64,000 nt of DNA, taken from contig NZ_NSKC01000008.1 of assembly GCF_002286985.1 (NCBI RefSeq), forward strand, positions 1 through 64,000, in the 5' to 3' direction. Below are positions 1 to 64,000 of the stretch, one piece after another. The position numbers and the translations under genes are program-made. Numbering within the stretch: the stretch's first letter is position 1; each line of letters begins with the position of its first letter. The notes under the pieces were generated by a model. That model was not told the origin of the DNA. It did no database searches and saw only the letters and a program-made list of their open reading frames with translations. This stretch comes from Halorubrum salipaludis. GTDB lineage: Archaea; Halobacteriota; Halobacteria; Halobacteriales; Haloferacaceae.

Positions 1-244
1 GGTTGGGTGGGACTCAAAGGGGCAGTCGCAAGGGCAGCTTAGGCGACGCTAAGCACCGCAGTGAAGGAGCGACAGCGACTGAACGAGGCGCGCAGCGAGC
101 GTAAGCTGCCCTTGCGACTGGGGCTTTGGAAGTCTTCACCGCAAATACACCGATCACTCATGAATATCCGACAGCACCACCATTATCCGACTTATAAACA
201 ACCACTCCACTACCGTACGAGACTCACTCCTGCTCCCGATCAAG
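1..244 (+). repeat. Dispersed structured element, copy A (left part outside window)
   Basis: This is the right half of the dispersed element found eight times in the window. The large hairpin is intact: bases 24-41 pair perfectly over 18 bp with 102-119. It is bracketed by the conserved CAAAG (15-19) and CTTTG (123-127) segments. An ACTTATAAACAACC-like block lies at about 190-203, and a terminal inverted repeat containing GAGACTCACTCC lies at about 214-244. The stem differs from every other copy yet stays fully paired. The first two hairpins and left terminus lie before base 1. Nothing else is recognisable up to the metE stop; short ORFs here are not credible genes. Confidence 0.85.
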
Positions 245-311
245 AAGCAGGCGCGTCCTCACGGCTGTCTCAGTAGAGATTATCTGAAAATATAACGACA
301 ACAGCGCCGAC

Positions 312-1382
312 TCAGTCGTCGAGCGGGTTCTCGACGTCGATCTCGCCGGAGTCGATCTCGGCTTCGATCTCCCTGACCGCGGTGACCATGTTCTCGGTCT
401 TCCCGTACGCGATGTCGCGCGGGAGCAGCTTCAGCCCGCAGTCGGGCGAGATCGTGAGCTTCTCCGGCGGGACGACGCGGAGGCCCTGCCGGATGTTCTC
501 CTTGATCTCCTCGACCGGCTCCACCTCGGCGGTGTGGGCGTCGACGACGCCGAGCGCGAGGTCGGGCTCGAACGATGGGTCGGTGAACGTCGGGATCTGC
601 TCGAAGTCGCCGTTACACAGCTCCACGTCGAACTCGTCGATCGGGTAGTCGTTGATCTCGGGGTAGATCCGCGAGTAGTCGCCGTAACAGACGTGGAGGC
701 CGATCCGGACCTCCTCGTCGATGCCCGACACGATGCGTTCGAGGGCCTCGCCGACGATGGCGTGGTCCTCCGGCGTCGTCGCCAGCGCGGGCTCGTCGAT
801 CTGGATGTAGCGCGCGCCGGCCTCGACGAGCTTCTCGACCTCCTCGTTGACGAGGTCCGCGAGGTCGTAGACGAGCTCCTCGGTCGAGGGGTACGCCTCG
901 TTGAACGCCCAGAACCCGAGCGTGTACGGCCCCGTGATCGGGACCTTGACGGGGCGCTCCGAGACATCGGAGGTGAACTCGAACTCGTCGACCAGCCACG
1001 GCTCGTCGTATTCGACCTCCTCGACGACGGACGGCTTGTCGAAGTAGTTGTGGCCCCACACCTTCACGGGCCCGTTGAACTCGTAGCCGTCGATGCGGTC
1101 GGCGAAGAACTCGACCATCTCGTTGCGGCGCATCTCGCCGTCGACGACCGTGTCGAGCCCGGCGCGCTCGTGCTCGTGGGTGATCAGCCGACAGGCGTCG
1201 TCGTGGGCCTCCTCCAGGTCCGATTCGTCGAACTTCGAGTCGGGGTCCGCGACGAGCTCGTCGGCGCGGTTGAGCCACTTCGGCTTCGGGTACGAGCCGA
1301 CGACGGTCGTGAGCAGGAACGCGTCGTTCGGGTGGTCGTGCGGGCGGAACTGTTCGCGGTTGGCTTCGGGGTTTCGGGCCAT
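312..1382 (-). CDS. Methionine synthase, MetE C-terminal (catalytic) type
   Basis: Transfers a methyl group to homocysteine to make methionine in the cytoplasm. The 356-residue protein matches only the C-terminal catalytic barrel of cobalamin-independent MetE, which is about 750 residues in bacteria. A TTVVGSYP opening is at residues 25-32. The zinc ligands of the family are present: HVC (His230, Cys232) and the SPDCGLK motif (Cys315), with QIDEPAL at 194-200. The start ATG at 1382 is chosen because the longer frame upstream lies inside the neighbouring gene. It shares one base with the stop of the upstream paralogue (TAATG), so the two are almost certainly cotranslated. The methyl donor (folate, or a corrinoid as in short archaeal MetE-like enzymes) cannot be told from sequence. 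Confidence 0.9.
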   Translation of the reverse strand: MARNPEANREQFRPHDHPNDAFLLTTVVGSYPKPKWLNRADELVADPDSKFDESDLEEAHDDACRLITHEHERAGLDTVVDGEMRRNEMVEFFADRIDGYEFNGPVKVWGHNYFDKPSVVEEVEYDEPWLVDEFEFTSDVSERPVKVPITGPYTLGFWAFNEAYPSTEELVYDLADLVNEEVEKLVEAGARYIQIDEPALATTPEDHAIVGEALERIVSGIDEEVRIGLHVCYGDYSRIYPEINDYPIDEFDVELCNGDFEQIPTFTDPSFEPDLALGVVDAHTAEVEPVEEIKENIRQGLRVVPPEKLTISPDCGLKLLPRDIAYGKTENMVTAVREIEAEIDSGEIDVENPLDD

Positions 1383-2395
1383 TAGTCGAGCACCTCCGCG
1401 GCGGCGGCAAGGGCGTTCAGCTTCGCGCGGTACTTGTTGGTCGGCAGGTAGAACAGCTCGGTGTTCGGCGTCAGGTACGTCCGGTCGAACGCCTCGTTCG
1501 GGACCTGCGACTCGAACCACTCGACGCGCTCAGCGACCGTCTCCGGCTCCTCGACGAGCGTGTTCTGTCCGTCGACGAGCCCGAGCGAGAGCGAGTCGGT
1601 CGCGCCGAACTCCTGGACGTTGTAGACGGTGTCGTCGCGGTCGCCGGCGACGAGGTCGAGACCGAGCGCGTCGGCGCCCGCCTCGTCGACGAGGTGGGCG
1701 TACAGCTTCTCGCCGAGCGCGCCGTACGAGGTCTGGACGACCACGTCGGCGTCGGTCGCGTCGGCGACCGCCGCGATCGCGTCGGTCGCGGCCGACTCCT
1801 CGCCCTCCGCGGGCGGGCTCGTCACCAGCGACGGCTCCAGCAGGAACAGCGTCTCGTGGGCCGGGAACGCCTCGACCTCGCCCGCGAGGAACTCGGCGAT
1901 CGCGGCCTGGAACTCCGCCTCGTCGCCGTAGTGTTCGTCGCTCGCGAGCTCCGCGAGCGAGTACGGGCCCGGAAGCGTCGCGGCGAGGTCGGCGTCGCCG
2001 GCCTCGCCGGCGAGCAGGTCGGTCGCGCGCTCCAGCTCGCGCGCCACGTCGCCGGAGAAGTCGAGGTCGTCGACGACCCGCGGGTCGCGGTAGAAGTTGT
2101 TGTTGTCGTAGTACCGCACGATCCCGCCGGTCTCGACGCTGTCGTGGACCGTGAGCGGGTGCGCGATCATGTCGTCCCAGCGCCCCTGCCCCTCGGTGAT
2201 CAGATCGAGGCCGGCGTCGAGCTGGTCGTCGACGTACTCGGCGCGCACCTCGGCGTACTCCTCGACGATCGCCTCGCTCTCGTCGCCGCTCAGGAGGTCA
2301 CCCTTCTGGTGGCCCTTGAGGTCGGAGAGCGTCTCCTTCGCCCAGTCCGGGAGCGGGTACAACCCCGGCGTGGCCGCGACTCGTTCAGTCATCAC
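1382..2395 (-). CDS. MetE-like paralogue lacking the zinc site
   Basis: A 337-residue protein of the MetE/UROD-like barrel superfamily, first gene of a two-gene unit with the catalytic MetE-type gene. It keeps the family outline (LPGPYSLAEL near 141-150, LEPSLVTSP near 187-194). However, the zinc-binding HVCY position reads QTSYG (221-225) and the SPDCGLK position reads TPNTELF (309-315), so no zinc-bound homocysteine site is visible. It probably acts as a partner subunit, for example in methyl-donor handling; that is inference. Two ATGs open the frame (2395 and 2392), and either could be used. An AT-rich stretch just upstream (about 2410-2455) stands out in this GC-rich DNA and should hold the promoter. 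Confidence 0.75.
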   Translation of the reverse strand: MMTERVAATPGLYPLPDWAKETLSDLKGHQKGDLLSGDESEAIVEEYAEVRAEYVDDQLDAGLDLITEGQGRWDDMIAHPLTVHDSVETGGIVRYYDNNNFYRDPRVVDDLDFSGDVARELERATDLLAGEAGDADLAATLPGPYSLAELASDEHYGDEAEFQAAIAEFLAGEVEAFPAHETLFLLEPSLVTSPPAEGEESAATDAIAAVADATDADVVVQTSYGALGEKLYAHLVDEAGADALGLDLVAGDRDDTVYNVQEFGATDSLSLGLVDGQNTLVEEPETVAERVEWFESQVPNEAFDRTYLTPNTELFYLPTNKYRAKLNALAAAAEVLD

Positions 2396-2404
2396 CGACC
2401 GTTC

Positions 2405-2460
2405 GATATGCCGCCGTATAATATTTGCTAATGCATTTTATGTTTTATAGTAATACAACA
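2405..2460 (-). promoter_or_regulatory. AT-rich promoter region of the metE pair
   Basis: Between the hemK-like stop (2492) and the metE-pair start (2395) lies a strikingly AT-rich block with several TATA-like runs (for example TATAATATT at 2414-2422 and TTTTATAG at 2443-2450, as read on the plus strand). In this GC-rich sequence such blocks mark archaeal promoters. The exact box and start site cannot be fixed by eye. Confidence 0.5.
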
Positions 2461-2491
2461 TCGGTCGATGCGGCCGAAGGAGAGTGCTCCC

Positions 2492-3085
2492 TCACTCCCG
2501 GCGCAGCGCCACCACCGTGAGCGTCTCGAACGGGAACGACTCCTCGACGACCGGCTCGGCCGCGAACCCGGCGTCCTCCGCGAGGGCGAGCACCTCGTCG
2601 TACCCCGTCAGCGACGAGACCAGGAGCAGGACCACGCCGCCGGGCGCGAGGACGCGCCCCACGTCGTCGAGGAACGGCTCGATGAGCTCGCGGCCGGACT
2701 CGCCGCCCGAGAGCGCGTGCTCCATCCAGTCGTCCCACTCGTTGTCCGGGTCGGTCGGGAGGTACGGCGGGTTGAAGCACACGGTGTCGAACGCGTCCGC
2801 CCGGAACGGCGAGAGGAGGTCGGCGACGACCCCCTCGACGCCGCGCTCGCGGGCCTGTCGCGCCGCGTGGGGGTTGAGGTCGCTGCCGACCACGTCGAGC
2901 CCCCGCTCCTCGGCGACCTGCTGGGCGACCCACCCCGACCCCGTGCCGACCTCCAGCACCCGCCCGTGCGCTTCTTCGAGGGCCGCCTCCGCGAGCAGCC
3001 CTGAGTCCTCGGCCGGCTGGTAGACGACGGCGTCGTCGAGGCCGCGCCGCTCCGCGAGATCGGTCTCGGCGTCGTCTCCGGTCAT
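2492..3085 (-). CDS. HemK2/MTQ2-like protein N5-glutamine methyltransferase
   Basis: A 197-residue SAM-dependent methyltransferase. SAM motif I (LEVGTGSGW) is at residues 44-52, and the NPPY catalytic motif that holds the amide substrate in glutamine/adenine N-methyltransferases is at 105-108. The short length without an N-terminal helical domain fits the archaeal/eukaryotic HemK2 (Mtq2) group, which methylates the GGQ glutamine of release factor aRF1. The start overlaps the mscS stop by four bases (ATGA). It sits downstream of rsmA on the same strand, so a translation and ribosome-maturation role is consistent. Substrate assignment is by family. Confidence 0.85.
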   Translation of the reverse strand: MTGDDAETDLAERRGLDDAVVYQPAEDSGLLAEAALEEAHGRVLEVGTGSGWVAQQVAEERGLDVVGSDLNPHAARQARERGVEGVVADLLSPFRADAFDTVCFNPPYLPTDPDNEWDDWMEHALSGGESGRELIEPFLDDVGRVLAPGGVVLLLVSSLTGYDEVLALAEDAGFAAEPVVEESFPFETLTVVALRRE

Positions 3086-4380
3086 CGGTCGGACTCCCCC
3101 GAGCCGTCAGCGTTCGACGCCGAGCCGTCAGCGTTCGACGCCGAGCCGTCAGCGTTCGACGCCGAGCCGTCAGCGTTCGACGCCGAGCCGTCGCCCCCGC
3201 CGTTCGACTCCGACTCCGCGGTCCCGCCCGTCGACCGGGACCCGCCGCGCGTCGCCGACCGGCCCTCGACCGACGCGTCCAACTGCGGCCCGGAGCTGCC
3301 CTCGGCCCGCGCGGAGAGCGTCTGCTGCGGGAACGGAATGACGATCCCCTCGTCTTCGAGCGCCGCCTTGATCGCGTTCATCGCGGCGGTCTGGGTGCGC
3401 CAGCGCTTGCGCATGCTGGGGTTCCGGATCCAGTAGCGGAGCCCCAACACGACCGCCGAGTCGGCGAACCGCTTCGTCACGGCGTTCGGCTCGGGCATCG
3501 CGGCCACGTCCTCGACCCCGGCGACGGTCTCCTCGATCACCGCCGCCGCGCGCTCGATATCGGCGTCGTAGTCGACGCCGACCTCGATCTCGATCCGCAG
3601 CCGGTTCCGCCGCGACCGGTCGATTATCGACCCCGACCGGACCGTGTCGTTCGGAAGCGTGATCACCTCGCCGTCGAACGACCGGAGGCGGGTGCTCATG
3701 ATCGAGATCTCCGTGACGGTCCCCTCGTGGTCGCCGACCTCGACCCAGTCGCCCACCTCGAACGGGCGGGAGAACATCAGCACGAAGCCGGCGAGGATCG
3801 CTCCGAGCGTCTGGCGGGCCGCCATCCCGACCACGATCCCGAGGAAGCCGGCCCCGACGAGGAGCCCGCCGACGTTGTCGGTGAACAGCCCCACGACGAC
3901 CAAGATTGCGAAGGTGTACACCGATATCTGGGTGAGCCGCCGGATCACCTCCTCCTGGTGGTCGGACAGCGCCGCGCTCTCGGCGGAGATCTCGCGGATG
4001 ACCCCGCCGAGGAAGTCCGTGACCGCGTAGGCGCTCGCTAAGATCACCACCGCGAACACGACGTTCGACAGCTGGTCGGCGATCGCCGCCGACTCGTAGG
4101 CGTCGAGGAGCGCGCCGCTCCGGTCCCACACCGCGAGCAGCGAGAGCGCGCCGACCGCGGTGGCCCCGGCGACAGCCATCGACAGCAGGAGCCGCCGCTT
4201 CGAGGTGAGCTCCCCGTTCCGCCGCTTCGCCCACCCGGTGAGGAGCCGGACGCCGAGCACGGCGGCGACAATCAGCGCGGAGACCGCGACGCGCTCGACG
4301 TTCCCCGTCACGGCTCCGTAGAGATCGCTGAACGGCCCGGGAAGGGCGGTCGCGTTCTGCGCGAGGAGGGAGGCGATCAC
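3082..4380 (-). CDS. MscS-family mechanosensitive channel with repeat tail
   Basis: A small-conductance mechanosensitive channel that releases solutes on membrane stretch. The N-terminal half has several hydrophobic helices. The pore helix and beta domain follow, with the family pattern around GFLGIVVGMAARQTLGAILAG and RPFEVGDWVEVGDHEGTV. I prefer the GTG at 4380 (432 residues). An ATG at 4503 in frame would add 41 arginine-rich residues unlike a membrane-protein start, although it lies only a few bases after the rsmA stop. The C-terminus is a hydrophilic tail of tandem SASNADG repeats encoded by a perfect 21-bp tandem repeat, so tail length is probably variable. The stop overlaps the hemK-like start. 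Confidence 0.85.
   Translation of the reverse strand: MIASLLAQNATALPGPFSDLYGAVTGNVERVAVSALIVAAVLGVRLLTGWAKRRNGELTSKRRLLLSMAVAGATAVGALSLLAVWDRSGALLDAYESAAIADQLSNVVFAVVILASAYAVTDFLGGVIREISAESAALSDHQEEVIRRLTQISVYTFAILVVVGLFTDNVGGLLVGAGFLGIVVGMAARQTLGAILAGFVLMFSRPFEVGDWVEVGDHEGTVTEISIMSTRLRSFDGEVITLPNDTVRSGSIIDRSRRNRLRIEIEVGVDYDADIERAAAVIEETVAGVEDVAAMPEPNAVTKRFADSAVVLGLRYWIRNPSMRKRWRTQTAAMNAIKAALEDEGIVIPFPQQTLSARAEGSSGPQLDASVEGRSATRGGSRSTGGTAESESNGGGDGSASNADGSASNADGSASNADGSASNADGSGESDR
3101..3184. repeat. 21-bp perfect tandem repeat, 4 copies, inside mscS
   Basis: Four identical 21-bp units (3101-3121, 3122-3142, 3143-3163, 3164-3184) and a partial fifth. They encode the repeated SASNADG heptads at the channel C-terminus. 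The unit length is a multiple of three, so copy-number change would keep the frame. Confidence 0.97.
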
Positions 4381-4512
4381 GGCTCCCCTCCGTCGGCGAC
4401 CGCCGCGGCGCCCCGCACGGTCACGGTCCGAAACCGCCGCCGCGTCCGGCGGCCGCACCGTCGGGACCTCGGGACTCGAACGCTGAGCGGGGTCGCCGGC
4501 CACGCCATCGGC

Positions 4513-5436
4513 TCAGGCCTCCGTCGGCGACCCGCGCTCGCGGGCCAGCTCGGCCAGCGCCGCGAACGCCGCCGGTTCGAGGTCGCCCGGGCGGCGCCGG
4601 AGCAGGTCCTCGTCGGCGGCGTCGACGACGGCCTCGGGCTCGTCCAGCCCGGAGATGTGGCCCGTGTTTCGGATCGCGTTCCGGACCGTCTTCCGGCGCT
4701 GGGTGAAAAGCGCCTTCACGAACCGGAGGAAGAACGCCTCGTCGCCGGCCTCGTACTCCGGATCGCGGGGTGTACACCGGACGACGGCGCTCTCGACGGC
4801 CGGCTGGGGGTCGAACGCCTCCTTCGGGACGCGCTCGACGATCTCCACGTCGGCGTAGTGCTGGGCGGACACCGACAGGCGGCCGTACTCCGACTCCCCC
4901 GCCGACGCCACCATGCGCTCGGCGAACTCCGCCTGAAACATCAACACGAGGGGCCGCTTCTCGGGGAGCAGCCGGAAGGCGATCTCCGAGGAGACGCCGT
5001 ACGGGAGGTTCGCGACGCAGGCGGTGAACGGCGGGAGGTCGACGTCGAGCGCGTCGCCCTCGATCACGTCGAGGAGGCCGTCGTCGACCGCGGTCGCGAA
5101 CTCCTCGCGGAGGAAGTCGGCGAAGACGCCGTCGCGCTCGATCACGGAGAGGTGACCCGGAGCGGCGGCGTCGGAATCGGCGTCCGGGTCGCCGCCCTCC
5201 GCGACGATCGCCGCCAGCAGCCGGTCGGTGAGCGCCCCCGCGCCCCCGCCGATCTCGAGGAGGCGGCTCGCGTCGGCGTCGTCGGGGAGGTACGCCGGGA
5301 TCCGATCGAGCACGCGGTCGTCGACGAGGAAGTGCTGGTCGCGGTCGGGGTTCGCGCGCTCCCCGGCCCGCCGGGCGAGCGCGTCGGGGTCGCGGTCCCC
5401 GTAGGCCGCGCCGGCGCCCGTCGATGAATCGGTCAT
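4513..5436 (-). CDS. rsmA: 16S rRNA dimethyladenosine transferase RsmA/KsgA
   Basis: Dimethylates two adjacent adenines near the 3' end of 16S rRNA during small-subunit assembly. The 307-residue protein has the family N-terminal DQHFLVDDRVLDRI (33-46), SAM motif LEIGGGAGALT (60-70), acidic IERDG (99-103) and the catalytic NLPY (143-146). A C-terminal helical domain carries FTQRRKTVRN. In many archaea this gene adjoins a DUF655 gene. Here the two are separated by repeat copy B, which probably inserted between them. The ATG at 5436 gives the expected start. Confidence 0.95.
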   Translation of the reverse strand: MTDSSTGAGAAYGDRDPDALARRAGERANPDRDQHFLVDDRVLDRIPAYLPDDADASRLLEIGGGAGALTDRLLAAIVAEGGDPDADSDAAAPGHLSVIERDGVFADFLREEFATAVDDGLLDVIEGDALDVDLPPFTACVANLPYGVSSEIAFRLLPEKRPLVLMFQAEFAERMVASAGESEYGRLSVSAQHYADVEIVERVPKEAFDPQPAVESAVVRCTPRDPEYEAGDEAFFLRFVKALFTQRRKTVRNAIRNTGHISGLDEPEAVVDAADEDLLRRRPGDLEPAAFAALAELARERGSPTEA

Positions 5437-5542
5437 GGCCGCGTTACTCCGCGGCTCCGGGTAAAAGTCCCGTTTCGGGTCGTCGCGGGCCGTCCCGACT
5501 GTCCGCCGCGAGGACGGGTCTGATCAGCCACAGAGATAGCGG

Positions 5543-5998
5543 CGATTGGTGGCGGGAGTGGGTATCGCAGATCGGTGGCGGCGAGACGGGATTTAAACTG
5601 CCAAGAGCGACGGCGACGCTCACTCATAAACCGATCTGCGGTGGCGTGCGCCTCCGAGCGTGCCGCCGAAGGCGGCCGCGAGGAGCACGCGCGAGGGACG
5701 CCGCGAGCGCAGCGAGCGGCGAGGCTGGGGAGGCGTGAGGCGCTGTGCGGTGCTGTGCGGGGCGGGACTCAAAGGGGCAGTCGCTGTGGGCGGCGCAGGC
5801 GACACAAGCACCGCAACGAGGGAGCGACAGCGACCGAGTGAGGCGCGCAGCGAGCGTGCGCCGCCCACAGCGACTGGGGCTTTGGAGGCCGTCACTCCAG
5901 AGTCGTCGATCACTTATAAACACCCGCCAGTACCACCACAATCTGACTTATAAACAACCAACCCATCGAAATGATTCACGTACTCCCGCTATCGATCG
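5543..5998 (+). repeat. Dispersed structured element, copy B (complete)
   Basis: A full copy of about 456 bp. The left terminal inverted repeat (about 5543-5576, CGGGAGTGGGTATCGCA core) faces a weaker right one (about 5964-5998, TACTCCCGCTATCGAT). After the left end come ATTTAAA (about 5591) and CTCATAAA (5622-5629) boxes, then hairpin 1 (GCCGCC-GAA-GGCGGC near 5662-5676) and hairpin 2 (CGCCGC/GCGGCG around 5699-5721). Next is the conserved GGCTGGGGAGG linker, and then hairpin 3, where 5779-5797 pairs perfectly over 19 bp with 5857-5875. One 3' module with CTTATAAA and the ACTTATAAACAACC block follow. It lies between rsmA and the DUF655 gene. Confidence 0.93.
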
Positions 5999-6089
5999 AG
6001 AGGCACGCGTCTCACCCAATCCGCCGGACGTCTGGCGCGTCGTACTCGCCCGCGAACGCCGCTGACCCCTCACCGAGACGCTCCCTCCC

Positions 6090-6668
6090 TCACTCCTCGT
6101 ACCCGACGAACCGCCGGTACTTGAGGTCCTCCTCGCGGATCTCCTCGACGATCCGCTCGACGATCACCTCCCGCGGGCGGTGGAGGCCGGCGACGCGCTC
6201 CGAAACCTCCGCGAAGCTCTCGAAGGGGCCGCGCTTCCGCTCGTCGAGCACCTTGTTCCGGAGCTGTTTGCCGATCCCCGGAAGCAGGTTGAGCTGGTGG
6301 AGCCGCAGGGTGATCGGCCCGGCCTCGTTGTAGAAGTCGACGAACCGCTCCTCGTCGGCCTCGACGATGTCCTCGACCGCGTACTCGATCTCGGCGGCCG
6401 CGTTCCGGGTGAGGTCGTCGAACGACACCTCGCGGTACCGGCCGACCCCGGGGCCGTCCAGCGCGATCCGATCGCTCACGGAGACGTCGGCCGCCTCGTC
6501 GAGCGCGAGCTCGTACAGCCGGAACGCGTCCGTCCCGAGCCCGTACGCGACCGGCGACTTCCGGTACTGCGCGCGGTCGTCGTCCGGCCGCCCGTTGGGC
6601 AACACGTCCAACAGGACGACCGCGGGACCGTCGTCCGCGTCGGGCGCGTCGGTTTCGGGATCGCTCAT
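6090..6668 (-). CDS. DUF655 family protein with helix-hairpin-helix
   Basis: A 192-residue protein of an archaea-wide family with no firm function. The N-terminal half looks like a small beta-barrel (VVLLDVLPNG onward). The C-terminal part contains a helix-hairpin-helix, LLPGIGKQLRNKVLDER, typical of nucleic-acid binding. The genomic neighbour in many archaea is rsmA, suggesting a role in RNA or ribosome metabolism. The frame stays open far upstream, but the ATG at 6668 starts the family-like sequence MSDPETDAPDAD, and the upstream extension overlaps the divergent YqcI/YcgG gene antisense. Moderately sure of family, unsure of role. Confidence 0.85.
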   Translation of the reverse strand: MSDPETDAPDADDGPAVVLLDVLPNGRPDDDRAQYRKSPVAYGLGTDAFRLYELALDEAADVSVSDRIALDGPGVGRYREVSFDDLTRNAAAEIEYAVEDIVEADEERFVDFYNEAGPITLRLHQLNLLPGIGKQLRNKVLDERKRGPFESFAEVSERVAGLHRPREVIVERIVEEIREEDLKYRRFVGYEE

Positions 6669-6782
6669 ACGCGTTTTAGGTGTCCGCGCGGTGAAAAAAC
6701 CGCGGGCGTGCGGCGGTGACGACCGGTCCCGCACACCGGGAGCCGCCGAAAGCCAAAAGCCCGTCTGTGCCCCACGAACGGT

Positions 6783-7655
6783 ATGAACGAGCCAGGCACC
6801 GAGGGCGTGCTGTTGGACCAGGAGACGCTCCGCGGTCGGCTCGACGACGCGCCCGGGTGGCTCCGGGAGCACTACCGAACCTTCCGCGAGTCGATGCTCG
6901 GCGAGCGCGACGGCTCCCCGTTCCCCTGCTACTTCGGCATCGAGGTCGAGCGCGAGGGCGACCTGCTGTACGCCGCCTGCGAGTCGACGACCGACCCCGC
7001 CGCCCTGCTCCGGCTCCGCGACGTGCTCTCGGAGTACCTCGACACCTACGACGACCACGCCGACCGCGCACCGCTGGCGGTGTTCTTCCGACCGCCCGAC
7101 GGAGACCCGGGCGAGGCGCACTACCACGAGCGGCTCTGGCACGTGCTGGAGTTCCTCCACGTCCACGACCCCGAGCCGTGGCCCGAGGACATCCCGACCG
7201 ACCCCGACACCCCCCGGTGGGAGTTCTGCTTCGGCGGCGAGCCGCTGTTCCCGACCTCCCGCGCCCCCTTCTACGACGAGCGCAGGAGCCGGTACTCGCC
7301 GGTGGGACTGGAGATCACCTTCCAGCCGCGGGCGGTCTTCGACGGGCTCACCGCCGACACCGAGGCGGGGGAACGGGCCCGCGAGACGATCCGCGACCGG
7401 ATGGGCGAGTACGACGGGGTCTGTCCCCACGCCGACCTCGGCGACTGGGGCGTCGAGGGCGACCGCGAGTGGCGCCAGTACCTGTTCCGCGAGGACGACG
7501 ACGCGAGCCCGGACGCCTGTCCCCTGCGCCCGACCCGCGAGCACCCGAAGGCGCCGGACGCGCTGCTGGAGCCGGGCGCGTGGCGTCGGTTCGACGAGTC
7601 GCCCCCGGCGGCGGGCGGCGATGAGGCGCTGACTACGGGGTTCGGCGATGACTGA
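6783..7655 (+). CDS. YqcI/YcgG family protein
   Basis: A 290-residue soluble protein of the YqcI/YcgG family, whose biochemical function is not established. Family features visible are the early FPCYFG-IE segment (about residues 42-51), the FFRP and LWHVLEFLH region in the middle, and the [19 protein letters not shown] block (about 139-158) followed by ITFQPR. It diverges from the DUF655 gene and overlaps the following cysteine hydrolase start by eight bases, so the two form a likely operon. Nothing in the sequence points to membrane or secretion signals. Confidence 0.8.
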
Positions 7656-8241
7656 GCCGTCGCGGTCGGCGGCCACGGAACCCGCCCGCGCGCGCTCCGA
7701 CGACGCGGTCCTCCTGTTGATCGACTTTCAGACCGGATTCGACGAGCCGGGGTGGGGCGAGCGCAACAACCCCGACGCGGAGTCGATCGCGGCCGAACTC
7801 CTCGGCCGGTGGCGCGCCGAGGGACGACCCGTCGCGCACGTGCGACACGCCTCGACGGAGCCCGACTCGCCGCTGCGGTCCGACGCCCCGGGGTTTGCGT
7901 GGAAGCCGGAGACCGCGCCCGAGGCGGGCGAGCCGACCTTCGAGAAGTCGGTCAACGGCGCCCTCCTCGGCTCGGGGCTCGACGAGTGGCTTCGCGAACG
8001 GGGACACGAGTCGCTCGTCGTCTGCGGACTCACCACCGATCACTGCGTCTCGACCACGGTCCGAGCCGCGGAGAACCGCGGCTACGACGTTCGCGTGGTC
8101 GCCGACGCGACCGCGACGCACGCCCGAGCGACCCACGACGGCGACCGGATCGACCCGGAGACCTCTCACCGCGTCGCGCTCGCGCACCTGAACGGCGAGT
8201 TCGCGACCGTCGTCGAGAGCGGGGACCTGCTCGCGGACTGA
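7648..8241 (+). CDS. Isochorismatase-family cysteine hydrolase
   Basis: A 197-residue hydrolase of the isochorismatase/nicotinamidase fold. The catalytic triad of the family is visible: Asp26 in LLIDFQ, Lys100 in FEKSVNGA and Cys133 in TTDHCVSTT, with the cis-peptide-associated GLTTDHCV motif. Family members hydrolyse amides or vinyl ethers such as nicotinamide, isochorismate or carbamates; the substrate here cannot be told. The start overlaps the preceding gene, and a zinc-ribbon gene follows about 36 bases downstream. Confidence 0.88.
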
Positions 8242-8277
8242 CCGAAAGCCCATATCCCTCCCGCGAGAACCGCGAGC

Positions 8278-8784
8278 GTGTTCTACGGAACTCCGAACTG
8301 CCCGGAGTGCGGGAGCCGCTTCCTCGTGAAATCGATCCGGATGAACGGGGGGTACGTCCCGCCGCCGGACCTGACCGTCTACCGCTGTTACCGGTGCTTC
8401 GCGAAGTTCACCGACGAGGACGTGGCGGCGGCCGAGGACGAGGTCGAGCCCGACGACGGGGGTCCGGAGAGGGACCGGCCGATCCGCGTCACCGATGTCG
8501 ATCTCGCCGTCTCGCCAGCCGGCGAGAAACGCGCGGTCGACCGGTTCGCGGTCGCCCTCCGCAACGACGGCACCGAGCCGGTCCGAGTGGCGCGGGCGAC
8601 GCTCGCGTTCGACGACGGCGAGGAGTCGGTCGCGCCGGTCGACCCCGTCGTCCTCGCCCCCGACGAGACGGCGACCGTCACGGTCACCCGCGACTGGCTC
8701 CACCCCGGCCAGGAGGCGGTGACGGTCCGGCTGTCGGGCGACGGCGAGACGGTCGGGTCGGTCCGGGTTACGGACCTCGACTGA
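8278..8784 (+). CDS. Zinc-ribbon protein with beta-sandwich-like C-terminus
   Basis: A 168-residue protein starting at a GTG. The N-terminus is a zinc ribbon: CPEC (residues 8-11) pairs with CYRC about 25 residues later. After an acidic linker, the second half looks like a small beta-sandwich of the type found in FxLYD/CARDB-like domains (repeated V-D-x-A-V patterns, ALRNDGTEPVRVARATL, ETATVTVTRDW). I do not recognise a named family. It follows the cysteine hydrolase on the same strand and may share its transcript. Confidence 0.65.
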   Translation: MFYGTPNCPECGSRFLVKSIRMNGGYVPPPDLTVYRCYRCFAKFTDEDVAAAEDEVEPDDGGPERDRPIRVTDVDLAVSPAGEKRAVDRFAVALRNDGTEPVRVARATLAFDDGEESVAPVDPVVLAPDETATVTVTRDWLHPGQEAVTVRLSGDGETVGSVRVTDLD

Positions 8785-8818
8785 GCCCGTCGCCGGCGGT
8801 CGGCGGCGATCGACCGCG

Positions 8819-10393
8819 TCAGTCGTCGGCCGCCTCCGCGGCGCTCCCGCTCGCGCCGTCGCCGGGGGCGTCGTCGGTGGTCGTGTCGTCGCGAGGCGCG
8901 GCGTCGCCGGACGTGTCGTCCCCGTTCGCGCCGTCCCCGCCCGCGTCGCCGCCGTCGCCGTCCCCGCTCGCGCGGTCGGCGGCGTTCGCGAACATGCCGC
9001 GCCGGGTCGTGTACAGGAAGTAGCCGCCCAGCCCGAGGAACCCGACGACGTTCGAGGCCGCGACCGCCCAGAAGACGGCCTCGACGCCCCAGCCGAGCCC
9101 GGGCGAGACGGAGACGCCGAACGCCCCGAACGTCGCGGCCGCGGGCACCGCGGCGACCGCGATCGGGAACCGGACCCCCCAGTACTTGACCAGGTCCGCG
9201 ACGAACGAGGTCCGGGTGCGCGAGGCGCCGTTGAAGCCGGCGAGCAGGGTGTAGCTCCCGCCGAGCGCCCAGTAAGTGACCGCCAGGATCCGCAGGTACA
9301 GCACCGACAGCGACCGCCCCGCCGCGGTGAGATCGGGCGCGAGCAGATCGGCGATCCCCCCGGCGAACAGGAACTGGACGGCGCCGAGCGCGAGGAACCC
9401 GACGACGATCAGCTCGGTGCCGACGACCGTCGTCCGGCGGGCGCGCCGCGGGGCGTCCGCCCCGAGGTTCTGTCCGATCATCGACTGGGCCGCCTGCTGT
9501 ACCCCGAGCGCGGGGACGACCGCCAGCGTGGCGACCCGCGCGCCGACCGTGTACGCCGCGACGCCGGCCGCCCCGCCGGCGATCGCGACCAGCCCCACGA
9601 CGAGCACGCGCACCAGCTCGCTCACCCCGCGCTGGCCGCCGAGGGGGAGCCCGACTTCTACGACCTCGCGCACCGCACCGAGATCGACGGCGAACGCGTC
9701 GCGGGTGAGCCGGAACGTGTCCCGTCCGATCCCCGCCGCGTACGCGAGCACGTGGACGAGGCCGACGACGCCCGCGAGGACCGTCCCGAGGGCCGCGCCC
9801 GCGACGCCGAGCGCCGGGACCGGGCCGACGCCGAAGATGAGGACGGGCGCCGCGACGAGGTTGGCGAGGACGCTGGCGACGCTCACGTGGAGGACGGCGC
9901 GGGTGTCGCCGTAGGCGGTGAAGCAGTTCTCCACCGTGTCGCCGACCGCCCCGAGCGGGAGGACGGCGACGATGATCGCGAGGTACGTCGCCGTGGTGCC
10001 GGCCAGGGCGGGGTCCGCGCTGAGGGCCCGCACCAGCTCCTCGGCGTAGACGACGACGGGTATCGCGATCGCGCCGGTGACCGCGAGCGCGACGAGCGCG
10101 CCGTTGACCGCGACGCGGCGCGCACCCGCGTCGTCCTCGTCGCCGGCGCGCTGCGCGACGAGGATCTGCGTTCCGAGGGCGGCGACGACCACCGCCGCGC
10201 CCAGGAACGACTGGATCGGGAGGCTGAGCCCGACCGCGGCGACGGCGTCCTCGCTCACCCGCCCGAGCCAGAACGTGTCGACGAGGGCGTTCGCGACGTA
10301 CACGAGGTTCTGCGCGACGAGCGGGGCCGCGAGCAGCAGGAGTACCCGGCCGACGGGCCCCCCGGTGATCGCCTCGCGGTCGACATCGAACAT
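8819..10393 (-). CDS. MATE family efflux protein
   Basis: A 524-residue multidrug and toxin extrusion (MOP superfamily) transporter with about twelve hydrophobic helices. The N-terminal helix pattern (APLVAQNLVYVANALVDTFWLGRV) and the repeated half (VEVGLPLGGQRGVSELVRVLVVG) are typical. It would export small molecules using an ion gradient. The last 50 residues are an acidic, repeat-like Gly/Asp-rich cytoplasmic tail that is not part of the family domain. It is divergent from lipA, and the intervening region holds AT-rich promoter-like sequence. Confidence 0.88.
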   Translation of the reverse strand: MFDVDREAITGGPVGRVLLLLAAPLVAQNLVYVANALVDTFWLGRVSEDAVAAVGLSLPIQSFLGAAVVVAALGTQILVAQRAGDEDDAGARRVAVNGALVALAVTGAIAIPVVVYAEELVRALSADPALAGTTATYLAIIVAVLPLGAVGDTVENCFTAYGDTRAVLHVSVASVLANLVAAPVLIFGVGPVPALGVAGAALGTVLAGVVGLVHVLAYAAGIGRDTFRLTRDAFAVDLGAVREVVEVGLPLGGQRGVSELVRVLVVGLVAIAGGAAGVAAYTVGARVATLAVVPALGVQQAAQSMIGQNLGADAPRRARRTTVVGTELIVVGFLALGAVQFLFAGGIADLLAPDLTAAGRSLSVLYLRILAVTYWALGGSYTLLAGFNGASRTRTSFVADLVKYWGVRFPIAVAAVPAAATFGAFGVSVSPGLGWGVEAVFWAVAASNVVGFLGLGGYFLYTTRRGMFANAADRASGDGDGGDAGGDGANGDDTSGDAAPRDDTTTDDAPGDGASGSAAEAADD

Positions 10394-10553
10394 CGAATAG
10401 TTCCGTATCGGATTCTGATAATAAAAGCATACTGGTGTTAGATAGCATACGTCTCTCCGCGCCGGGCGCCGCGGAGCCCGCCGGTGGTCGGCCGGACCCG
10501 CCGCCGATCGATCGGATCCTCACGTTTTTGCACCCGGCCGCCGTGGCTCCGGT
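10394..10553. promoter_or_regulatory. Divergent promoter region, MATE exporter / lipA
   Basis: The 160-bp gap between divergent starts contains an AT-rich block (about 10400-10445, including GATAATAAAAGC) on the exporter side and CACGTTTTTGC (about 10520-10530) roughly 28 bases before the lipA ATG. Boxes are assigned by position only. Confidence 0.4.
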
Positions 10554-11492
10554 ATGCAACGCGGCCGTCGGAAGCCGGACTGGCTGAAGTCGCGTCCCCC
10601 GTCGGGCTCCCGGTTCACGGAGATCAAAGAGCGCCTTCGCGAGCGGGACCTCCACACGGTGTGCGAGGAGGCGAACTGCCCCAACATGGGCGAGTGTTGG
10701 TCGGGCCGAGACGGGCCGGGGACTGCGACGTTCATGCTCATGGGCGACCGCTGCTCGCGCGGATGTAACTTCTGTGACGTGGAGACCGGCGGTATGGAGC
10801 CCCTGGACCCCGACGAGCCGGCGAACGTGGCGGACGCGGTCGCGGAGATCGGGCTCGACTACGTCGTGCTCACGTCGGTCGACCGCGACGACCTCGCGGA
10901 CGGCGGCTCCGCGCACTTCGCCGAGACGATCCGGGCGATTAAGCGGCGGGACCCGGAGATCCTCGTCGAGACGCTGATCCCGGACTTCGGTGGCGACCCC
11001 GAGGCGATCGACCGGATCGTCGACGCCGGGCCCGACGTGATCGCCCACAACGTCGAGACGGTCGAGCGGCTCCAGTGGCCCGTGCGCGACCGGCGGGCCG
11101 GCTACGAGCAGTCGCTCGCGGTGCTCGACCGGGTCGACCGCGAGTCCGACATCCACACCAAGACGAGCCTCATGCTCGGCGTCGGCGAGTACCACCACGA
11201 GGTGTACCGCACCCTCGGCGACCTCCGCGAGGTCGGCGTCGACGTGGTGACGTTCGGCCAGTACCTCCGGCCCTCGCGCTCGCACCTCGACGTGTTCGAG
11301 TACGTACACCCCGACGTGTTCGACGTGTGGCGCGCGGTCGCCGAAGAGGAGTTCGGCTTCCTCTACTGCGCGTCGGGGCCGATGGTCCGTTCCTCGTACA
11401 AGGCGGGCGAGCTGTTCGTGGAGGCCATGCTCCGCGAGGGGCGCTCTCCCGAGGACGCACGGCGACACGCGCGCGCCGCGGGCGGCGACTGA
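10554..11492 (+). CDS. lipA: Lipoyl synthase
   Basis: A radical-SAM enzyme that inserts two sulfur atoms into octanoyl groups to make lipoate on 2-oxoacid dehydrogenases and the glycine cleavage H protein. Both iron-sulfur motifs are visible: the auxiliary cluster cysteines 37, 42 and 48 (CEEANCPNMGEC) and the radical-SAM CxxxCxxC at 67, 71 and 74 (CSRGCNFC). The C-terminal RSSYKAGE segment carries the conserved serine. The length (312 residues) matches the family. A serine hydroxymethyltransferase gene at the end of the window works in connected one-carbon metabolism, but is not linked physically. Confidence 0.96.
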   Translation: MQRGRRKPDWLKSRPPSGSRFTEIKERLRERDLHTVCEEANCPNMGECWSGRDGPGTATFMLMGDRCSRGCNFCDVETGGMEPLDPDEPANVADAVAEIGLDYVVLTSVDRDDLADGGSAHFAETIRAIKRRDPEILVETLIPDFGGDPEAIDRIVDAGPDVIAHNVETVERLQWPVRDRRAGYEQSLAVLDRVDRESDIHTKTSLMLGVGEYHHEVYRTLGDLREVGVDVVTFGQYLRPSRSHLDVFEYVHPDVFDVWRAVAEEEFGFLYCASGPMVRSSYKAGELFVEAMLREGRSPEDARRHARAAGGD

Positions 11493-11554
11493 GGCGGAGC
11501 GGGGAAGAGGGGGGACGGACCGCGGAAGACCGAGACGGATCGGCGAATTCCGAC

Positions 11555-11629
11555 GTTCCGACAGCTGTCAGGCGTTTTCGAGGTATCGACTTTTGTCGGA
11601 ACAGCGAGTTATTTACCTCTCCATAACTC
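11555..11629 (+). promoter_or_regulatory. Inverted repeats before livH (possible operator)
   Basis: Two inverted repeats precede the liv operon. GTTCCGACA (11555-11563) is matched by TGTCGGAAC (11594-11602). Just downstream GAGTTAT (11606-11612) is matched by ATAACTC (11623-11629), with a TTATTTACC TATA-like run inside. The second pair lies 25-48 bases before the livH ATG, where an archaeal box and repressor site would sit. A palindrome GACAGCTGTC (11560-11569) overlaps the first. Function as an operator is inference. Confidence 0.5.
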
Positions 11630-11653
11630 ACTCTGCGGCAGTGAGACGCACAC

Positions 11654-12775
11654 ATGGGAACAACTGAATCGTCGATCGTCGACTCGGCGCGGGCCCGGCC
11701 GGGGCTTCTTCTCGTCGCCCTCCTCGGCGGCCTGCTGCTCGTCGACCTCGCCGCGAAGCTCGCCGGGCTCTCCGTGGGCCCGGTCGGCGGGGCGCTCTCG
11801 GCCGATCGACTCGGCTCGAACCTCTGGAACGGGGTCGTGATCGGGCTCGTCGTCGGGCTCGCCGGCATCGGGCTCTCGATGACGTACAGCATCCTCTCGT
11901 TCGCGAACTTCTCGCACGGCGACCTGCTCAGCACCGGGGCGTTCACCGGCTGGGGGGTCGCGTTCCTGATCGCCGGGTTCGGAGACGTCCCGGTCCGGGC
12001 GCTGTTGAGCGTCCGGGACGCCGGGAGCGCGTCCGCCGGCGAGGTCGGCGCGCACATCCTCTCGACGCCCGTCGCGGTGCTCGCGGGACTGGTCGCGGCG
12101 TTCGCGATCACCGCGGCCGTCGCGCTGGCGCTGGACCGCGCGTTCTACAAGCCGATGCGGGACCGCGACGGGATCTCGATCCTGATCGCGTCGATCGGCG
12201 CCGCGCTGGTCGTCCGGTACGCGATCCAGTTCGTCTACGGCTCCGACCGGCGCGGCGTCACGGCGAGCGTCGACGCGTCGAACCTCGCGTTCGGTCCGCT
12301 CGGGCTCTCCGTCAACGCCCACGAGCTGACAATCGTCGTCGCCGCGATCGGGCTCATGCTCGCGATGCACTTCATGCTCCAGCGCACGAAGCTCGGCACC
12401 GCGATGCGGGCGATGGCCGACAACAAGGACCTGGCGCTCGTGACGGGGATCCCGGCCGAGCGCGTCGTCACCGCGACGTGGATCATCGGCGGCGGGCTGG
12501 CGGGCGCCTCGGGGTACCTCTACGTGCTGCTCCGCGGGACGATCCAGTTCGACTTCGGCTGGCTGCTGCTCCTCCTCATCTTCGCGGCCGTCATCCTCGG
12601 CGGGATCGGCTCGGTGTACGGCGCGATCGCGGGCGGGCTCGTCATCGGGATCGTCTTCACCACCTCGACGATCTGGATCCCCTCGGACTTCAACGAGGCC
12701 GCCGCCTTCGCCGTGATGATCACCATGCTCCTGTTGCGCCCCGAGGGGCTCTTCGGAGGTGTTTCGACCGCATGA
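11654..12775 (+). CDS. livH: Branched-chain amino acid ABC permease LivH
   Basis: A 373-residue inner-membrane permease of the LivH class, first gene of a four-gene importer unit. It has about eight to nine hydrophobic helices and the family patterns GLAGIGLSMTYSILSFANFSHGDLL (signature of LivH/UrtB) and a long EAA-like region around GTAMRAMADNKDLALVTGI. The N-terminal 25 residues are an extra hydrophilic leader. The stop overlaps the livM start by four bases (ATGA). Substrate could be branched-chain amino acids or, as for UrtB, urea or amides, since the binding protein is not encoded here. Confidence 0.9.
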   Translation: MGTTESSIVDSARARPGLLLVALLGGLLLVDLAAKLAGLSVGPVGGALSADRLGSNLWNGVVIGLVVGLAGIGLSMTYSILSFANFSHGDLLSTGAFTGWGVAFLIAGFGDVPVRALLSVRDAGSASAGEVGAHILSTPVAVLAGLVAAFAITAAVALALDRAFYKPMRDRDGISILIASIGAALVVRYAIQFVYGSDRRGVTASVDASNLAFGPLGLSVNAHELTIVVAAIGLMLAMHFMLQRTKLGTAMRAMADNKDLALVTGIPAERVVTATWIIGGGLAGASGYLYVLLRGTIQFDFGWLLLLLIFAAVILGGIGSVYGAIAGGLVIGIVFTTSTIWIPSDFNEAAAFAVMITMLLLRPEGLFGGVSTA

Positions 12776-14109
12776 CCGACGCCTCGTCCTCGGGCGACCG
12801 GGACGCGCCGGCCGACGAGCGGCCGGAGAGCGCGACCGCCGCCCTGCTCGACGCCGCCAAGCGGAGCGACCTCGGGCTCGTGCTCGGGACGCTCCTCGTA
12901 GTCTACCTCGCCGCGACGGTGCTCACCTTCGCCGACGGTCTCAACAGCGTCGTCGGGCTGATGCGGACGCTGACGTTCCTCGGGCTCGTGTACGCGCTCG
13001 CGGCGCTCGCGTTGAACCTCCAGTGGGGGTACGCCGGGCTGTTCAACATCGGCGTGGCCGGGTTCATGGCGCTCGGGGTCTACACCATGGGGATCGTCGT
13101 CCGCTCGCCCGACCCGGCGTTCGGGCCGCCCGGGTTCGGGCTCCCGCTCCCGGTCGGCATCGCCGCCGGCATGCTGGTGGCCGCGGTCGTCGGCCTGCTC
13201 GCCGCGCTCCCGGCGCTCCGGCTCAAGGCCGACTACCTGGCGATCGTCACGCTCGGCATCTCGGAGATCGTCCGGCTGTTCCTCCAGTCGAGCGCGTTCG
13301 ACACGTTCCTCAGGGACTCGCTCGGCGTCGGCACCGGCGGCGGCCGCGGCATGGGGATGCCGCGGAACCCCGTCCGCGACCTGTTCCTCGTCGACGGGCA
13401 GGCCGGGACGCCGACGGCCTTCGGCGAGCTCGTCTTCGGGGTCTTCGGCGAGGACGCGCTCGGGGTCTCCAACTCGATCCTCATCGACTGGGGGTACATC
13501 GCCGTGCTCGCCGCCTTCGTGATCGCCTTTTACGTCCTGCTGGAACGGCTCGGCCGGTCGCCGTTCGGGCGGACGCTCAAGGCGATCCGGGAAGACGAGC
13601 TCGTCGCCGACTCGCTCGGGAAGAACGTGGACCTGATCAAGGTGAAGGTGTTCGTCATCGGCTGTGCGCTGATGGGGCTCGTCGGCATCCTCTGGTTCGG
13701 CAGTCAGGGCAACGTCTCGCCGACGCCGCAGTTCATGCCCCTCCTGACCTTCTACGTCTTCATCGCCGTCATCATCGGCGGGTCGGGGTCGAACACCGGC
13801 TCGGTCCTCGGCGGGATCGTCTTCGCGACGGTCCTGTTCGAGGGGCCGCGCCGCGTCGGGGCGTCGGTACGCGATGTCATCGACGCCGAGACGCCGCCGT
13901 CGTTCGCCGACGCGGTGGCCGCGCTCGACCCGACCGCGTTCCTCGCGTTCGCGACGGACAACGTCGCGCCGCTCCAGTTCATCCTCCTCGGGCTCATCCT
14001 GGTGTTCATCATGCACCGGCGCCCCGACGGGATACTCGGGGACCGGATCGAGACGGCCGCGGCCGTCGACCTCTCGGAGCGCCCCAGCGGGGGTGAGACC
14101 GATGAGTAG
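12772..14109 (+). CDS. livM: Branched-chain amino acid ABC permease LivM
   Basis: The second permease subunit, 445 residues, paired with LivH to form the membrane channel. Typical LivM features are ALNLQWGYAGLFNIGVAGFMALGVY near residues 80-105, RLKADYLAIVTLGISEIVRL, and the EAA-like loop GRTLKAIREDELVADSLGKN. A long hydrophilic insertion near the C-terminus separates the last helix. The start ATG at 12772 is inside the livH stop; an in-frame start further upstream would lie wholly within livH. It overlaps livG by eight bases. Confidence 0.9.
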   Translation: MTDASSSGDRDAPADERPESATAALLDAAKRSDLGLVLGTLLVVYLAATVLTFADGLNSVVGLMRTLTFLGLVYALAALALNLQWGYAGLFNIGVAGFMALGVYTMGIVVRSPDPAFGPPGFGLPLPVGIAAGMLVAAVVGLLAALPALRLKADYLAIVTLGISEIVRLFLQSSAFDTFLRDSLGVGTGGGRGMGMPRNPVRDLFLVDGQAGTPTAFGELVFGVFGEDALGVSNSILIDWGYIAVLAAFVIAFYVLLERLGRSPFGRTLKAIREDELVADSLGKNVDLIKVKVFVIGCALMGLVGILWFGSQGNVSPTPQFMPLLTFYVFIAVIIGGSGSNTGSVLGGIVFATVLFEGPRRVGASVRDVIDAETPPSFADAVAALDPTAFLAFATDNVAPLQFILLGLILVFIMHRRPDGILGDRIETAAAVDLSERPSGGETDE

Positions 14110-15004
14110 CGACGTTCCGGACGCCTCGGACGTCGCCGACGCGGCGGACGAGGTCGACGCGGCCGACGCGATCACCGACGAGCCCGAGGCGAACGACAGC
14201 GCCGTCGAGGAGGCGGCGAAACACGTCCCCTCGGGGGCCCCGCCGCTCCGTGTCGAGGGGCTCGTCAAGCGGTTCGGCGGGGTCACCGCCGTCGACGGCG
14301 CCAGCTTCGAGGTCGAACAGGGGTCGCTGACGGGACTGATCGGCCCCAACGGGGCCGGGAAGTCGACCACGTTCAACTGCATCACCGGCGTCCACGAGCC
14401 GACCGCGGGGTCGGTGTACTTCAAGGGCGAGGACGTCACCGGGCTCGAACCGTACCGGATGGCGCGGAAGGGACTCGTCCGCACCTTCCAGATCGCCCGC
14501 GAGCTCTCGGAGATGACCGTCCTGGAGAACCTGATGCTCGCACCGAAGGGCCAGCTCGGCGAGTCGGCGATCCGGGCGGTCACGCCCGGCCTCCGGGGAG
14601 ACGTCGTCGAACAGGAGGAGGCGATCCGCGAGCGCGCGTGGGAGACCCTCGACTTCTTCGAGATTGACCACCTCGCGACCGAACACGCCGGCAACCTCTC
14701 GGGCGGGCAGCGGAAGCTCCTCGAGATGGCGCGGGCGCTCATGACCGATCCGGAGGTGGTTCTGCTCGACGAGCCGCTCGCGGGGGTCAACCCCACGTTA
14801 GAGGAGAAGCTCCTCGACCGAATCCACCAGCTGCGCGAGGACGGCTACACCTTCCTCCTCGTCGAACACGACATGGACGTCATCATGAACAACTGCGAAC
14901 ACGTCATCGTCATGCACCAGGGCAGCGTTCTCGCCGAGGGGACCGGCGACGAGATACGGAACGACGAACGGGTCATCGAGGCGTACCTGGGGGAGGACGT
15001 ATGA
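14102..15004 (+). CDS. livG: Branched-chain amino acid ABC ATPase LivG
   Basis: One of two cytoplasmic ATPases of the importer (300 residues). Walker A GPNGAGKST is at 81-89, ABC signature LSGGQ at 199-203 and Walker B VVLLDEP at 219-225, followed by the LivG-typical AGVNP. The first 45 residues are an acidic extension absent from bacterial LivG, in keeping with haloarchaeal proteins. The chosen ATG overlaps the livM stop; the longer open frame upstream is antisense-like sequence within livM. The stop overlaps the livF start (ATGA). Confidence 0.93.
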   Translation: MSSDVPDASDVADAADEVDAADAITDEPEANDSAVEEAAKHVPSGAPPLRVEGLVKRFGGVTAVDGASFEVEQGSLTGLIGPNGAGKSTTFNCITGVHEPTAGSVYFKGEDVTGLEPYRMARKGLVRTFQIARELSEMTVLENLMLAPKGQLGESAIRAVTPGLRGDVVEQEEAIRERAWETLDFFEIDHLATEHAGNLSGGQRKLLEMARALMTDPEVVLLDEPLAGVNPTLEEKLLDRIHQLREDGYTFLLVEHDMDVIMNNCEHVIVMHQGSVLAEGTGDEIRNDERVIEAYLGEDV

Positions 15005-15870
15005 GCGTCGAGGAGGGCGAGACCGGCGACGAGCGCGTCGGCGAGAGCGGGACCGACGAGACGACCACCGACGAGACCGTCGCGGACGACCCCGTCGAGT
15101 CGGACGGGACCGCCGAGTCCGACGCGACCGACGCCGACGCGGGGACGGCCCACACCCTCGACGGCGACGCCATCCTCCGGCTCCGCGACCTCGACGCCGG
15201 CTACGGCGACCTGCAGATCCTCTCGGACGTCGACCTCGACGTCGCCGACGGAGAGTACGTCACCATCGTCGGCCCCAACGGCGCCGGCAAGTCGACCGTG
15301 ATGAAGACGGTCTTCGGGCTCACGACGTACATGGACGGCACCGTCGAGTTCGAGGGCGAGCCGATCCACGGGCTCGCGCCCGAGCGGATCATCCGCGAGG
15401 GGATCGGGTTCGTCCCGCAGACGGACAACGTGTTCCCGGGACTGAGCGTCCGCGAGAACCTCGAGATGGGGGCGTACATCCTCGACGAGGTCCCCGAAGA
15501 CCAGATCGAGGCGATCTACGACCGGTTCCCGATCCTCCGGGAGCGGAAAGACCAGAAGGCCGGGACGCTCTCCGGCGGCCAGCGCCAGATGGTCGCGATG
15601 GGGCGGGCGCTCATGCTCGACCCCGATCTGCTGTTGCTCGACGAGCCGTCGGCGGGGCTCGCGCCGGACCTCGTCTCGGACATGTTCGACCGGATCGACC
15701 GGATCAACGACTCGGGGACCGCGATCCTGATGGTCGAGCAGAACGCGAAGGAGGCGCTACGGCGCTGCGACCGCGGCTACGTCCTCGTCAACGGCGAGAA
15801 CCGGTACACCGACCGCGGCGACGTCTTGCTCGGCGACGAGGACGTGCGGAAGGACTTCCTCGGCGGATAG
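15001..15870 (+). CDS. livF: Branched-chain amino acid ABC ATPase LivF
   Basis: The second ATPase of the importer (289 residues). Walker A GPNGAGKST is at 91-99, ABC signature LSGGQ and Walker B LLLLDEPSAGLAP follow in the second half, with the LivF-like GYGDLQILSDV. An acidic Thr/Asp-rich N-terminal tail of about 55 residues precedes the domain. It is the last gene of livHMGF. No substrate-binding protein gene lies on either side in this window, so LivK must be encoded elsewhere or upstream in a separate unit. Confidence 0.93.
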   Translation: MSVEEGETGDERVGESGTDETTTDETVADDPVESDGTAESDATDADAGTAHTLDGDAILRLRDLDAGYGDLQILSDVDLDVADGEYVTIVGPNGAGKSTVMKTVFGLTTYMDGTVEFEGEPIHGLAPERIIREGIGFVPQTDNVFPGLSVRENLEMGAYILDEVPEDQIEAIYDRFPILRERKDQKAGTLSGGQRQMVAMGRALMLDPDLLLLDEPSAGLAPDLVSDMFDRIDRINDSGTAILMVEQNAKEALRRCDRGYVLVNGENRYTDRGDVLLGDEDVRKDFLGG

Positions 15871-15924
15871 CTCGGTCGTCCGTCTTTCGGTTTGCGGGCG
15901 GCTCGTCCGGGGCGCCCCGTTCGT

Positions 15925-16380
15925 GATCGATGGCGGGAGTAAGTCTCGCACGTTGGTGATCTGGTTGTTTATAAGTCGGATTGAGTTGTTGCCGTCGGCT
16001 GTTTATAAGCGATCGATGATGCTGCGGTGAAGCCCTCCAAAGCCCCAGCCGTGAGGCGGGCGGACGCTCGCTGCGCTCCTCACTCGGTCGCTACCGCTCC
16101 CTCGTTGCGGTGCTTGTGTCGCCTCCGCCCGCCTCACGACTGCCCCTTTGAATCCCACCCGACCGCGACCGCACAGCACCTCATGCCTCCCCAGCCTCGT
16201 CGCTGGCGGCTATCGCCGCCAGCGACTCCCTCGCACCGTCGGCTCGCGGCCGCCGAGGGCGGCCGCTCACCGGGGCGCGCCACCGCACGGCATTTATAAG
16301 TGATCGTCGCCGTCGCTTATATCCTTTTAAATGCAAGATCGCTCGCATCAATTTGCGATACCCACTCCCGAACTCAATCA
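15925..16380 (-). repeat. Dispersed structured element, copy C (complete, reverse)
   Basis: A full 456-bp copy read on the minus strand, filling the gap between the convergent livF and prs genes. Terminal inverted repeats lie at about 15925-15956 and 16349-16380. Hairpin 2 is a perfect 12-bp stem (16199-16210 with 16215-16226). Hairpin 3 pairs 16124-16141 with 16047-16064 over 18 positions; the single deviation is a U-G pair when read as minus-strand RNA but C-A on the other strand. Two GTTTATAAG boxes lie at about 15965-15972 and 16001-16009, and an ATTTATAAG box at 16291-16299. It has one 3' module. Confidence 0.94.
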
Positions 16381-16404
16381 AGAACGACCGTATATCGGAC
16401 GGGG

Positions 16405-17280
16405 TCAGTCGAGCGCGTCGGCGAGGACGGGCGCGACGCTGACGACGCTGCAGCCGCGTTCGAGGGTGTCGCTGCCGACGATGCGGTCGACGCCGGCGCC
16501 GCGGAGCTTCGTCACGGCGTTGGCCGCGAGCATCGGGTGGACGCAGGCGGCGAGCACCCGCTTCGCGCCGCGGTCGTTCAGGACGGCGACCGACTCGCTC
16601 ATCGTCGACCCGGTGGCGACGATGTCGTCGACGACGACCACGTCCCGTCCCTCCACGGGCGCGTCCGACGGCGACACCTCGATCGCGCCCGTGTCGCGGT
16701 CGCGGTGCTTCTCGAAGTAGTCGGTCTCGCCCGCGCCGTACGCGTCCCGAACCGTCTCCGCGATGCCGACCGCGCCCTCGTCGGGCGCGAGGAACAGGGG
16801 GGAATCGAGGACGGCCGGCAGGGGCTCCGCGAGCACGCCGGCGGCGTCGACCGTCTCGACCGGGGCGTCGTAGAAGTCGGCGACGCCCGCCTCGTGGGGG
16901 TTGACGAGGACGACGCGGTCGGTCCCGGTCGATATCGCCCGGGCCATTGCCCGCGCCGAGACCGGCTCGCCGTCGCCGAACGACGCGTCCTGCCGGGCGT
17001 ACCCCATGTAGGGGATCACCGTCGTCACGCGCTCGGCGCCGGCCTCGCGGACGGCGTCCTGGAGCTGGAGCAGTTCGACCCACGCCTCGTCGGAGTCGGT
17101 CGCGGCGACGATCACCGCCTCGTCGCCCGCGAAGTCGGGGACCGCCGCGAGCCCCTCCCCGTCCGGGAACCGGTCGTAGGTCGGGGTCGCCAGCGGCCGA
17201 CCCGTCTCCTCGGCGAGCGCGGCCGCGAGCAGCTGTGAGCTGGATCCGGGTACGATCATGGGCGTCCGTTCCCCAGACAC
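16405..17280 (-). CDS. prs: Ribose-phosphate pyrophosphokinase
   Basis: Makes PRPP from ribose 5-phosphate and ATP for nucleotide, histidine and tryptophan synthesis. The 291-residue protein carries the PRPP-binding loop VVVVDDIVATGST (214-226). The N-terminal half has the family PGSSSQLLAAALA opening and the LQDAVREAGAERVTTVIPYMGYARQD block. The length fits the short archaeal class. The start could be 17280 or the internal ATG at 17259, which begins MIVPGSSS as in many homologues. It is divergent from a zinc-finger gene with about 130 bases between. Confidence 0.93.
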   Translation of the reverse strand: MSGERTPMIVPGSSSQLLAAALAEETGRPLATPTYDRFPDGEGLAAVPDFAGDEAVIVAATDSDEAWVELLQLQDAVREAGAERVTTVIPYMGYARQDASFGDGEPVSARAMARAISTGTDRVVLVNPHEAGVADFYDAPVETVDAAGVLAEPLPAVLDSPLFLAPDEGAVGIAETVRDAYGAGETDYFEKHRDRDTGAIEVSPSDAPVEGRDVVVVDDIVATGSTMSESVAVLNDRGAKRVLAACVHPMLAANAVTKLRGAGVDRIVGSDTLERGCSVVSVAPVLADALD

Positions 17281-17408
17281 CGATAAACCAGTTTCCTTAC
17301 TCGCCCGCCTCGGAGTCCGATCGGCCGCCGATCGAGCCCCACGCGAGCGTGTGACGCACCGCGGCCACAGGGGCGGATATTTACGCGAGCGGCGGATACG
17401 ACGCCGTA

Positions 17409-18059
17409 ATGACCGAAACCGGAGACCGAGTCGGTCTCGTCTGCCCGTCGTGCTCGTCGGGCGAGGAGACCGTCCACGAAGTGTTGCGCCCCGGCGGGCA
17501 GGCGACCGTTCGCTGTACCGAGTGCGACCACACGCACAAAGCCGAGATCCCCGAGGAGGAGACCGTCCGGCTGACCGTCGTCGTCTCGCAGGACGGCGAG
17601 TCGTTCTCGACCGAGATGGACGTGCCCGCCGACACCTACGTCGCCACGGGCGAGGAGTTCGTCGTCGACTCGCCCGACGCCCTGATGCAGGTCCGGGTGA
17701 CCGGGATCGAGGTCGGCCCCGAACAGCGCGTCGAGGAGGCCGACATCGAGGCCGTCGAGACGCTGTGGACCCGCGCGGTCGACAACGTCTCCGTCCCGGT
17801 GACGCTCCACCCGAAGGACGGCAACGCCGACCAGACGCGCTCGCTGCAGGTGAACGTCCCCGGCGACTACGAGTTCACCGTCGGCGAGACCGAGGTCTTC
17901 GGCGAAGAGGAGTTCACCGTCGAGGGCGTCCAGATCCGCGAGGACGCCCCCGAGTACCGCCACGAGAAGCTGGACCACGAGGGCGACTTCGCGTACGCCA
18001 AGGACTGCAAGCGGGTGTACGCCCGCGACGAGAGTCTGACGGCGTGGTCGGCCTGGTAG
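17409..18059 (+). CDS. HVO_0476-type zinc finger protein
   Basis: A 216-residue haloarchaeal protein. An N-terminal zinc ribbon is formed by CPSC (12-15) and CTEC (36-39), both in knuckle-like turns. The remainder is a beta-rich acidic domain, and the C-terminus ends in DCKRVYARDESLTAWSAW. I recognise it as the conserved haloarchaeal family typified by HVO_0476, with no known biochemical role. A GATATTTACG TATA-like box about 28-36 bases upstream supports the ATG at 17409 and a leaderless transcript. Confidence 0.8.
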   Translation: MTETGDRVGLVCPSCSSGEETVHEVLRPGGQATVRCTECDHTHKAEIPEEETVRLTVVVSQDGESFSTEMDVPADTYVATGEEFVVDSPDALMQVRVTGIEVGPEQRVEEADIEAVETLWTRAVDNVSVPVTLHPKDGNADQTRSLQVNVPGDYEFTVGETEVFGEEEFTVEGVQIREDAPEYRHEKLDHEGDFAYAKDCKRVYARDESLTAWSAW

Positions 18060-18188
18060 ACCGAAGCGGGAGTCTCGGGCGAGCGGTCGCTGTTCGGAAC
18101 GAGTCCTTCGAAAAAACGGTGGCACCGATGGGGGCGACCCACATCGAACACCGTCTGTGAGTACGACCGCGGCGTGGTCGGAGCGGCG

Positions 18189-18578
18189 TTAGATGACGCG
18201 GTTCTGCAGGTAGTCGAGGTGTTTCGCGTTGTAGACGATCTTGACCTCGTCCGTCGCCGGGCTGCCGATGCAGGTCAGGCGAACGTTCTTCTCTTCGACC
18301 TCCTCGTCGGAGAGGATCTGCTGCATGTCCATCTCGATGTCGCCCTCCTTGACGATGGAGGCGCAGTTCGCGCAGGCGCCGGCGCGGCACGAGAAGGGCC
18401 AGTCGTAGCCCTGGGCCTCGGCGGACTCGAGGATGTACTCGCCCTGATTCACTTCGAGGGTACCGTAATCCTCGTCGTCGAGGTCGGCGTCGGCGGCCTC
18501 CTCGAACAGGTCGTCGTCGTCCATCGACCAGCCGTGGTCGTCGAGCACTTCGTAGTTGAGGTATTCTACTGTGGGCAT
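18189..18578 (-). CDS. Halobacterial 2Fe-2S ferredoxin
   Basis: A plant-type [2Fe-2S] ferredoxin of 129 residues that carries electrons for 2-oxoacid:ferredoxin oxidoreductases in haloarchaea. Cluster ligands are Cys64, Cys69, Cys72 (CRAGACANC) and Cys103. The N-terminus ([17 protein letters not shown]) and the acidic insertion before the cluster domain are the halophilic signature of this family. The ATG at 18578 gives exactly the usual length; a longer in-frame start at 18605 is less likely. A cheF-type gene diverges upstream. Confidence 0.95.
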
Positions 18579-18747
18579 CACCCGGCGGTTTGATGCCCAC
18601 CTCATTAGGCTTTGCTGTTCCGCGTTTTTCTCGGACGATCGCCCACCCCGAACGCCCGAACACGTTCGTTCTCCATCTGTCGGCGTGTTATCACGAATGA
18701 TACGTCAGGAGAAACAGTAAATACCGGAGAGCCGCAAGCAGAGTCCG

Positions 18748-19617
18748 ATGGAAGAGTCCGTCGTCGCCGACTTCGTCGGCCGCGTCCACACCTCCGACCT
18801 CGGAAGCGGCGAACCCGTGACGGGCCGCGTCCTCCTGAGCCAGCGCCGGCTCGTGCTCGCCACCGACGACGGGAAGACGACCGTCCCCCTCTCGAAGGTG
18901 TTCGACATCGTCGTCGGCACCGTCCCCGGCGACCTCCAGTCGTTTTTCAGCGACAGCGTCACCGTCGCGTACGATCGAGACGGACAGCGGGGCACCGCCC
19001 TTGTCGAGGGAGAGCCGGACGACATGGAGCGGTTCACTCGACTGCTGTTCAAGGCCCTGTTGCGCGGCGTGACGGTCACGGTCCGCCACCCGGCGAAGCT
19101 CGGCGGCCGCGTCACCGACGCGTCCGACCACACCGCGTCGATCAGCCTCTCGCCGGGCGCGATCGGCTTCGCCGACTGCCCCGAGCCGTTCGAGGTCGAC
19201 CTCTCCACGGTCATCGACTACGAGCGGACCGACCGCACGATCGCCGGCACGAAGCGTCCCGCGCTCGTGTTCCGCCACGTCCCCGAGACCCAGACTGTGA
19301 CGTCGATCGCGACGGTCCCCGACAAGCGGATCTTGAACGTGCTCGGCCGGTACATCAAGCTGGAGTACGACGAGGTGATGGAGGACGTCGAGGCGTTCGA
19401 TCCGACGGAGGAGCAGCTGGAGATCCTCGTGTCGATCTACTCCGCCGGCGGCGAGGCGAACATCGCCGACGTGATCACCGGCGACGTGGCGCAGACGGAG
19501 ATGGTCCTCGACACGCTCCGCGAGGAGGACCTCGTGGTCGACGGCGACGCGGGCGCCGCGCTCACGCGGAAGGGCCAGATGATCGTCACCTCGTACATGG
19601 AGTCGGTCAACTCCTAG
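18748..19617 (+). CDS. cheF: Taxis protein CheF
   Basis: A 289-residue protein of the archaeal CheF (DUF439) family, which links CheY/CheD/CheC signalling to the archaellum switch. The N-terminal two thirds form two similar beta-rich domains; the C-terminal part (EEQLEILVSIYSAGGEANIADVI onward) resembles a winged helix. In haloarchaea cheF usually lies in the che/fla gene cluster, but no other chemotaxis genes are near here, so this may be a second or stray copy. A GTAAATAC box lies about 30 bases before the ATG. Confidence 0.83.
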   Translation: MEESVVADFVGRVHTSDLGSGEPVTGRVLLSQRRLVLATDDGKTTVPLSKVFDIVVGTVPGDLQSFFSDSVTVAYDRDGQRGTALVEGEPDDMERFTRLLFKALLRGVTVTVRHPAKLGGRVTDASDHTASISLSPGAIGFADCPEPFEVDLSTVIDYERTDRTIAGTKRPALVFRHVPETQTVTSIATVPDKRILNVLGRYIKLEYDEVMEDVEAFDPTEEQLEILVSIYSAGGEANIADVITGDVAQTEMVLDTLREEDLVVDGDAGAALTRKGQMIVTSYMESVNS

Positions 19618-19766
19618 CCGGCCCTCCGGGCCCGGCGCCCTACTCCTCGCGCCCCGCGCCCCGCTTCCCACACTCCGCGCCCCGCTCTCCGAGAGACGCC
19701 GGGAGCGACCCGCGCTGGACCCCGAGCGGGGGAAGTTTCATGGCGATACGCGTGTAGGTAGTTCAC

Positions 19767-20675
19767 ATGACAGACGACCACCGCGGGCGGTCGACGCGCC
19801 TCGACGCCGCGGTCCGCGATCGGGGGATCGACGCGCCGGCCGACTCCGCTTTGGCCGACGCGTCCGGTCCCGACTCGGGGCCGCGGGTCGCGCGGGTGCC
19901 CGAACAGCACGTCCATGACACCTTCTCCGTGGAGGGGATCGACACGAAGCGCCGAGAGGGGCTATTGGAGGCCGTCCTCCGCGACCGCGACGGCGTGAGC
20001 GCCGCGTCGGCGACCGCGCGGAACGGCACCGTCGGCGTCCACCACGACCCGTCGGTGTCCCGGGACGACATCCGTGAGACGCTGACGGCGTGCGGGCTCG
20101 TCGTCGACCCCGCGGACCGGGCGTTCGAGGCGCGGCGGGCCTCGCAGTTCGCGTCCGCCCGCGTCGCTGTCGCCGTGCTGTTCGGACTGATGGTCGCGAC
20201 GCCGTACATCGCCGTGTTGTACCCGACCCGCATCGAGTGGTTGTTCTACGATCCGATGACGGTGTCGTACCTGCAGTCGCTCCTCGACTCGCGGATGGCG
20301 ACGCACTTCTTCGTCAACCTCGGCGCGCTGTCGGGGATCGCGTTCCTCGTCGCCTGCGCCCCGCGCATCCGCCGGGCGCTCGGCGCGCTCGCGGAGGGGC
20401 GGCTCACGACCGACGCCCTCTTCGTCGGGGGCGTGGCCGGGTTGTTCGCCTACAGCACCGCCGCCGCGTTCACCGGCTTCGACGGGACGGTCCACTACGA
20501 CCTCGTCGCCTACGCGGTCGCGGGCGCCACCCTCTGGGCCCACTTCGGCGCGGCCGACCCGGCCGCCGAGGACCACGGGGCGGCGGAGTCGGCCGGAAGC
20601 GCCCCCGACGCCGAGGTCGCGGAGGGCGAACTGGCCGACGGCGATCCGGTGGCGATGACCGACGGCGGTCGGTAG
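19767..20675 (+). CDS. Membrane protein with heavy-metal-domain-like N-terminus
   Basis: A 302-residue protein. Residues about 45-115 look like a heavy-metal-associated (ferredoxin-like) domain (HVHDTFSVEGIDTKRREGLLEAVLRDRDGVSAASATARNGTVGVHHDP). The CxxC metal site is absent. Three to four hydrophobic helices follow (about 130-150, 180-200, 215-235, 245-260), reminiscent of the first helices of copper P-type ATPases, but there is no phosphorylation or ATP-binding domain. The tail is acidic. It may be a relic or a sensor-like derivative of a P1B ATPase N-terminus. Function unknown. Confidence 0.6.
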   Translation: MTDDHRGRSTRLDAAVRDRGIDAPADSALADASGPDSGPRVARVPEQHVHDTFSVEGIDTKRREGLLEAVLRDRDGVSAASATARNGTVGVHHDPSVSRDDIRETLTACGLVVDPADRAFEARRASQFASARVAVAVLFGLMVATPYIAVLYPTRIEWLFYDPMTVSYLQSLLDSRMATHFFVNLGALSGIAFLVACAPRIRRALGALAEGRLTTDALFVGGVAGLFAYSTAAAFTGFDGTVHYDLVAYAVAGATLWAHFGAADPAAEDHGAAESAGSAPDAEVAEGELADGDPVAMTDGGR

Positions 20676-20705
20676 CCGGCCGCCCGCCGTTTCATTCCGT
20701 CTCCT

Positions 20706-21587
20706 TCAGTTCCCGCCGTTCGGCTCCGGCTCGACGCCCTCGATCGCGACCGCATCGCCGACCGCGAGCGTCGAGCCCCACTCCGCCTCCGGGACGACCG
20801 TGTTGACCATCAGCCGGAAGTCGTGGTCGAACCGGTCGCCCTCGGTCCACGCCGGCCGCGTCTCGCGGCGCTTCCGGATGAACGTCTCGCGGAAGCCGTC
20901 GATCGGCTCGCCCGTGTCCGGGTCCCGCGAGGGGACGACGCAGCGCTGACACGGGTTGACGCCGAACAGCTCGCCCTCTCCGACGGAGACGCGCACGGCC
21001 TCCCCGCGGTCGGCGAACAGCCGGTCCTCCCAGAACGCCGGGCAGTCGTCGAGCACGACGCTGGGGCGGAGCCGCCGCCGCATCTCCGTCGCGTCGTCGA
21101 CCTCGTCGAACCACGAGGCGACCGCCTCCAGCGTCGCCCGCGAGACGACGGTCGGTCCCGGCGCCGCCCGGTCGTCGGGGAGCCCGCCGTCCGGCTCGCG
21201 GACCAGATCGACCGCGTAGCCGAGGTACTCGCCGACCCACGCCTCCAGCGCCTCGCGGTCGTCGGGGAGCGTAAACGTTTCCTCGTCCGCGGCGGCTCCC
21301 GTCTCCGGACGCGCCGGCCGCGAGAGGGTCACCGCGGTCGGCGTCGCGTCCGTCGGGCCGGCGACTTCGTAGGTCGCCGAGAGCCCGTGGACCGCCGGCT
21401 CGCTCTTCCCGTTGACGTAACCGCCGTCGCCGCCGACCGAGGCCGCGTGCGGGTCGACGCCCGCCTCGACGAGCGCGTAGGTACGGTCGCCGCGGAGGGC
21501 CCCGTTCGGGCCGATCTCGGCCCGTTCGAGTGCCACCCCGTCGTTCGACTTCAGCGGGTACGCGACGAGTTCCGCGATGCGTGCCAT
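20706..21587 (-). CDS. MOSC domain protein
   Basis: A 293-residue protein with an N-terminal MOSC_N beta-barrel (LVAYPLKSNDGVALERAEIGPNGALRGDRTYALV) and a C-terminal MOSC domain. The C-terminal domain carries the conserved NPCQRCVVPSRDPDTG segment, whose cysteine is the usual sulfur-carrying or cofactor-contacting residue. MOSC proteins relate to molybdenum-cofactor sulfuration and mARC-type N-hydroxylate reduction; the partner is unknown here. It converges with the preceding membrane-protein gene. Confidence 0.88.
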   Translation of the reverse strand: MARIAELVAYPLKSNDGVALERAEIGPNGALRGDRTYALVEAGVDPHAASVGGDGGYVNGKSEPAVHGLSATYEVAGPTDATPTAVTLSRPARPETGAAADEETFTLPDDREALEAWVGEYLGYAVDLVREPDGGLPDDRAAPGPTVVSRATLEAVASWFDEVDDATEMRRRLRPSVVLDDCPAFWEDRLFADRGEAVRVSVGEGELFGVNPCQRCVVPSRDPDTGEPIDGFRETFIRKRRETRPAWTEGDRFDHDFRLMVNTVVPEAEWGSTLAVGDAVAIEGVEPEPNGGN

Positions 21588-21694
21588 ATCCGCGGTTCGG
21601 CAGGCGGCGACAAAAGGGTCCGGGAGGCGGGAAAAGCGGATGACGAGCGGGAGGAAGCGGAGAAAGCGGAGAAAGGCGTCGAGAGACGAGGGGG

Positions 21695-22498
21695 TTACTC
21701 CTCGTCGTCGGTGTCGTCGGTGTCAGCGTCCGCCTCGCCGGCGTCCGCGTCGTCGCCCTCCTCGTCCTCGTCGCCGACCGTCAGCCCGGCGGCCTCGAAC
21801 GCCTCGGCGATCTCCTCGACCGGGAGGGTCCGGTAGCCGTCGGCTTCGGTGACCGTGGCGACGGCCAGGTCTTCCGGCTCGAACTCGTCGTCGTGGGCGG
21901 CGAGCGCGGCGATGCCGAGCTCGACGCCCGCGTCGAGCGAGAGCCCCTCGGTCCACTCCTCTTCGAGGTGGCCCTGGATGTCCTGACGGCCGCCGCCGAT
22001 GACGGTCGCCTTCCACTCGTTCGGGGTGCCGGAGGGGTCGGCGGCGAACAGGCGCGGCTCGCCGTTGTCGATGCCGCCGATGAGGAGCGCGGCGCCGTAC
22101 GGCCGAGTGCCGCCGCGCTGCGTGTTCTCCTGGATGTGGTCGGTGACGAACTTCGTCAGCGTCTCGACGCCGACGGGCTCGCCGTAGCGGAGGCGGTTCC
22201 CCTGCGACTGGCGGCGCGCGAGGTCGATCAGCTGGCGGGCGTCGGCGACGTGGCCGGCGCTCGCGGTGCCGAGGTGGTCGTCGAGCTTGTGGAGCTTCTC
22301 GATGCTCTCGGCCTCCATCAGCGTCGAGGAGGCGCGGGACATCGCGACGAAGACGACGCCGTCGGCGGTCCGGACGCCGACGCTCGGCGCGCCGCGCGAG
22401 ACCGCCTCGCGGGCGTACTCCACCTGATAGATCCGTCCGTCGGGCGAGAACAGCGACGTGCCGCGGTCGTACGCCTGCTGGTCGTTGCCGCCCATCAT
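21695..22498 (-). CDS. psmA: Proteasome alpha subunit
   Basis: An outer-ring subunit of the 20S proteasome (267 residues). The YDRGTSLFSPDGRIYQVEYAREAV N-terminus contains the gate YDR motif and the family signature. The alpha-subunit core follows, and the last 35 residues are an extremely acidic haloarchaeal tail (repeated DAD/DTDD). It works with the PAN ATPase encoded at 39-40 kb, which lies well apart. The frame opens with two Met codons (22498, 22495). A GGTATAAG box upstream on the minus strand (about 22547-22554) supports a short or absent leader. Confidence 0.95.
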   Translation of the reverse strand: MMGGNDQQAYDRGTSLFSPDGRIYQVEYAREAVSRGAPSVGVRTADGVVFVAMSRASSTLMEAESIEKLHKLDDHLGTASAGHVADARQLIDLARRQSQGNRLRYGEPVGVETLTKFVTDHIQENTQRGGTRPYGAALLIGGIDNGEPRLFAADPSGTPNEWKATVIGGGRQDIQGHLEEEWTEGLSLDAGVELGIAALAAHDDEFEPEDLAVATVTEADGYRTLPVEEIAEAFEAAGLTVGDEDEEGDDADAGEADADTDDTDDEE

Positions 22499-22725
22499 CG
22501 TCGATCACCCGCTCTCGCGGTGTCGCGCTGGCTCATTACCCGTTCTTATACCGGACGGTTGAAAAAGCAACCGTAACCGGTACGCTCGGATCGGGACCCC
22601 GCACCCTATCCGTCCGCGTCGACGCCGGAGAGATCGCCGCGGAGTTCGCCGCCGCGCTCGTCGTCTGCGACGGGTCTTCGATCCCCGCCTGCGACGGATA
22701 TATCCCCGAGACTCCCCTAAGAGGG
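22499..22725. promoter_or_regulatory. Divergent promoter region, psmA / CARDB-MacB operon
   Basis: Opposed promoters are visible: TTCTTATACC (about 22545-22554) for psmA, and the palindromic GGATATATCC (22696-22705) about 25 bases before the GTG of the secreted-protein gene. CCCCTAAGAGGGG (22714-22726) forms a small hairpin right at that start. Nothing else is recognised in the gap. Confidence 0.5.
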
Positions 22726-24129
22726 GTGACATTGACACCCACGAGAACCACAGCCGCGCTGCTGGCCCTGCTGGCGCTCCTGGGGGCCGTCGGCGCGGCC
22801 GCGGCGGTGCCCGACGCCCGGATCGCGATCGACGGGGTGGACGTGAGTTCGAGCGAGCCCGCCGTCGGCGAGCGGACGGCGCTGAACGTGACCGTCTCGA
22901 ACTCCGGCGGGAGCCCGGCGGCGGCGGACGTGACGAGCGTCCGGCTCATCGACGCGGACGGCGGCGACGACGAGGACGCGGACCGCGATTCCCGCGACGA
23001 GGCGACCGCGGTCGGGGCGCTCTCGGCGGGCGACGCGACCGACGTGGTCCTGTGGACCCGCTTCGACGAGCCGGGCGAGCACCGGCTCACGGTCGAGGTC
23101 GTCGCCGAGGGGGAGGCGACCGACGGCGACGACCGGGAGACCGTCACCGTGACGCGTGACGTGGTCGTCGACGTCCAGCCGGCCGAGGTCGCGCTCGACG
23201 TGCGGGCCCGGGCGCTCTCGCCGGAGGACCTCCGGAGCGACGAGGAGGACCAGAGCGCCGGCGGGATCGGCGTCGACGGCATCGAGGGGGTCTTCGGCGG
23301 CGGGGGCGGCGGGCTCCAGTCGTCCGATGACGACGCGGCCGAGTCGGTCCGATCGGCGGACTCGCCGGTGGCGGTGACCGTCGTCAACACCGGGACGTCG
23401 ACCGCCGACCGCGTGCACCTGACCGCCGTCGGCACGCCGGTCGAGGCTGGCAGGGGAGATGACGGCGACGCCGGGGAGTCCGACGCGGCCGACCCGACCG
23501 TCGAGGCCGGCCCGTTCGTCGTGGAGGACGTGGCGCCGGGCGAGGAGCGGCGCGTGATCGTCGACCTCGGTCCCCTCGACGAGCGCTCGGACGTGACGGT
23601 TACGGCGGCGTTCCGGTCCGAGCTCGACGCGCCCGCCGGGGCCGGCGCGAACCGGACGGCGACCTCGTCCGTCCGGTACCCAACGCGCGAGGGCGCCCCG
23701 ACCGTCACCGACGCGGCGGTCCGGACAACCGAGGGCGGCGAGGTGGTCGTGGACGCGAACCTCGGCAACGCGGGCACCGGCGAGCTGGAGGGGGTCGTCG
23801 TCTCGGTCGCCGGCGCCGAGGGGGTCGAGCCGACCCCGGCCGGCCGGGAGTACTTCGTCGGCGGCGTGGGGGCGGGCGACTTCGTCGCCTTCGATCTGCG
23901 GACGACGGCGAACGCCTCCGTCGCCGACTCGATCCCGATCCGGATCGCGTACACCGAGCGCGGCGTCCGGTACACTGAGACCACGACGGTGGCGCTCCCC
24001 GAGTCGGGCGACGGCGGCGGAGGCGGCTCCGGCGGCGTCGGGACGCTGGGGGCGCTCGGGATCGTCGGACTCGTCGGCGGCGCGGGCGTCGCGGTCGTCG
24101 GGAGCGCGGTCCGTCGACGCGATGTATAG
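22726..24129 (+). CDS. Secreted CARDB/S-layer-like protein of an ABC unit
   Basis: A 467-residue exported protein. A signal peptide spans about residues 8-27 (AALLALLALLGAVGAAAA). Several CARDB/COG1361-like beta-sandwich stretches follow (SEPAVGERTALNVTVSNSGG; PVAVTVVNTGTSTADRVHL; VVVDANLGNAGTGELEGVVVSV). A Gly-rich linker and one C-terminal membrane helix with basic RRRDV end the protein, so it is anchored outside the cell. The start is a GTG just after a TATA-like palindrome. It overlaps the ATPase gene by eight bases, implying a three-gene export unit in which it may replace the MacA-type adaptor (inference). Confidence 0.8.
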   Translation: MTLTPTRTTAALLALLALLGAVGAAAAVPDARIAIDGVDVSSSEPAVGERTALNVTVSNSGGSPAAADVTSVRLIDADGGDDEDADRDSRDEATAVGALSAGDATDVVLWTRFDEPGEHRLTVEVVAEGEATDGDDRETVTVTRDVVVDVQPAEVALDVRARALSPEDLRSDEEDQSAGGIGVDGIEGVFGGGGGGLQSSDDDAAESVRSADSPVAVTVVNTGTSTADRVHLTAVGTPVEAGRGDDGDAGESDAADPTVEAGPFVVEDVAPGEERRVIVDLGPLDERSDVTVTAAFRSELDAPAGAGANRTATSSVRYPTREGAPTVTDAAVRTTEGGEVVVDANLGNAGTGELEGVVVSVAGAEGVEPTPAGREYFVGGVGAGDFVAFDLRTTANASVADSIPIRIAYTERGVRYTETTTVALPESGDGGGGGSGGVGTLGALGIVGLVGGAGVAVVGSAVRRRDV

Positions 24130-24862
24130 CGTCGAACTGCGCGGCGCGACCAAGCGGTACCCCGGCGCGGGCGCCGAGCCCGTCGTGGCGCTCGACGACG
24201 TGGACTTCGCGGTCGAGCCGGGGGAGTTCGTCGCGGTCGTCGGCCCCAGCGGCTCCGGGAAGTCGACGCTGCTCAACGTGCTCGGGCTCCTCGACGACCC
24301 GACCGACGGGTGGCGCCTGCTGGACGGGACCGACGTGACCGAGCTCACCGTCGGCGAGCGCACCGCGGCCCGCAAGGAGTCGATCGGGTTCGTCTTCCAG
24401 GACTTCCACCTCCTGCCGACGCTGACCGCGGTCGAGAACGTCGCGCTCCCGACCGCGTTCGACCCGGGGGACGCGAGCGACCGCGCCGCCGACCTGCTCG
24501 GCCGGTTCGGGCTCGGCGACCGGCTGGACCACGAGCCCTCGGAGCTGTCCGGCGGGCAGAAACAGCGGGTCGCCATCGCCCGGTCGCTCATCAACGAGCC
24601 GGCGGTGCTGCTCGCGGACGAGCCGACGGGGAACCTCGACACGGAGACCGGCGAGTCGATCCTCGCCGAGTTCGAGCGCGTGAAGGAGGAGGGGGTCGCC
24701 GTCGTCGCCGTCACGCACGACCCGCTGGTCGAGGAGTACGCGGACCGTGTCGTCGAGCTCACGGACGGGGTCCTGGAGGGCGGGATCCCGGGCAGGGACC
24801 CCCCGGCCGAGGGGCCTTCGGACCGGGACGCCGACGCGGCTCTCAGACCGGGGGAACGATGA
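24122..24862 (+). CDS. ABC transporter ATPase, MacB/LolD type
   Basis: A 246-residue ATPase of the MacB/LolD/FtsE class. Walker A GPSGSGKST is at 41-49, the family QDFHLLPTLTAVENV segment at about 93-107, signature LSGGQKQR at 142-149 and Walker B VLLADEPTGNLDT shortly after. It powers the permease encoded immediately downstream (ATGA overlap at 24859-24862). Such pairs move lipoproteins, peptides or drugs, or act as mechanotransmitters rather than importers. Confidence 0.93.
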   Translation: MYSVELRGATKRYPGAGAEPVVALDDVDFAVEPGEFVAVVGPSGSGKSTLLNVLGLLDDPTDGWRLLDGTDVTELTVGERTAARKESIGFVFQDFHLLPTLTAVENVALPTAFDPGDASDRAADLLGRFGLGDRLDHEPSELSGGQKQRVAIARSLINEPAVLLADEPTGNLDTETGESILAEFERVKEEGVAVVAVTHDPLVEEYADRVVELTDGVLEGGIPGRDPPAEGPSDRDADAALRPGER

Positions 24863-26070
24863 CGGAGGGATCGGGGGGCCCGGAGCCCGGCGTGGGCGGC
24901 GGAAGCGAGGGCGCCAGGGGCTGGCTCCGGGGCTGGCGACCCGCCGTCTCGATGGCCGCGCGGAACCTCCGCCGGAACCGCGTCCGAACGATGCTCGCGG
25001 TGCTCGGCGTCTGTATCGGCGTGCTCGCGGTCGCGGGGCTGGGGATCTTCGGGAACGTGCTCGCGCTCGGCGCCGACGACGCAATCGGCGACATCGGCAC
25101 GCAAGTGGTAGTCTCGCCGAACGCGGACGCCGGCGTGGAGTCGCTCTCGGCGGCCGACGTGGCGGCGATCCGCCGCGCCGTCGACGACCCGGCGGTCGGC
25201 GACCCGGCCGTCGTCCCGCTGTACTCCGACAACGCGGTCGTCGAGGGGCCGAGTTCACAGACCTTCGCGACGGTCTACGGCGTCGAGGAGCCGGGGCTCG
25301 CGTTCGAGGCCGCGGAGGGCAGGCTCCCGGACCGCCACAGGCAGGGGGCGATCGTCGGCGCGGGCGTCGCCGAGGACCTCGGCCTCGGGGCGGGCGACAC
25401 CGTCGGGATCGCGGGGTCGCAGGTCCGCGTCGTCGCGGTGCTCGCCGAGAGCCAGACGTTCAGCCCGGTGGCGCCCGACGACGCCGTCTTCCTCCCGGAG
25501 TCGGCGTTCGCCGCCGACGGCTACGCGCAGGCGCTGGTCGTCGCGGAGTCGGGGGCGACCGCGCGGGCCGCCGCGGACGCGATCCGCGAGGAGGTGAACG
25601 CCCGGGAGGAGCGCGTCGACCTGTTCGAGCTGGCGGCGCTCGTCGACGAGATCAACGACTTCTTCGATCTCTTGAGCACGTTCCTCCTCGGGCTCGGCGC
25701 CATCTCGCTCGTGGTCGCCGGCGTCTCGATCCTCAACGTCATGCTGATGAGCACGGTCGAGCGCAGACAGGAGATCGGCGTGATGCGCGCGGTCGGCGTG
25801 ACGCGTCGAGACGTGTTGCGCGTGCTGTTAGCGGAGGCCGGGCTTATCGGCGCGGCGGGCGCCGCGGCTGGGACCCTGTTGACCGTGCTGCTCGTCGCCG
25901 GGCTGGTGGCCGCGACGCCCGCGGTCGACGCGGCGCTCGTGCTCGACCCGACGAACGGCTACTACCTCCTGTTGGCGCTCGGCTTCGGCGTCGGCGTCGG
26001 GATCGTCAGCGGCGCGTACCCGGCGTGGAAGGCCGCGAACGAGCGCCCCGTGGAGGCGCTGCGGAGCTGA
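24859..26070 (+). CDS. MacB/FtsX-type ABC permease
   Basis: A 403-residue permease: one N-terminal membrane helix (about 42-65), a large extracellular MacB periplasmic-core-like domain, then three helices (SLVVAGVSILNVML; LIGAAGAAAGTLLTVLLVAG; LLALGFGVGVGIVSGAYPAWKAA) ending in the family PVEAL motif. MSTVERRQEIGVMRAVGVTRRDV is the FtsX/MacB signature loop. The ATG at 24859 overlaps the ATPase stop. With the upstream secreted protein it makes a complete three-gene system. Confidence 0.92.
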   Translation: MTEGSGGPEPGVGGGSEGARGWLRGWRPAVSMAARNLRRNRVRTMLAVLGVCIGVLAVAGLGIFGNVLALGADDAIGDIGTQVVVSPNADAGVESLSAADVAAIRRAVDDPAVGDPAVVPLYSDNAVVEGPSSQTFATVYGVEEPGLAFEAAEGRLPDRHRQGAIVGAGVAEDLGLGAGDTVGIAGSQVRVVAVLAESQTFSPVAPDDAVFLPESAFAADGYAQALVVAESGATARAAADAIREEVNAREERVDLFELAALVDEINDFFDLLSTFLLGLGAISLVVAGVSILNVMLMSTVERRQEIGVMRAVGVTRRDVLRVLLAEAGLIGAAGAAAGTLLTVLLVAGLVAATPAVDAALVLDPTNGYYLLLALGFGVGVGIVSGAYPAWKAANERPVEALRS

Positions 26071-26105
26071 TTCGGACTCGCACGAGCCTCGATACGGCGG
26101 GGCCG

Positions 26106-26282
26106 TCACCCCGCCCAGCCGGCCCGCATGTCGTCGGTGATGCGGTCGCGCCACGTCTCGAACGCGTCGCGACACTCGGGCTCGGCCTCGACGTGGCGCA
26201 TGAAGCCCGCGCCGGGCGACGCGAGTGTCGCCCCGCAGAACGGACACCGTTTGGGCTCGATCGCGGTTTCTGACAGTGCCAT
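26106..26282 (-). CDS. Small zinc-finger protein
   Basis: A 58-residue protein with one zinc-finger-like pattern: CPFC (13-16), then His30 and Cys37 (FMRHVEAEPEC). Such C2HC micro-zinc proteins are frequent and poorly understood in haloarchaea. I prefer the ATG at 26282 (MALSETAIEPKRC); a start five codons upstream is possible. It converges with the MacB-type permease. Confidence 0.7.
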   Translation of the reverse strand: MALSETAIEPKRCPFCGATLASPGAGFMRHVEAEPECRDAFETWRDRITDDMRAGWAG

Positions 26283-26457
26283 GTGAACACACAACACGAT
26301 GTAGCGTGAAAAATGTTTTCTCGATCGCTATTTCGCGAAGACAGTAGCCGAAATTCTGTGGCTAACGGGGATTACTGACTGAATAGCCAGAAATAACCAG
26401 ATTTGATTCCAACCTAGCAGACTTCGATCTGCCAACGGGCAGGGGAGTCGGTCCCCT
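26283..26457. other. AT-richer intergenic stretch, no gene recognised
   Basis: The gap between the small zinc-protein gene and the end of the DHFR gene is clearly less GC-rich than its surroundings (for example AAAAATGTTTTCTC, AGAAATAACCAGATTTGATTCC). I see no convincing ORF, tRNA or terminator. It may hold the promoter of the small zinc gene and otherwise be a decayed insertion. Confidence 0.4.
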
Positions 26458-27033
26458 TCAGTCGACGGTTCGCTCGTAGGTGACGAACGCGAGGTCGGCG
26501 GCGTCGGTTTCGTCGTTGTCACCGGTCCCGACGACTTCGCGTTCCGCCTCGGCCCACTCCTCGGGGTCCCAGTCCGGAAAGCGCGTGTCGCCGTCGGGGC
26601 GCTCGGGGACCTCGGTCAGCACCATCCGGTCGGCGCGGTCGAGGAGCTGCTCGTAGACGGTCGCGCCGCCGATCACGTAGACCGCGTCGACGCCGCGCTC
26701 GGCCGCGTCGGCGGTCGCGAGGTCGACGGCCTCCCCGACGTCGCTCGCGACGACGGCGCCCTCGGGGAGATCGAGGTCGCGCGTCGTCAGCACGACGCTG
26801 GTGCGGTCGGGGAGCGGGCCGCCGATCCGGTCGGCGATGCTCTCGTAGGTCGTCCGGCCGACGATCACGGGATGTCCGGTCGTGAGCCGCTTGAAGTGCG
26901 CCAGGTCGGCCGGGTAGTGCCACGGCATCCCGCCGCCGTCGCCGATGACGCCGTTTTCGGCGACCGCGGCGACGACGACGAGGTCGATGTCCGCGCCGCC
27001 GGACGCCTCGCCGTCGGACGCGTCGCCGGCCAT
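26458..27033 (-). CDS. folA: Dihydrofolate reductase
   Basis: Reduces dihydrofolate to tetrahydrofolate with NADPH. The 191-residue protein has the family opening VVVAAVAENGVIGDGGGMPWHYPADLAHFK, the GHPVIVGRTTYESI segment, the NADPH-contacting VYVIGGATVYEQLL and a C-terminal FVTYER strand. It is the haloarchaeal (HdrA-like) form, coupled to thymidylate synthase by a one-base TGATG overlap, the known pairing in haloarchaea. The long open frame upstream of 27033 is antisense-like sequence within thyA. Confidence 0.95.
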   Translation of the reverse strand: MAGDASDGEASGGADIDLVVVAAVAENGVIGDGGGMPWHYPADLAHFKRLTTGHPVIVGRTTYESIADRIGGPLPDRTSVVLTTRDLDLPEGAVVASDVGEAVDLATADAAERGVDAVYVIGGATVYEQLLDRADRMVLTEVPERPDGDTRFPDWDPEEWAEAEREVVGTGDNDETDAADLAFVTYERTVD

Positions 27034-28061
27034 CACTCCGCGACCGCGAACGAGATCCCGTCCGCGGAGTCGTAGTCGACGACCTCGACGTCCTCGTAGG
27101 TGAGCTCGTCGAGCGGCACGTCCGCGATCTCGATCCGTGGGCGCTCGCGCGGCTCCCGCGAGAGCTGTTCGAGCAGGCCGGGGACGTGGTCGTACCCCTC
27201 CTCGCCGTCGGCCTCGTCGGGGGCCGTGCGCTCGACCCAGCTCTTCACGTCGAGGTAGTCGGCCTTGCTCTCGACGTTCGCGAGCCGGTCTTGCACGTAC
27301 GGGAGGTTGTTCGCGTACCACTTCCCGCGCTCTCCGCGCCCGCAGTAGACGTGGGCGTCGACGACGGTGTGACCGAACTCGCCGACCTCGAACCCCGTCC
27401 GCTGCGCGAGCGCGTTCGCGAGCAGCGCGTAGGCGGCGATGTTGAACGGGACCCCGAGCGCGATGTCCCCCGAGCGCTGCGTGAGGTGGAGGTTGAGCCG
27501 CCCGTCCTGTACGTTCACGACGAAGGTGTAGTGACACGGCGGGAGCGTCGAGACCGCGGCGTTGGCGGGATGCCACGCGTTCACGACCATCCGGCGCGAC
27601 TGCGGGTTCTCCGCTAAGGTGTCGAGCACGTACTGAATCTGGTCGAAGGTCCGGCGCTCGGCGCCGTCCGGTCCCTCCTCGACGGTCACCCAGCGGTGGG
27701 CGTCCTCGGGCCACGTCTCCCCGGGAAGCGCGTCGACGCCGTCCGGCACGGGGAACCGGCGCCAGAAGCGGCCGTAGGCGGTGTCGAGTTTGCCCTCCTC
27801 GTCGGCCCACGCGTCCCAGATCTTGGTCTCCTCGCGGAGGTTCCGGATGTGCTCCTCGCCGGAGAGGTACCAGAGCACCTCGTGGATCAGCGAGTTCCAG
27901 CGGTAGCCGTCCATCTTCTTGGTCGTAAGGAGCGGGAACCCCTCCGCGAGGTCGACGGTGTACTGCCCGCTGAACGTCGCGATCGTGTCGACGCCGGTCC
28001 GGTTCGGCTTGTACGTGCCCGTCGAGAGGGTCTCGTCGACGAGATCGAGGTACTGTTGCAT
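27033..28061 (-). CDS. thyA: Thymidylate synthase ThyA
   Basis: Makes dTMP from dUMP using methylene-tetrahydrofolate, producing dihydrofolate that the next gene product recycles. The 342-residue protein is longer than the bacterial enzyme (about 264), mainly through acidic insertions near residues 100-140 and 275-300. The catalytic Cys176 lies in LPPCHYTFVVNV, the dUMP-binding RRMVVNAWHP precedes it, and QRSGDIALGVPFNIAAYALL and DAHVYC follow. The ATG at 28061 begins the typical MQQYLDLVDETLSTG. Confidence 0.96.
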   Translation of the reverse strand: MQQYLDLVDETLSTGTYKPNRTGVDTIATFSGQYTVDLAEGFPLLTTKKMDGYRWNSLIHEVLWYLSGEEHIRNLREETKIWDAWADEEGKLDTAYGRFWRRFPVPDGVDALPGETWPEDAHRWVTVEEGPDGAERRTFDQIQYVLDTLAENPQSRRMVVNAWHPANAAVSTLPPCHYTFVVNVQDGRLNLHLTQRSGDIALGVPFNIAAYALLANALAQRTGFEVGEFGHTVVDAHVYCGRGERGKWYANNLPYVQDRLANVESKADYLDVKSWVERTAPDEADGEEGYDHVPGLLEQLSREPRERPRIEIADVPLDELTYEDVEVVDYDSADGISFAVAE

Positions 28062-28221
28062 GGTGGATCGGACTCTCCGCGCACTCGCCGGAGAGACGGG
28101 TTTACGTGTGCAAACGAACGGGCGAACCTAACCGTGACGGTTGCCGGTGGGTCGGTACGCCGGAGTCGTCGCGAGCGGTTTGAGAGCGAGGTGAGACTAC
28201 CCGGCTAGGCAGTTCGCAAAA

Positions 28222-28292
28222 TGCACCGGCCGAGATTTGAACTCGGGTTGCAACCATGGCAAGGTTGCGTGATACCACTACACTACCGGTGC
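28222..28292 (-). tRNA. tRNA-Gly (GCC)
   Basis: Read on the minus strand it forms a full cloverleaf: acceptor GCACCGG paired with CCGGTGC plus discriminator A, anticodon stem CAACC/GGTTG around loop TTGCCAT (anticodon GCC), and T arm with GTTCAAATC. There is no intron. The CCA end is not encoded. Confidence 0.95.
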
Positions 28293-28404
28293 GTGCTTCG
28301 CATTCGCTGGTTAGTCGGAGGATTACTTAAACCTGTCACATCCGACCGACCGCAAGAAGACGGGCCCGGAGACCTCGGATGAGGGGATGAGTTCCGAGGC
28401 GAGA

Positions 28405-29100
28405 CTACTCCCCGCGCGTCGCCGCGATATCGTCGGCGTGTTCGGCTACGAGCTCGGCGAAGGCGGTCGCCTCCGCCCGCTCCTGCGCCTCGTCGTCGCG
28501 GCGGTCGCGGACCCGGCGTTTGATCGCGCGGAGCGCGTCCGGCTTCCCGCTTGCAATCTCGTCGGCGACCGAACGCGGGTCGTCGACGACGCGGGAGACG
28601 AGCCCGGTCCGGAGCGCCTCGTCCGCGTCGAGCACGCGCCCCGAGAGCGCGAAGTCGAGGGCGTCGCCCTCGCCCATGATTCGCGGCAGACGGACGGTCC
28701 CGCCCCACGCACCGAACAGCCCGAACTGGACGCCCGGCTCCGCGAACGTCGCCGCGGGCGTGGCGATTCGGAGGTCGGCCGCGAGCGCGATCTCGACCCC
28801 GCCGCCGCGGGCCGCGCCGTCGATCCCGCAGACGACGACCGTCTCGGCGCCGGCGATCGCCTCGGCCGCGCGCTGGCCCGCGCGGGCGAACGACTCCGGA
28901 TCGTCGAGCGCGGCGACGACGTCGAGGTCGGCGCCGGCACAGAACGCCTCGCCGGCACCGCGAAGGTAGGTCACGGGCGCGTCGGCGTCGGCGACGGCGG
29001 TGCGGAGCGCGGTCAGGTCCTCGGGGCGGAGGGCGTTGCGGCGCGCGGGGCGGTCGATCGTCACGACGCGGATCCCGTCGTCGTCTCGGGTGCGGATCAC
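28405..29100 (-). CDS. Enoyl-CoA hydratase/isomerase family protein
   Basis: A 231-residue crotonase-fold protein. The oxyanion-hole segments GAGEAFCAGADLDVV and ARGGGVEIALAADLRIA are clear, followed by FAEPGVQFGLFGAWGGTVRLPRIMG, where the acidic residue aligns with a catalytic glutamate of hydratases. It is somewhat shorter than the usual 255-260 residues. It would act on acyl-CoA esters in fatty-acid or amino-acid breakdown; the exact reaction is open. The start is a GTG at 29100, and it diverges from the next gene. Confidence 0.85.
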   Translation of the reverse strand: MIRTRDDDGIRVVTIDRPARRNALRPEDLTALRTAVADADAPVTYLRGAGEAFCAGADLDVVAALDDPESFARAGQRAAEAIAGAETVVVCGIDGAARGGGVEIALAADLRIATPAATFAEPGVQFGLFGAWGGTVRLPRIMGEGDALDFALSGRVLDADEALRTGLVSRVVDDPRSVADEIASGKPDALRAIKRRVRDRRDDEAQERAEATAFAELVAEHADDIAATRGE

Positions 29101-29159
29101 GGTCGCGTATCCCGTTCGTTTCCAAAGGTCTTTGCCCCTCGATCGACTACCGTTACGTA

Positions 29160-29825
29160 ATGGACGATGCCGCGCGAGCGCGTGACGCCGCGTCTGAGGC
29201 GCTCGCCGACGTCGAGCCCGACGAGCTGCGTGAGGCCCTCGAAGACCGGATCGCGAACGCCGCCGTGACCCCGGGGGTGCTGGCGCTCGTCACCGCCCGC
29301 GCGGTCGACCCCGAGGTCGACCCCGACGCGGTGGTCGACCGGGCCGCCGGCGTCCAGCTCATCTACGAGGGCCTCCGGCTCACCCGGTCGGTGGCCCACG
29401 AGGAGCCGTGGGTGACCGCGCCCACGCAGGAGTCGGACATCGACGCCGACATGGACGTGCTCACCGCCGACGTGCTCGTCTCGCGCGGGTTCGCTCTGCT
29501 GGCGTGCACCGACGCCGCCGCGGCCGCGGTCGAGGTCGTGCGCGCGTTCGGCCGCGACCAGACGCTCCGGGACCGCGAGGGGACCGACCCCGCCGCGGCG
29601 ACCGCGCTCGACCGGAACCTGGAGATCGACGCCCTCGAGCTCGCGGTCGTCGCCGGCACCACCGCCGTCGGCGGCGACCCGCCCGAGGAGCTGTTGACGT
29701 ACGCCCGCGACCTGGCGGCCGACTACGACGGCGAGTTCCCGCCGCCGGGGCGCGCGCTCCCGGAGACCACGGCCGACCGGATCGCCGACATCTCCGACCG
29801 CGCCGTGAGCGCGACCGATCGCTGA
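29160..29825 (+). CDS. Haloarchaeal conserved helical protein
   Basis: A 221-residue acidic, alanine-rich and almost entirely helical protein. The pattern of paired helices (GVQLIYEGLRLTRSVAHEEPW; DIDADMDVLTADVLVSRGFALLACTDAAAAAVEVVRAFG) faintly recalls all-helical polyprenyl-synthase-like folds. The Asp-rich DxxxD motifs are absent, apart from DADMD. I recall such a family only as a haloarchaeal domain of unknown function. The gene is followed by tRNA-Thr. Confidence 0.65.
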   Translation: MDDAARARDAASEALADVEPDELREALEDRIANAAVTPGVLALVTARAVDPEVDPDAVVDRAAGVQLIYEGLRLTRSVAHEEPWVTAPTQESDIDADMDVLTADVLVSRGFALLACTDAAAAAVEVVRAFGRDQTLRDREGTDPAAATALDRNLEIDALELAVVAGTTAVGGDPPEELLTYARDLAADYDGEFPPPGRALPETTADRIADISDRAVSATDR

Positions 29826-29920
29826 GTCGCCCGACGGCGACAGGGCGGTGTGTGTCCGCGTGACGGGTCGCCCCCGAATCGAAACCCATAAAGTCGAATC
29901 CGGTCAACGACTGATTGCGT

Positions 29921-29992
29921 GCCTGGGTAGCTTAGCGGTAAAGCGCGTCCTTGGTAAGGACGAGACCCCGAGTTCAAATCTCGGCCTAGGCT
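29921..29992 (+). tRNA. tRNA-Thr (GGT)
   Basis: A complete cloverleaf: acceptor GCCTGGG paired with CCTAGGC (one G-U pair) and discriminator T, D arm GCTTAGCGGTAAAGC, anticodon stem CGTCC/GGACG around loop TTGGTAA (anticodon GGT), and T arm with GTTCAAATC. There is no intron and no encoded CCA. Confidence 0.95.
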
Positions 29993-30084
29993 CTTCTTCC
30001 AATTCCCGTTCGACCAGCCCCGGCTTCGACCCGCTCCGGCCCTCGGCCGCAAGCCCGATATCCGTCGCCCCCGATCCCTCGACA

Positions 30085-30747
30085 ATGACCTTCGCCGACC
30101 TCTTCGACCGGGCCGCCGAGTACGACGCGGACGCCGAGGCGGTGAGCGCGGCGCTGGCCGAGCGACGATCGGACTTGGACGCCACCGAGGCCGAGGGCGA
30201 CGCCGAGACCCTCCCGCCCGTCGACCCCGAGCCGAGCCCGGCCCGCGTCGTCGCCGACGCCGACGTGCTCGCGGCCGACCTCCTCGTCGGCGGGGCGGCC
30301 CGCGAGGCGCTCGACGCGCTGCGCTCGCACGCGTGGACGACACTCGTCGCCAGCGACCCGCTTCTCGACGACGCCGAGGCGGTGATCGCCGCGCTCGCCG
30401 ACGAGGGGTTGGCGGCCGACTGGCGCGACGCGGTCGCCGCGTGGCGCGAACCGGTGGCACAGCCCCCCGGCGACCACCCGGCGCTGGCGTCCGCGTACCG
30501 CGGCGGCGCGATGCAGGTCGTGAGCTTCGACCCGTCGCTCACGGGCCCGCGGGCCGCGGCCGGGCTCCGCGACCGGATGGCGGTGAGCGTCCGGGAGCCG
30601 CGGGCGTTCGCGACCGTCTTCTCGCCGGCGGGGCTGTACCCGGAGGCCGTCGGCGGGGAGTATCCGGGTCCCGACCGCGACCCACGCTCGATGGAGCCGG
30701 TGGAGGGCGGTGCCGGCGGACACCCCGACGCGGACCAGCACGGATAA
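30085..30747 (+). CDS. Haloarchaeal conserved protein, possible PIN-like
   Basis: A 220-residue acidic protein. After an N-terminal helix pair the sequence PARVVADADVLAADLLVGGAAREALDALRSHAWTTLVASDPLLDDAEAVIAALAD resembles the start of PIN-type nuclease folds (early Asp in a short strand, then DPLLDDAE). The full catalytic set is not clear and I do not assign nuclease activity. The ATG at 30085 is the first in-frame start after tRNA-Thr. It overlaps no gene and precedes mutY by 25 bases, a probable operon. Confidence 0.6.
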   Translation: MTFADLFDRAAEYDADAEAVSAALAERRSDLDATEAEGDAETLPPVDPEPSPARVVADADVLAADLLVGGAAREALDALRSHAWTTLVASDPLLDDAEAVIAALADEGLAADWRDAVAAWREPVAQPPGDHPALASAYRGGAMQVVSFDPSLTGPRAAAGLRDRMAVSVREPRAFATVFSPAGLYPEAVGGEYPGPDRDPRSMEPVEGGAGGHPDADQHG

Positions 30748-30772
30748 ACCGCCGCCGGCCGGAGCGACGGTA

Positions 30773-31750
30773 ATGACCGACTCGGACGCGACCGCGGAGG
30801 GCGGCCCGGAGGGGCTCGCCGAGGGCGACGCCCCGGCGCTGCCGGCCGACCTCGACGCGGTCCGCGAGGCGCTCGTCGACTGGTACGAGGCCGACCACCG
30901 CGAGTTCCCGTGGCGGCGCACCGAGGACCCCTACGAGATCCTCGTCAGCGAGGTGATGAGCCAGCAGACCCAGCTCGATCGGGTCGTCCCCGCGTGGGAG
31001 GACTTCCTCGAGGAGTGGCCGACGACCGCGGCCCTGGCGGCGACCGACCGCGGCGACGTGGTCGCGTTCTGGTCGGACCACTCGCTCGGCTACAACAACC
31101 GCGCGAAGTACCTCCACGAGGCGGCCGGACAGGTCGAGGGCGAGTACGACGGGACGTTTCCGGAGACCCCCGAAGAGCTCCAGGAGCTGATGGGCGTCGG
31201 CCCCTACACCGCCAACGCGGTAGCGTCGTTCGCGTTCAATAACGGCGACGCCGTCGTCGACACCAACGTGAAGCGGGTGCTCCACCGTGCGTTCGCGGTG
31301 CCAGACGACGACGACGCGTTCGCGCGGGTCGCCTCGCGCGTGATGCCCGACGGCGAGTCCCGCGTCTGGAACAACGCGATCATGGAGCTCGGCGGCGTCG
31401 CCTGCGGGACGACCCCGCGTTGCGACGAGGCCGGCTGCCCGTGGCGCGGGTGGTGTCACGCCTACGAGACCGGCGATTTCACCGCGCCCGACGTGCCCGA
31501 ACAGCCGAGCTTCGAGGGGAGCCGCCGACAGTTCCGCGGGCGGGTCGTCCGGACGCTCGGCGAGTACGACGCGCTGGCGCTCGACGAGCTCGGTCCCCGC
31601 GTTCGCGTCGACTACGCGCCCGACGGCGAGCACGGGCGGGAGTGGCTGCGCGGGCTGATCGACGACCTCGCGGACGACGGGCTCGTGGCGGTGGAGGAGC
31701 CCGCGGCGGGGGACGACTCCGGTGAAACCGTCGTCTCCCTCCGGCGGTGA
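30773..31750 (+). CDS. mutY: A/G-specific adenine glycosylase MutY
   Basis: Removes adenine mispaired with 8-oxoguanine or guanine in DNA. The 325-residue protein has the helix-hairpin-helix GVGPYTANAV (141-150), catalytic Asp163 in VVDTNVKRV and Glu60 in VSEVMSQQTQ. A C-terminal iron-sulfur loop has cysteines 211, 217, 222 and 228; the spacing differs slightly from the E. coli pattern. The 8-oxoG-recognition domain at the C-terminus is short. I take the ATG at 30773; an in-frame start 21 codons upstream would overlap the preceding gene. Confidence 0.92.
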   Translation: MTDSDATAEGGPEGLAEGDAPALPADLDAVREALVDWYEADHREFPWRRTEDPYEILVSEVMSQQTQLDRVVPAWEDFLEEWPTTAALAATDRGDVVAFWSDHSLGYNNRAKYLHEAAGQVEGEYDGTFPETPEELQELMGVGPYTANAVASFAFNNGDAVVDTNVKRVLHRAFAVPDDDDAFARVASRVMPDGESRVWNNAIMELGGVACGTTPRCDEAGCPWRGWCHAYETGDFTAPDVPEQPSFEGSRRQFRGRVVRTLGEYDALALDELGPRVRVDYAPDGEHGREWLRGLIDDLADDGLVAVEEPAAGDDSGETVVSLRR

Positions 31751-31817
31751 GTCCCGGAGCCTGGGAACGCGGCGGTGAACCGTCATTCGTTTATCAGGGG
31801 AGCCGGAATAGCCGACC

Positions 31818-32216
31818 ATGAGCGAGACCGTCGACGCCGACCTCTACACGCGGACGAAGGCCTTACTGGAGCCGGGCGACATCGAACTCGCGGGCTGTAT
31901 CGTCCACACGACGCTCGGCGGCCAGGAGGACCTGGAGATGCACGAGCTCACGGTCGCGATCAACGAGGTCATCGCCGACCACGCCGGCAAGGGCGAGGCG
32001 TACATCGAGGCCGGCAACGACGACACGGACTTCTCGTCGAACCAGTTCCAAGGGCGCACCCTCGACGACGAGGAGTTCGTCTGGGAGTGCCAGCAGCTCC
32101 TCCGCGACGGCACCTTCGATCTCGTGTTCTACTACGAGGCGAACGTCGACCAGGAGGCGCTCGCGGCCGACCTCGCCGAGCTTGACGACGTTGATCGCGT
32201 GACGCAGGTCCCCTGA
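31818..32216 (+). CDS. DUF5778-type haloarchaeal protein
   Basis: A 132-residue acidic protein that I recognise as a conserved haloarchaeal family (DUF5778) of unknown function. It has an N-terminal helix, a beta-rich centre (ELAGCIVHTTLGGQEDLEMHELTVAINEVI) and FDLVFYYEANVDQEAL near the end. A GTTTATCAG box about 25-30 bases before the ATG (near 31788-31796) supports the start. The hydrolase gene follows after 21 bases on the same strand. Confidence 0.75.
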   Translation: MSETVDADLYTRTKALLEPGDIELAGCIVHTTLGGQEDLEMHELTVAINEVIADHAGKGEAYIEAGNDDTDFSSNQFQGRTLDDEEFVWECQQLLRDGTFDLVFYYEANVDQEALAADLAELDDVDRVTQVP

Positions 32217-32237
32217 CGCGGCGGATTTCCCGAGTCC

Positions 32238-32864
32238 GTGAGCGACACCGTCCTGATCCCCGGCGGCCGCGACGTGCGCGCCACCCTCGACACCGCCGCG
32301 AGCGACGGCTCTCAGTCGGAGACGGTCGTCGTCGCCTGCCCCCCGCACCCGCAGCAGCGCGGCCACCGCGGCGACGAGCGGCTGCGGGCGGTGAGCGACG
32401 CCCTGACCGACCGGGGGATCGACTGCCTCCGGTTCGACTACGGCGACTGGGACGAGGGGTACGGCGAGAGCACCGACGCCGACAACGCGGTGGGGTGGGC
32501 CGCGGAGCGCTACGATCGCGTCGGCCTGTTCGGCTTCTCGTTCGGCGGAACGATCGCGCTCGTCACGGCCGCGTCCCGCCCCGGCCTCGCCGGGGTCTGC
32601 GCGCTCGCGCCGACCGCGCGGCTGAACCCCGACGCGGACGCGCTCGCGGCCCTCGACGACCTCGTCGAGCTCGGCGTGGCGACGCGGATCCTGTACGCGA
32701 CCCGCGACTCGACGGCCGACTGGGAGCCCGTCGTGGCGAGGGCGGAGGAGCTCGGGATCGAGACGCGGGCGTTCGAGTCCGACCACTTCTTCGTGGGGCG
32801 GGCGGGAGACGTGGGAGAGGCGGTGGCAGCGTTTCTCGGACCGCGGCTGTGGGACGGGTTATAA
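32238..32864 (+). CDS. Alpha/beta hydrolase
   Basis: A 208-residue alpha/beta hydrolase starting at a GTG. The nucleophile elbow is FGFSFGG (Ser101). A probable acid lies in YATRDSTADW and the histidine in ESDHFF near residue 184. The early PPHPQQRG segment is typical of a dienelactone-hydrolase-like or small esterase group. Substrate unknown. Copy D of the dispersed element starts about 75 bases after the stop. Confidence 0.82.
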   Translation: MSDTVLIPGGRDVRATLDTAASDGSQSETVVVACPPHPQQRGHRGDERLRAVSDALTDRGIDCLRFDYGDWDEGYGESTDADNAVGWAAERYDRVGLFGFSFGGTIALVTAASRPGLAGVCALAPTARLNPDADALAALDDLVELGVATRILYATRDSTADWEPVVARAEELGIETRAFESDHFFVGRAGDVGEAVAAFLGPRLWDGL

Positions 32865-32938
32865 GTGGTCCGGCGGTTCCGGTGAACTCCCCGGCGGATG
32901 GCTGTCCGTGTTGTCCTCGGTACGGGCAGAGTGACGAC

Positions 32939-33440
32939 CGATTACGGGAGTGAGTCTCGCAAATCGGTGGGGACGATACGGTATTTAAATAGCTGTGAGC
33001 GACAGGGACAATCGCTTATAAAGGACGCCGCGGTGGCGTGCGCCTCCGAGCGGGCCGAAGGTCCGCGAGGAGACCGCACGAGGGAGTCGGCGGCGACCAA
33101 CGGGAGCCGCCGACGAGGCTGGGGAGGCGTGAGGCTGCGGTTGCTGTGCGGGGTGGGGGCTCAAAGGGGCAGGCGTGAGGCGCCCAGAGACGATGTAAGC
33201 ACCGCAGGAACGAGTGGAACGAGTGACGAGGAGCGCAGCGAGTGTCTGGGCGCCTCACGCCTGGGGCTTTGGAGGTCCTCGCCGCCGATCTCCAGTTAAC
33301 CATTTATAAGTGATCGGCTGGGGCTTTACAGGTCTTCACCGCAGAGCCGTCGACCACGTATAAACAGCCGACAGCAACACCAAAATCAGACTTATAAACA
33401 ACCGAACAGCCAATTTGCGAGACTCACTCCCGCAATCGAT
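32939..33440 (+). repeat. Dispersed structured element, copy D (complete, 502 bp)
   Basis: The best-preserved full copy. Terminal inverted repeats at about 32939-32967 and 33411-33439 share GGGAGTGAGTCTCGCAAAT. ATTTAAA (about 32982) and CTTATAAA (33015-33022) boxes come next. Hairpin 1 (GCGGGCC-GAA-GGTCCGC, about 33050-33066) holds a G-U pair. Hairpin 2 is GTCGGCGGC/GCCGCCGAC. Hairpin 3 pairs 33171-33188 perfectly with 33245-33262. The copy is about 46 bp longer than B and C because the 57-base 3' module occurs twice (GGCTTT at 33265 and 33322). It lies between convergent genes. Confidence 0.95.
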
Positions 33441-33507
33441 CAAAACGTCGTTCCGCGACCGGGTGTTTCGGACGAGATCTCGACGACAGCGTTTACGACA
33501 GAACCGA

Positions 33508-33837
33508 TCAGTTGTACCCTCGCCACCGGTGCCCGCACTCTTTGCACTTGAAGAATCGCGTCGGGGGCTCGTCGGCGGCGCCGGTTTGTTTGATCGTGTA
33601 CCACGCCTCGCCGTGGCCGCACTCGTCGCAGACGATGTCGTCGGCGGTCGGCTTCCCTTCGAAGTTCGCGCCCTCCTCGGTCTCGATCACCTCGTCGCCG
33701 GTCTGCTCGGTCGTCGACTCGAACGCGGCCGCGAGCCCCTCGTCGCGCTCGGCGGTGCCGCCGCAGTCGTCGTTCTGACACACCATCTCCCCGTCGCGAG
33801 AGACCATCATCGAGCCGCAGTCGTCACAGAACTGCAT
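33508..33837 (-). CDS. Transcription cleavage factor TFS (TFIIS/RPB9-like)
   Basis: A 109-residue archaeal transcription factor S that stimulates transcript cleavage by stalled RNA polymerase. The N-terminal zinc ribbon (CDDC... CQNDDC) is of RPB9 type. The C-terminal TFIIS-type ribbon (CDEC... CKEC) carries the acidic DE pair in GAADEPPTRFF that enters the polymerase active site, so it should be active. The length is standard. It converges with the hydrolase, with copy D between them. Confidence 0.93.
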   Translation of the reverse strand: MQFCDDCGSMMVSRDGEMVCQNDDCGGTAERDEGLAAAFESTTEQTGDEVIETEEGANFEGKPTADDIVCDECGHGEAWYTIKQTGAADEPPTRFFKCKECGHRWRGYN

Positions 33838-33977
33838 ATACGTGGCCGGTAGGGCGTCGAGCCGTTTAGCTCCCGTGACTGCGGGCGGCGGGGGTGCTCG
33901 CCGGCCGCGCGCCGCGAGTGCCCCCGGTTCCGCCTCCGGAACGCCCTTGCGTTCGCCCCGATCAGTGGTGGGTGAAC

Positions 33978-34964
33978 ATGAACCACCGAACGCTCGGGAA
34001 CGTCGGCGCGGTCAGCGAGGTCGGCTACGGCTCGTGGCAGATCGGGAGCGACTGGGGCGACGTGAGCGAGGCCGAGGCCGTCGAAGCCGTCGAGACCGCC
34101 CGCGACGCCGGGATCGACTTCTTCGACACCGCGGACGTGTACGGCGACGGGCGCTCCGAGCAGATCCTCGGCGACGTGCTCGAAGACGACATCGCGAGCG
34201 GCGACGTGACGGTGGCGACGAAGGCCGGCCGCCGGCTCGACCCCCACGTCGCCGACGGCTACGACGAGGCGAACCTCCGCCGGTTCGTGAACCGGTCGCG
34301 GGAGAACCTCGGAATGGAGACGCTGGACCTGGTCCAGCTCCACTGCCCGCCGACGGACGTCTACTACCGCCCGGAGACGTTCGACGCGCTCGACGACCTC
34401 GCCGACGAGGGGAAGATTGCGAGCTACGGCGTCAGCGTCGAGCGCGTCGAGGAGGGGCTCAAGGCGATCGCGTACCCCGGCGTCGAGACGGTCCAGATCA
34501 TCTTCAACCCCTTCCGCCAGCGTCCGGCCGAGCTGTTCTTAGAGGAGGCCGCCGCGCGCGACGTGGGCGTGATCTGCCGGGTGCCGCTCGCCTCCGGCCT
34601 GCTCACCGGGGCGCTCTCGCGGGACGCCGAGTTCCCCGAGGACGACCACCGCAACTACAACCGCGAGGGCGACGCCTTCGACGTGGGCGAGACGTTCGCC
34701 GGCGTCCCCTTCGAGACCGGCCTCGACGCGGTCGACGCGCTGGAAGATCGGATCCCCGACGACCGGGCCTTACCGGAGTTCGCGCTGCGCTGGATCCTCG
34801 ACCACGACGCCGTCTCGACGGTCATTCCGGGCTCGACGACGCCGGCGCACATCGAGTCGAACGCGGCCGCGAGCGAGGCCGCCCCGCTGTCCGACGCCGA
34901 GCGCGAGGCCGCGAACGCGGTGTACGACGAGTACGTCCGCGAACACGTGCACCACCGCTGGTAG
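33978..34964 (+). CDS. Aldo-keto reductase
   Basis: A 328-residue NADPH-dependent aldo/keto reductase. The catalytic tetrad positions are visible: Asp in FFDTADVYGDG with Tyr, Lys in VATKAGR and His in LVQLHCPP. The C-terminal NADPH-binding VSTVIPGSTTPAHIESNAAA is typical. The substrate cannot be predicted. The ATG at 33978 is chosen because upstream sequence in frame is low-complexity; a GTG two codons earlier is possible. Confidence 0.9.
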   Translation: MNHRTLGNVGAVSEVGYGSWQIGSDWGDVSEAEAVEAVETARDAGIDFFDTADVYGDGRSEQILGDVLEDDIASGDVTVATKAGRRLDPHVADGYDEANLRRFVNRSRENLGMETLDLVQLHCPPTDVYYRPETFDALDDLADEGKIASYGVSVERVEEGLKAIAYPGVETVQIIFNPFRQRPAELFLEEAAARDVGVICRVPLASGLLTGALSRDAEFPEDDHRNYNREGDAFDVGETFAGVPFETGLDAVDALEDRIPDDRALPEFALRWILDHDAVSTVIPGSTTPAHIESNAAASEAAPLSDAEREAANAVYDEYVREHVHHRW

Positions 34965-35041
34965 CCGGCTCGACCGGTTCGACTCGACCGCCGAGAGAAC
35001 GAGGCGCTTTTCTCCCGAGCCGGGTCACGTCGAGGTGACTC

Positions 35042-36655
35042 GTGAACGACGGATCCGGAGCCGGCGGCGACGCGGCGGGCGATTCCGCCAGCGGCGCCGA
35101 TACCGCAAGCGACGCCGACACCACGAGCGACGCCGACGACGCCGTTCCCGACGACGAGCGCGAGGCGCTCATGACGATCGCGGGCGGGGCGGTGATCACC
35201 GCCGGCGGCGTCTCCGGCCAGCGCGCGCTCACGGCCGCGACGGAGTTCGTCCTCGCGAGGGGGCTCGGTCCGGCCGCCTACGGCGTGTACGCGCTGGCGT
35301 GGCGGATCGCACAACTGCTCTCTCGACTCGTTACGTTCGGGAGCGTCCCGGCGCTCCAGCGGTACCTCCCGGAGTACGCGGACGACCCCGACAGGCAGGG
35401 GGTCGTCGCCGGGCTCGCGTACGCCACGACGCTCGGGTTCGGCGCCGCCATCGCCGCCGGGATCTGGCTCGCCGCGCCGCGGATCGACGCGCTCACCGTC
35501 GAGGACCCCGCGTTCCCGGCGACGATGCGCGCGTTCGGGTTCCTCGTCGGGCTGCTGGGCGTCGTGATGGTCGCGTCGGCGATCTTCCGCGCGGTCGGCT
35601 CCGCCCGCGGCGAGATCGCCTTCAACAAGCTCCTGCGCCCGGGCGTCCGGCTCGTCGGGGCGCTCACGGCGCTCGCGCTCGGCTACTCCGTCGTCGGCGT
35701 CGCCGGCGGTATCGTCGTCGCCACCGCGCTGCTCGCGGCGGTCGCCGCGCCCCTCTCGGCGCGGGTGACCGGAGTCGTCCCGTCGCTTCGGGGGGTACGC
35801 GGAGAGGCGCGGCGGTTCTACGACCACGCGGCGCCGGTCGCGATGAGCAGCCTCGGGAAGGTGTTCCAGAACCGCGTCGACGTGCTGCTCGTCGGGGCGC
35901 TGCTGACCGCGACCGCGGCGGGGGTGTACAACGTCGTCCTCGTGTTGATCGCGATCGCGTGGATCCCGCTGCTCTCGTTCAACCAGCTGCTGCCGCCGGT
36001 CGCCTCGGAGCTGTACGCGGACGACCGGACCGAGACGCTCAACGCGGTGTACGGCTCCGTGACCCGCCAGATCGTCACGAGCGTGATCCCGATCTTGGCC
36101 GTGCTCGTCGTGTACGGCCGGGAGCTGCTCGGGCTGTTCGGGGAGCCCTACGTCGCCGGGTACGTCCCCCTCGTCGTCTACCTCGGCGGGGTGTTCGTCG
36201 GCAGCGCGGTTGGCGCGACCGGCTGGCTCCTGATGATGACCGACCACCAGTACGCCCGGATGGCGCTCGACTGGCTGCTCGCCGTCCTCAACGTCGCCCT
36301 GACGTACGCGTTCGTGGTCCGGTACGGGCTCGTCGGCGCCGCGCTCGGCACCTCGCTGGCGATCGCGGTCCAGAACGGGATCCAGGTCGTCCTGCTGCGT
36401 CGCTTCGAGGGACTGTGGCCGTTCGACCGGACCTACCTCACCCCGCTCGCGGCCGGCGGCGTGACCCTCCTCGCGATGCGAGCGATCCGGGCGGTCGTTC
36501 CCGGGCGGGCCGCGATCGTCGTCGGGGCCGCGGGCGGGCTGGCGGTCTACGCGGGCGCGCTCCGCGTCCTCGGCGTCGATCCCCGCGACCGGCTCGTGGC
36601 CCGGGAGCTGGCGAGGCGGTACCGCGCGGCGCTCGCGGAGCGGCTCGGTCGGTAG
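35042..36655 (+). CDS. Polysaccharide/lipid flippase (Wzx-like, MOP superfamily)
   Basis: A 537-residue membrane protein with about 14 hydrophobic helices, of the polysaccharide transporter (Wzx/MurJ-like) family that flips lipid-linked sugars across the membrane. It begins with GAVITAGGVSGQRALTAATEFVLARGLGPAAYGVYALAW, the family-typical first helices. The first 45 residues are a hydrophilic Ala/Asp/Ser tail with repeated ASDAD motifs. The start is GTG at 35042. A role in S-layer glycosylation or exopolysaccharide is likely, but no glycosyltransferases lie beside it here. Confidence 0.87.
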   Translation: MNDGSGAGGDAAGDSASGADTASDADTTSDADDAVPDDEREALMTIAGGAVITAGGVSGQRALTAATEFVLARGLGPAAYGVYALAWRIAQLLSRLVTFGSVPALQRYLPEYADDPDRQGVVAGLAYATTLGFGAAIAAGIWLAAPRIDALTVEDPAFPATMRAFGFLVGLLGVVMVASAIFRAVGSARGEIAFNKLLRPGVRLVGALTALALGYSVVGVAGGIVVATALLAAVAAPLSARVTGVVPSLRGVRGEARRFYDHAAPVAMSSLGKVFQNRVDVLLVGALLTATAAGVYNVVLVLIAIAWIPLLSFNQLLPPVASELYADDRTETLNAVYGSVTRQIVTSVIPILAVLVVYGRELLGLFGEPYVAGYVPLVVYLGGVFVGSAVGATGWLLMMTDHQYARMALDWLLAVLNVALTYAFVVRYGLVGAALGTSLAIAVQNGIQVVLLRRFEGLWPFDRTYLTPLAAGGVTLLAMRAIRAVVPGRAAIVVGAAGGLAVYAGALRVLGVDPRDRLVARELARRYRAALAERLGR

Positions 36656-36719
36656 GTCACACACCGCCGGTCCGGCTCGCAACGGCGACACTTTATCAGG
36701 ACCGACGCGTAGTGGAGGT

Positions 36720-37628
36720 ATGGAAACGATCGACCGCGGGTCCGCGGGCTCGGCCCGCGTCGCGATCGTCGGCGGGATCCACGGCGACGAACCCGCCGGC
36801 GAGCGGATCGTCAGGCGGCTCGCCGACGAGCTCGACGCGGAGGGAGAAGGCTCCGGCGACGGGCTCGTCCGCCTGATCGTCGCCAACGAGCCGGCGCTGG
36901 CGGCGGGGACCCGGTACACGGACGCCGATCTGAATCGCGCGTTCCCGGGCGACGCCGACAGCGACGAGTACGAGCGGGCGCTCGCGCCGCGGCTCGCGGC
37001 CGAACTGGACGGGATGGACGCGGTGCTGGCGCTCCACACCTCACACAGCGCGCCCCCGCCCTTCGCGATCCACAGCGGCCTCACGCCGTCAGTCCGCCGG
37101 ACCGTGACGGCGATGCCCGTCGACTACGTCGTCGACGCGAGCGGGCTCCGCGGGACGACGCTGGACTCGACGATCCCGCACACCGTCTCGATCGAGGTCG
37201 GCCGACAGGGCAGCGAGGAAGCCGTCGAATTCGGCTACGAGGCGTGCCTGGCGTTCCTCCGGGCCCACGGCGCGATCGACGACGAGCCGCCGACGTTCAC
37301 GGAGACGACGGTCGTCGCGGGCGACGAGGAGGTGCCGAAGGGCGGCGGCGAGCCGACGGTCCACTTCGCCAACTTCGAGGAGATACCCGTCGGGGAGGTG
37401 TTCGCCGAGGACGACGTGTACACCCACCGCGTCGAGGAGTCGGGCGTGGTCCCGATACTTGCGAGCGAGCACGGATACGAGGAGATATTCGGGATCTACG
37501 GGCGCGTGGCAGGGACGCTGGAGCCGCCGGGCGCTGTGGACGACGCGGCGGGAAGCGAGAGCCGCGGAGAAGCGGACGGAACGGTCGAGGAAGCGGACGG
37601 AACGGTCGAAGAAGCGGAGACGGAGTAG
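36720..37628 (+). CDS. Succinylglutamate desuccinylase/aspartoacylase family
   Basis: A 302-residue zinc hydrolase related to carboxypeptidases. Zinc ligands of the family are seen as GGIHGDEPAGE (His21, Glu24) and LHTSH (His106), and the catalytic Glu in VSIEVGRQG near residue 162. It would deacylate an N-acyl amino acid. A CTTTATCAGG box (36691-36700) about 25 bases upstream supports the ATG. The C-terminus contains a short duplication (EADGTVE twice) encoded by a 21-bp tandem repeat at 37569-37610. Confidence 0.88.
   Translation: METIDRGSAGSARVAIVGGIHGDEPAGERIVRRLADELDAEGEGSGDGLVRLIVANEPALAAGTRYTDADLNRAFPGDADSDEYERALAPRLAAELDGMDAVLALHTSHSAPPPFAIHSGLTPSVRRTVTAMPVDYVVDASGLRGTTLDSTIPHTVSIEVGRQGSEEAVEFGYEACLAFLRAHGAIDDEPPTFTETTVVAGDEEVPKGGGEPTVHFANFEEIPVGEVFAEDDVYTHRVEESGVVPILASEHGYEEIFGIYGRVAGTLEPPGAVDDAAGSESRGEADGTVEEADGTVEEAETE
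37569..37618. repeat. 21-bp tandem repeat at a gene 3' end
   Basis: Units at 37569-37589 and 37590-37610 differ only in the last base, with a partial third unit to about 37618. They lie at the end of the aspartoacylase-family gene and encode a duplicated EADGTVE segment in frame. Confidence 0.93.
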
Positions 37629-37635
37629 CCCGCGT

Positions 37636-38013
37636 TCACTTCGCGGTCGGCGTCACGTCGCCGACCGCGTCCATCACCTGCATCGCGGCGCTGGCGGCCA
37701 GCCCACGCGCGACCTCGTCGGTGTCGGCGTCGGCGATGCCGGCCTCGAGCTCGTCGGGGTCGGGCGTGAATCCGGCCGAGACGGGGTGACCGGCGGGCGG
37801 GTTGACGGCGACGGTCGCCTGCGGCCCGTTCGCGCCGACCGACAGCTCGGAGCCGACGGCGTAGCTGTCCGGGAGATACGATTCGGTTCGGGAGACGATT
37901 CCGGCGACCGCGCGCCGGAGCCGCCGTTTCTGGTCCGGAGAGAGGTCGACGGCCGCGGGCTCGCCCGCGTTCGTCACACCCGGTGCCCCGGCGTACGGGT
38001 TGTTGCCGTTCAT
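37636..38013 (-). CDS. DUF5811-type haloarchaeal protein
   Basis: A 125-residue protein beginning MNGNNPYAGAPG, which I recognise as a conserved haloarchaeal family (DUF5811) of unknown function. A basic helix-rich segment DLSPDQKRRLRRAVAGIVSRTESYLPD is followed by a beta-rich part with AVNPPAGHPVSAGFTP and an acidic helix. I use the ATG at 38013; the longer frame to 38046 lacks family character. It is convergent with the aspartoacylase-like gene. Confidence 0.75.
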   Translation of the reverse strand: MNGNNPYAGAPGVTNAGEPAAVDLSPDQKRRLRRAVAGIVSRTESYLPDSYAVGSELSVGANGPQATVAVNPPAGHPVSAGFTPDPDELEAGIADADTDEVARGLAASAAMQVMDAVGDVTPTAK

Positions 38014-38090
38014 CGAAGACACGCTGGATACGCGGAGCCGACTCAAAAAGGCGTCGGCGGGAGCGATCCGACGGGGGGTTCGCTCGGAGC

Positions 38091-38636
38091 TTACAGGATC
38101 GGCTCGGACTCGCCGTACGCCGCGATGACGACCGCGGTCGTGAAGCGGTCGGGCTCCGCGGCCGCCGTCTCGACGCGGAGCTCGCGGTCCGGCAGGTCCC
38201 AGTCGCGGAGGTCGCCGCCCGCGTCGAGCCCCGCCTCGATCCGCTCGCGCACGTCGTCCGGGTCCTCGCCGGTCACCTCGTAGAAGAGCCCGGGGCCCGG
38301 ACCGGTGGCCCAGCCGAGCCCGGCCGCCACGTCGGGGTGGCGGCGCGGCGCGCGCTTCGACTCTGCGTCTTCCGCGCCGGCGCGGCCGCCCTCGCGGAAG
38401 TCGACCGCGTCGCCCGGGCCGACCGTCCGCCGCGCCTCGACGACCGTGAGCCGGTTGCCGGCGGGGCCGAGGTCGGGGGCCTCGTCGACCGACTCGACGG
38501 TCGCCTCGGCGGGGACGACCGAGGAGACGGCGACGAGGTTGTAGTTGTGGAGGTTCGCGTCCGCGAGCGCGGCGTCGTAGGAGGCCATCGCCGTGTCGGC
38601 GACGCCGACGCCGCCGGCGACGTGGATGGTGTTCAT
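38091..38636 (-). CDS. pdaD: Pyruvoyl-dependent arginine decarboxylase
   Basis: Decarboxylates arginine to agmatine, the precursor for polyamines and for agmatidine in archaeal tRNA-Ile2. The 181-residue proenzyme self-cleaves in the VSSVVP motif (Ser38-Ser39), where the second serine becomes the pyruvoyl group. The N-terminus (GGVGVADTAMASYDAAL), HNYNLVAVSSVVP and the C-terminal FTTAVVIAAYG match the family. An acidic/basic insertion (about residues 82-95) is extra. Repeat copy E lies directly upstream, so the promoter is either within or beside it. Confidence 0.92.
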   Translation of the reverse strand: MNTIHVAGGVGVADTAMASYDAALADANLHNYNLVAVSSVVPAEATVESVDEAPDLGPAGNRLTVVEARRTVGPGDAVDFREGGRAGAEDAESKRAPRRHPDVAAGLGWATGPGPGLFYEVTGEDPDDVRERIEAGLDAGGDLRDWDLPDRELRVETAAAEPDRFTTAVVIAAYGESEPIL

Positions 38637-38697
38637 CGACGGGAGGTCGGCGACCCGGGAGGTAAGGGGTTACGAAGCGGTCGTCGTCGACGACGAA

Positions 38698-39090
38698 CCC
38701 TTATAAATGATAATGCGGTGGCGCGCGCCTCCGAGCGGTCGCCCTCGGCGACCGCGAGGAGCGCGTGCGAGGGACGCGGTGAGCGCTCGGAGAGCGCGAA
38801 CCGCGAGGCTGGGGAGGCGTGAGGCTGCGGTCGCGGTGCGGGTGGGAGTGGGACTCAAAGGGGCAGCCGCGAGGCGGGCGCAGGCGACGTAAGCACCGCA
38901 ACGAGGGAGCAACGCGACCGAGTAAGGAGCGCAGCGAGCGTGCGCCCGCCTCGCGGCTGGGGCTTTGGACGTGTTCACTGTCGATCCGTAGACGACCGCT
39001 TATAAGCGAGCGACTGAGGCTTTGGAGGCCATCATCGTCGATCCGCGGTCAAAAATCCCAGAACACTCAAACCCGACCCGCAATCGATAC
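38698..39090 (+). repeat. Dispersed structured element, copy E (left end lost)
   Basis: The copy starts at CTTATAAATG without the left inverted repeat and ends with a degenerate CCCGACCCGCAATCGATA right end (about 39070-39087). Hairpin 1 is GGTCGCC-CTC-GGCGACC and hairpin 2 a CGCGGT/ACCGCG stem. Hairpin 3 pairs 38865-38882 perfectly with 38941-38958. The 3' module is present twice at 57-base spacing (GGCTTTGGA at 38961 and 39018), with CTTATAAGCGA between. It sits between the pdaD start and the PAN stop. Confidence 0.92.
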
Positions 39091-39092
39091 CG

Positions 39093-40316
39093 TCAGTACT
39101 GGTAGTTGATGACCTGCTCTTCGGTCTGCTCGGCGTCCTGCAGCTTCTCGCGGGCCGCCTCGAAGTCCGCCTGCGTCACTTCGGTGCGGCCGTCGCGGAT
39201 CGCGAACATCCCGGCCTCCGTGGCCAGCGAGGCGATGTCGGCGCCGCTGTACCCGTCGAGCTCGCGGGCGACCGCGCCCACGTCGGTCCCCTCGGCGACG
39301 TTCATGTCGCGGGTGTGGATCTCCAGGATGCGCTCGCGGCCCTCGGGGCCGGGCTCGGGCACCTCGATGAGGCGGTCGAAGCGGCCCGGACGGAGGATGG
39401 CCTCGTCGAGCATGTCGAAGCGGTTGGTGGCGGCCATGATCCGGACCTCGCCGCGGTCGTCGAAGCCGTCCATCTCGGAGAGCAGCTGCATCATCGTGCG
39501 CTGGACCTCGGCGTCGCCCGAGGTCTTCGAGTCCGTCCGCTTGGCGGCGACCGCGTCGATCTCGTCGATGAAGATGACGGCGGGCTCGCGCTCGGCGGCG
39601 AGCTCGAACAGGTCCCGGACGAGCCGGGCGCCCTCGCCGATGAACTTCCGGACGAGCTCGGAGCCGGCCATCTTGATGAAGGTGGCGTCCGACTCGTTGG
39701 CGACCGCCTTCGCGAGCATCGTCTTCCCGGTGCCCGGCGGGCCGTGGAGGAGGACGCCGCTCGGGGGCTCGACGCCGACCTTCTCGAACTGCTCGGGGTC
39801 CTCGAGCGGGTCCTCGACGGCCTCGCGGACCTCGCGGATCTGGTCGTCGATGCCGCCGATGTCGTCGTAGGTCACGTCCGGCGACTCGGTGACCTCCATC
39901 GCCTGCGCCCGCGAGTCGGTCTCGTCGTCGAGCACCTGCTGGACCGCGAAGGAGTCGTTGATCGCGACGCGGTCGCCCGGACGGAGGTCGGACTCCAGCG
40001 TCGTTGACGCCTGCGTCAGCACCTCCTGGTTGTTACCGTGCTGCTTGATGACGACGCCGTCCTCCGTGATCTCCTCGACGGAGGCGATGTACAGCGAGGA
40101 GGTCTTCAGCACCTCGTTCTCGCGTTTCAGCTCGTCGACGTCCGCCTTCAGCTCGCCTCGCCGGTCCTGCGCGTCGTCGAGGCGGTCCTCGAGCTCGTCG
40201 TTGACCTGCAGTATCCGCCGGTAATGCTGGCGGATCGCCTCGAGCCGTTCCGTCTCGCTCATCTCCGGATCGAGCTCCAGACGGGGACGGTCGGGCAGTG
40301 AGGGGCTATGAGACAT
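39093..40316 (-). CDS. pan: Proteasome-activating nucleotidase PAN
   Basis: The AAA+ ATPase that unfolds proteins for the 20S proteasome (407 residues). The N-terminal coiled coil spans about 20-72, then comes the OB domain. The AAA module has Walker A GPPGTGKT (192-199), Walker B FIDEID (about 252) and the arginine-finger region RPGRFDR. The C-terminus is NYQY, which is not a strict hydrophobic-Tyr-X ending (Tyr, Gln, Tyr at the last three places). The ATG at 40316 is preceded by a CATTTACGC box about 28 bases upstream on the minus strand. The leading residues of the longer frame are not family-like. Confidence 0.95.
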   Translation of the reverse strand: MSHSPSLPDRPRLELDPEMSETERLEAIRQHYRRILQVNDELEDRLDDAQDRRGELKADVDELKRENEVLKTSSLYIASVEEITEDGVVIKQHGNNQEVLTQASTTLESDLRPGDRVAINDSFAVQQVLDDETDSRAQAMEVTESPDVTYDDIGGIDDQIREVREAVEDPLEDPEQFEKVGVEPPSGVLLHGPPGTGKTMLAKAVANESDATFIKMAGSELVRKFIGEGARLVRDLFELAAEREPAVIFIDEIDAVAAKRTDSKTSGDAEVQRTMMQLLSEMDGFDDRGEVRIMAATNRFDMLDEAILRPGRFDRLIEVPEPGPEGRERILEIHTRDMNVAEGTDVGAVARELDGYSGADIASLATEAGMFAIRDGRTEVTQADFEAAREKLQDAEQTEEQVINYQY

Positions 40317-40488
40317 TGGTTGTCCCCGGTTACGAAGCGCGCGTAAATGTGCCTTTGGGTCACGGCGGTCTCCCGGTCCTATCGGAACCCCGGTTCTCAC
40401 CGGGCGATCGGAACCGATCTCGGCGGCCGAACGCGAACGGCTCGCCGGCTGAGCGCCAAAATATCGCTTCTGATATCTATGGGTCAAC

Positions 40489-40497
40489 GTTTTAACC
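40489..40497 (+). promoter_or_regulatory. TATA-like box for the leader ORF/response regulator
   Basis: GTTTTAACC lies about 27 bases before the ATG at 40520, the distance expected for a leaderless archaeal transcript. It therefore points to initiation at the short ORF rather than directly at the response regulator. Confidence 0.45.
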
Positions 40498-40519
40498 GGT
40501 CACTCGAGTAGCTCGCGTC

Positions 40520-40600
40520 ATGAGCGCACGAACAGCGGTCGACCGCGCCGGCTCGGAGGCCTCGGCGGACGACCAGCAGACCGCCGTCCTCCGATCATGA
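40520..40600 (+). CDS. 26-residue leader ORF coupled to the response regulator
   Basis: A short ORF (MSARTAVDRAGSEASADDQQ... ending VLRS) opens at the ATG 40520, placed as a leaderless start after the TATA-like box. It ends in TGA overlapping the ATG of the response regulator (ATGA at 40597-40600). The frames differ, so it is not a longer form of that protein. It may serve as a translational leader or encode a microprotein. Evidence is position and coupling only. Confidence 0.4.
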   Translation: MSARTAVDRAGSEASADDQQTAVLRS

Positions 40601-41157
40601 GCGGCGGCGAGACGAGACCCACGGTCCTCGCGGTGGACGACGAGCCCGACCTCGCCGAGCTGTACCGCGTGTACCTCGACGCGGCCTACGAGGTGCGGAT
40701 CGCCACCGGCGGCGAGGAGGCCCTCTCGATGATGGACGACTCGGTCGACGTGGTCCTCTTGGACCGGCGGATGCCCGACATGTCGGGTCACGAGGTGTTA
40801 GAGGCGATCCGCGGGGATGGGTACGACGCGCGGATCGCGATGCTGACCGCAGTCGAGCCCGACGTGGACATCGTCGAGATGCCGTTCGACGACTACAAGA
40901 CGAAGCCCGTCACGAAGGAGGACCTGCTCTCGCTCGTGGAGGTGCTGCTCCACCGCGCGGAGTTCGACGAGCACAGCCAGGAGTTCTTCGCGCTGGCGTC
41001 GAAGAAGGCCGCGCTGGAGGCCGCCGGCGAGACGGGAACCGACGAGTACGAGGACCTTCTCGACCAGATGGAGGCGGTCCGAGACCGCGTCGACGACACC
41101 CTCGATCACCTCTCCGCCCGCGACGCGTTCGTCGAGGTCCCCGGCAACGTCCCGTAG
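40597..41157 (+). CDS. Response regulator with HalX domain
   Basis: A 186-residue two-component receiver. Acidic pocket DDE (14-16), phosphoacceptor Asp56 in VVLLDRRMP and Lys in DDYKTKPV (about 104) are all present. The C-terminal domain (ALASKKAALEAAGETGTDEYEDLLDQMEAVRDRVDDTLD) is the haloarchaeal HalX helical domain instead of a DNA-binding output. The cognate kinase is not nearby. A 26-codon ORF overlaps its start. The stop lies inside a 19-bp direct repeat (41141-41159 and 41166-41184). Confidence 0.92.
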   Translation: MSGGETRPTVLAVDDEPDLAELYRVYLDAAYEVRIATGGEEALSMMDDSVDVVLLDRRMPDMSGHEVLEAIRGDGYDARIAMLTAVEPDVDIVEMPFDDYKTKPVTKEDLLSLVEVLLHRAEFDEHSQEFFALASKKAALEAAGETGTDEYEDLLDQMEAVRDRVDDTLDHLSARDAFVEVPGNVP

Positions 41158-41184
41158 TCGCTGTTCCGGCAACGTCCCGTAGTC
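41141..41184. repeat. 19-bp direct repeat over the response-regulator stop
   Basis: Identical 19-base segments at 41141-41159 and 41166-41184 contain the last codons and stop of the response-regulator gene; the second copy lies after the true stop. Confidence 0.95.
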
Positions 41185-41215
41185 CCCGCCCCGGAAACAC
41201 CCTGATTCCGGTTTT

Positions 41216-41500
41216 CTACTCGATCTCCAGCTCGCCGCTCTCGTCGCCCCCCTCGCTCTCCTCGTCCCACTCCAGCTCGAACTCGACGCTGAGCTCGCCC
41301 GGCCCGTCGGCCGGTCCCTCGCGCTCGGCTTTCACCTCGAACGCCGGTCGCGCCGGCGGGTCCATCGTCAGCGACTCCTGACCCTGCTTCAGCGTGATCG
41401 CGTTGCCGGACTCCAGCGAGTCCGCGACGGTCCGGAGGTACGCGGCGATCTCGGCGCGGGTCCGACGGCTCTCCGACTCGAAGAGGACTTCCTCGGGCAT
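41216..41500 (-). CDS. Amphi-Trp domain protein
   Basis: A 94-residue acidic protein of the amphi-Trp family, common in haloarchaea and of unknown function. It has the N-terminal helix RRTRAEIAAYLRTVADSLESG, strand NAITLKQGQESLTMDPP and the alternating FEVKAEREG...LSVEFELEWDEE strands with the family Trp. The ATG at 41500 gives the expected length. It is convergent with the response regulator. Confidence 0.85.
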   Translation of the reverse strand: MPEEVLFESESRRTRAEIAAYLRTVADSLESGNAITLKQGQESLTMDPPARPAFEVKAEREGPADGPGELSVEFELEWDEESEGGDESGELEIE

Positions 41501-41611
41501 GCGTGGGAGTAGGCGCCGTCGCGACATAAACACGACGCGGGTCTCGATCGGCACCGCCCCCGACCGACACCGCCCCCGACCGTTTTGTAGGGTCCCGCCG
41601 AAGGCGAAACC

Positions 41612-42007
41612 GTGCCTGTCCCCGACTGGCTCCGGACCGCGTTCGCCGTCGTCGTGTACTGGACGGCGATCGCGGTCGGCGGATCCGTGCTGCTCGCCGA
41701 CCCCACGAGCCCGCTCGCCGCGGTCCCGGTCCTCGGCGGCGGTGCGGTCGCCGCGCACGCCGCGCGGACCGATCGCCTCGTCGAGCTGGGCTACGCCGTC
41801 GGCACGATGTGGCTCGCCGTCCTCGCCCTCTCGGTCGGGGCCGGCGTCGTCGACTTCGCGGCCGCCCCCGACGGCGAGATCGCGCCGCTGGCCGATCTCC
41901 CGGGCGTCGCCGCCGCGGGGACCGTCGGGCTGTTCGCGGTGCTCGTCGGCGCGTACGCCGCGTTCGCCCGCCGGAGCGCGAGGCGCGACGCGTCCGAGCG
42001 CGACTGA
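41612..42007 (+). CDS. Small membrane protein
   Basis: A 131-residue protein starting at a GTG with about four hydrophobic helices (around 9-29, 34-52, 60-80 and 98-118) and a short basic C-terminus. I do not recognise the family. The end of the gene lies in a 79-bp direct repeat shared with the end of the convergent M29 peptidase gene. Confidence 0.6.
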   Translation: MPVPDWLRTAFAVVVYWTAIAVGGSVLLADPTSPLAAVPVLGGGAVAAHAARTDRLVELGYAVGTMWLAVLALSVGAGVVDFAAAPDGEIAPLADLPGVAAAGTVGLFAVLVGAYAAFARRSARRDASERD

Positions 42008-42231
42008 ACGACCCGAACAACGACCGGTCGGCCCGAACGACGACCGCCCTCAGAACCCGTCCTCGAACACGAACGTCCCAGTTGCACCTTTTTCCCGGCC
42101 TCGCTCCGCTCGGCCGGCAAAAATCTGCACCAAAAAACCGCGCGTCCGAGGACGACTGAACGACCCGAACAACGACCGGTCGGCCCGAACGACGACCGCC
42201 CTCAGAACCCGTCCTCGAACACGAACGTCCC
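42001..42231. repeat. 79-bp direct repeat around a T-rich palindrome
   Basis: Bases 42001-42079 recur at 42153-42231. The right copy contains the last codons of the M29 peptidase gene; the left copy begins at the end of the small membrane-protein gene. The spacer carries a near-perfect palindrome (TTTTTCCCGGCC at 42089-42100 and GGCCGGCAAAAA at 42112-42123) that could act as a bidirectional terminator, flanked by TGCACC motifs. Confidence 0.93.
42089..42123. terminator. Possible bidirectional terminator hairpin
   Basis: A GC-rich stem (CCCGGCC/GGCCGGC, one mismatch) is flanked by five T and five A, so either transcript would end in a stem followed by T residues. It sits between convergent genes. 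Archaeal termination depends mainly on T-tracts, so this is a candidate only. Confidence 0.4.
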
Positions 42232-43281
42232 GTTCCGCTGGACGACCTCGCCGTCGACCTCGATGACGGAGTCCTCGCTCATGTCGACGATCATGTCGAC
42301 GTGCTCCGCGGACTCGTTGACCTCGTTGCCCTCGCCCACCGTCTCCGGGTACGCGGAGCCGACCGCCATGTGGACCGTGTCGCCCATCTTCTCGTCGAAC
42401 AGCATGTTGTAGGTGAACCGGTCGATCTGGCGGTTCATCCCGATGCCGAGCTCGCCGAGCCGGCGGGAGCCCGCGTCGGTGTCGAGGATGCCGGAGAGCA
42501 GGTCCTCGTTGCGCTCGGCCGAGTGCGAGACGACCTCGCCGTCCTCGAAGCGCAGGCGGACCCCGTCGATCTCGCGGCCGTAGCGGTACAGCGGGAGATC
42601 GAAGTGGACCTCGCCGTCGACGCCGTCGCGGGCGGGCGCGGTGAACACCTCGCCGCCGGGGAGGTTCGCCTCGCCGTAGTCGTTGAGCGTGGAGTTCCCG
42701 GACACGTCGAGCGTGAGGTCGGTCTCGTCGCCGGACTTAATCGTGACCTCGTCGGCGTCATCGAGGATCTCGACCATCTCGGCCTGGAACTCGCGCTGTT
42801 CGTCCCAGTCGAGCGAGACCGCGTCCCAGACGAAGTTCTCGTACGCCTCGGTGCTCATCCCGGCGAGCTGGGCGTGGCTCGCGGTCGGGTACTGCGTGAG
42901 ACACCACGTCTTCGAGAGCCGCGTCCGCTTGACCTCCTCCATCGCGCGGTTGTAGGCGGCGTTGGTCTCCGGATCGATGTCCGCGTCCTCGGTGGCGTTC
43001 GCGCCGCCGCGGGCGATGATGAACACGTCGGCTTCCTCGTAGAGGGCGCGCCGGTGGCTCGGCTCGGAAAAGTCGTCGGCGGAGCGCTTGAAGGCGCGCT
43101 GGGCGCGCTTCGAGTAGTTGAGGTAGACGGGGTTGGCGCCGCGGTCCCCGCACACCTCGTGGAGGGCGACCGCGAGGTCCTCGGCCTCCTTCGGCAGCTG
43201 GATGACCACGTCGTCGCCCGACTGCATATCGGTCGAGTGGTCGGCGATGATCTCGGCGTGTTCGCGAACGCGTGCGTCCAT
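42202..43281 (-). CDS. M29 family aminopeptidase
   Basis: A 359-residue metallo-aminopeptidase of the thermophilic (AmpS/AmpT, M29) family that trims amino acids from peptide N-termini. Family metal-site motifs near the C-terminal half are seen as GEVFTAP, RNEDLLSGILDTDAG..LGELGIGMN, FDEKMGDTVHMAVGSAYP and HVDMIVDM. The N-terminal Rossmann-like half is acidic. The ATG at 43281 begins MDARVREHAEIIADHS. The gene end is duplicated as part of the 79-bp repeat. It diverges from an M48 peptidase gene. Confidence 0.92.
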   Translation of the reverse strand: MDARVREHAEIIADHSTDMQSGDDVVIQLPKEAEDLAVALHEVCGDRGANPVYLNYSKRAQRAFKRSADDFSEPSHRRALYEEADVFIIARGGANATEDADIDPETNAAYNRAMEEVKRTRLSKTWCLTQYPTASHAQLAGMSTEAYENFVWDAVSLDWDEQREFQAEMVEILDDADEVTIKSGDETDLTLDVSGNSTLNDYGEANLPGGEVFTAPARDGVDGEVHFDLPLYRYGREIDGVRLRFEDGEVVSHSAERNEDLLSGILDTDAGSRRLGELGIGMNRQIDRFTYNMLFDEKMGDTVHMAVGSAYPETVGEGNEVNESAEHVDMIVDMSEDSVIEVDGEVVQRNGTFVFEDGF

Positions 43282-43357
43282 ACACGGCGTTTCGCGGCCG
43301 GGGAATTACGGCTTTTCCTTCGCAACGCGTTTGCCGTCGGCAGCCCTACTCGCGCCC

Positions 43358-44359
43358 ATGTCCCGGCTCGCGTTCCGCGCGGCCGCGGCCCTCGTCGGCG
43401 TCGCGCTGCTCGCGGCCTACCTGACCGCGGCGCTGTTCGTCGCCGACGCGCTGCGGTTCCTCTGGGCCGTCCGCCCCGACCTCCCGGTCCTCCTCGCGCT
43501 GCTCGCCGCCGTCGCGGTCGGCTCGGCGTCCCTCAGCTACCGGATCGGGACCGCACAGGTCCTCGCGAGCCTCGAGGGGGACCGCGTGCCCAGGGAGCGC
43601 GCGCCCGACCTCCACCGCCGGGTCGACGCGCTCGCGGCGCGGATGGAGGTCGACCGGCCGACGCTGTACGTCACCGACGCCCGGACGCCGAACGCGTTCG
43701 CGGTCGGCGGCTCGGGGCGGTCCGGCGGCGGAAAGGCCGGGGGGATGGTGGTCGACCGATCGCTGTTCCGGCTCCTCACGGCCCGCGAGCTGGAGGCGAT
43801 CGTCGCCCACGAGCTGGCGCACCTGGAGGGCAACGACGGGTTCGCGGTCGCGATGGCCGACGGGGTCGGGCGGACCGTCGTGGGGATCGCCACGGTGATC
43901 GCGCTGCCGGCGCTGCTGGCGCTGTCCGGACTCGCGACCGCCTCGGCGTGGATCCGCGGTCGACCGGGCGACCGGTCGGGCCCCTTCGCGCGGCTCCACC
44001 GCGCGCTGTCGGAGGCGCTGTTCGCCGGGTTCGTGCTCGCGACGCTCCTCACGCGCTCCCGCTCGCGCAGGCAGGAGTTCGCGGCCGACGACCGCGCCGC
44101 CGAGGTGACCGGCGACCCGATCGCGCTGGCGCGGGCCCTCCGGCGGATCGAGCGCGCGACCGATCCGACGTGGCCGTTCGCGCCCCGCTCCACGCACGGG
44201 CGGACCGAGGACCCGGCCGAGCGCTGGCTGTCGACGCACCCGTCGACCGACGAGCGCGTCGAGCGCCTGCGGCGCCGGGCCGAATCGCAGGGGCCGACGC
44301 GACGGATCCCCGCTGGGCCGTCAGGGCGAACCACCGGACGCGGGCGGTCGCCCCGGTGA
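43358..44359 (+). CDS. M48 family (HtpX-like) membrane metalloprotease
   Basis: A 333-residue membrane protease. Two N-terminal helices (about 8-30, 42-60) are followed by the zinc motif HELAH (151-155). Two further helices (about 172-195, 222-235) and the third-ligand region RRQEFAADDRAAE (about 236-248) come next. It would degrade damaged membrane proteins with the active site in the cytoplasm. The C-terminus is basic. I start at the ATG 43358, as the longer frame overlaps the M29 gene antisense. Confidence 0.9.
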   Translation: MSRLAFRAAAALVGVALLAAYLTAALFVADALRFLWAVRPDLPVLLALLAAVAVGSASLSYRIGTAQVLASLEGDRVPRERAPDLHRRVDALAARMEVDRPTLYVTDARTPNAFAVGGSGRSGGGKAGGMVVDRSLFRLLTARELEAIVAHELAHLEGNDGFAVAMADGVGRTVVGIATVIALPALLALSGLATASAWIRGRPGDRSGPFARLHRALSEALFAGFVLATLLTRSRSRRQEFAADDRAAEVTGDPIALARALRRIERATDPTWPFAPRSTHGRTEDPAERWLSTHPSTDERVERLRRRAESQGPTRRIPAGPSGRTTGRGRSPR

Positions 44360-44384
44360 GAGCGAGGGGGTCGACCCATCGATC

Positions 44385-44757
44385 TGAATGTCGTGCGGTG
44401 GCGCGTGCCTGCGAGGCCGCCCTGCGGCCGAGCAGCACGCGCGAGGGAGTCGGCCGGCGCTTATAAGCGCCGGCCGACGAGGCTGGGGAGGCGTGAGGTG
44501 CGGGTGCTGCGCGGTCGGGTGGGACTCGAAGGGGCAGTCGTGAGGCGGGCGCAGGCGACGTAAGGACCACAGCGAGGGAGCGACAGCGACCGAGCGAGGA
44601 CCGCAGCGAGCGTGCGCCCGCCTCGCGGCTGGGGCTTCGGTGATGTTCACCGCCGATCCGGAGTCATCGACGTATCGCCGAGCGGCTGGGGCTTCGGTGG
44701 TGTTCACCGCCGATCCGCAGTCAACGACGTATCGCCGAGCGGCTAGGGCTTCGGTGG
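44385..44757 (+). repeat. Dispersed structured element, copy F (3' module repeated)
   Basis: No terminal inverted repeat is evident. Hairpin 1 is GGCCGC/GCGGCC. Hairpin 2 is a perfect 30-bp palindrome at 44449-44478 with TTATAA at its centre. Hairpin 3 pairs 44536-44553 with 44613-44630, all 18 positions, two of them U-G on the plus strand. The outer helix reads CGAAG (44527-44531) and CTTCG (44635-44639), where the other copies have CAAAG and CTTTG, a matched change. The 57-base module follows in tandem: GCGGCT at 44625, 44682 and 44739. Confidence 0.94.
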
Positions 44758-44806
44758 CGCTCCCATCTGGATCGACTTCAAAACTGGAGGCCCGGTACGA
44801 GGTCCC

Positions 44807-46114
44807 TTACAGCCCGTACTGCTTCCGTGCCGCGTCGCCGAGTCCGCGGTCGTCGAGCAGGTCCAGCGGCACGAGCATGTCCAACTGCACCACGCCCGGG
44901 AGCCGGCCGATCTGGACCCCGCCGGTGAAGGTGCAGCGGGCACGGATCTCGCCCTCGCTCATGTCCAGCAGGGTCCCGGCGCGGTCGAAGGCGTTCTGCG
45001 TGGCGTCGTTGACGGTGGCGCCGGAGCCGACGACCTGGATCGGGGCCATCTCGTCTTCGACGTCGACGCCGTGCTCCGCGCCGAGGTCGCGGCCGGCCTC
45101 GCGCTCGGCGTCCGAGTAGGGCTGGCTGATAAAGGGGAGGTCCTCCTCGTTCGGGAGCAGGATCGGGCCGTCGAGGTCGAGCCCCTCGATCACCTCCACG
45201 TCCATGGTGACGGTGCCGCTCACGTCGGTGGTGTGGAGCGAGAGCTCGCCGTCGCCCTGGTTCGCGTGGAGGTCGCCGACGTACACCCCGCCGCCGTCGA
45301 CGGCGACGGGACAGATCAGGGTGGCGCCCGCGCGGACCTCCGGGATGTCCATGTGGCCGTCGGTGCGCTTCTCCAGGTCGGCCTCCGTCTCGACGCCGTA
45401 GTCGTGGTCGGCGCCGATGAGGCTCTGGCCGAAGTCGCCCGCGTTGTGCGAGTCGGGCATCGTCACCGGCGGCGTCGTCCCGATGTTCCCGATGAAGGGC
45501 CGGAGGCGGCCGAGCGTGCCGGGCATCCCGTCCGGCTCGTACAGCAGGATCGGGTGCTGCCGGGCGTTCTCCGGGATGTCCATCACCTCGTCGGCGTCGA
45601 GCGCGAGCTCGTGGGCGCCCTCCTTGTCGAGGGTGATCCCGACCGCGTTCTCGTGGTCGAACGCGACGGTGTAGCCGTACTCGAAGCCGAACGAGGAGGC
45701 GTTGGCGCCGCACTCCGCACACCGGATCGCGTCCTCGCCGGTGCCCTCGACGACGGAGTCGGGCCACGTCGTCCCGCACTCGGGACAGCGGTGGTCCACG
45801 AAGGGGTCGTCGCCGAACGCGCCCTCGCGCTCCGCCATCGACCCCGTGCTCGTCGCCATGCTCGTCACGGTCACGTCGCGGATGTGGATCGCGATCGCGT
45901 CGCCGACCTCCGCGCCCTCGACGCGGATCGGGCGCGTCACCTCGTGGCCGCCGCGGAACGAGGGCGTGACCATCGGCCCCCAACAGCCCGGCGGCGTGTA
46001 CGTCTCGACGGTGCCGCCGTCCGCGACCGTGCCCGCCCACTCCTGATCGGGCCCGACCAGCCCGAGCGTGTACTGGTCGACGTAGAGCTCGTCGTGTACC
46101 TCTTGCTGTGACAT
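44807..46114 (-). CDS. Acetamidase/formamidase with zinc-ribbon insertion
   Basis: A 435-residue amidohydrolase of the FmdA_AmdA family, releasing ammonia from formamide or acetamide. The core GGHEVTRPIRVEGAEVGDAIAIHI, GTTPPVTMPDSHNAGDFGQSLIGAD and PVAVDGGGVYVGDLHANQGDGELS are family hallmarks. Between about residues 112 and 145 there is a zinc-ribbon-like stretch (CPEC ... CAEC) that I do not expect in the classic enzyme. The start is ATG 46114 (MSQQEV) or 46120 two codons earlier. The gene ends beside copy F. Confidence 0.9.
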   Translation of the reverse strand: MSQQEVHDELYVDQYTLGLVGPDQEWAGTVADGGTVETYTPPGCWGPMVTPSFRGGHEVTRPIRVEGAEVGDAIAIHIRDVTVTSMATSTGSMAEREGAFGDDPFVDHRCPECGTTWPDSVVEGTGEDAIRCAECGANASSFGFEYGYTVAFDHENAVGITLDKEGAHELALDADEVMDIPENARQHPILLYEPDGMPGTLGRLRPFIGNIGTTPPVTMPDSHNAGDFGQSLIGADHDYGVETEADLEKRTDGHMDIPEVRAGATLICPVAVDGGGVYVGDLHANQGDGELSLHTTDVSGTVTMDVEVIEGLDLDGPILLPNEEDLPFISQPYSDAEREAGRDLGAEHGVDVEDEMAPIQVVGSGATVNDATQNAFDRAGTLLDMSEGEIRARCTFTGGVQIGRLPGVVQLDMLVPLDLLDDRGLGDAARKQYGL

Positions 46115-46270
46115 ACACATTTTGGTACGGTATGGCACAGCATAATCGTGGTGTTCGCGGCACGCGAGTCGGGGAGATCGGGGAGGTGGCAAGCCGGGTG
46201 GCAATGGGCCGGAGATTGCGAAGCGAGGTGAGCCGGCCTCGGGATCGCGGACCGCCTCGGGGAGTCTGCT

Positions 46271-46280
46271 GGTTTTTATA
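46271..46280 (+). promoter_or_regulatory. TATA box of the HFX_2341-type regulator
   Basis: GGTTTTTATA lies about 25 bases before the ATG at 46303, which fixes that start as leaderless. Confidence 0.6.
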
Positions 46281-46302
46281 CCGCGAACACAGTCGATCGG
46301 GT

Positions 46303-47259
46303 ATGCAGACGCACGTCGTGCCCGTCGGGTTCGACTACGACCGGATGATCGCCCCCCTCATCCGGGACCAGTTCGACGTCGACCGCGTGATCCTCCTCGA
46401 AGGCACGGTCGGCAGCGAGGCCAACGTCGAGTACTCGCGCAACATCGCCCGGAAGCTCGAACAGGACTTCCGGAACCTGCTCGGCGCGGAGACGGTCCGC
46501 GAGAAGCTGACGGACGTGTACGACTACGACGCCGCCTTCGAGCGCGCCTACGACCTCATCAACGCGGAGCTGGACAGAGAGGAAGGCGTCGACGAGGGCG
46601 ACGAGCGCGAGGTCTGGGTGAACCTCTGTTCGATGCCCCGCCCCGTCTCCTTCGCGTTCGCGACCGCGGCCCACTCGATCATGGTCGAGCGGCAGGACGA
46701 CCGCGACCGCATCCACACCTACTACACCGCCCCGGAGAAGTACTTAGAGACCGAGCTCGCCGAGGAGCTGCGCGCGACCCGCGACCTCCTGGGCGACCTC
46801 GACGCCGCCGACCTCGACCCGGAGGCGCTCGCGGACGCGGGCGTCGACCCCGACCGCGTCGCCGACCGGCTCGCGAGCACCACCGACCTCCTCGCGGAGT
46901 TCGACGAGCGCGGCACCACCATCGGCGCGAAGCGCATCGGCGACAGCCACGTGATCGAGCTCCCGGTCGCCTCCTTCCAGAACGTCAAGCCGTTCGAGGA
47001 GCTCGTCTTGTTCACCCTCGGCGAGCACGGCGAGTTCGAGTCCGTCTCCGAGCTGGCCGAGACGCTCGCCGACGACCTCAACGAGGAGTACACCGACTCG
47101 TTCCGCTCGAAGGTGATCTACAACGTCGACCGCCTCGGCCCCGGCGGCAAGGGGTACATCGAACGCGAGGAGCGCGGGAAGTCCTACCGGACCACCCTCT
47201 CGCGGATCGGCCAGCTGTGGGTCCGAGCGCACGCCGACGAGGACCGGGACTTGGCGTAG
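46303..47259 (+). CDS. HFX_2341-type regulator (DUF6293; Rossmann + winged helix)
   Basis: A 318-residue protein of a haloarchaeal family of predicted regulators. The N-terminal 140 residues look like a CARF-like Rossmann sensor (MQTHVVPVGFDYDRMIAPLIRDQFDVDRVILLEG; EVWVNLCSMPRPVSFAFATAAHS). The C-terminal part has a winged-helix pattern (FEELVLFTLGEHGEFESVSELAETLAD ... FRSKVIYNVDRLGPGGKGYIERE). The architecture is like that of CRISPR-linked CARF-HTH proteins, but no CRISPR genes are here. The ligand is unknown; nucleotide sensing is inference. Confidence 0.8.
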   Translation: MQTHVVPVGFDYDRMIAPLIRDQFDVDRVILLEGTVGSEANVEYSRNIARKLEQDFRNLLGAETVREKLTDVYDYDAAFERAYDLINAELDREEGVDEGDEREVWVNLCSMPRPVSFAFATAAHSIMVERQDDRDRIHTYYTAPEKYLETELAEELRATRDLLGDLDAADLDPEALADAGVDPDRVADRLASTTDLLAEFDERGTTIGAKRIGDSHVIELPVASFQNVKPFEELVLFTLGEHGEFESVSELAETLADDLNEEYTDSFRSKVIYNVDRLGPGGKGYIEREERGKSYRTTLSRIGQLWVRAHADEDRDLA

Positions 47260-47294
47260 GACGTGTTGGATCTGGGGGCCTCCGTCGGTTTTTT

Positions 47295-47585
47295 TTTATA
47301 AGCGGTTGCTGGCGGCGGATCGACGGCGAAGGCCTCCAAAGCCCCAGGCGCGAGGACTCGCGCGGCTCGCTGCGCGCTTCAGTCGCTCGCGTTGCTCGCT
47401 CCTTCCAGTGCTTGCATCGCCGTGCGTCGTCCTCGCGGCTGCCCCTTTGAGTCCCACCCGACCGCAGACCGCAGCCTCACGCCTCCCCAGCCTCGTCAGT
47501 CGCCGTCGCTTCGCTCCGGCGACTGACTCCCTCGCGCGTGCTCCTCGGCCGCGGGGCGGCCTCGAAGGCACGCGCCGCCGCGGCT
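47295..47585 (-). repeat. Dispersed structured element, copy G (reverse, ends lost)
   Basis: The core is read on the minus strand between the HFX_2341-type gene and cofH. Hairpin 3 is shortened and imperfect: 47429-47440 pairs with 47346-47357 at 11 of 12 positions. The CAAAG/CTTTG outer helix is kept. Hairpin 2 (GTCAGTCGCCG/CGGCGACTGAC) and hairpin 1 (GGCCGC/GCGGCC) are intact. No inverted-repeat ends are seen; a TTTTTTATAAGCGG run marks the 3' module end (about 47291-47304). Confidence 0.88.
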
Positions 47586-47610
47586 GTTCTATCAGTGCCA
47601 CGACCGTCCC

Positions 47611-47619
47611 GTTTTTATC
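47611..47619 (+). promoter_or_regulatory. TATA-like box of cofH
   Basis: GTTTTTATC lies about 28 bases before the ATG at 47643 and just past copy G, supporting that start. Confidence 0.5.
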
Positions 47620-47642
47620 CGTGGGATGGAGAGACGTACCCG

Positions 47643-49067
47643 ATGACTCCGGCGCGGGATCCCGACGCGACAGACCGCGACGCCACCGACCTCGACGACG
47701 ACTTCGGCTTCGCCGAGCCGTCGACCGACCAGTCGTTCGAGAACGCGCTGGCGAAGGCCCGCGACGGCGACCGCCTCTCAGTCGACGACGCGACCGAACT
47801 GCTCGCCACCGGCACGGACACCGAGGGGATCGACCCGGTCCGCAAGGAGGCGGTTCTCGAGCTCGCCGACCGGCGACGCCGCGAGGAGGTCGGCGACGAG
47901 GTGACCTTCGTCGCCAACCTCAACAACAACGTCACGACCGCCTGCAACACGGGCTGTCTGTTCTGTAACTTCAAGGACTCCGCGCACGCCTTCGAGGCCG
48001 ACAGCGACGCCGACCACGCGGGGTTCACGAAGACGCCCGCCGAGTCCCGCGAGATCGTCGAGGACGCCCTCGACATGGGCGTCTACGAGGTGTGTTCCGT
48101 CTCGGGGCTCCACCCGGCCTTGGCGCTGAACGAGGAGCATCACGAGATCCTTCGGTCCTACGACGATCCGGAGAGCGAAGTGAACTACAAGCCGCCGTCG
48201 GCGTACGCCACGGACCCGGGCACCTACGTCGACCAGATCGAGGCGATGTCGGTCGGCGGGATCCACGTCCACTCGATGACGCCCGAGGAGGCGTACCACG
48301 CCGCCCGCGGCACCGACTGGGACTACGAGACCGTCTACCGCGAGCTCGCCGCGGCCGGCCTCGACTCCGCGCCCGGCACCGCCGCGGAGATCCTCGTCGA
48401 CGAGGTCCGCGACGTGATCTGCCCCGGGAAGATCCGCACCGACGACTGGGTCGCGGCGATGGAGGGCGCGATGGCAGCCGGCCTCGACACCACCTCCACG
48501 ATGATGTACGGCCACGTCGAGACGGTCGCCCACCGGGCGGAGCACCTCGGCGTGATCCGCGACCTGCAGGACCGCACCGGCGGAATCACGGAGTTCGTTC
48601 CCCTTTCGTTCATCCACCAGAACACGCCCCTCTACCGCCACGGCGTCGTCGACTCCGGGCCCTCGCGCGACGAGGACGAGCTCGTGGTGGCGGTCGCGCG
48701 CCTCTTCTTGGACAACGTCGATCACGTGCAGGCCTCGTGGGTGAAGTCGGGCGACGCGCACGGCCTGAAGCTGCTCAACTGCGGCGCCGACGACTTCATG
48801 GGCACCATCCTCTCGGAGGAGATCACCAAGCGCGCCGGCGGCGACTACGGCGAGTTCCGATCGTTCGACGACTACGTCGACATGATCGCGGCGATCGGTC
48901 GCACCCCGGTCGAGCGCTCGACCGACTACCGGACCCGGCGCCGGATCGACCCCGACGACGGCCCCCACGGCCCCCGGCTCGGCCCCCGCGCCGACGGCAC
49001 GCCGATGCTCCCGGACTCGTCGTCCGGCGCGGACCCCGACGGCGAGTCGGCGAGCGCCGACGACTGA
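47643..49067 (+). CDS. cofH: FO synthase subunit 2 CofH
   Basis: The radical-SAM half of FO synthase that, with CofG, makes 7,8-didemethyl-8-hydroxy-5-deazariboflavin, the chromophore of coenzyme F420 and of photolyases. The 474-residue protein has CNTGCLFC at 101-108 (CxxxCxxC) preceded by NLNNNVTTA, the CofH-typical CSVSGLHPAL and GGIHVHSMTPEE, and SFIHQNTPLY further on. The N-terminal 30 residues and C-terminal 40 residues are acidic extensions. CofG is not in this window. The open frame before 47643 belongs to the repeat element. Confidence 0.93.
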   Translation: MTPARDPDATDRDATDLDDDFGFAEPSTDQSFENALAKARDGDRLSVDDATELLATGTDTEGIDPVRKEAVLELADRRRREEVGDEVTFVANLNNNVTTACNTGCLFCNFKDSAHAFEADSDADHAGFTKTPAESREIVEDALDMGVYEVCSVSGLHPALALNEEHHEILRSYDDPESEVNYKPPSAYATDPGTYVDQIEAMSVGGIHVHSMTPEEAYHAARGTDWDYETVYRELAAAGLDSAPGTAAEILVDEVRDVICPGKIRTDDWVAAMEGAMAAGLDTTSTMMYGHVETVAHRAEHLGVIRDLQDRTGGITEFVPLSFIHQNTPLYRHGVVDSGPSRDEDELVVAVARLFLDNVDHVQASWVKSGDAHGLKLLNCGADDFMGTILSEEITKRAGGDYGEFRSFDDYVDMIAAIGRTPVERSTDYRTRRRIDPDDGPHGPRLGPRADGTPMLPDSSSGADPDGESASADD

Positions 49068-49175
49068 GCCGACCGAGCGGGCGAGCCCGCCGAGGCGTCC
49101 TCCGAGGGCGACCGCTCCCAACGAGCGAGAAGCGCCGTAATACTCTTAATATTGGTATGCGTTAACACACGCAGG

Positions 49176-49499
49176 ATGCCCGCGTCAGACGCACCGACCG
49201 CCGGCTCGGAGAGGGGCCCGCCGCCCGAGGAGGGCGACGGCGACGGAGATCCGGACCGCCCGAGAGTGTCGCTCACCCGCACCGACGAGCGGGTGCTGGC
49301 GTACCTCGACGACGTCGGGACCGACTACCCGGCGTTCGTCGCGAGCAACACGGGGCTGTACGTCGACCACGTCGAGTCGCGGCTGGAGGCGCTCGCCGCG
49401 GCGGGGCTCGTCGAGCGAGTGACGGACGAAGAGGTGTTCCGGGTCACCGACGCCGGGCGCGACGCGCTCCGCGAGGACTGCGCCGCCTGGTCCGACTGA
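49176..49499 (+). CDS. Winged-helix DNA-binding protein
   Basis: A 107-residue protein with an acidic N-terminal tail (about 30 residues) and a winged helix: RTDERVLAYLDDVGTDYPAFVASNTGLYVDHVESRLEALAAAGLVERVTDEEVFRVTDAGRDALRED. The pattern is that of small haloarchaeal ArsR/MarR-like or DUF2250-like regulators; no ligand domain is present. The start ATG 49176 follows an AT-rich run (CTCTTAATATTGG, 49143-49155). The stop is inside a 22-bp direct repeat (49480-49501 and 49503-49524). Confidence 0.78.
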   Translation: MPASDAPTAGSERGPPPEEGDGDGDPDRPRVSLTRTDERVLAYLDDVGTDYPAFVASNTGLYVDHVESRLEALAAAGLVERVTDEEVFRVTDAGRDALREDCAAWSD

Positions 49500-49524
49500 C
49501 GCGCGCCGCCTGGTCCGACTGACG
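49480..49524. repeat. 22-bp direct repeat over a gene stop
   Basis: Identical 22-base segments at 49480-49501 and 49503-49524 duplicate the last seven codons or so and the stop of the winged-helix gene. Confidence 0.95.
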
Positions 49525-49547
49525 GGGGTCGATCGGCTTTTCGGGTC

Positions 49548-50771
49548 CTACCGGCCCAGATCCGCGTGCGCCGAGGAGAGGTGTCTGGAGCCGAGCGCCG
49601 CCAGAAGCGACAGCTCGCCCGCAAGCGCGCCCACCGCGATCGCCTCCGCGAGCGCGTCGCCGTTGCTCCCGGCGGGGTCGCCGCCGCCGCGGACGCCGAG
49701 GATGTCCAGCCCGGCGGCCTGCGTCGGGAGCTTCGTCCCGCCGCCGACGGTGCCGACTTCGAGGCTCGCGAGCGACACGGAGCAGTACAGGTCTCCGTCG
49801 GGCGTCGCCTCCGCGGTCGTGATCGCGTTCGCCCCCTCGACGACCTGCGCCTCGTCCTGCCCGGTTGCGAGGAACATCGCGGCGACCGCGTTGGCGACGT
49901 GGGCGTTGAAGCCGAGCCCGCCCGCCTTCGCGGAGCCGACGAGGTTCTTCCGGGTGTTGATCTCGGCGATCGCCTCCGGCGTCGTGTGAAGCCGTTCTTC
50001 GACGACCTCGCGGGGGATCTCCACGTCGGCGCTCACGGAGCGCCCGCGCCCCTCGACCGCGTTGATCGCGGCCGGCTTCTTGTCCGAACAGAGGTTTCCG
50101 GAGAGCGCGACGAGCGAGGCGTCGGTCGCGTCCTCGATGGCGTCGCAGGCCTCGCGGGTCGCGATGGTGACCATGTTCATCCCCATCGCGTCCTTCGTGT
50201 CGTAGCGGAACCGGAGGTAGACGTTGTTGCCGACGACGTACGGCGTCACCTCGAGGAGTTCGCCGTGGCTCGTCGTCGACTCGGCGGCCTCCCGCAGCGT
50301 CTCCTCGTTGTCGCGGACCCACGAGACGAGCGCCTCCGCCTCGGCCACGTCGGCGACGCGGAAGACGGGCGCGCGGGTCATCCCGCTCTTCGTCACCCGC
50401 GCGGTCGCCCCGCCGGCGTCGTTGACGACCGAGCAGCCGCGGTTGATGGAGGCGACGAGGGCGCCCTCGGTGGTCGCCATCGGGAGGTACCGCTCGCCCG
50501 AGAGCGCGCCGCCGTCGACCGCGACGGGCCCGGCGACGCCCATCGGCACCTGCACGGCGCCGACCATGTTCTCGATGTTCGACCCGTGGGCGTCGGCCGC
50601 GTCGAAGGCGTACTCGCCGAGGGCGTCGACGTCGGCGTCGGCGGTCTCGGCGACGAGGCGACGGCGGGCCGCCGCGGCGGTGTCGGCGTCGGCGTGCTCT
50701 TCGAGCTCGTGGAAGCGGATCTCGCCGTCGCGGACGCGCGCCGCGAGCGACGCGGGAGTGGCGTCGGCCAT
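49548..50771 (-). CDS. hmgA: HMG-CoA reductase (class I)
   Basis: Makes mevalonate for archaeal isoprenoid lipids. The 407-residue soluble catalytic domain has the catalytic Glu in ENMVGAVQVPMGVAGP, Lys in LCSDKKPAAIN, Asp in ATGQDEAQVVEG and the C-terminal His in SRHLSSAHADLGR, plus DAMGMNM for NADPH. This is the target of the statin selection used in haloarchaeal genetics. The ATG at 50771 gives the standard length. It converges with the winged-helix gene. Confidence 0.96.
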   Translation of the reverse strand: MADATPASLAARVRDGEIRFHELEEHADADTAAAARRRLVAETADADVDALGEYAFDAADAHGSNIENMVGAVQVPMGVAGPVAVDGGALSGERYLPMATTEGALVASINRGCSVVNDAGGATARVTKSGMTRAPVFRVADVAEAEALVSWVRDNEETLREAAESTTSHGELLEVTPYVVGNNVYLRFRYDTKDAMGMNMVTIATREACDAIEDATDASLVALSGNLCSDKKPAAINAVEGRGRSVSADVEIPREVVEERLHTTPEAIAEINTRKNLVGSAKAGGLGFNAHVANAVAAMFLATGQDEAQVVEGANAITTAEATPDGDLYCSVSLASLEVGTVGGGTKLPTQAAGLDILGVRGGGDPAGSNGDALAEAIAVGALAGELSLLAALGSRHLSSAHADLGR

Positions 50772-50856
50772 GCCCGCGTCTCCTCGCGGCGCGTGCTAAT
50801 GGCTATCGGTTCCGGCGGCGCTGGAGGGGCGCGGGGCAGGACCGTCCGCCGCCGAC

Positions 50857-51330
50857 CTACCGCCCGACGAACCCCGAGAGCCGCTCGCGGAGCGACTCGC
50901 CGCCGAGCTTGAGGTAGTAGGCGTCGCCGCCGTCCTCGTAGTAGTCGTCGATCCGGCGGACGACCTCGAAGCCGAGGTGCTCGTAGAAGCCGAGCGCCCC
51001 GGTGTTGGTCGTGCGGGCGTGGCAGGTCACCGACCGGTGCTCCGCGGCCACGTCGGCGATGAGGCGCTCGGCGTGGCCGCGTCCCCGGTGTTCGGGGTGG
51101 ACGGCCAGAAAGAGGACGTAGCCGTCGCGTCGCACGGAGGCGAACGCGACGATCTCGTCGTTCTCGACGAGCAGATGCGTCGTGGAGCGGCGGTAGGCGT
51201 CGACGAAGAACCCCCGTCGCTGTCGGAGGACGCCCTCCTCGGATCGGATCCGCTCTTTGAGCTCCCACGCCTCCGTGGCGTGGTCGGCCTCGCCGGGCGG
51301 TTCCGTCCGCTTTTCCACGTTGACGCTCAC
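50857..51330 (-). CDS. GNAT family N-acetyltransferase
   Basis: A 157-residue acetyltransferase. The acetyl-CoA loop is HPEHRGRGHAERLI (about 88-101), preceded by the beta strand VLFLAV and followed by HARTTNTGALGFYEHLGFEVVRRIDDYY, as in RimI-like enzymes. The acceptor is unknown. The start is a GTG at 51330. It diverges from the DUF502 gene. Confidence 0.87.
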   Translation of the reverse strand: MSVNVEKRTEPPGEADHATEAWELKERIRSEEGVLRQRRGFFVDAYRRSTTHLLVENDEIVAFASVRRDGYVLFLAVHPEHRGRGHAERLIADVAAEHRSVTCHARTTNTGALGFYEHLGFEVVRRIDDYYEDGGDAYYLKLGGESLRERLSGFVGR

Positions 51331-51463
51331 TGCAGGAGACTAACACGCCAACGCAATATAACTCCACCGCCAGCGGGGAGGGTTGCGGTCGAGGCGTTTC
51401 GACGGCACCCCGGCCGCGCCCGACGACGGAAGCGTTTTGGTGGGCTCGGTCGTGGCTCCGGTA

Positions 51464-52285
51464 ATGGCCGGCGAGTCGCCACCGGACCGCGGACGCCTCA
51501 GACGAGCGCTTCTGACCGGCGTCGCCGTCATCGTCCCCTCCGTCATCACCCTCGCGGTGCTCGGGGTGGTGTTCAACGCGATCTACGACTACTTGGACGC
51601 GTTCTCGTCGGCGATCGTGCCGGTGTTGCCGCCGGGAACGCTCCCGGTCGGCCGCGAGATCGCCATCGAGGTCGCCACGCCGGTCGTGTTCGTCGGGTCG
51701 ATCCTCCTCATCGGGATCGTCGTCGAGTCGACGCGGTACGGTCAGCGCGCGGTCGACTACGCGGACTACGCGATAGAGCAGATCCCGGGCGTCGGATCCG
51801 TGTACGAGGGGTTCCGACAGATGAGCGACGCCATGCTGGAGTCGGACGGCGGGAACTTCCGCGAGGTTGTCCTCGTCGAGTTTCCGACCGAGGGGAGCTA
51901 CACGCTCGCGTTCGTCACGAGCGACACGCCGGAGACGATCGCCGCCCCGGCCGAGAGCGGAAAGATGCGGACGCTGTTCATGCCGATGGCCCCGAACCCG
52001 GTGATGGGCGGGCACGTCCTGTTCGTCCCCGAGCGCCGGATCGTCGAGGTCGATCTGACCGTCGAGGAGGGGATCCGGGCGCTGGTGACGAGCGGCGTCG
52101 CCCTCGAACGCGCCGCGGCGGAGGCCGACGGCGTGTCGCCGGAACAGGTCCGCGACAGGGGCCACGGCAAACGGATCGGCTCGCATCACTCCTCGATGTC
52201 GGACGCGGCGAAGCGTCCGGACGACGACGGGGACGGGCGAGGCAGCGAGCGGATCGCGCCCGACGACCGGGGTGACGACCGATGA
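51464..52285 (+). CDS. DUF502 family membrane protein
   Basis: A 273-residue protein with two N-terminal membrane helices (about 14-37 and 60-83) and a soluble domain with the family motif IPGVGSVYEGFRQMSDAML and FMPMAPNPVMGGHVLFVPE. The DUF502 family is widespread and functionally unassigned. The tail is acidic and His-rich. It overlaps the archease start by four bases (ATGA), so it may share a transcript with the RNA-ligase genes downstream. Confidence 0.85.
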   Translation: MAGESPPDRGRLRRALLTGVAVIVPSVITLAVLGVVFNAIYDYLDAFSSAIVPVLPPGTLPVGREIAIEVATPVVFVGSILLIGIVVESTRYGQRAVDYADYAIEQIPGVGSVYEGFRQMSDAMLESDGGNFREVVLVEFPTEGSYTLAFVTSDTPETIAAPAESGKMRTLFMPMAPNPVMGGHVLFVPERRIVEVDLTVEEGIRALVTSGVALERAAAEADGVSPEQVRDRGHGKRIGSHHSSMSDAAKRPDDDGDGRGSERIAPDDRGDDR

Positions 52286-52716
52286 GCTACGCCCTCCGCG
52301 AGCACACGGCCGACGTGGCGGTCGAGGCGACCGCGCCGACACTCGGAGGGCTGTTCGAGGCCGTCGCCGACGGGCTCACCGCCGCGAGCTGCGAGACGGT
52401 TCCCGACGCCGGAGACCGATTCGAACTCGCCGTGAGCGCCGAGAGCCGCGAGGCGCTGCTGTTCGACTTCCTCGATCAGCTGATCTACGAACGCGACGTA
52501 CGGCTCGTGTTGCCCGCAGACCACGAGTGCGCGATCGTCGCCCCCGACGAGTCCGGATCGGGAAGAGCAGAAGCGACGTGGACCGTCGAGGCGACGGCCC
52601 GCGGCGTCCCGCTCGACGCCGTCGCCGCCCGCGAGATCAAGGCGGTCACGTACTCCGAGATGCGTCTCGAACGGCGGGACGAGGAGTGGTACGCGTACGT
52701 CGTTTTCGACGTGTGA
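52282..52716 (+). CDS. Archease, RtcB ligase cofactor
   Basis: A 144-residue archease, which activates the RtcB RNA ligase for multiple turnover and helps it use GTP. The N-terminal REHTADVAVEA (metal-binding Asp in HTAD) and the C-terminal REIKAVTYSEMRLERR strand are the family signature; the usual His after AVTY is Ser here. The rtcB gene lies one gene downstream (53464), the known functional pairing. Confidence 0.9.
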   Translation: MSYALREHTADVAVEATAPTLGGLFEAVADGLTAASCETVPDAGDRFELAVSAESREALLFDFLDQLIYERDVRLVLPADHECAIVAPDESGSGRAEATWTVEATARGVPLDAVAAREIKAVTYSEMRLERRDEEWYAYVVFDV

Positions 52717-52785
52717 CGTACTCAGGCGCCGGAAAACCGCGATCCGCGTGAAAACCGTTATCCTTGCAGAGATCCTTGTTAGCGT

Positions 52786-53388
52786 ATGCCACAACCAGGT
52801 GAGCGCGTCGCGGATTCGGACGCCGAATCGGGGACGGAGGAGGCGGCGGAACGCCGACCGGACGCGGCGGCTGAGGGGGCCGCCGAGGGGGTCGGTCGGC
52901 GCTGGCGCGCGGGCGTCGCGGGCGGGGTCGTCGCCGGCGCGGTCATGGGGATAGTGTTACACGGCGCCTTGGACCTCATGCCGACGATCGGCGCCCTGAT
53001 CGGCGCGGAGACGGTCGCCGCCGGCTGGGCGGTCCACCTGTTCAACAGCGCGGCGTTCGGGGGGTTGTTCGTCGCCGTCTTCGACCGCGGGTTCTTCGAC
53101 GACCTGCGCGCGGACGTCGGGGGGTGCCTCTCGCTCGGCGTCGTCCACTCGGCGCTGCTCGGCGTGATCACCGGCGGGCTGCTGTTGCCGACGGCGCTCG
53201 CGCTCGAGGGCGCCACCGCGCTGCCGGTGCCGACGCTACCCGTGCCCGGGCTCACGGCGAGCTTCGAGTTCGGCGCGGTCATCGCGGTCGCGCACCTGCT
53301 GTACGGGCTCGTGCTCGGACGCGTGTTCGCCGCGTTCACGCTCGTCGAGGGCGAGATCGGGTGGCTCCCGATCGACCCGGTCGACTAG
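52786..53388 (+). CDS. Membrane protein between archease and rtcB
   Basis: A 200-residue protein with an acidic Ala/Glu-rich N-terminus and about five hydrophobic segments (around 42-62, 70-85, 88-100, 112-140, 160-185). Short motifs such as GVVHSALLGVITGGLLLP and AHLLYGLVLGRVFAAF resemble a class of haloarchaeal membrane proteins without known function. Its place between archease and rtcB is probably not functional, though cotranscription is possible. Confidence 0.6.
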   Translation: MPQPGERVADSDAESGTEEAAERRPDAAAEGAAEGVGRRWRAGVAGGVVAGAVMGIVLHGALDLMPTIGALIGAETVAAGWAVHLFNSAAFGGLFVAVFDRGFFDDLRADVGGCLSLGVVHSALLGVITGGLLLPTALALEGATALPVPTLPVPGLTASFEFGAVIAVAHLLYGLVLGRVFAAFTLVEGEIGWLPIDPVD

Positions 53389-53463
53389 CGGTCGCGGATG
53401 CGGCCCGTTCGCGTTCGCGCCCGCTGACGCAACGCCCTTCTCCCCCCGTACCGAACGCCGGGT

Positions 53464-54972
53464 ATGACCACGCGCGAGTTCGACGGGATCCGGCTGGAGA
53501 AGGTGCGCGAGCACGTCTGGGAGATCCCCCGCGAGGGCGACATGAACGTCCCCGCGCGGGTGCTCGCCAGCGAGAGCCTGCTGGCGGAGATCGGTGAGGA
53601 CGACTCGCTCCGACAGCTGAAAAACGCCACGCACCTGCCCGGGATGGTCGAGCCCGCCCTCTGTATGCCCGACGGCCACCAGGGGTACGGGTTCCCGGTC
53701 GGCGGGGTGGGCGCGATCGACGCCCGAACCGGCTGTATCTCGCCCGGAGCGGTCGGCTACGACATCAACTGCGGCGTCCGGATGGTCCGGACGAACCTCA
53801 CCTACGACGACGTGCGCGGCCGCGAGGAGGAGCTCGTCGACGCGCTCTTCGAGGCGATCCCCTCCGGGCTCGGCGGGGGCGGCGTCATCGGCGGCGACGC
53901 CGACGCGATCGAGGGCGCCTTAGAGCGCGGCGTCGAGTGGGCCGTCGAGGAGGGGTACGGGATCGAGAGCGACCTCGCGCGCTGCGAGGACGAGGGGCGG
54001 CGCCCCGACGCCCGGCCCGAGTACGTCTCCCAGAAGGCGATGGACCGCGGGCGCAACCAGATGGGGTCGCTCGGCTCGGGGAACCACTTCCTCGAGGTCC
54101 AGCGCGTCACGGACGTGTTCCGCGAGGCGGTCGCCGAGGAGTACGGGCTCCGCGAGGACGGCATCGTCGTCCTCATCCACTGCGGGAGCCGCGGGCTCGG
54201 CCACCAGACCTGCAACGACTACCTCCGGCGGATCGAGAAGGAGCACGGCGACCTGCTCGCGGACCTCCCCGACAAGGAGCTCGCGGCGGCGCCCGCCGGC
54301 TCGGAGCTGGCCGAGGAGTACTACGGCGCGATGGGCGCCTGCATCAACTTCGCGTGGGTGAACCGCCAGCTGATCACCCACCAGGCCCGCGAGACCTTCG
54401 GCGAGGTGTTCGACGCCGACCCGATCGAGGACCTCGGGATGGAGCTCCTGTACGACGTGGCGCACAACATCGCCAAGAAGGAGACTCACGAGGTCGGCGT
54501 CGACGCCGACGGGCGCCCCGCGGTCGGCGACGAGGCGGTCGACCGCGCGGACCGCGAGCTGTACGTCCACCGCAAGGGCGCGACGCGGGCGTTCCCCGCG
54601 GGCCACGAGGACGTGCCCGAAGCGTACCGCGGCGTCGGCCAGCCCGTGATCATCCCGGGCAGCATGGGCGCCGGCTCGTACGTGCTCCGGGGCGGCGACG
54701 AGTCGATGTCGGTGTCGTTCGGCTCCACGGCGCACGGCGCCGGCCGCCTGATGAGCCGGACGCAGGCGAAACAGGAGTTCTGGGGCGGCGACGTGCAGGA
54801 CGACCTCGAGGACGGCCAGCAGATCTACGTGAAAGCGGAGTCCGGCGCTACCATCGCCGAGGAGGCGCCCGGCGTCTACAAGGACATCGACGAGGTGATC
54901 CGCGTCAGCGACGAGCTGGGAATCGGCGACAAGGTCGCGCGGACGTTCCCCGTCTGCAACATCAAGGGGTGA
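53464..54972 (+). CDS. rtcB: tRNA-splicing RNA ligase RtcB
   Basis: Joins tRNA exons in archaea by ligating 2',3'-cyclic phosphate to 5'-OH ends with GTP and manganese. The 502-residue protein has the metal and guanylate residues in GYDINCGVRM (Asp and Cys), GSLGSGNHFLEVQ, HCGSRGLGHQ, HNIAKKETH and the guanylated histidine in FGSTAHGAGRLMSRTQA. There is no intein. With archease two genes upstream it forms the expected tRNA-splicing pair. Confidence 0.97.
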   Translation: MTTREFDGIRLEKVREHVWEIPREGDMNVPARVLASESLLAEIGEDDSLRQLKNATHLPGMVEPALCMPDGHQGYGFPVGGVGAIDARTGCISPGAVGYDINCGVRMVRTNLTYDDVRGREEELVDALFEAIPSGLGGGGVIGGDADAIEGALERGVEWAVEEGYGIESDLARCEDEGRRPDARPEYVSQKAMDRGRNQMGSLGSGNHFLEVQRVTDVFREAVAEEYGLREDGIVVLIHCGSRGLGHQTCNDYLRRIEKEHGDLLADLPDKELAAAPAGSELAEEYYGAMGACINFAWVNRQLITHQARETFGEVFDADPIEDLGMELLYDVAHNIAKKETHEVGVDADGRPAVGDEAVDRADRELYVHRKGATRAFPAGHEDVPEAYRGVGQPVIIPGSMGAGSYVLRGGDESMSVSFGSTAHGAGRLMSRTQAKQEFWGGDVQDDLEDGQQIYVKAESGATIAEEAPGVYKDIDEVIRVSDELGIGDKVARTFPVCNIKG

Positions 54973-55028
54973 ACGAGGCGCCGTCGGCCGGCGGCTTATA
55001 TCGGATGCCGCGGGCACTCCGCGTCGAG

Positions 55029-55721
55029 ATGTCGAGCCACTCGCGGGACGGCGACGCGCGACGGGAGCCAACCAGACGATCGGTCCTCGGCGGGGTCGCC
55101 GCCGTCGCCGGCGGCGGCCTCACCGGCCTCGGTGCCATCGCCGCCTCCGGTCGGCCGGCGGCCGCGGTCGACGGCGACCCTGCGGCCTTCGAGGCGGGCG
55201 ACGCGCCGACGGTCACGAGCAACGACGGCCGGGTCGAGTCCGTCTACCTCTCGCCCGCCGTCGAGGTGTCGTGGGCCGACTTCTCCGAGGGCGTCGAGCG
55301 CGTGACGCTCTCGCTCGCCGTGGGAAGCGACGCCGGCGTCGACGAGGTGTACCGCGAGACGCTCACGGCGGCCGACCCCGAGGCGACCCCCGGCGACGTC
55401 GCGGCAGTCGGGGACGTCGGCGGCTCTCCCACCGACGACGCCCCGCCCGACTTCGATGCGGTCGACGGCGGCCTCACCGCGCGGTTCGCGCGCGCCGACG
55501 CGACCGCCCGGGGCGACGCGGTGACGAGCGAGGCGCTCTCCGCGGCCGAGCTGTCCGGCGGCGAGACGGAAACGACGACGCTCGACGTGGTGTTCCGCGC
55601 GCAGGTCGCCGGCGGCGGCGACGAGGCGACCGTCGTGCGCACGACGACCGTCGATCTGACTGTTGAGAACCCCGCGGGAGATGCGACGGCGGGCGGATCG
55701 GTCGGGATCGACGCCGTCTGA
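55029..55721 (+). CDS. Tat-exported protein of unknown function
   Basis: A 230-residue protein with a twin-arginine signal: RR at 16-17 in PTRRSVLGG, a hydrophobic stretch to about residue 38 and an AAAV cleavage region near 44-47. The mature part is beta-rich (VESVYLSPAVEVSWADFSEGVERVTLSLAV; ETETTTLDVVFRAQVAGG), like haloarchaeal secreted beta-sandwich proteins. CTTATATC (54994-55001) is correctly spaced for a leaderless start at 55029, which I prefer over the ATG at 55005. Confidence 0.72.
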   Translation: MSSHSRDGDARREPTRRSVLGGVAAVAGGGLTGLGAIAASGRPAAAVDGDPAAFEAGDAPTVTSNDGRVESVYLSPAVEVSWADFSEGVERVTLSLAVGSDAGVDEVYRETLTAADPEATPGDVAAVGDVGGSPTDDAPPDFDAVDGGLTARFARADATARGDAVTSEALSAAELSGGETETTTLDVVFRAQVAGGGDEATVVRTTTVDLTVENPAGDATAGGSVGIDAV

Positions 55722-55764
55722 GAACTGACGCCGTCCGGGAGTCGACGCCGCCGCTCTCGCTTCG

Positions 55765-56076
55765 TCAGCGCTCCCGCTTCGCCTCCCGACCGAGATGTTC
55801 CTCGACGGCCTCGACCTTCCGGTCGGCGGTCGTCTCCTCGGTCCGCTTGTCGTCGATCTTCAGGACGGTGGAGACGCGGTCGCCGTCGACGGCGTCGTGG
55901 GCGGCCGCGGCCGCCGCGAACAGCGTCTGGGCGTCGTCGGCCTCGATCACGGTCCCCATCGGGTTCGTCTCGTAGCTCACGTCGAACTCGTCGAGCGCGG
56001 CGACGGCCTTCGCGACCTCGCCAGCCATGCTCCCCTCGATCACCGGCGCGACGCTCAGGAGTGCGATCGCTGTCAT
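55765..56076 (-). CDS. MTH1187 family thiamine-binding-like protein
   Basis: A 103-residue protein of the UPF0045/MTH1187 family, ferredoxin-like homotetramers reported to bind thiamine-type ligands. It has the family LLSVAPVIEGSMAGEVAKAVAALDEFDVSYETNPMGTVIEAD, with the conserved NPMGT, and a C-terminal VSTVLKIDDKR. The ATG at 56076 (MTAIALLSVAP) is the clear start; the upstream frame is arginine-rich. Confidence 0.87.
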   Translation of the reverse strand: MTAIALLSVAPVIEGSMAGEVAKAVAALDEFDVSYETNPMGTVIEADDAQTLFAAAAAAHDAVDGDRVSTVLKIDDKRTEETTADRKVEAVEEHLGREAKRER

Positions 56077-56147
56077 ACCTGGCCGTCCGCGCCGCGGACA
56101 CTTAAAAACGGAGCGCCGACGCCGCGAGGGCACCGACGGCGGCCTCA

Positions 56148-56271
56148 GTCGAGGGCGTCCACTCTCCCGGTGTCTGCTACCGGTCGAGGGCGTCCACTCT
56201 CCCGGTGTCCGCTACCGGTCGAGGGCGTCCACTCTCCCGGTGTCCGCTACCGGTCGAGGGCGTCTTTGAGG
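56148..56271. repeat. 35-bp tandem repeat at the end of a hydrolase gene
   Basis: Three full units start at 56148, 56183 and 56218, and a partial fourth starts at 56253 and diverges after about 12 bases (inside the gene). Units 2 and 3 are identical and unit 1 has one change. Each carries the DALDR-stop end of the hydrolase gene, so the stop has been copied downstream. Nothing else is seen in the 113-base gap. Confidence 0.95.
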
Positions 56272-57182
56272 AACGAGAGCTGGTGACCGATCGCGCCCTC
56301 GAAGTCGTCGCCGAACGGGGAGAAGTGGTCCGCGGGCATCGTGACGACGGTCCCGCGAGAGAGCGCCTCGCCCGCGTCGACGACCGCCTCGCTGTCGACG
56401 ATGGCGTCGTCGGTGCCGGCGAGAAGGAGCGTCGGCGCTCGGATCTCGTCGAGCCGCTCGACGGGTCGGTAGTTCGCGACCCGCAGCAGCGACCGCGCCG
56501 GCGTCTCGTTGCGCCACGTCGACTCGCGGTCGACCAGGTCGAGGTACTTCCGCTTCGTCCCCGGCTCCGTGATCGCGGCCAGCTCCTCGGTGCTCCCGAC
56601 GATCGGGACCGTGCGACCGCGACCGAACCGGTGACCGAACTGGTCGCGGACGCCCTCGACCCCGGAGCGCGCGAGGTACCGCCCGCTGCGTCGCCGGGCG
56701 ATCGCCCGCCCGTCGAGCATCGGGACCGCGCCGATCACGGCGTCCGGGTCGCGCCGCTCCGCCGCGAGCGTGAGGACGTGCGCGGCCGACAGCGACGCAC
56801 CCCACAGCACCAGCCCGCGGCCGACCGCGTCGACACGTCGGACGCGGTCGATCGCGGCCGCGTAGTCCGCGCGCTGGCCCTCGGGATCGACGAGCTGCGA
56901 GTCGCCGTCGGACGCCCCGAACCCGCGGTAGTCGAAGAGGAACGCGGCGTAGCCGGCGTCGGCGAACCGCTCCGCGACCGCCGGGTAGCCGAAGCTCCGC
57001 TCCGCGCCGAGCCCCGGCGCCATCACGACGACCGGCGGGTCCTCGTCGCCGCCCGGCAGGTAGAGGGTGCCGCGGCAGGTGTCGCCGTCGGCGTCGAACG
57101 CGAGCTCGCGGGTGGCGAACCGCTCGCGGGGCGGCCGGGCGAGGCGTCGCTGCGCGCGGTTCACCGGATTCCTGCGGGTCAC
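56247..57182 (-). CDS. Alpha/beta hydrolase
   Basis: A 311-residue alpha/beta hydrolase. The nucleophile elbow is LWGASLSA (Ser130), the oxyanion region VVVMAPGLGAERSFGYPAVAERFADAGYAAFLFDYRGFGASDG is typical, and an acid (GTDDAIVD, about 262) and His (MPADHFSPFG, about 290) follow. The substrate is unknown. The start is a GTG at 57182 overlapping the stop of the upstream gene (GTGA); the longer frame lies antisense or over that gene. The last codons fall in the 35-bp tandem repeat. Confidence 0.86.
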   Translation of the reverse strand: MTRRNPVNRAQRRLARPPRERFATRELAFDADGDTCRGTLYLPGGDEDPPVVVMAPGLGAERSFGYPAVAERFADAGYAAFLFDYRGFGASDGDSQLVDPEGQRADYAAAIDRVRRVDAVGRGLVLWGASLSAAHVLTLAAERRDPDAVIGAVPMLDGRAIARRRSGRYLARSGVEGVRDQFGHRFGRGRTVPIVGSTEELAAITEPGTKRKYLDLVDRESTWRNETPARSLLRVANYRPVERLDEIRAPTLLLAGTDDAIVDSEAVVDAGEALSRGTVVTMPADHFSPFGDDFEGAIGHQLSFLKDALDR

Positions 57183-57622
57183 GCTTCGTCCCCGGCCTCC
57201 GCGGGGTCGCCCCCCGCGGCGCGCTCGTCGGACCCGTCGGCGTGTCCAGTGGATCCGTCGGTGTCGGCGGGCTCGTCCGCGTGCGTCAGCGTCTCCAGCA
57301 CGCGCGTCGAGAACTCCGTCTCGCTGATCTCGTAGCCGATCAGCTCCTCGAACCAGGTCGCCTCCGCGTGCCACGTCCCGAGCACGTCGCCCGGCGAGCG
57401 GACCACGGTCGCCTCGACCCGAACGGGGTCCCACGCGTCCGCCTCGGCTCGCTCGATGAGGGCGTTGAGCGCGCGCCCGATCTCGCCGTGGTGCACCTCG
57501 CGCCCGGGAAACGCCGTCATGTACGTGATCTCCAGCGGCTCGCCGCCGTCGACGGCTTCGACGCTGATCCCGTAGCTGCGGAGCTCCGGCTCCACCTCGG
57601 TCGTCCGCTCGTCGCCGGTCAT
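57179..57622 (-). CDS. Haloarchaeal conserved small protein
   Basis: A 147-residue acidic protein. The core (SYGISVEAVDGGEPLEITYMTAFPGREVHHGEIGRALNALIERAEADAWDPVRVEATVVRSPGDVLGTWHAEATWFEELIGYEISETEFSTRVLETL) looks like a single alpha/beta domain and the last 35 residues are a disordered tail. I do not recognise the family. A GATTTATC box on the minus strand (about 57641-57648) supports the ATG at 57622. It is coupled to the hydrolase downstream. Confidence 0.65.
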   Translation of the reverse strand: MTGDERTTEVEPELRSYGISVEAVDGGEPLEITYMTAFPGREVHHGEIGRALNALIERAEADAWDPVRVEATVVRSPGDVLGTWHAEATWFEELIGYEISETEFSTRVLETLTHADEPADTDGSTGHADGSDERAAGGDPAEAGDEA

Positions 57623-57947
57623 ACGCGACCCACGTCCGGGCGAGATAAATCGGTACCGGCGTCCGGGCGGCGGGGTCGCTCGGGGAGCGAAAACCGGATG
57701 GTCGCGCGAGAAACGGATCGCCTCAAAAGCCGCGGACGGGGGGAGGCCGTCGCGATAGACGGCCGGGATCGGATTTGTCAGAGGCACACGATTGTCCCGC
57801 GCGGCCATCCCGGAGTACTCCGCGAAATTATATAAACTCTCGGGACGGTTCCGATCGGTGATCGGTTGGATTGAAATCGATCCCCGAACGGGGGGCGAGT
57901 CGCCGGTTCCCGACACCCTTTATCAGTGTCGCGTGACAGGATCGGGT
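57623..57947. other. Divergent intergenic region, promoters only
   Basis: The 325-base gap between divergent genes contains a TATA-like box for each (GATAAATC near 57641 on the left, CTTTATCAG at about 57918-57926 on the right, 22-30 bases before the ATG at 57948) and an AAATTATATAAAC run (57825-57837). I see no credible gene or structured RNA in it. Confidence 0.5.
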
Positions 57948-59075
57948 ATGCTCGGGGGGACGGCGATCGCGCTGACGCGCTCGACCGACGCGGCCGGCGT
58001 CCTCGTCGTCGGCGGGCTCTTGACCCTGCTGACATGGGTCCTCACCCCGGTCTGGGTCGTCGGATCCCTCGTTTTTCCCCCGCTCCTCCTGCTCGCGCCG
58101 CTCGCGCTCGCGCCGGCGTTCGTCGTCCGCGGCTACTTCGTCCGCGTCCTCGCCGACGGCATCGCGACCGGGAACGCGGACGGAGCGCCCGCCGTCGTCG
58201 CGTGGAACGACCTGTACCGCGACGGCCTCAAGTCCGCGCTCGTGAGCGCCGTCCTCCTCGCGCCGCTCGCGCTGGGGCTCGCGCTCCCGGTCCTCGCGGG
58301 CGGCGCCCTCGGAAGCGGCCTCGTCGATTCGGCTCCCGCCGCCGACGCCGTCCGGACCGCTCTCGGCGAGGGAGGCGTGCCGGCCGTCGCCGGTTCGGCG
58401 GCCGGGCTCGTCGGGGCGGTCGCCGCGGCGTACCTCCTCGCGTTCGCGTACGTCAGGCCCGCGGCGCTCGCGGCGTTCGCCGCCTCCGGACGGCTCCGTG
58501 ACGGGCTCCGACCGAACCGGGTCGCCCGCGTCGTCGGGTCCGGTTCCTACGCCGCCGCGTGGCTCGTCGCGGCCGGGACGCTCGGCGCCGGCTACGCGCT
58601 GGCCGGCCCGTTCGTCCCGCTCGTGGTCGGCGCCGCGCTCGTCTTCGCCGTTCGCGTCGCCGCGTACGGGCTGTACGGGCGGGGCGCGGCGGCGACGCTG
58701 ACGGTGGTCGACGCGGGCGACACCGACGAATCGGCCGATCCGACCGCGTCGGAAGCAGCCGGGCGGTCGACCGACCTCGCGCGTCCCCCGACGCCCGAGG
58801 TCCCGCCGGCGGTGCAGACGGGACGGACGGTCCCGGGCGTCGGGACAGAGGTCGGCAGAGCGATCGGCGGCGGCTCCGTGCCCGACGGCTCCGGCGGGAC
58901 TCTCGGACCCGACGGCGGCTTCGACTGGTACGCGCCGGACGGGGACTCGATCGGGCGCGACGAGGCCGGCGGGACCGGGGATCCCGACGCTGACGCTGCC
59001 GACGACACTCGCGCCGCCGCAAGCGACGAGTTCGAGTGGAGCGTCGGCCTCGCCGACCCAGAAGACAAGAGTTGA
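57948..59075 (+). CDS. DUF4013 family membrane protein
   Basis: A 375-residue membrane protein with the DUF4013 pattern: a hydrophobic N-terminal half with [34 protein letters not shown], the family's best conserved segment, and later [30 protein letters not shown]. About six to eight helices are followed by a 110-residue acidic, Gly/Pro-rich tail. Function unknown. The ATG at 57948 is favoured by a TATA-like box at leaderless distance; the longer frame to 57792 is not family-like. Confidence 0.82.
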
Positions 59076-59100
59076 TACGCGGCCGGGGCGACGGTCGGGT

Positions 59101-60168
59101 ATGCGCATCACCGATCGGGGCTACGGCGAGGAGGGCCGCGAGCGGCTCACGCTCGTCCCCGAGAACGTCGACGACCTCTGGCACCTCGCGCACGTCCTCG
59201 AGCCGGGCGACCTCGTGGAGGGCGACACCACCCGTCGGATCCAGCGGAACGACGACCAGATGCGGGACACCGGCGGCCAGCGCGAGCACCTGTTCGTCAC
59301 GCTGGAGGTCGACGACGTGGAGTTCGCCCGGTTCGCCAACCGGCTCCGCGTGTCGGGCGTGATCGTCGGCTGCTCGCGCGAGGACCAGCTCAACGCCCAC
59401 CACACGCTCAACGTCGAGGAACACGACGAGATCACGGTCGAGAAGCGCTTCAAGCCGGACCAGACGGAGCGGTTGGAGGAGGCCACCGAGGCCGCCGAGA
59501 ACCCCGACGTGGCCATCGCGACCGTCGAGGAGGGGGCCGCGTACGTCCACACCGTCCAGCAGTACGGCACCGAGGAGTACGCCTCCTTCACGAAGCCGAC
59601 CGGCAAGGGCGACTACTCCCGGCCGCGCGAGGAGCTGTTCGCCGAGCTTGGCGAGGCGCTCGCGCACCTCGACGCCGACGCCGTGATCGTGGCCGGGCCG
59701 GGGTTCACGAAGCAGGACGCGCTCGACTACATCGAGGCGGAACACCGCGACCTGGCCGACCGGATCACCACCGTCGACACCTCGGCCGCGGGCGACCGCG
59801 GGGTCCACGAGGTGCTCAAGCGCGGCGCGGTCGACGAGGTCCAGAAGGAGACCCGGATCTCCAAGGAGGCGACGCTCATCGACGACCTCACCGCGGAGAT
59901 CGCGCAGGGCGCGAAGGCGACGTACGGGCCCGAAGACGTGGCCGAGGCCGCCGAGTTCGGCGCGATCGAGACGCTCCTCGTGGTCGACGAGCGACTCCGG
60001 CAGGAGCGGCAGAACGAGGGCGACTGGGGGATCGACGTCAACGAGGTGATCGAGTCGGTCGAACAGCAGGGCGGCGACGTGGTCGTCTTCTCCTCGGAAT
60101 TCGACCCCGGCCAGCAGCTCTCGAACCTCGGCGGGATCGCCGCGATCCTGCGGTACCGGCTGCAGTAG
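59101..60168 (+). CDS. pelA: Pelota homologue (mRNA surveillance)
   Basis: The archaeal Pelota/Dom34 protein, which with aEF1A rescues stalled ribosomes and also serves as the archaeal non-stop/no-go decay factor. The 355 residues form the Sm-like N-terminal domain ([28 protein letters not shown]), the central eRF1-like domain (with [12 protein letters not shown]) and the C-terminal domain ([42 protein letters not shown]). It lacks the GGQ motif, as expected. Copy H follows directly. Confidence 0.95.
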
Positions 60169-60187
60169 GAGACGACCGACGCAGCGT

Positions 60188-60525
60188 CTGTTTATAAACA
60201 AACGGTGCGGTGGCGTGTGCCGGTGAGCGGCCCACAGGGCCGCGAACCGCCCGCGCGAGGGAGTCGGCCACTCGGAGCGAAGCGGAGAGTGGTCGACGAG
60301 GCTGGGGAGGTGTGAGGCGCGGGGCGGTGCGGGGTGGGATTCAAAGGGGCAGCTGCGAGGCGGGCGCAGGCGACGTAAGCACCGCAGCGAAGGAGCGACA
60401 ACGACTGAGCGAGGAGCGCAGCGAGCGTGCGCCCGCCTCGCAGCTGGGGCTTTGGAGGTGACGACCGCGCTAGCAACCACTTATAAGCGTGTGACGAGGG
60501 CGTTGGAGGTGTTGGCCGTCGAATT
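60188..60525 (+). repeat. Dispersed structured element, copy H
   Basis: The copy begins at CTGTTTATAAACAAAC without a clear inverted-repeat end. Hairpin 1 is GCGGCCC/GGGCCGC. Hairpin 2 is an 11-bp stem (GTCGGCCACTC/GAGTGGTCGAC) with one G-U pair. Hairpin 3 pairs 60351-60368 perfectly with 60428-60445, carrying a matched change (CTGC/GCAG) relative to copy E. A second, degenerate 3' module starts 51 bases on (GGCTTTGGA at 60448, GGCGTTGGA at 60499). It lies between convergent pelA and the cyclodeaminase gene. Confidence 0.92.
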
Positions 60526-60536
60526 ACCTCAATCGT

Positions 60537-61538
60537 TTATTCACCAGTAAGCGCCTCGCTTGCGGGCGCGAAGTCGATCGTCTGCCCCCGCCCTCTCTCG
60601 CTCGCCCGCTCGTAGAGCATGTGCGCGGCCGCGACCGTCTCGATCCCGGTCCCCCCGGAGTCGAAGACGGTCACCTCGTCGTCGCTCGTCCGGCCGGGAT
60701 GGTCCCCGGCGACGACCTCGCCGAGGTCGGCGGCGATTCCGGATTCCCCGTCGACCAGTCCCGCCTCGACCGCCGCGAGGAACGAGCCCGCGTCCTGCGC
60801 CGCCCGCTCGCGGATGTCGGGGACGTAGGTCGCGCGCGCGACCAGCTCGGGCGGCAGCTCGTTCTTCTCCGGGTGGTACTGCCCCATCGCGGTGACGTGG
60901 GTACCGGGCTCCACGTCGGCGTCTGCGATGACCGGGTCGCTCGCGGTGGTCGCGGTGATCACCACGTCGGCGCCGTCGAGGGCCGCGCTCGCGCTCCCGG
61001 CCGCCGACACGTCGGCGTCGAGCCGGTCGTCGAACGCCTCGGCGAACCCCTCGCGGTTCTCCGCGGTCGGGGAGAAGACGCGGACCGCCTCGAAGTCGCG
61101 GACGGTCGCGGTCGTCGCGAGCTGGCCGCGCGCCTGCGCGCCGCTCCCGATCACGGCGATTTCGGTCGCGTCGTCGCGGGCGAGCGCGTCGACCGCCACC
61201 GCCCCCGCGGCGCCCGTCTTGAACGGGTTCATCGAGGCGCCGTCGAGCAGCGCTAGCGGCTCGCCGGACTGGGCGTCGAAAAGCGGCGTCATGAACCACG
61301 CGTCCTCGGCGCCGAAGCCGGCGGAGTAGGCGTACCCGCCCATCGCGCCGGTCTCGGGCAGCACCGCGGCGTAGGTGGTGAGCATGCCCGGCGGCTCGCG
61401 GTTGAACAGCTTCGTCCGCGGCTCCGCGGGCGCGCCCTCGCCGATCTGGCGGTAGGCGTCGCGCACGACCGCGACGTAGTCGGCGGGCTCGGCGAGATCG
61501 TCGACCTCGGCGCTCGTCAGGAACAGGGCGTCGGTCAT
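60537..61538 (-). CDS. Ornithine cyclodeaminase/alanine dehydrogenase family
   Basis: A 333-residue NAD(P)-binding protein of the OCD/mu-crystallin family. The Rossmann motif is IAVIGSGAQARGQL (about 137-150), substrate-side residues lie in PRTKLFNREPPGMLTTYAAVLPETGAMGGYAY, and the family GASMNPFKTGAAGAVAVDAL and TAMGQYHPEKNELP follow. Members include ornithine cyclodeaminase, archaeal alanine dehydrogenase and ketimine reductases; the reaction is undecided. It converges with pelA across copy H. Confidence 0.9.
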   Translation of the reverse strand: MTDALFLTSAEVDDLAEPADYVAVVRDAYRQIGEGAPAEPRTKLFNREPPGMLTTYAAVLPETGAMGGYAYSAGFGAEDAWFMTPLFDAQSGEPLALLDGASMNPFKTGAAGAVAVDALARDDATEIAVIGSGAQARGQLATTATVRDFEAVRVFSPTAENREGFAEAFDDRLDADVSAAGSASAALDGADVVITATTASDPVIADADVEPGTHVTAMGQYHPEKNELPPELVARATYVPDIRERAAQDAGSFLAAVEAGLVDGESGIAADLGEVVAGDHPGRTSDDEVTVFDSGGTGIETVAAAHMLYERASERGRGQTIDFAPASEALTGE

Positions 61539-61610
61539 ATCGGTCCGGTCGGGCGCGAGCGACTAAACCGTACAGGGAACCGGAACGGCCGGTTCGTCGA
61601 GGAAATCCCG

Positions 61611-61877
61611 TCAGTCGGCGCCGTCGGTCCGCGATCGACCGCGCCGCGGAGCGCCCGACCGGCCGGGCGAGCCGCCCGCCGCGCGGTCGTTCCGGACGCG
61701 CGCCTCGTCCGTGACTGGGGCCTTGACGAATATCGCGTGGGCCATGACGGCCCCCGCGACGAGCGCGCCCCCGGGAAGCGCCGCCGTCAACGACAGCCCG
61801 ACCAGGTTCAACGCGGCGGTCACACCGATCAACGCTGCCGGAATGAGCCCGAGAACGTAGTCGTAGTACCCAGTCAT
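61611..61877 (-). CDS. Small haloarchaeal membrane protein
   Basis: An 88-residue protein with two membrane helices (about 6-27 and 31-52), starting MTGYYDYVLGLIPAALIG, and a basic C-terminal tail. It is similar to short membrane proteins found repeatedly in haloarchaea with unknown role. The first helix contains the GYYDYVLGLIP opening typical of that group. Confidence 0.65.
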   Translation of the reverse strand: MTGYYDYVLGLIPAALIGVTAALNLVGLSLTAALPGGALVAGAVMAHAIFVKAPVTDEARVRNDRAAGGSPGRSGAPRRGRSRTDGAD

Positions 61878-62020
61878 GATCCGGTTAATACTACTGCAAA
61901 ATCGCTATTAAATCTTTCTCGGGGTTCGCCGTGACACCTCGAGTGATCACTCAAAACGATCGCATAAGTTATGGCAACGTATTCGGCGAGCCGGACCGCT
62001 CGCGGGACCGCGGAGGGGGG

Positions 62021-62068
62021 GTGAGAGAACGGGTTGGAAGTGAGAGAACGGGTTGGAAGTGAGAGAAC
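62021..62068. repeat. 19-bp tandem repeat, 2.5 copies
   Basis: The unit GTGAGAGAACGGGTTGGAA occurs at 62021-62039 and 62040-62058, with a partial third from 62059. It lies beyond the 3' end of the DUF3054 gene, between it and the small membrane-protein gene. No function is suggested. Confidence 0.95.
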
Positions 62069-62107
62069 GAGGCGGAGAAGCGAGTTCGAAGCCGCGATCG
62101 CGACCGC

Positions 62108-62518
62108 CTACCGGAGCTTGAAGTACAGCGCGCGCCAGCCGCCGAGCGCGACCGCGCCGAGGACGAGCATGACCGCGGCGAACGTGAGCGCGGCGCTCCC
62201 GCGGAAGACGAACTCCCGGAGCGCGAGCCCGACGATCGCGGCCGGGATCCACGACCGGATCACCAGCGGGACCGACGACTTCGCGGTCTCCACGGCGCCG
62301 GCCGAGTACGCGCCGACCAACGGCGCGACGAGGACCCACCCGATCAGGAAGGGGGCGTACACTTCGAGCAGGTACAGGGGGTTCGCGGACAGGAATTCGA
62401 CGGTGCTGTGGTTGAGCGCACCGATCGTCAACAGGACGATCAGCGCGATCAGGTCGCCGACCGCGAGGGGGACGGCGTCGCGGTCGAGGCGCGTTTCGAG
62501 GAACGACGAGTCGGGCAT
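62108..62518 (-). CDS. DUF3054 family membrane protein
   Basis: A 136-residue protein with four hydrophobic helices (about 18-37, 50-72, 85-102, 110-130) and the family pattern GDLIALIVLLTIGALNHST near the N-terminus and VPLVIRSWIPAAIVGLALREFVFRG later. DUF3054 proteins occur in actinobacteria and haloarchaea without known function. The ATG at 62518 begins MPDSSFLETRLDRDAVPLAVGD. Confidence 0.85.
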   Translation of the reverse strand: MPDSSFLETRLDRDAVPLAVGDLIALIVLLTIGALNHSTVEFLSANPLYLLEVYAPFLIGWVLVAPLVGAYSAGAVETAKSSVPLVIRSWIPAAIVGLALREFVFRGSAALTFAAVMLVLGAVALGGWRALYFKLR

Positions 62519-62613
62519 ACCGACCCGTCGGAGCCGCCCCTACTTTGTACGTACGGATTCGGTCCGACGGTCGGTGGTGGTCGACGGCCGCGACGCCGCC
62601 GATCGGGCCGCCG

Positions 62614-63861
62614 CTACGCGTACAGCGGGTGCGCCTCGCAGAGCTCGACGACGCGCTCGCCGACCTCGTAGATCACGTCGTCGCTGTCGACGTTGTCGAC
62701 GACCCGGGCGATCAGGTCGCCGACCTCCTCGATGGCGTCCGCGTCGAAGCCGCGGGTGGTGAGCCCGGCCGTGCCCGCGCGGATCCCCGAGGGGTTGAAC
62801 GGCGATCGGGTCTCGCCGGGCACCGTGTTCCCGTTGAGGACGATGTTCGCGGCCGCGAGCGCGTCCGCGGCGTCGCCGCCGGGCAGGTCCGGGTGCGAGT
62901 CGCGGAGGTCGACCAACACGAGGTGGTTGTCGGTGCCGCCGGAGACGAGGGTGAAGCCGTGGTCCTGCAGCGTCTCGGCGAGCACGTCGGCGTTGTCGAC
63001 CACGTTCTGCGCGTACTCCTCGAACGAGGGGTCGAGCGCCTCCTTGAACCCGACCGCCTTGCCGGCGATGTTGTGCATCAGCGGGCCGCCCTGCCCGCCG
63101 GGGAACACCGCCTTGTCGACGTCGTCGGCGAACTGCTCGTCGCACAGCACGATCCCGCCGCGACCGGCGCGGATCGTCTTGTGCGTCGAGCCGGTGACGA
63201 AGTCGGCGACGCCGACCGGCGAGGGGTGGACGCCCGCCGCGACGAGCCCGGTGATGTGGGCGATGTCGGCGAGGTGGTAGGCGTCGACCGCGTCGGCGGC
63301 CGCCTGGATCTCCTCCCAGTCGACCGTGCGCGGGTACGCGGAGTAGCCGGAGACGATGATGTCCGGCTCGAACTCCTCGGCGGCCTCGCGGAGCCCCTCG
63401 TAGTCGATGTAGCCGGTGTCGGCGTCGACCTCGTACTGCTCGACCTCGTAGATCTGTCCGGTGAAGTTCGCGGGGTGACCGTGCGAGAGGTGGCCGCCGT
63501 GGTTCAGGTCCAGCGAGAGGATCTTGTCGCCGGGCTCTAACACGGAGTAGTAGACGGCCTGGTTCGCCTGCGTCCCGGAGTGGGGCTGGACGTTGACGTG
63601 GTCGGCGCCCCACAGCTCCTTGGCGCGTTCGATCGCGAGCTCCTCGACGTCGTCGGCGTACTCGCAGCCGGCGTAGTAGCGACCGCCCGGATAGCCCTCG
63701 GCGTACTTGTTGGTGAGGACGCTCCCCTGCGCCTCCAGCACCGCCTCGCTGACGTGGTTCTCGCTGGCGATCATCGCGAGCGTCTGCTCCTGCCTGTCGC
63801 GCTCCCCGGCCAGCGCGTCGGCGACCGCGGGGTCGACCTCCCGGACGTGCTCGTGGTCCAT
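62614..63861 (-). CDS. glyA: Serine hydroxymethyltransferase
   Basis: Interconverts serine and glycine, passing a one-carbon unit to (methano)pterin or folate. The 415-residue protein has the PLP lysine Lys228 in TGSTHKTIRAGRGGI, the NKYAEGYPGGRYYAGCE active-site segment (51-67), HLADIAHITGLVAAG (Asp199) and the C-terminal RAGTAGLTTRGF. The methylene-folate it makes would feed the thymidylate synthase encoded at 27-28 kb. The ATG at 63861 gives the standard length. Confidence 0.96.
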   Translation of the reverse strand: MDHEHVREVDPAVADALAGERDRQEQTLAMIASENHVSEAVLEAQGSVLTNKYAEGYPGGRYYAGCEYADDVEELAIERAKELWGADHVNVQPHSGTQANQAVYYSVLEPGDKILSLDLNHGGHLSHGHPANFTGQIYEVEQYEVDADTGYIDYEGLREAAEEFEPDIIVSGYSAYPRTVDWEEIQAAADAVDAYHLADIAHITGLVAAGVHPSPVGVADFVTGSTHKTIRAGRGGIVLCDEQFADDVDKAVFPGGQGGPLMHNIAGKAVGFKEALDPSFEEYAQNVVDNADVLAETLQDHGFTLVSGGTDNHLVLVDLRDSHPDLPGGDAADALAAANIVLNGNTVPGETRSPFNPSGIRAGTAGLTTRGFDADAIEEVGDLIARVVDNVDSDDVIYEVGERVVELCEAHPLYA

Positions 63862-64000
63862 GTAGGAACCCCCGTTCGATCGCGCATTAATCCTTGCGTC
63901 ACGTCGGTGACCCCTGACGCTCCCGTCGCGGTACCCCGACGATCACCGACGGCTCGCTCGGACACCCTCGGCGACTCGCACCCCGAACGATCACCGAATC
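63862..64000. other. Upstream region of glyA, no gene seen
   Basis: The last 139 bases hold the glyA promoter side (a CGCATTAATCC box at about 63882-63892, on the coding strand a TTAAT run about 25 bases before the ATG). A repeated CCGACGATCACCGA / CCGAACGATCACCGA motif lies at the window edge. No supported gene lies here. Confidence 0.35.

Follow-up and report, generated by a model that had tools for sequence, protein, structure and literature searches.

Several kinds of repeat described in other genomes resemble, in part, the one considered here. Haloquadratum walsbyi carries mobile repeats without a transposase, of the MITE, PATE and SMR types, and in the excerpted account of that genome these are, like ours, short, non-coding, dispersed, haloarchaeal and either palindrome-bearing or bounded by inverted repeats; the SMRs among them lack a target duplication and are bounded by inverted repeats that match no known transposon, as may also hold for the long form of our element (PMC3119063). 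In Porphyromonas gingivalis, according to extracts of the report, a minisatellite lies inside a MITE, giving a tandem array within a dispersed small element as in our case (PMC4596501). Closer to the Halorubrum host world, the class I repeats of halovirus HF2 are ~58 bases long, intergenic and furnished with an AT-rich box (PMC8707807). Finally, a survey of 261 prokaryote genomes found dispersed non-coding satellites with long units in two species only, Leptospira interrogans and Methanocella conradii, whose genome-dispersed arrays are also built of long tandem units (PMC6749651).

The window analyzed here covers the initial 64 kb of contig C26, from a Halorubrum genome of 3.5 Mb, and contains copies A to H of a recurrent element, some of them ending in repeated units of 57 bases. 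We favor, with moderate confidence, the view that this 57-base module is a minisatellite (VNTR) sited at the 3' terminus of a structured element which is dispersed between genes and probably transcribed from its + strand.

The array in copy F and the element that carries it

A reading made from the sequence alone had claimed that a 57-base module expands in tandem in copy F. This was borne out by TRF, which gave an array at 44625-44757 with period 57, 2.3 copies and a 94% match, the top score in the window. Units 1 and 2 are 95% identical, differing at 3/57 positions, and the third start, at 44739, is followed by only ~15 bases of unit sequence. The starts assigned earlier (44625, 44682 and 44739) hold for GCGGCT, whereas the string GGCTTCGG sits 8 bases on, at 44633, 44690 and 44747. 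The features are as follows.

44394-44637, + strand: body of copy F with its hairpins, the main hairpin closing at the array (profile match, 197 bits; RNA fold z -5.7)
44525-44541, ends approximate, + strand: 5' arm of the main hairpin of copy F, GGGACTCGAAGGGGCAG, with the compensating G (sequence; covariation in 253 copies)
44627-44683, + strand: tandem unit 1 of copy F, 57 bases from GGCTGGGGCTTCGG (TRF; the earlier start, 44625, is 2 bases upstream)
44684-44740, + strand: tandem unit 2 of copy F, 57 bases, sharing 95% identity with unit 1 (TRF)
44741-44757, + strand: truncated start of a third unit of copy F, beginning GGCTAGGGCTTCGG (TRF)
4-128, + strand: body of copy A, incomplete (truncated either by the profile or at the end of the contig), single unit (profile match)
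5637-5884, + strand: body of copy B, long form, single unit (profile match)
16038-16287, - strand: body of copy C, long form, single unit (profile match)
33030-33271, + strand: body of copy D, long form, second unit start 57 bases on (profile match)
38714-38967, + strand: body of copy E, second unit start 57 bases on (profile match)
47337-47581, - strand: body of copy G, single unit (profile match)
60206-60454, + strand: body of copy H, degenerate second start 51 bases on (profile match)

The second starts reported for D and E (57 bases on) and H (51 bases on) were likewise found, those of D (GGCTTTACA) and H (GGCGTTGGA) being degenerate, and A, B, C and G have a single start. The motifs fared less evenly. 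That most units hold TTCACCG proved too strong a statement for the window, and the consensus of 253 element copies is TTC[G/A]CCG. The TTATAAG box said to be frequent is absent from the units of F, which read CGTATCGC in its place. A TTTATAA box is kept in most non-terminal 57-base units. Taken as a whole, the sequence-only reading is partly supported. The window also holds other strong tandem repeats, of 21 bases (3099-3192, 4.5 copies, 100% match), 35 bases (56148-56264, 3.3 copies, 98%) and 19 bases (62021-62069, 2.6 copies, 100%).

Copies were enumerated over 862 kb (all of C26 and C1:1-540000), where a profile of the body gave 61 matches, merging to 55 copies; extrapolated, this would amount to ~200 copies per genome. 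Judged against gene calls from a self-trained codon model, which are approximate, the element is intergenic, with 0/54 scorable copies overlapping a predicted gene, and 33 of the 54 lie in gaps between convergent genes, compared with 137/738 of all gene gaps. A downstream gene that starts in the same direction as the element is present for only 11. The body query matched 72/99 sampled genomes of the GTDB family, in 22/28 genera, with strong matches in the window's genus only, and where the exact 20-base start of the unit matches a named genome, that genome is almost always a Halorubrum. Because the array query matched 30/30 sampled genomes of the genus and 2/118 others, the array is in essence confined to Halorubrum, whereas the body on which it sits is more widely spread. 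An Rfam search of the window returned two tRNAs and no other family at gathering score, and a search of the open-licence literature, the printed string GACTCAAAGGGG included, found no earlier description, so that novelty is provisional, subscription papers lying outside its scope.

Unit numbers in this genome and between species

Twenty-three arrays of at least two starts occur in C26 and C1:1-540000, and generally they sit at the 3' end of the same recurrent element; thus the tandem period is not a matter of chance. Here 28, 13, 3, 2 and 2 copies have 1, 2, 3, 4 and 5 starts, respectively, and the largest count in relatives is 9. Counting units, as had been proposed, therefore shows variation, 1-5 here and 1-4 between species at the syntenic loci E and F, comparisons in which each species is represented by one genome. 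At the locus of F, the count in other species ranges from 1 to 4, and in four species the two flanking genes have no element between them; at the locus of E, 1 to 4 starts are seen across species and several species are empty. Unit number thus varies at one locus, as defines a minisatellite or VNTR, at both E and F, between species. At locus D, two other Halorubrum genomes carry the element in opposite orientation beside the orthologous gene, which suggests a separate insertion or an inversion.

Within one array, complete units that lie next to each other show 90% identity (half of them at least 95%), compared with 73% for units of different copies, and this difference argues that arrays grow in place. 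The earlier suggestion of recent tandem duplication within the element stands in this form. At locus F, units of the same species are 92% identical and those of different species 71%; the corresponding values at locus E do not differ significantly. From these comparisons of sequence, duplication in place is well supported as the general case, short of every locus.

The main hairpin and its compensated pairs

The predicted fold of the body comprises a hairpin on the 5' side, a palindrome and the long main hairpin, and for copy F the fold z is -5.7 for the + RNA and -4.2 for its complement. RNAalifold, applied to 29 bodies of this genome, gave a basal helix of 5 pairs and a main helix of 20, and in the latter 11/20 pairs show at least two Watson-Crick types. 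The first 14 bases of the unit are the 3' arm of this main hairpin: the unit start GGCTGGGGCTTTGG is complementary to CTCAAAGGGGCAGCC in the body, apart from an internal loop made up of G alone. This loop, in which GGG faces GGG, is retained by 245/253 copies (in the window, in the stem at 44535-44541 and 44631-44634); it is a possible quadruplex or protein site.

This pairing changes the meaning of the altered CTTCG of copy F, which had been read as a marker of duplication after the change. It is not such a marker alone, being the compensatory partner of CTCGAAG in F's own 5' arm. Across 253 copies, the CTTTG/CTTCG change in the unit is compensated by CTCAAAG/CTCGAAG in the 5' arm. The first basal pair of these non-identical copies is A-T in 230, G-C in 17, A.C in 3 and G.T in 3 (Fisher p=1e-20, a value that overstates independence, as do the other p-values here, because copies and species are related), and the G-C state is found at many loci in several species. 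The stem is 88% Watson-Crick, a share that never exceeded 75% when the 5' arms were shuffled among copies 300 times.

Two further asymmetries bear on where, and in which molecule, the pairing matters. First, the A.C mismatch occurs in 2/145 first units and 16/145 second units (p=0.0009), so the constraint appears to fall mainly on unit 1; the arm and the TTTATAA box are strongly conserved in unit 1 and later units alike, and later units may therefore keep some constraint. Second, at ten stem positions, G.T outnumbers A.C by 110 to 29 (14 to 4 in this genome alone, p=0.03), which favors a + strand RNA. This bias suggests that the element acts as a putative + strand RNA, although strand-biased mutation could produce the same excess.

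The minisatellite on a structured element could then arise as follows. Each unit begins with the main hairpin's 3' arm, GGCTGGGGCTTTGG, which leads into a spacer of variable sequence and in most cases a TTTATAA box with GCGAGC after it. The unit could be duplicated when the repeated 14-base arm allows slippage or unequal recombination. Selection would act mainly on the hairpin made with unit 1, in the putative + strand RNA, and extra units would, because of this, be mostly tolerated passengers. A row of gene promoters seems a poorer description of the array than a rapidly changing by-product of a structured element that is itself conserved.

Alternative readings and known systems

Four other readings of the element deserve discussion, none of which we consider likely. 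The main rival is that it is a relic of transposase-free mobile DNA of the MITE, PATE or SMR kind, spread by some transposase, with the array a product of neutral decay and slippage that serves no function today. The element has the many dispersed copies expected of such DNA, it is present or absent at syntenic loci and reversed at locus D in two species, and repeats of this kind are, from the excerpted account, abundant in Haloquadratum (PMC3119063). Further, a long form, mostly 425-490 bases between its inner ends, is bounded by imperfect inverted terminal repeats of the type TGATCGAT...GCGGGAGTGAGT (in copy D, near 32945 and 33432), a pattern with 64 matches in the genome and 0 for the reversed control; the short form, F included, is without these ends. 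Long-form copies may be of the SMR type, with their inverted ends, no target duplication evident by eye beside them and a length too short to code. Paired ends lie ~280-625 bases apart, and none in the genome is spaced at transposon length, so that neither a transposase-bearing element sharing the ends, as for a MITE, nor an autonomous parent was seen here. As for PATEs, which share near-terminal palindromes with IS605-type elements, the body matches at 0/3 TnpB loci, a comparison confined to this genome's own loci; we reject an origin as an IS605/TnpB guide RNA on this ground. An origin in phages is likewise rejected, since these gave no match to the element, and plasmids gave partial matches in only 6 records, which also speaks against mobile DNA, as do the strong placement between convergent genes and the fact that neither a target duplication nor a parent transposon was seen in this genome. 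Finally, a dead relic is not expected to show compensatory changes in its stem or a G.T bias. The two views are compatible, however, as the element may have spread in this way and had its fold kept.

Somewhat less probable still is that the units are tandem promoters or protein-binding sites, as had been proposed, with each TTTATAA box recruiting TBP or another protein and more units raising or modulating transcription. TTTATA is indeed a TATA-box motif in this genome, 18/22 upstream matches lying 26-35 bases before a start codon, at leaderless positions; the box kept in non-terminal 57-base units gives a TATA-like match in 119/148; and the 58-base repeats of the Halorubrum halovirus HF2 are proven promoters (PMC8707807). 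But most copies, lying as they do between convergent genes, have no gene start downstream, and the box is lost from the units of F, which makes a promoter array improbable. Moreover, many 51/54-base units have GTATCGC instead of the box, and CTTATAA is unenriched at the promoter position (1/6). A better promoter candidate than the unit boxes is a TATA-like box just 5' of the body, which is found in 30/39 copies with an alignable start, nearly always 12-15 bases from the body, compared with 2% of background intergenic 40-mers, and which may drive the putative RNA.

The remaining possibilities concern the lengths of the units. Spacings of 48 to 72 bases between units are divisible by three in 217/222 cases among 253 element copies, the same phasing is seen in 15/19 clusters of unlike cores (p=6e-5) and 8/11 distinct lengths (p=0.009) when the 57-base class is set aside, and the length of the body is out of triplet phase. 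Such phasing may descend from the lengths of founder units. An improbable reading is that the element is a haloarchaeal structured RNA, with perhaps 200 intergenic copies in each Halorubrum genome, in which any of several triplet-phased 3' arms closes the hairpin, the number of arms tuning alternative folds between convergent genes. That the units encode a repeated peptide, a reading favored by spacings, clusters and lengths in multiples of three, is very improbable, because no frame is open in every unit (the best, +3, in 157/197) and each of the six frames has a negative codon score (-0.97 to -1.5 bits per codon, compared with +0.56 for genes), besides which the body is off phase and an excess of synonymous changes was not found for any open frame.

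The minisatellite on a structured element differs from each of the known systems with which we began. The excerpted description of the Haloquadratum repeats mentions no tandem array of a hairpin arm, and the Halorubrum element lies mostly between convergent genes and keeps a compensated hairpin (PMC3119063). The minisatellite of Porphyromonas gingivalis is bacterial, and the extracts of its report give no relation between array and hairpin arm (PMC4596501). The HF2 repeats occur singly at each site, are proven promoters and have no hairpin body, and they carry the motif CTTTAAGT where the Halorubrum units carry TTTATAA (PMC8707807).

In general, an element that fills, by extrapolation, 1-2% of the genome and is a candidate structured RNA with no counterpart among the Rfam matches of the window would offer, in the arm-copy variants found at one locus, a natural series, and the triplet phasing of seemingly non-coding units is a puzzle in its own right. 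The satellites of Leptospira and Methanocella were limited to those two species in the survey, whereas the Halorubrum arrays are genus-wide and sit on a structured element (PMC6749651); they would thus be a genus-wide case of a satellite, tied to a conserved hairpin element.
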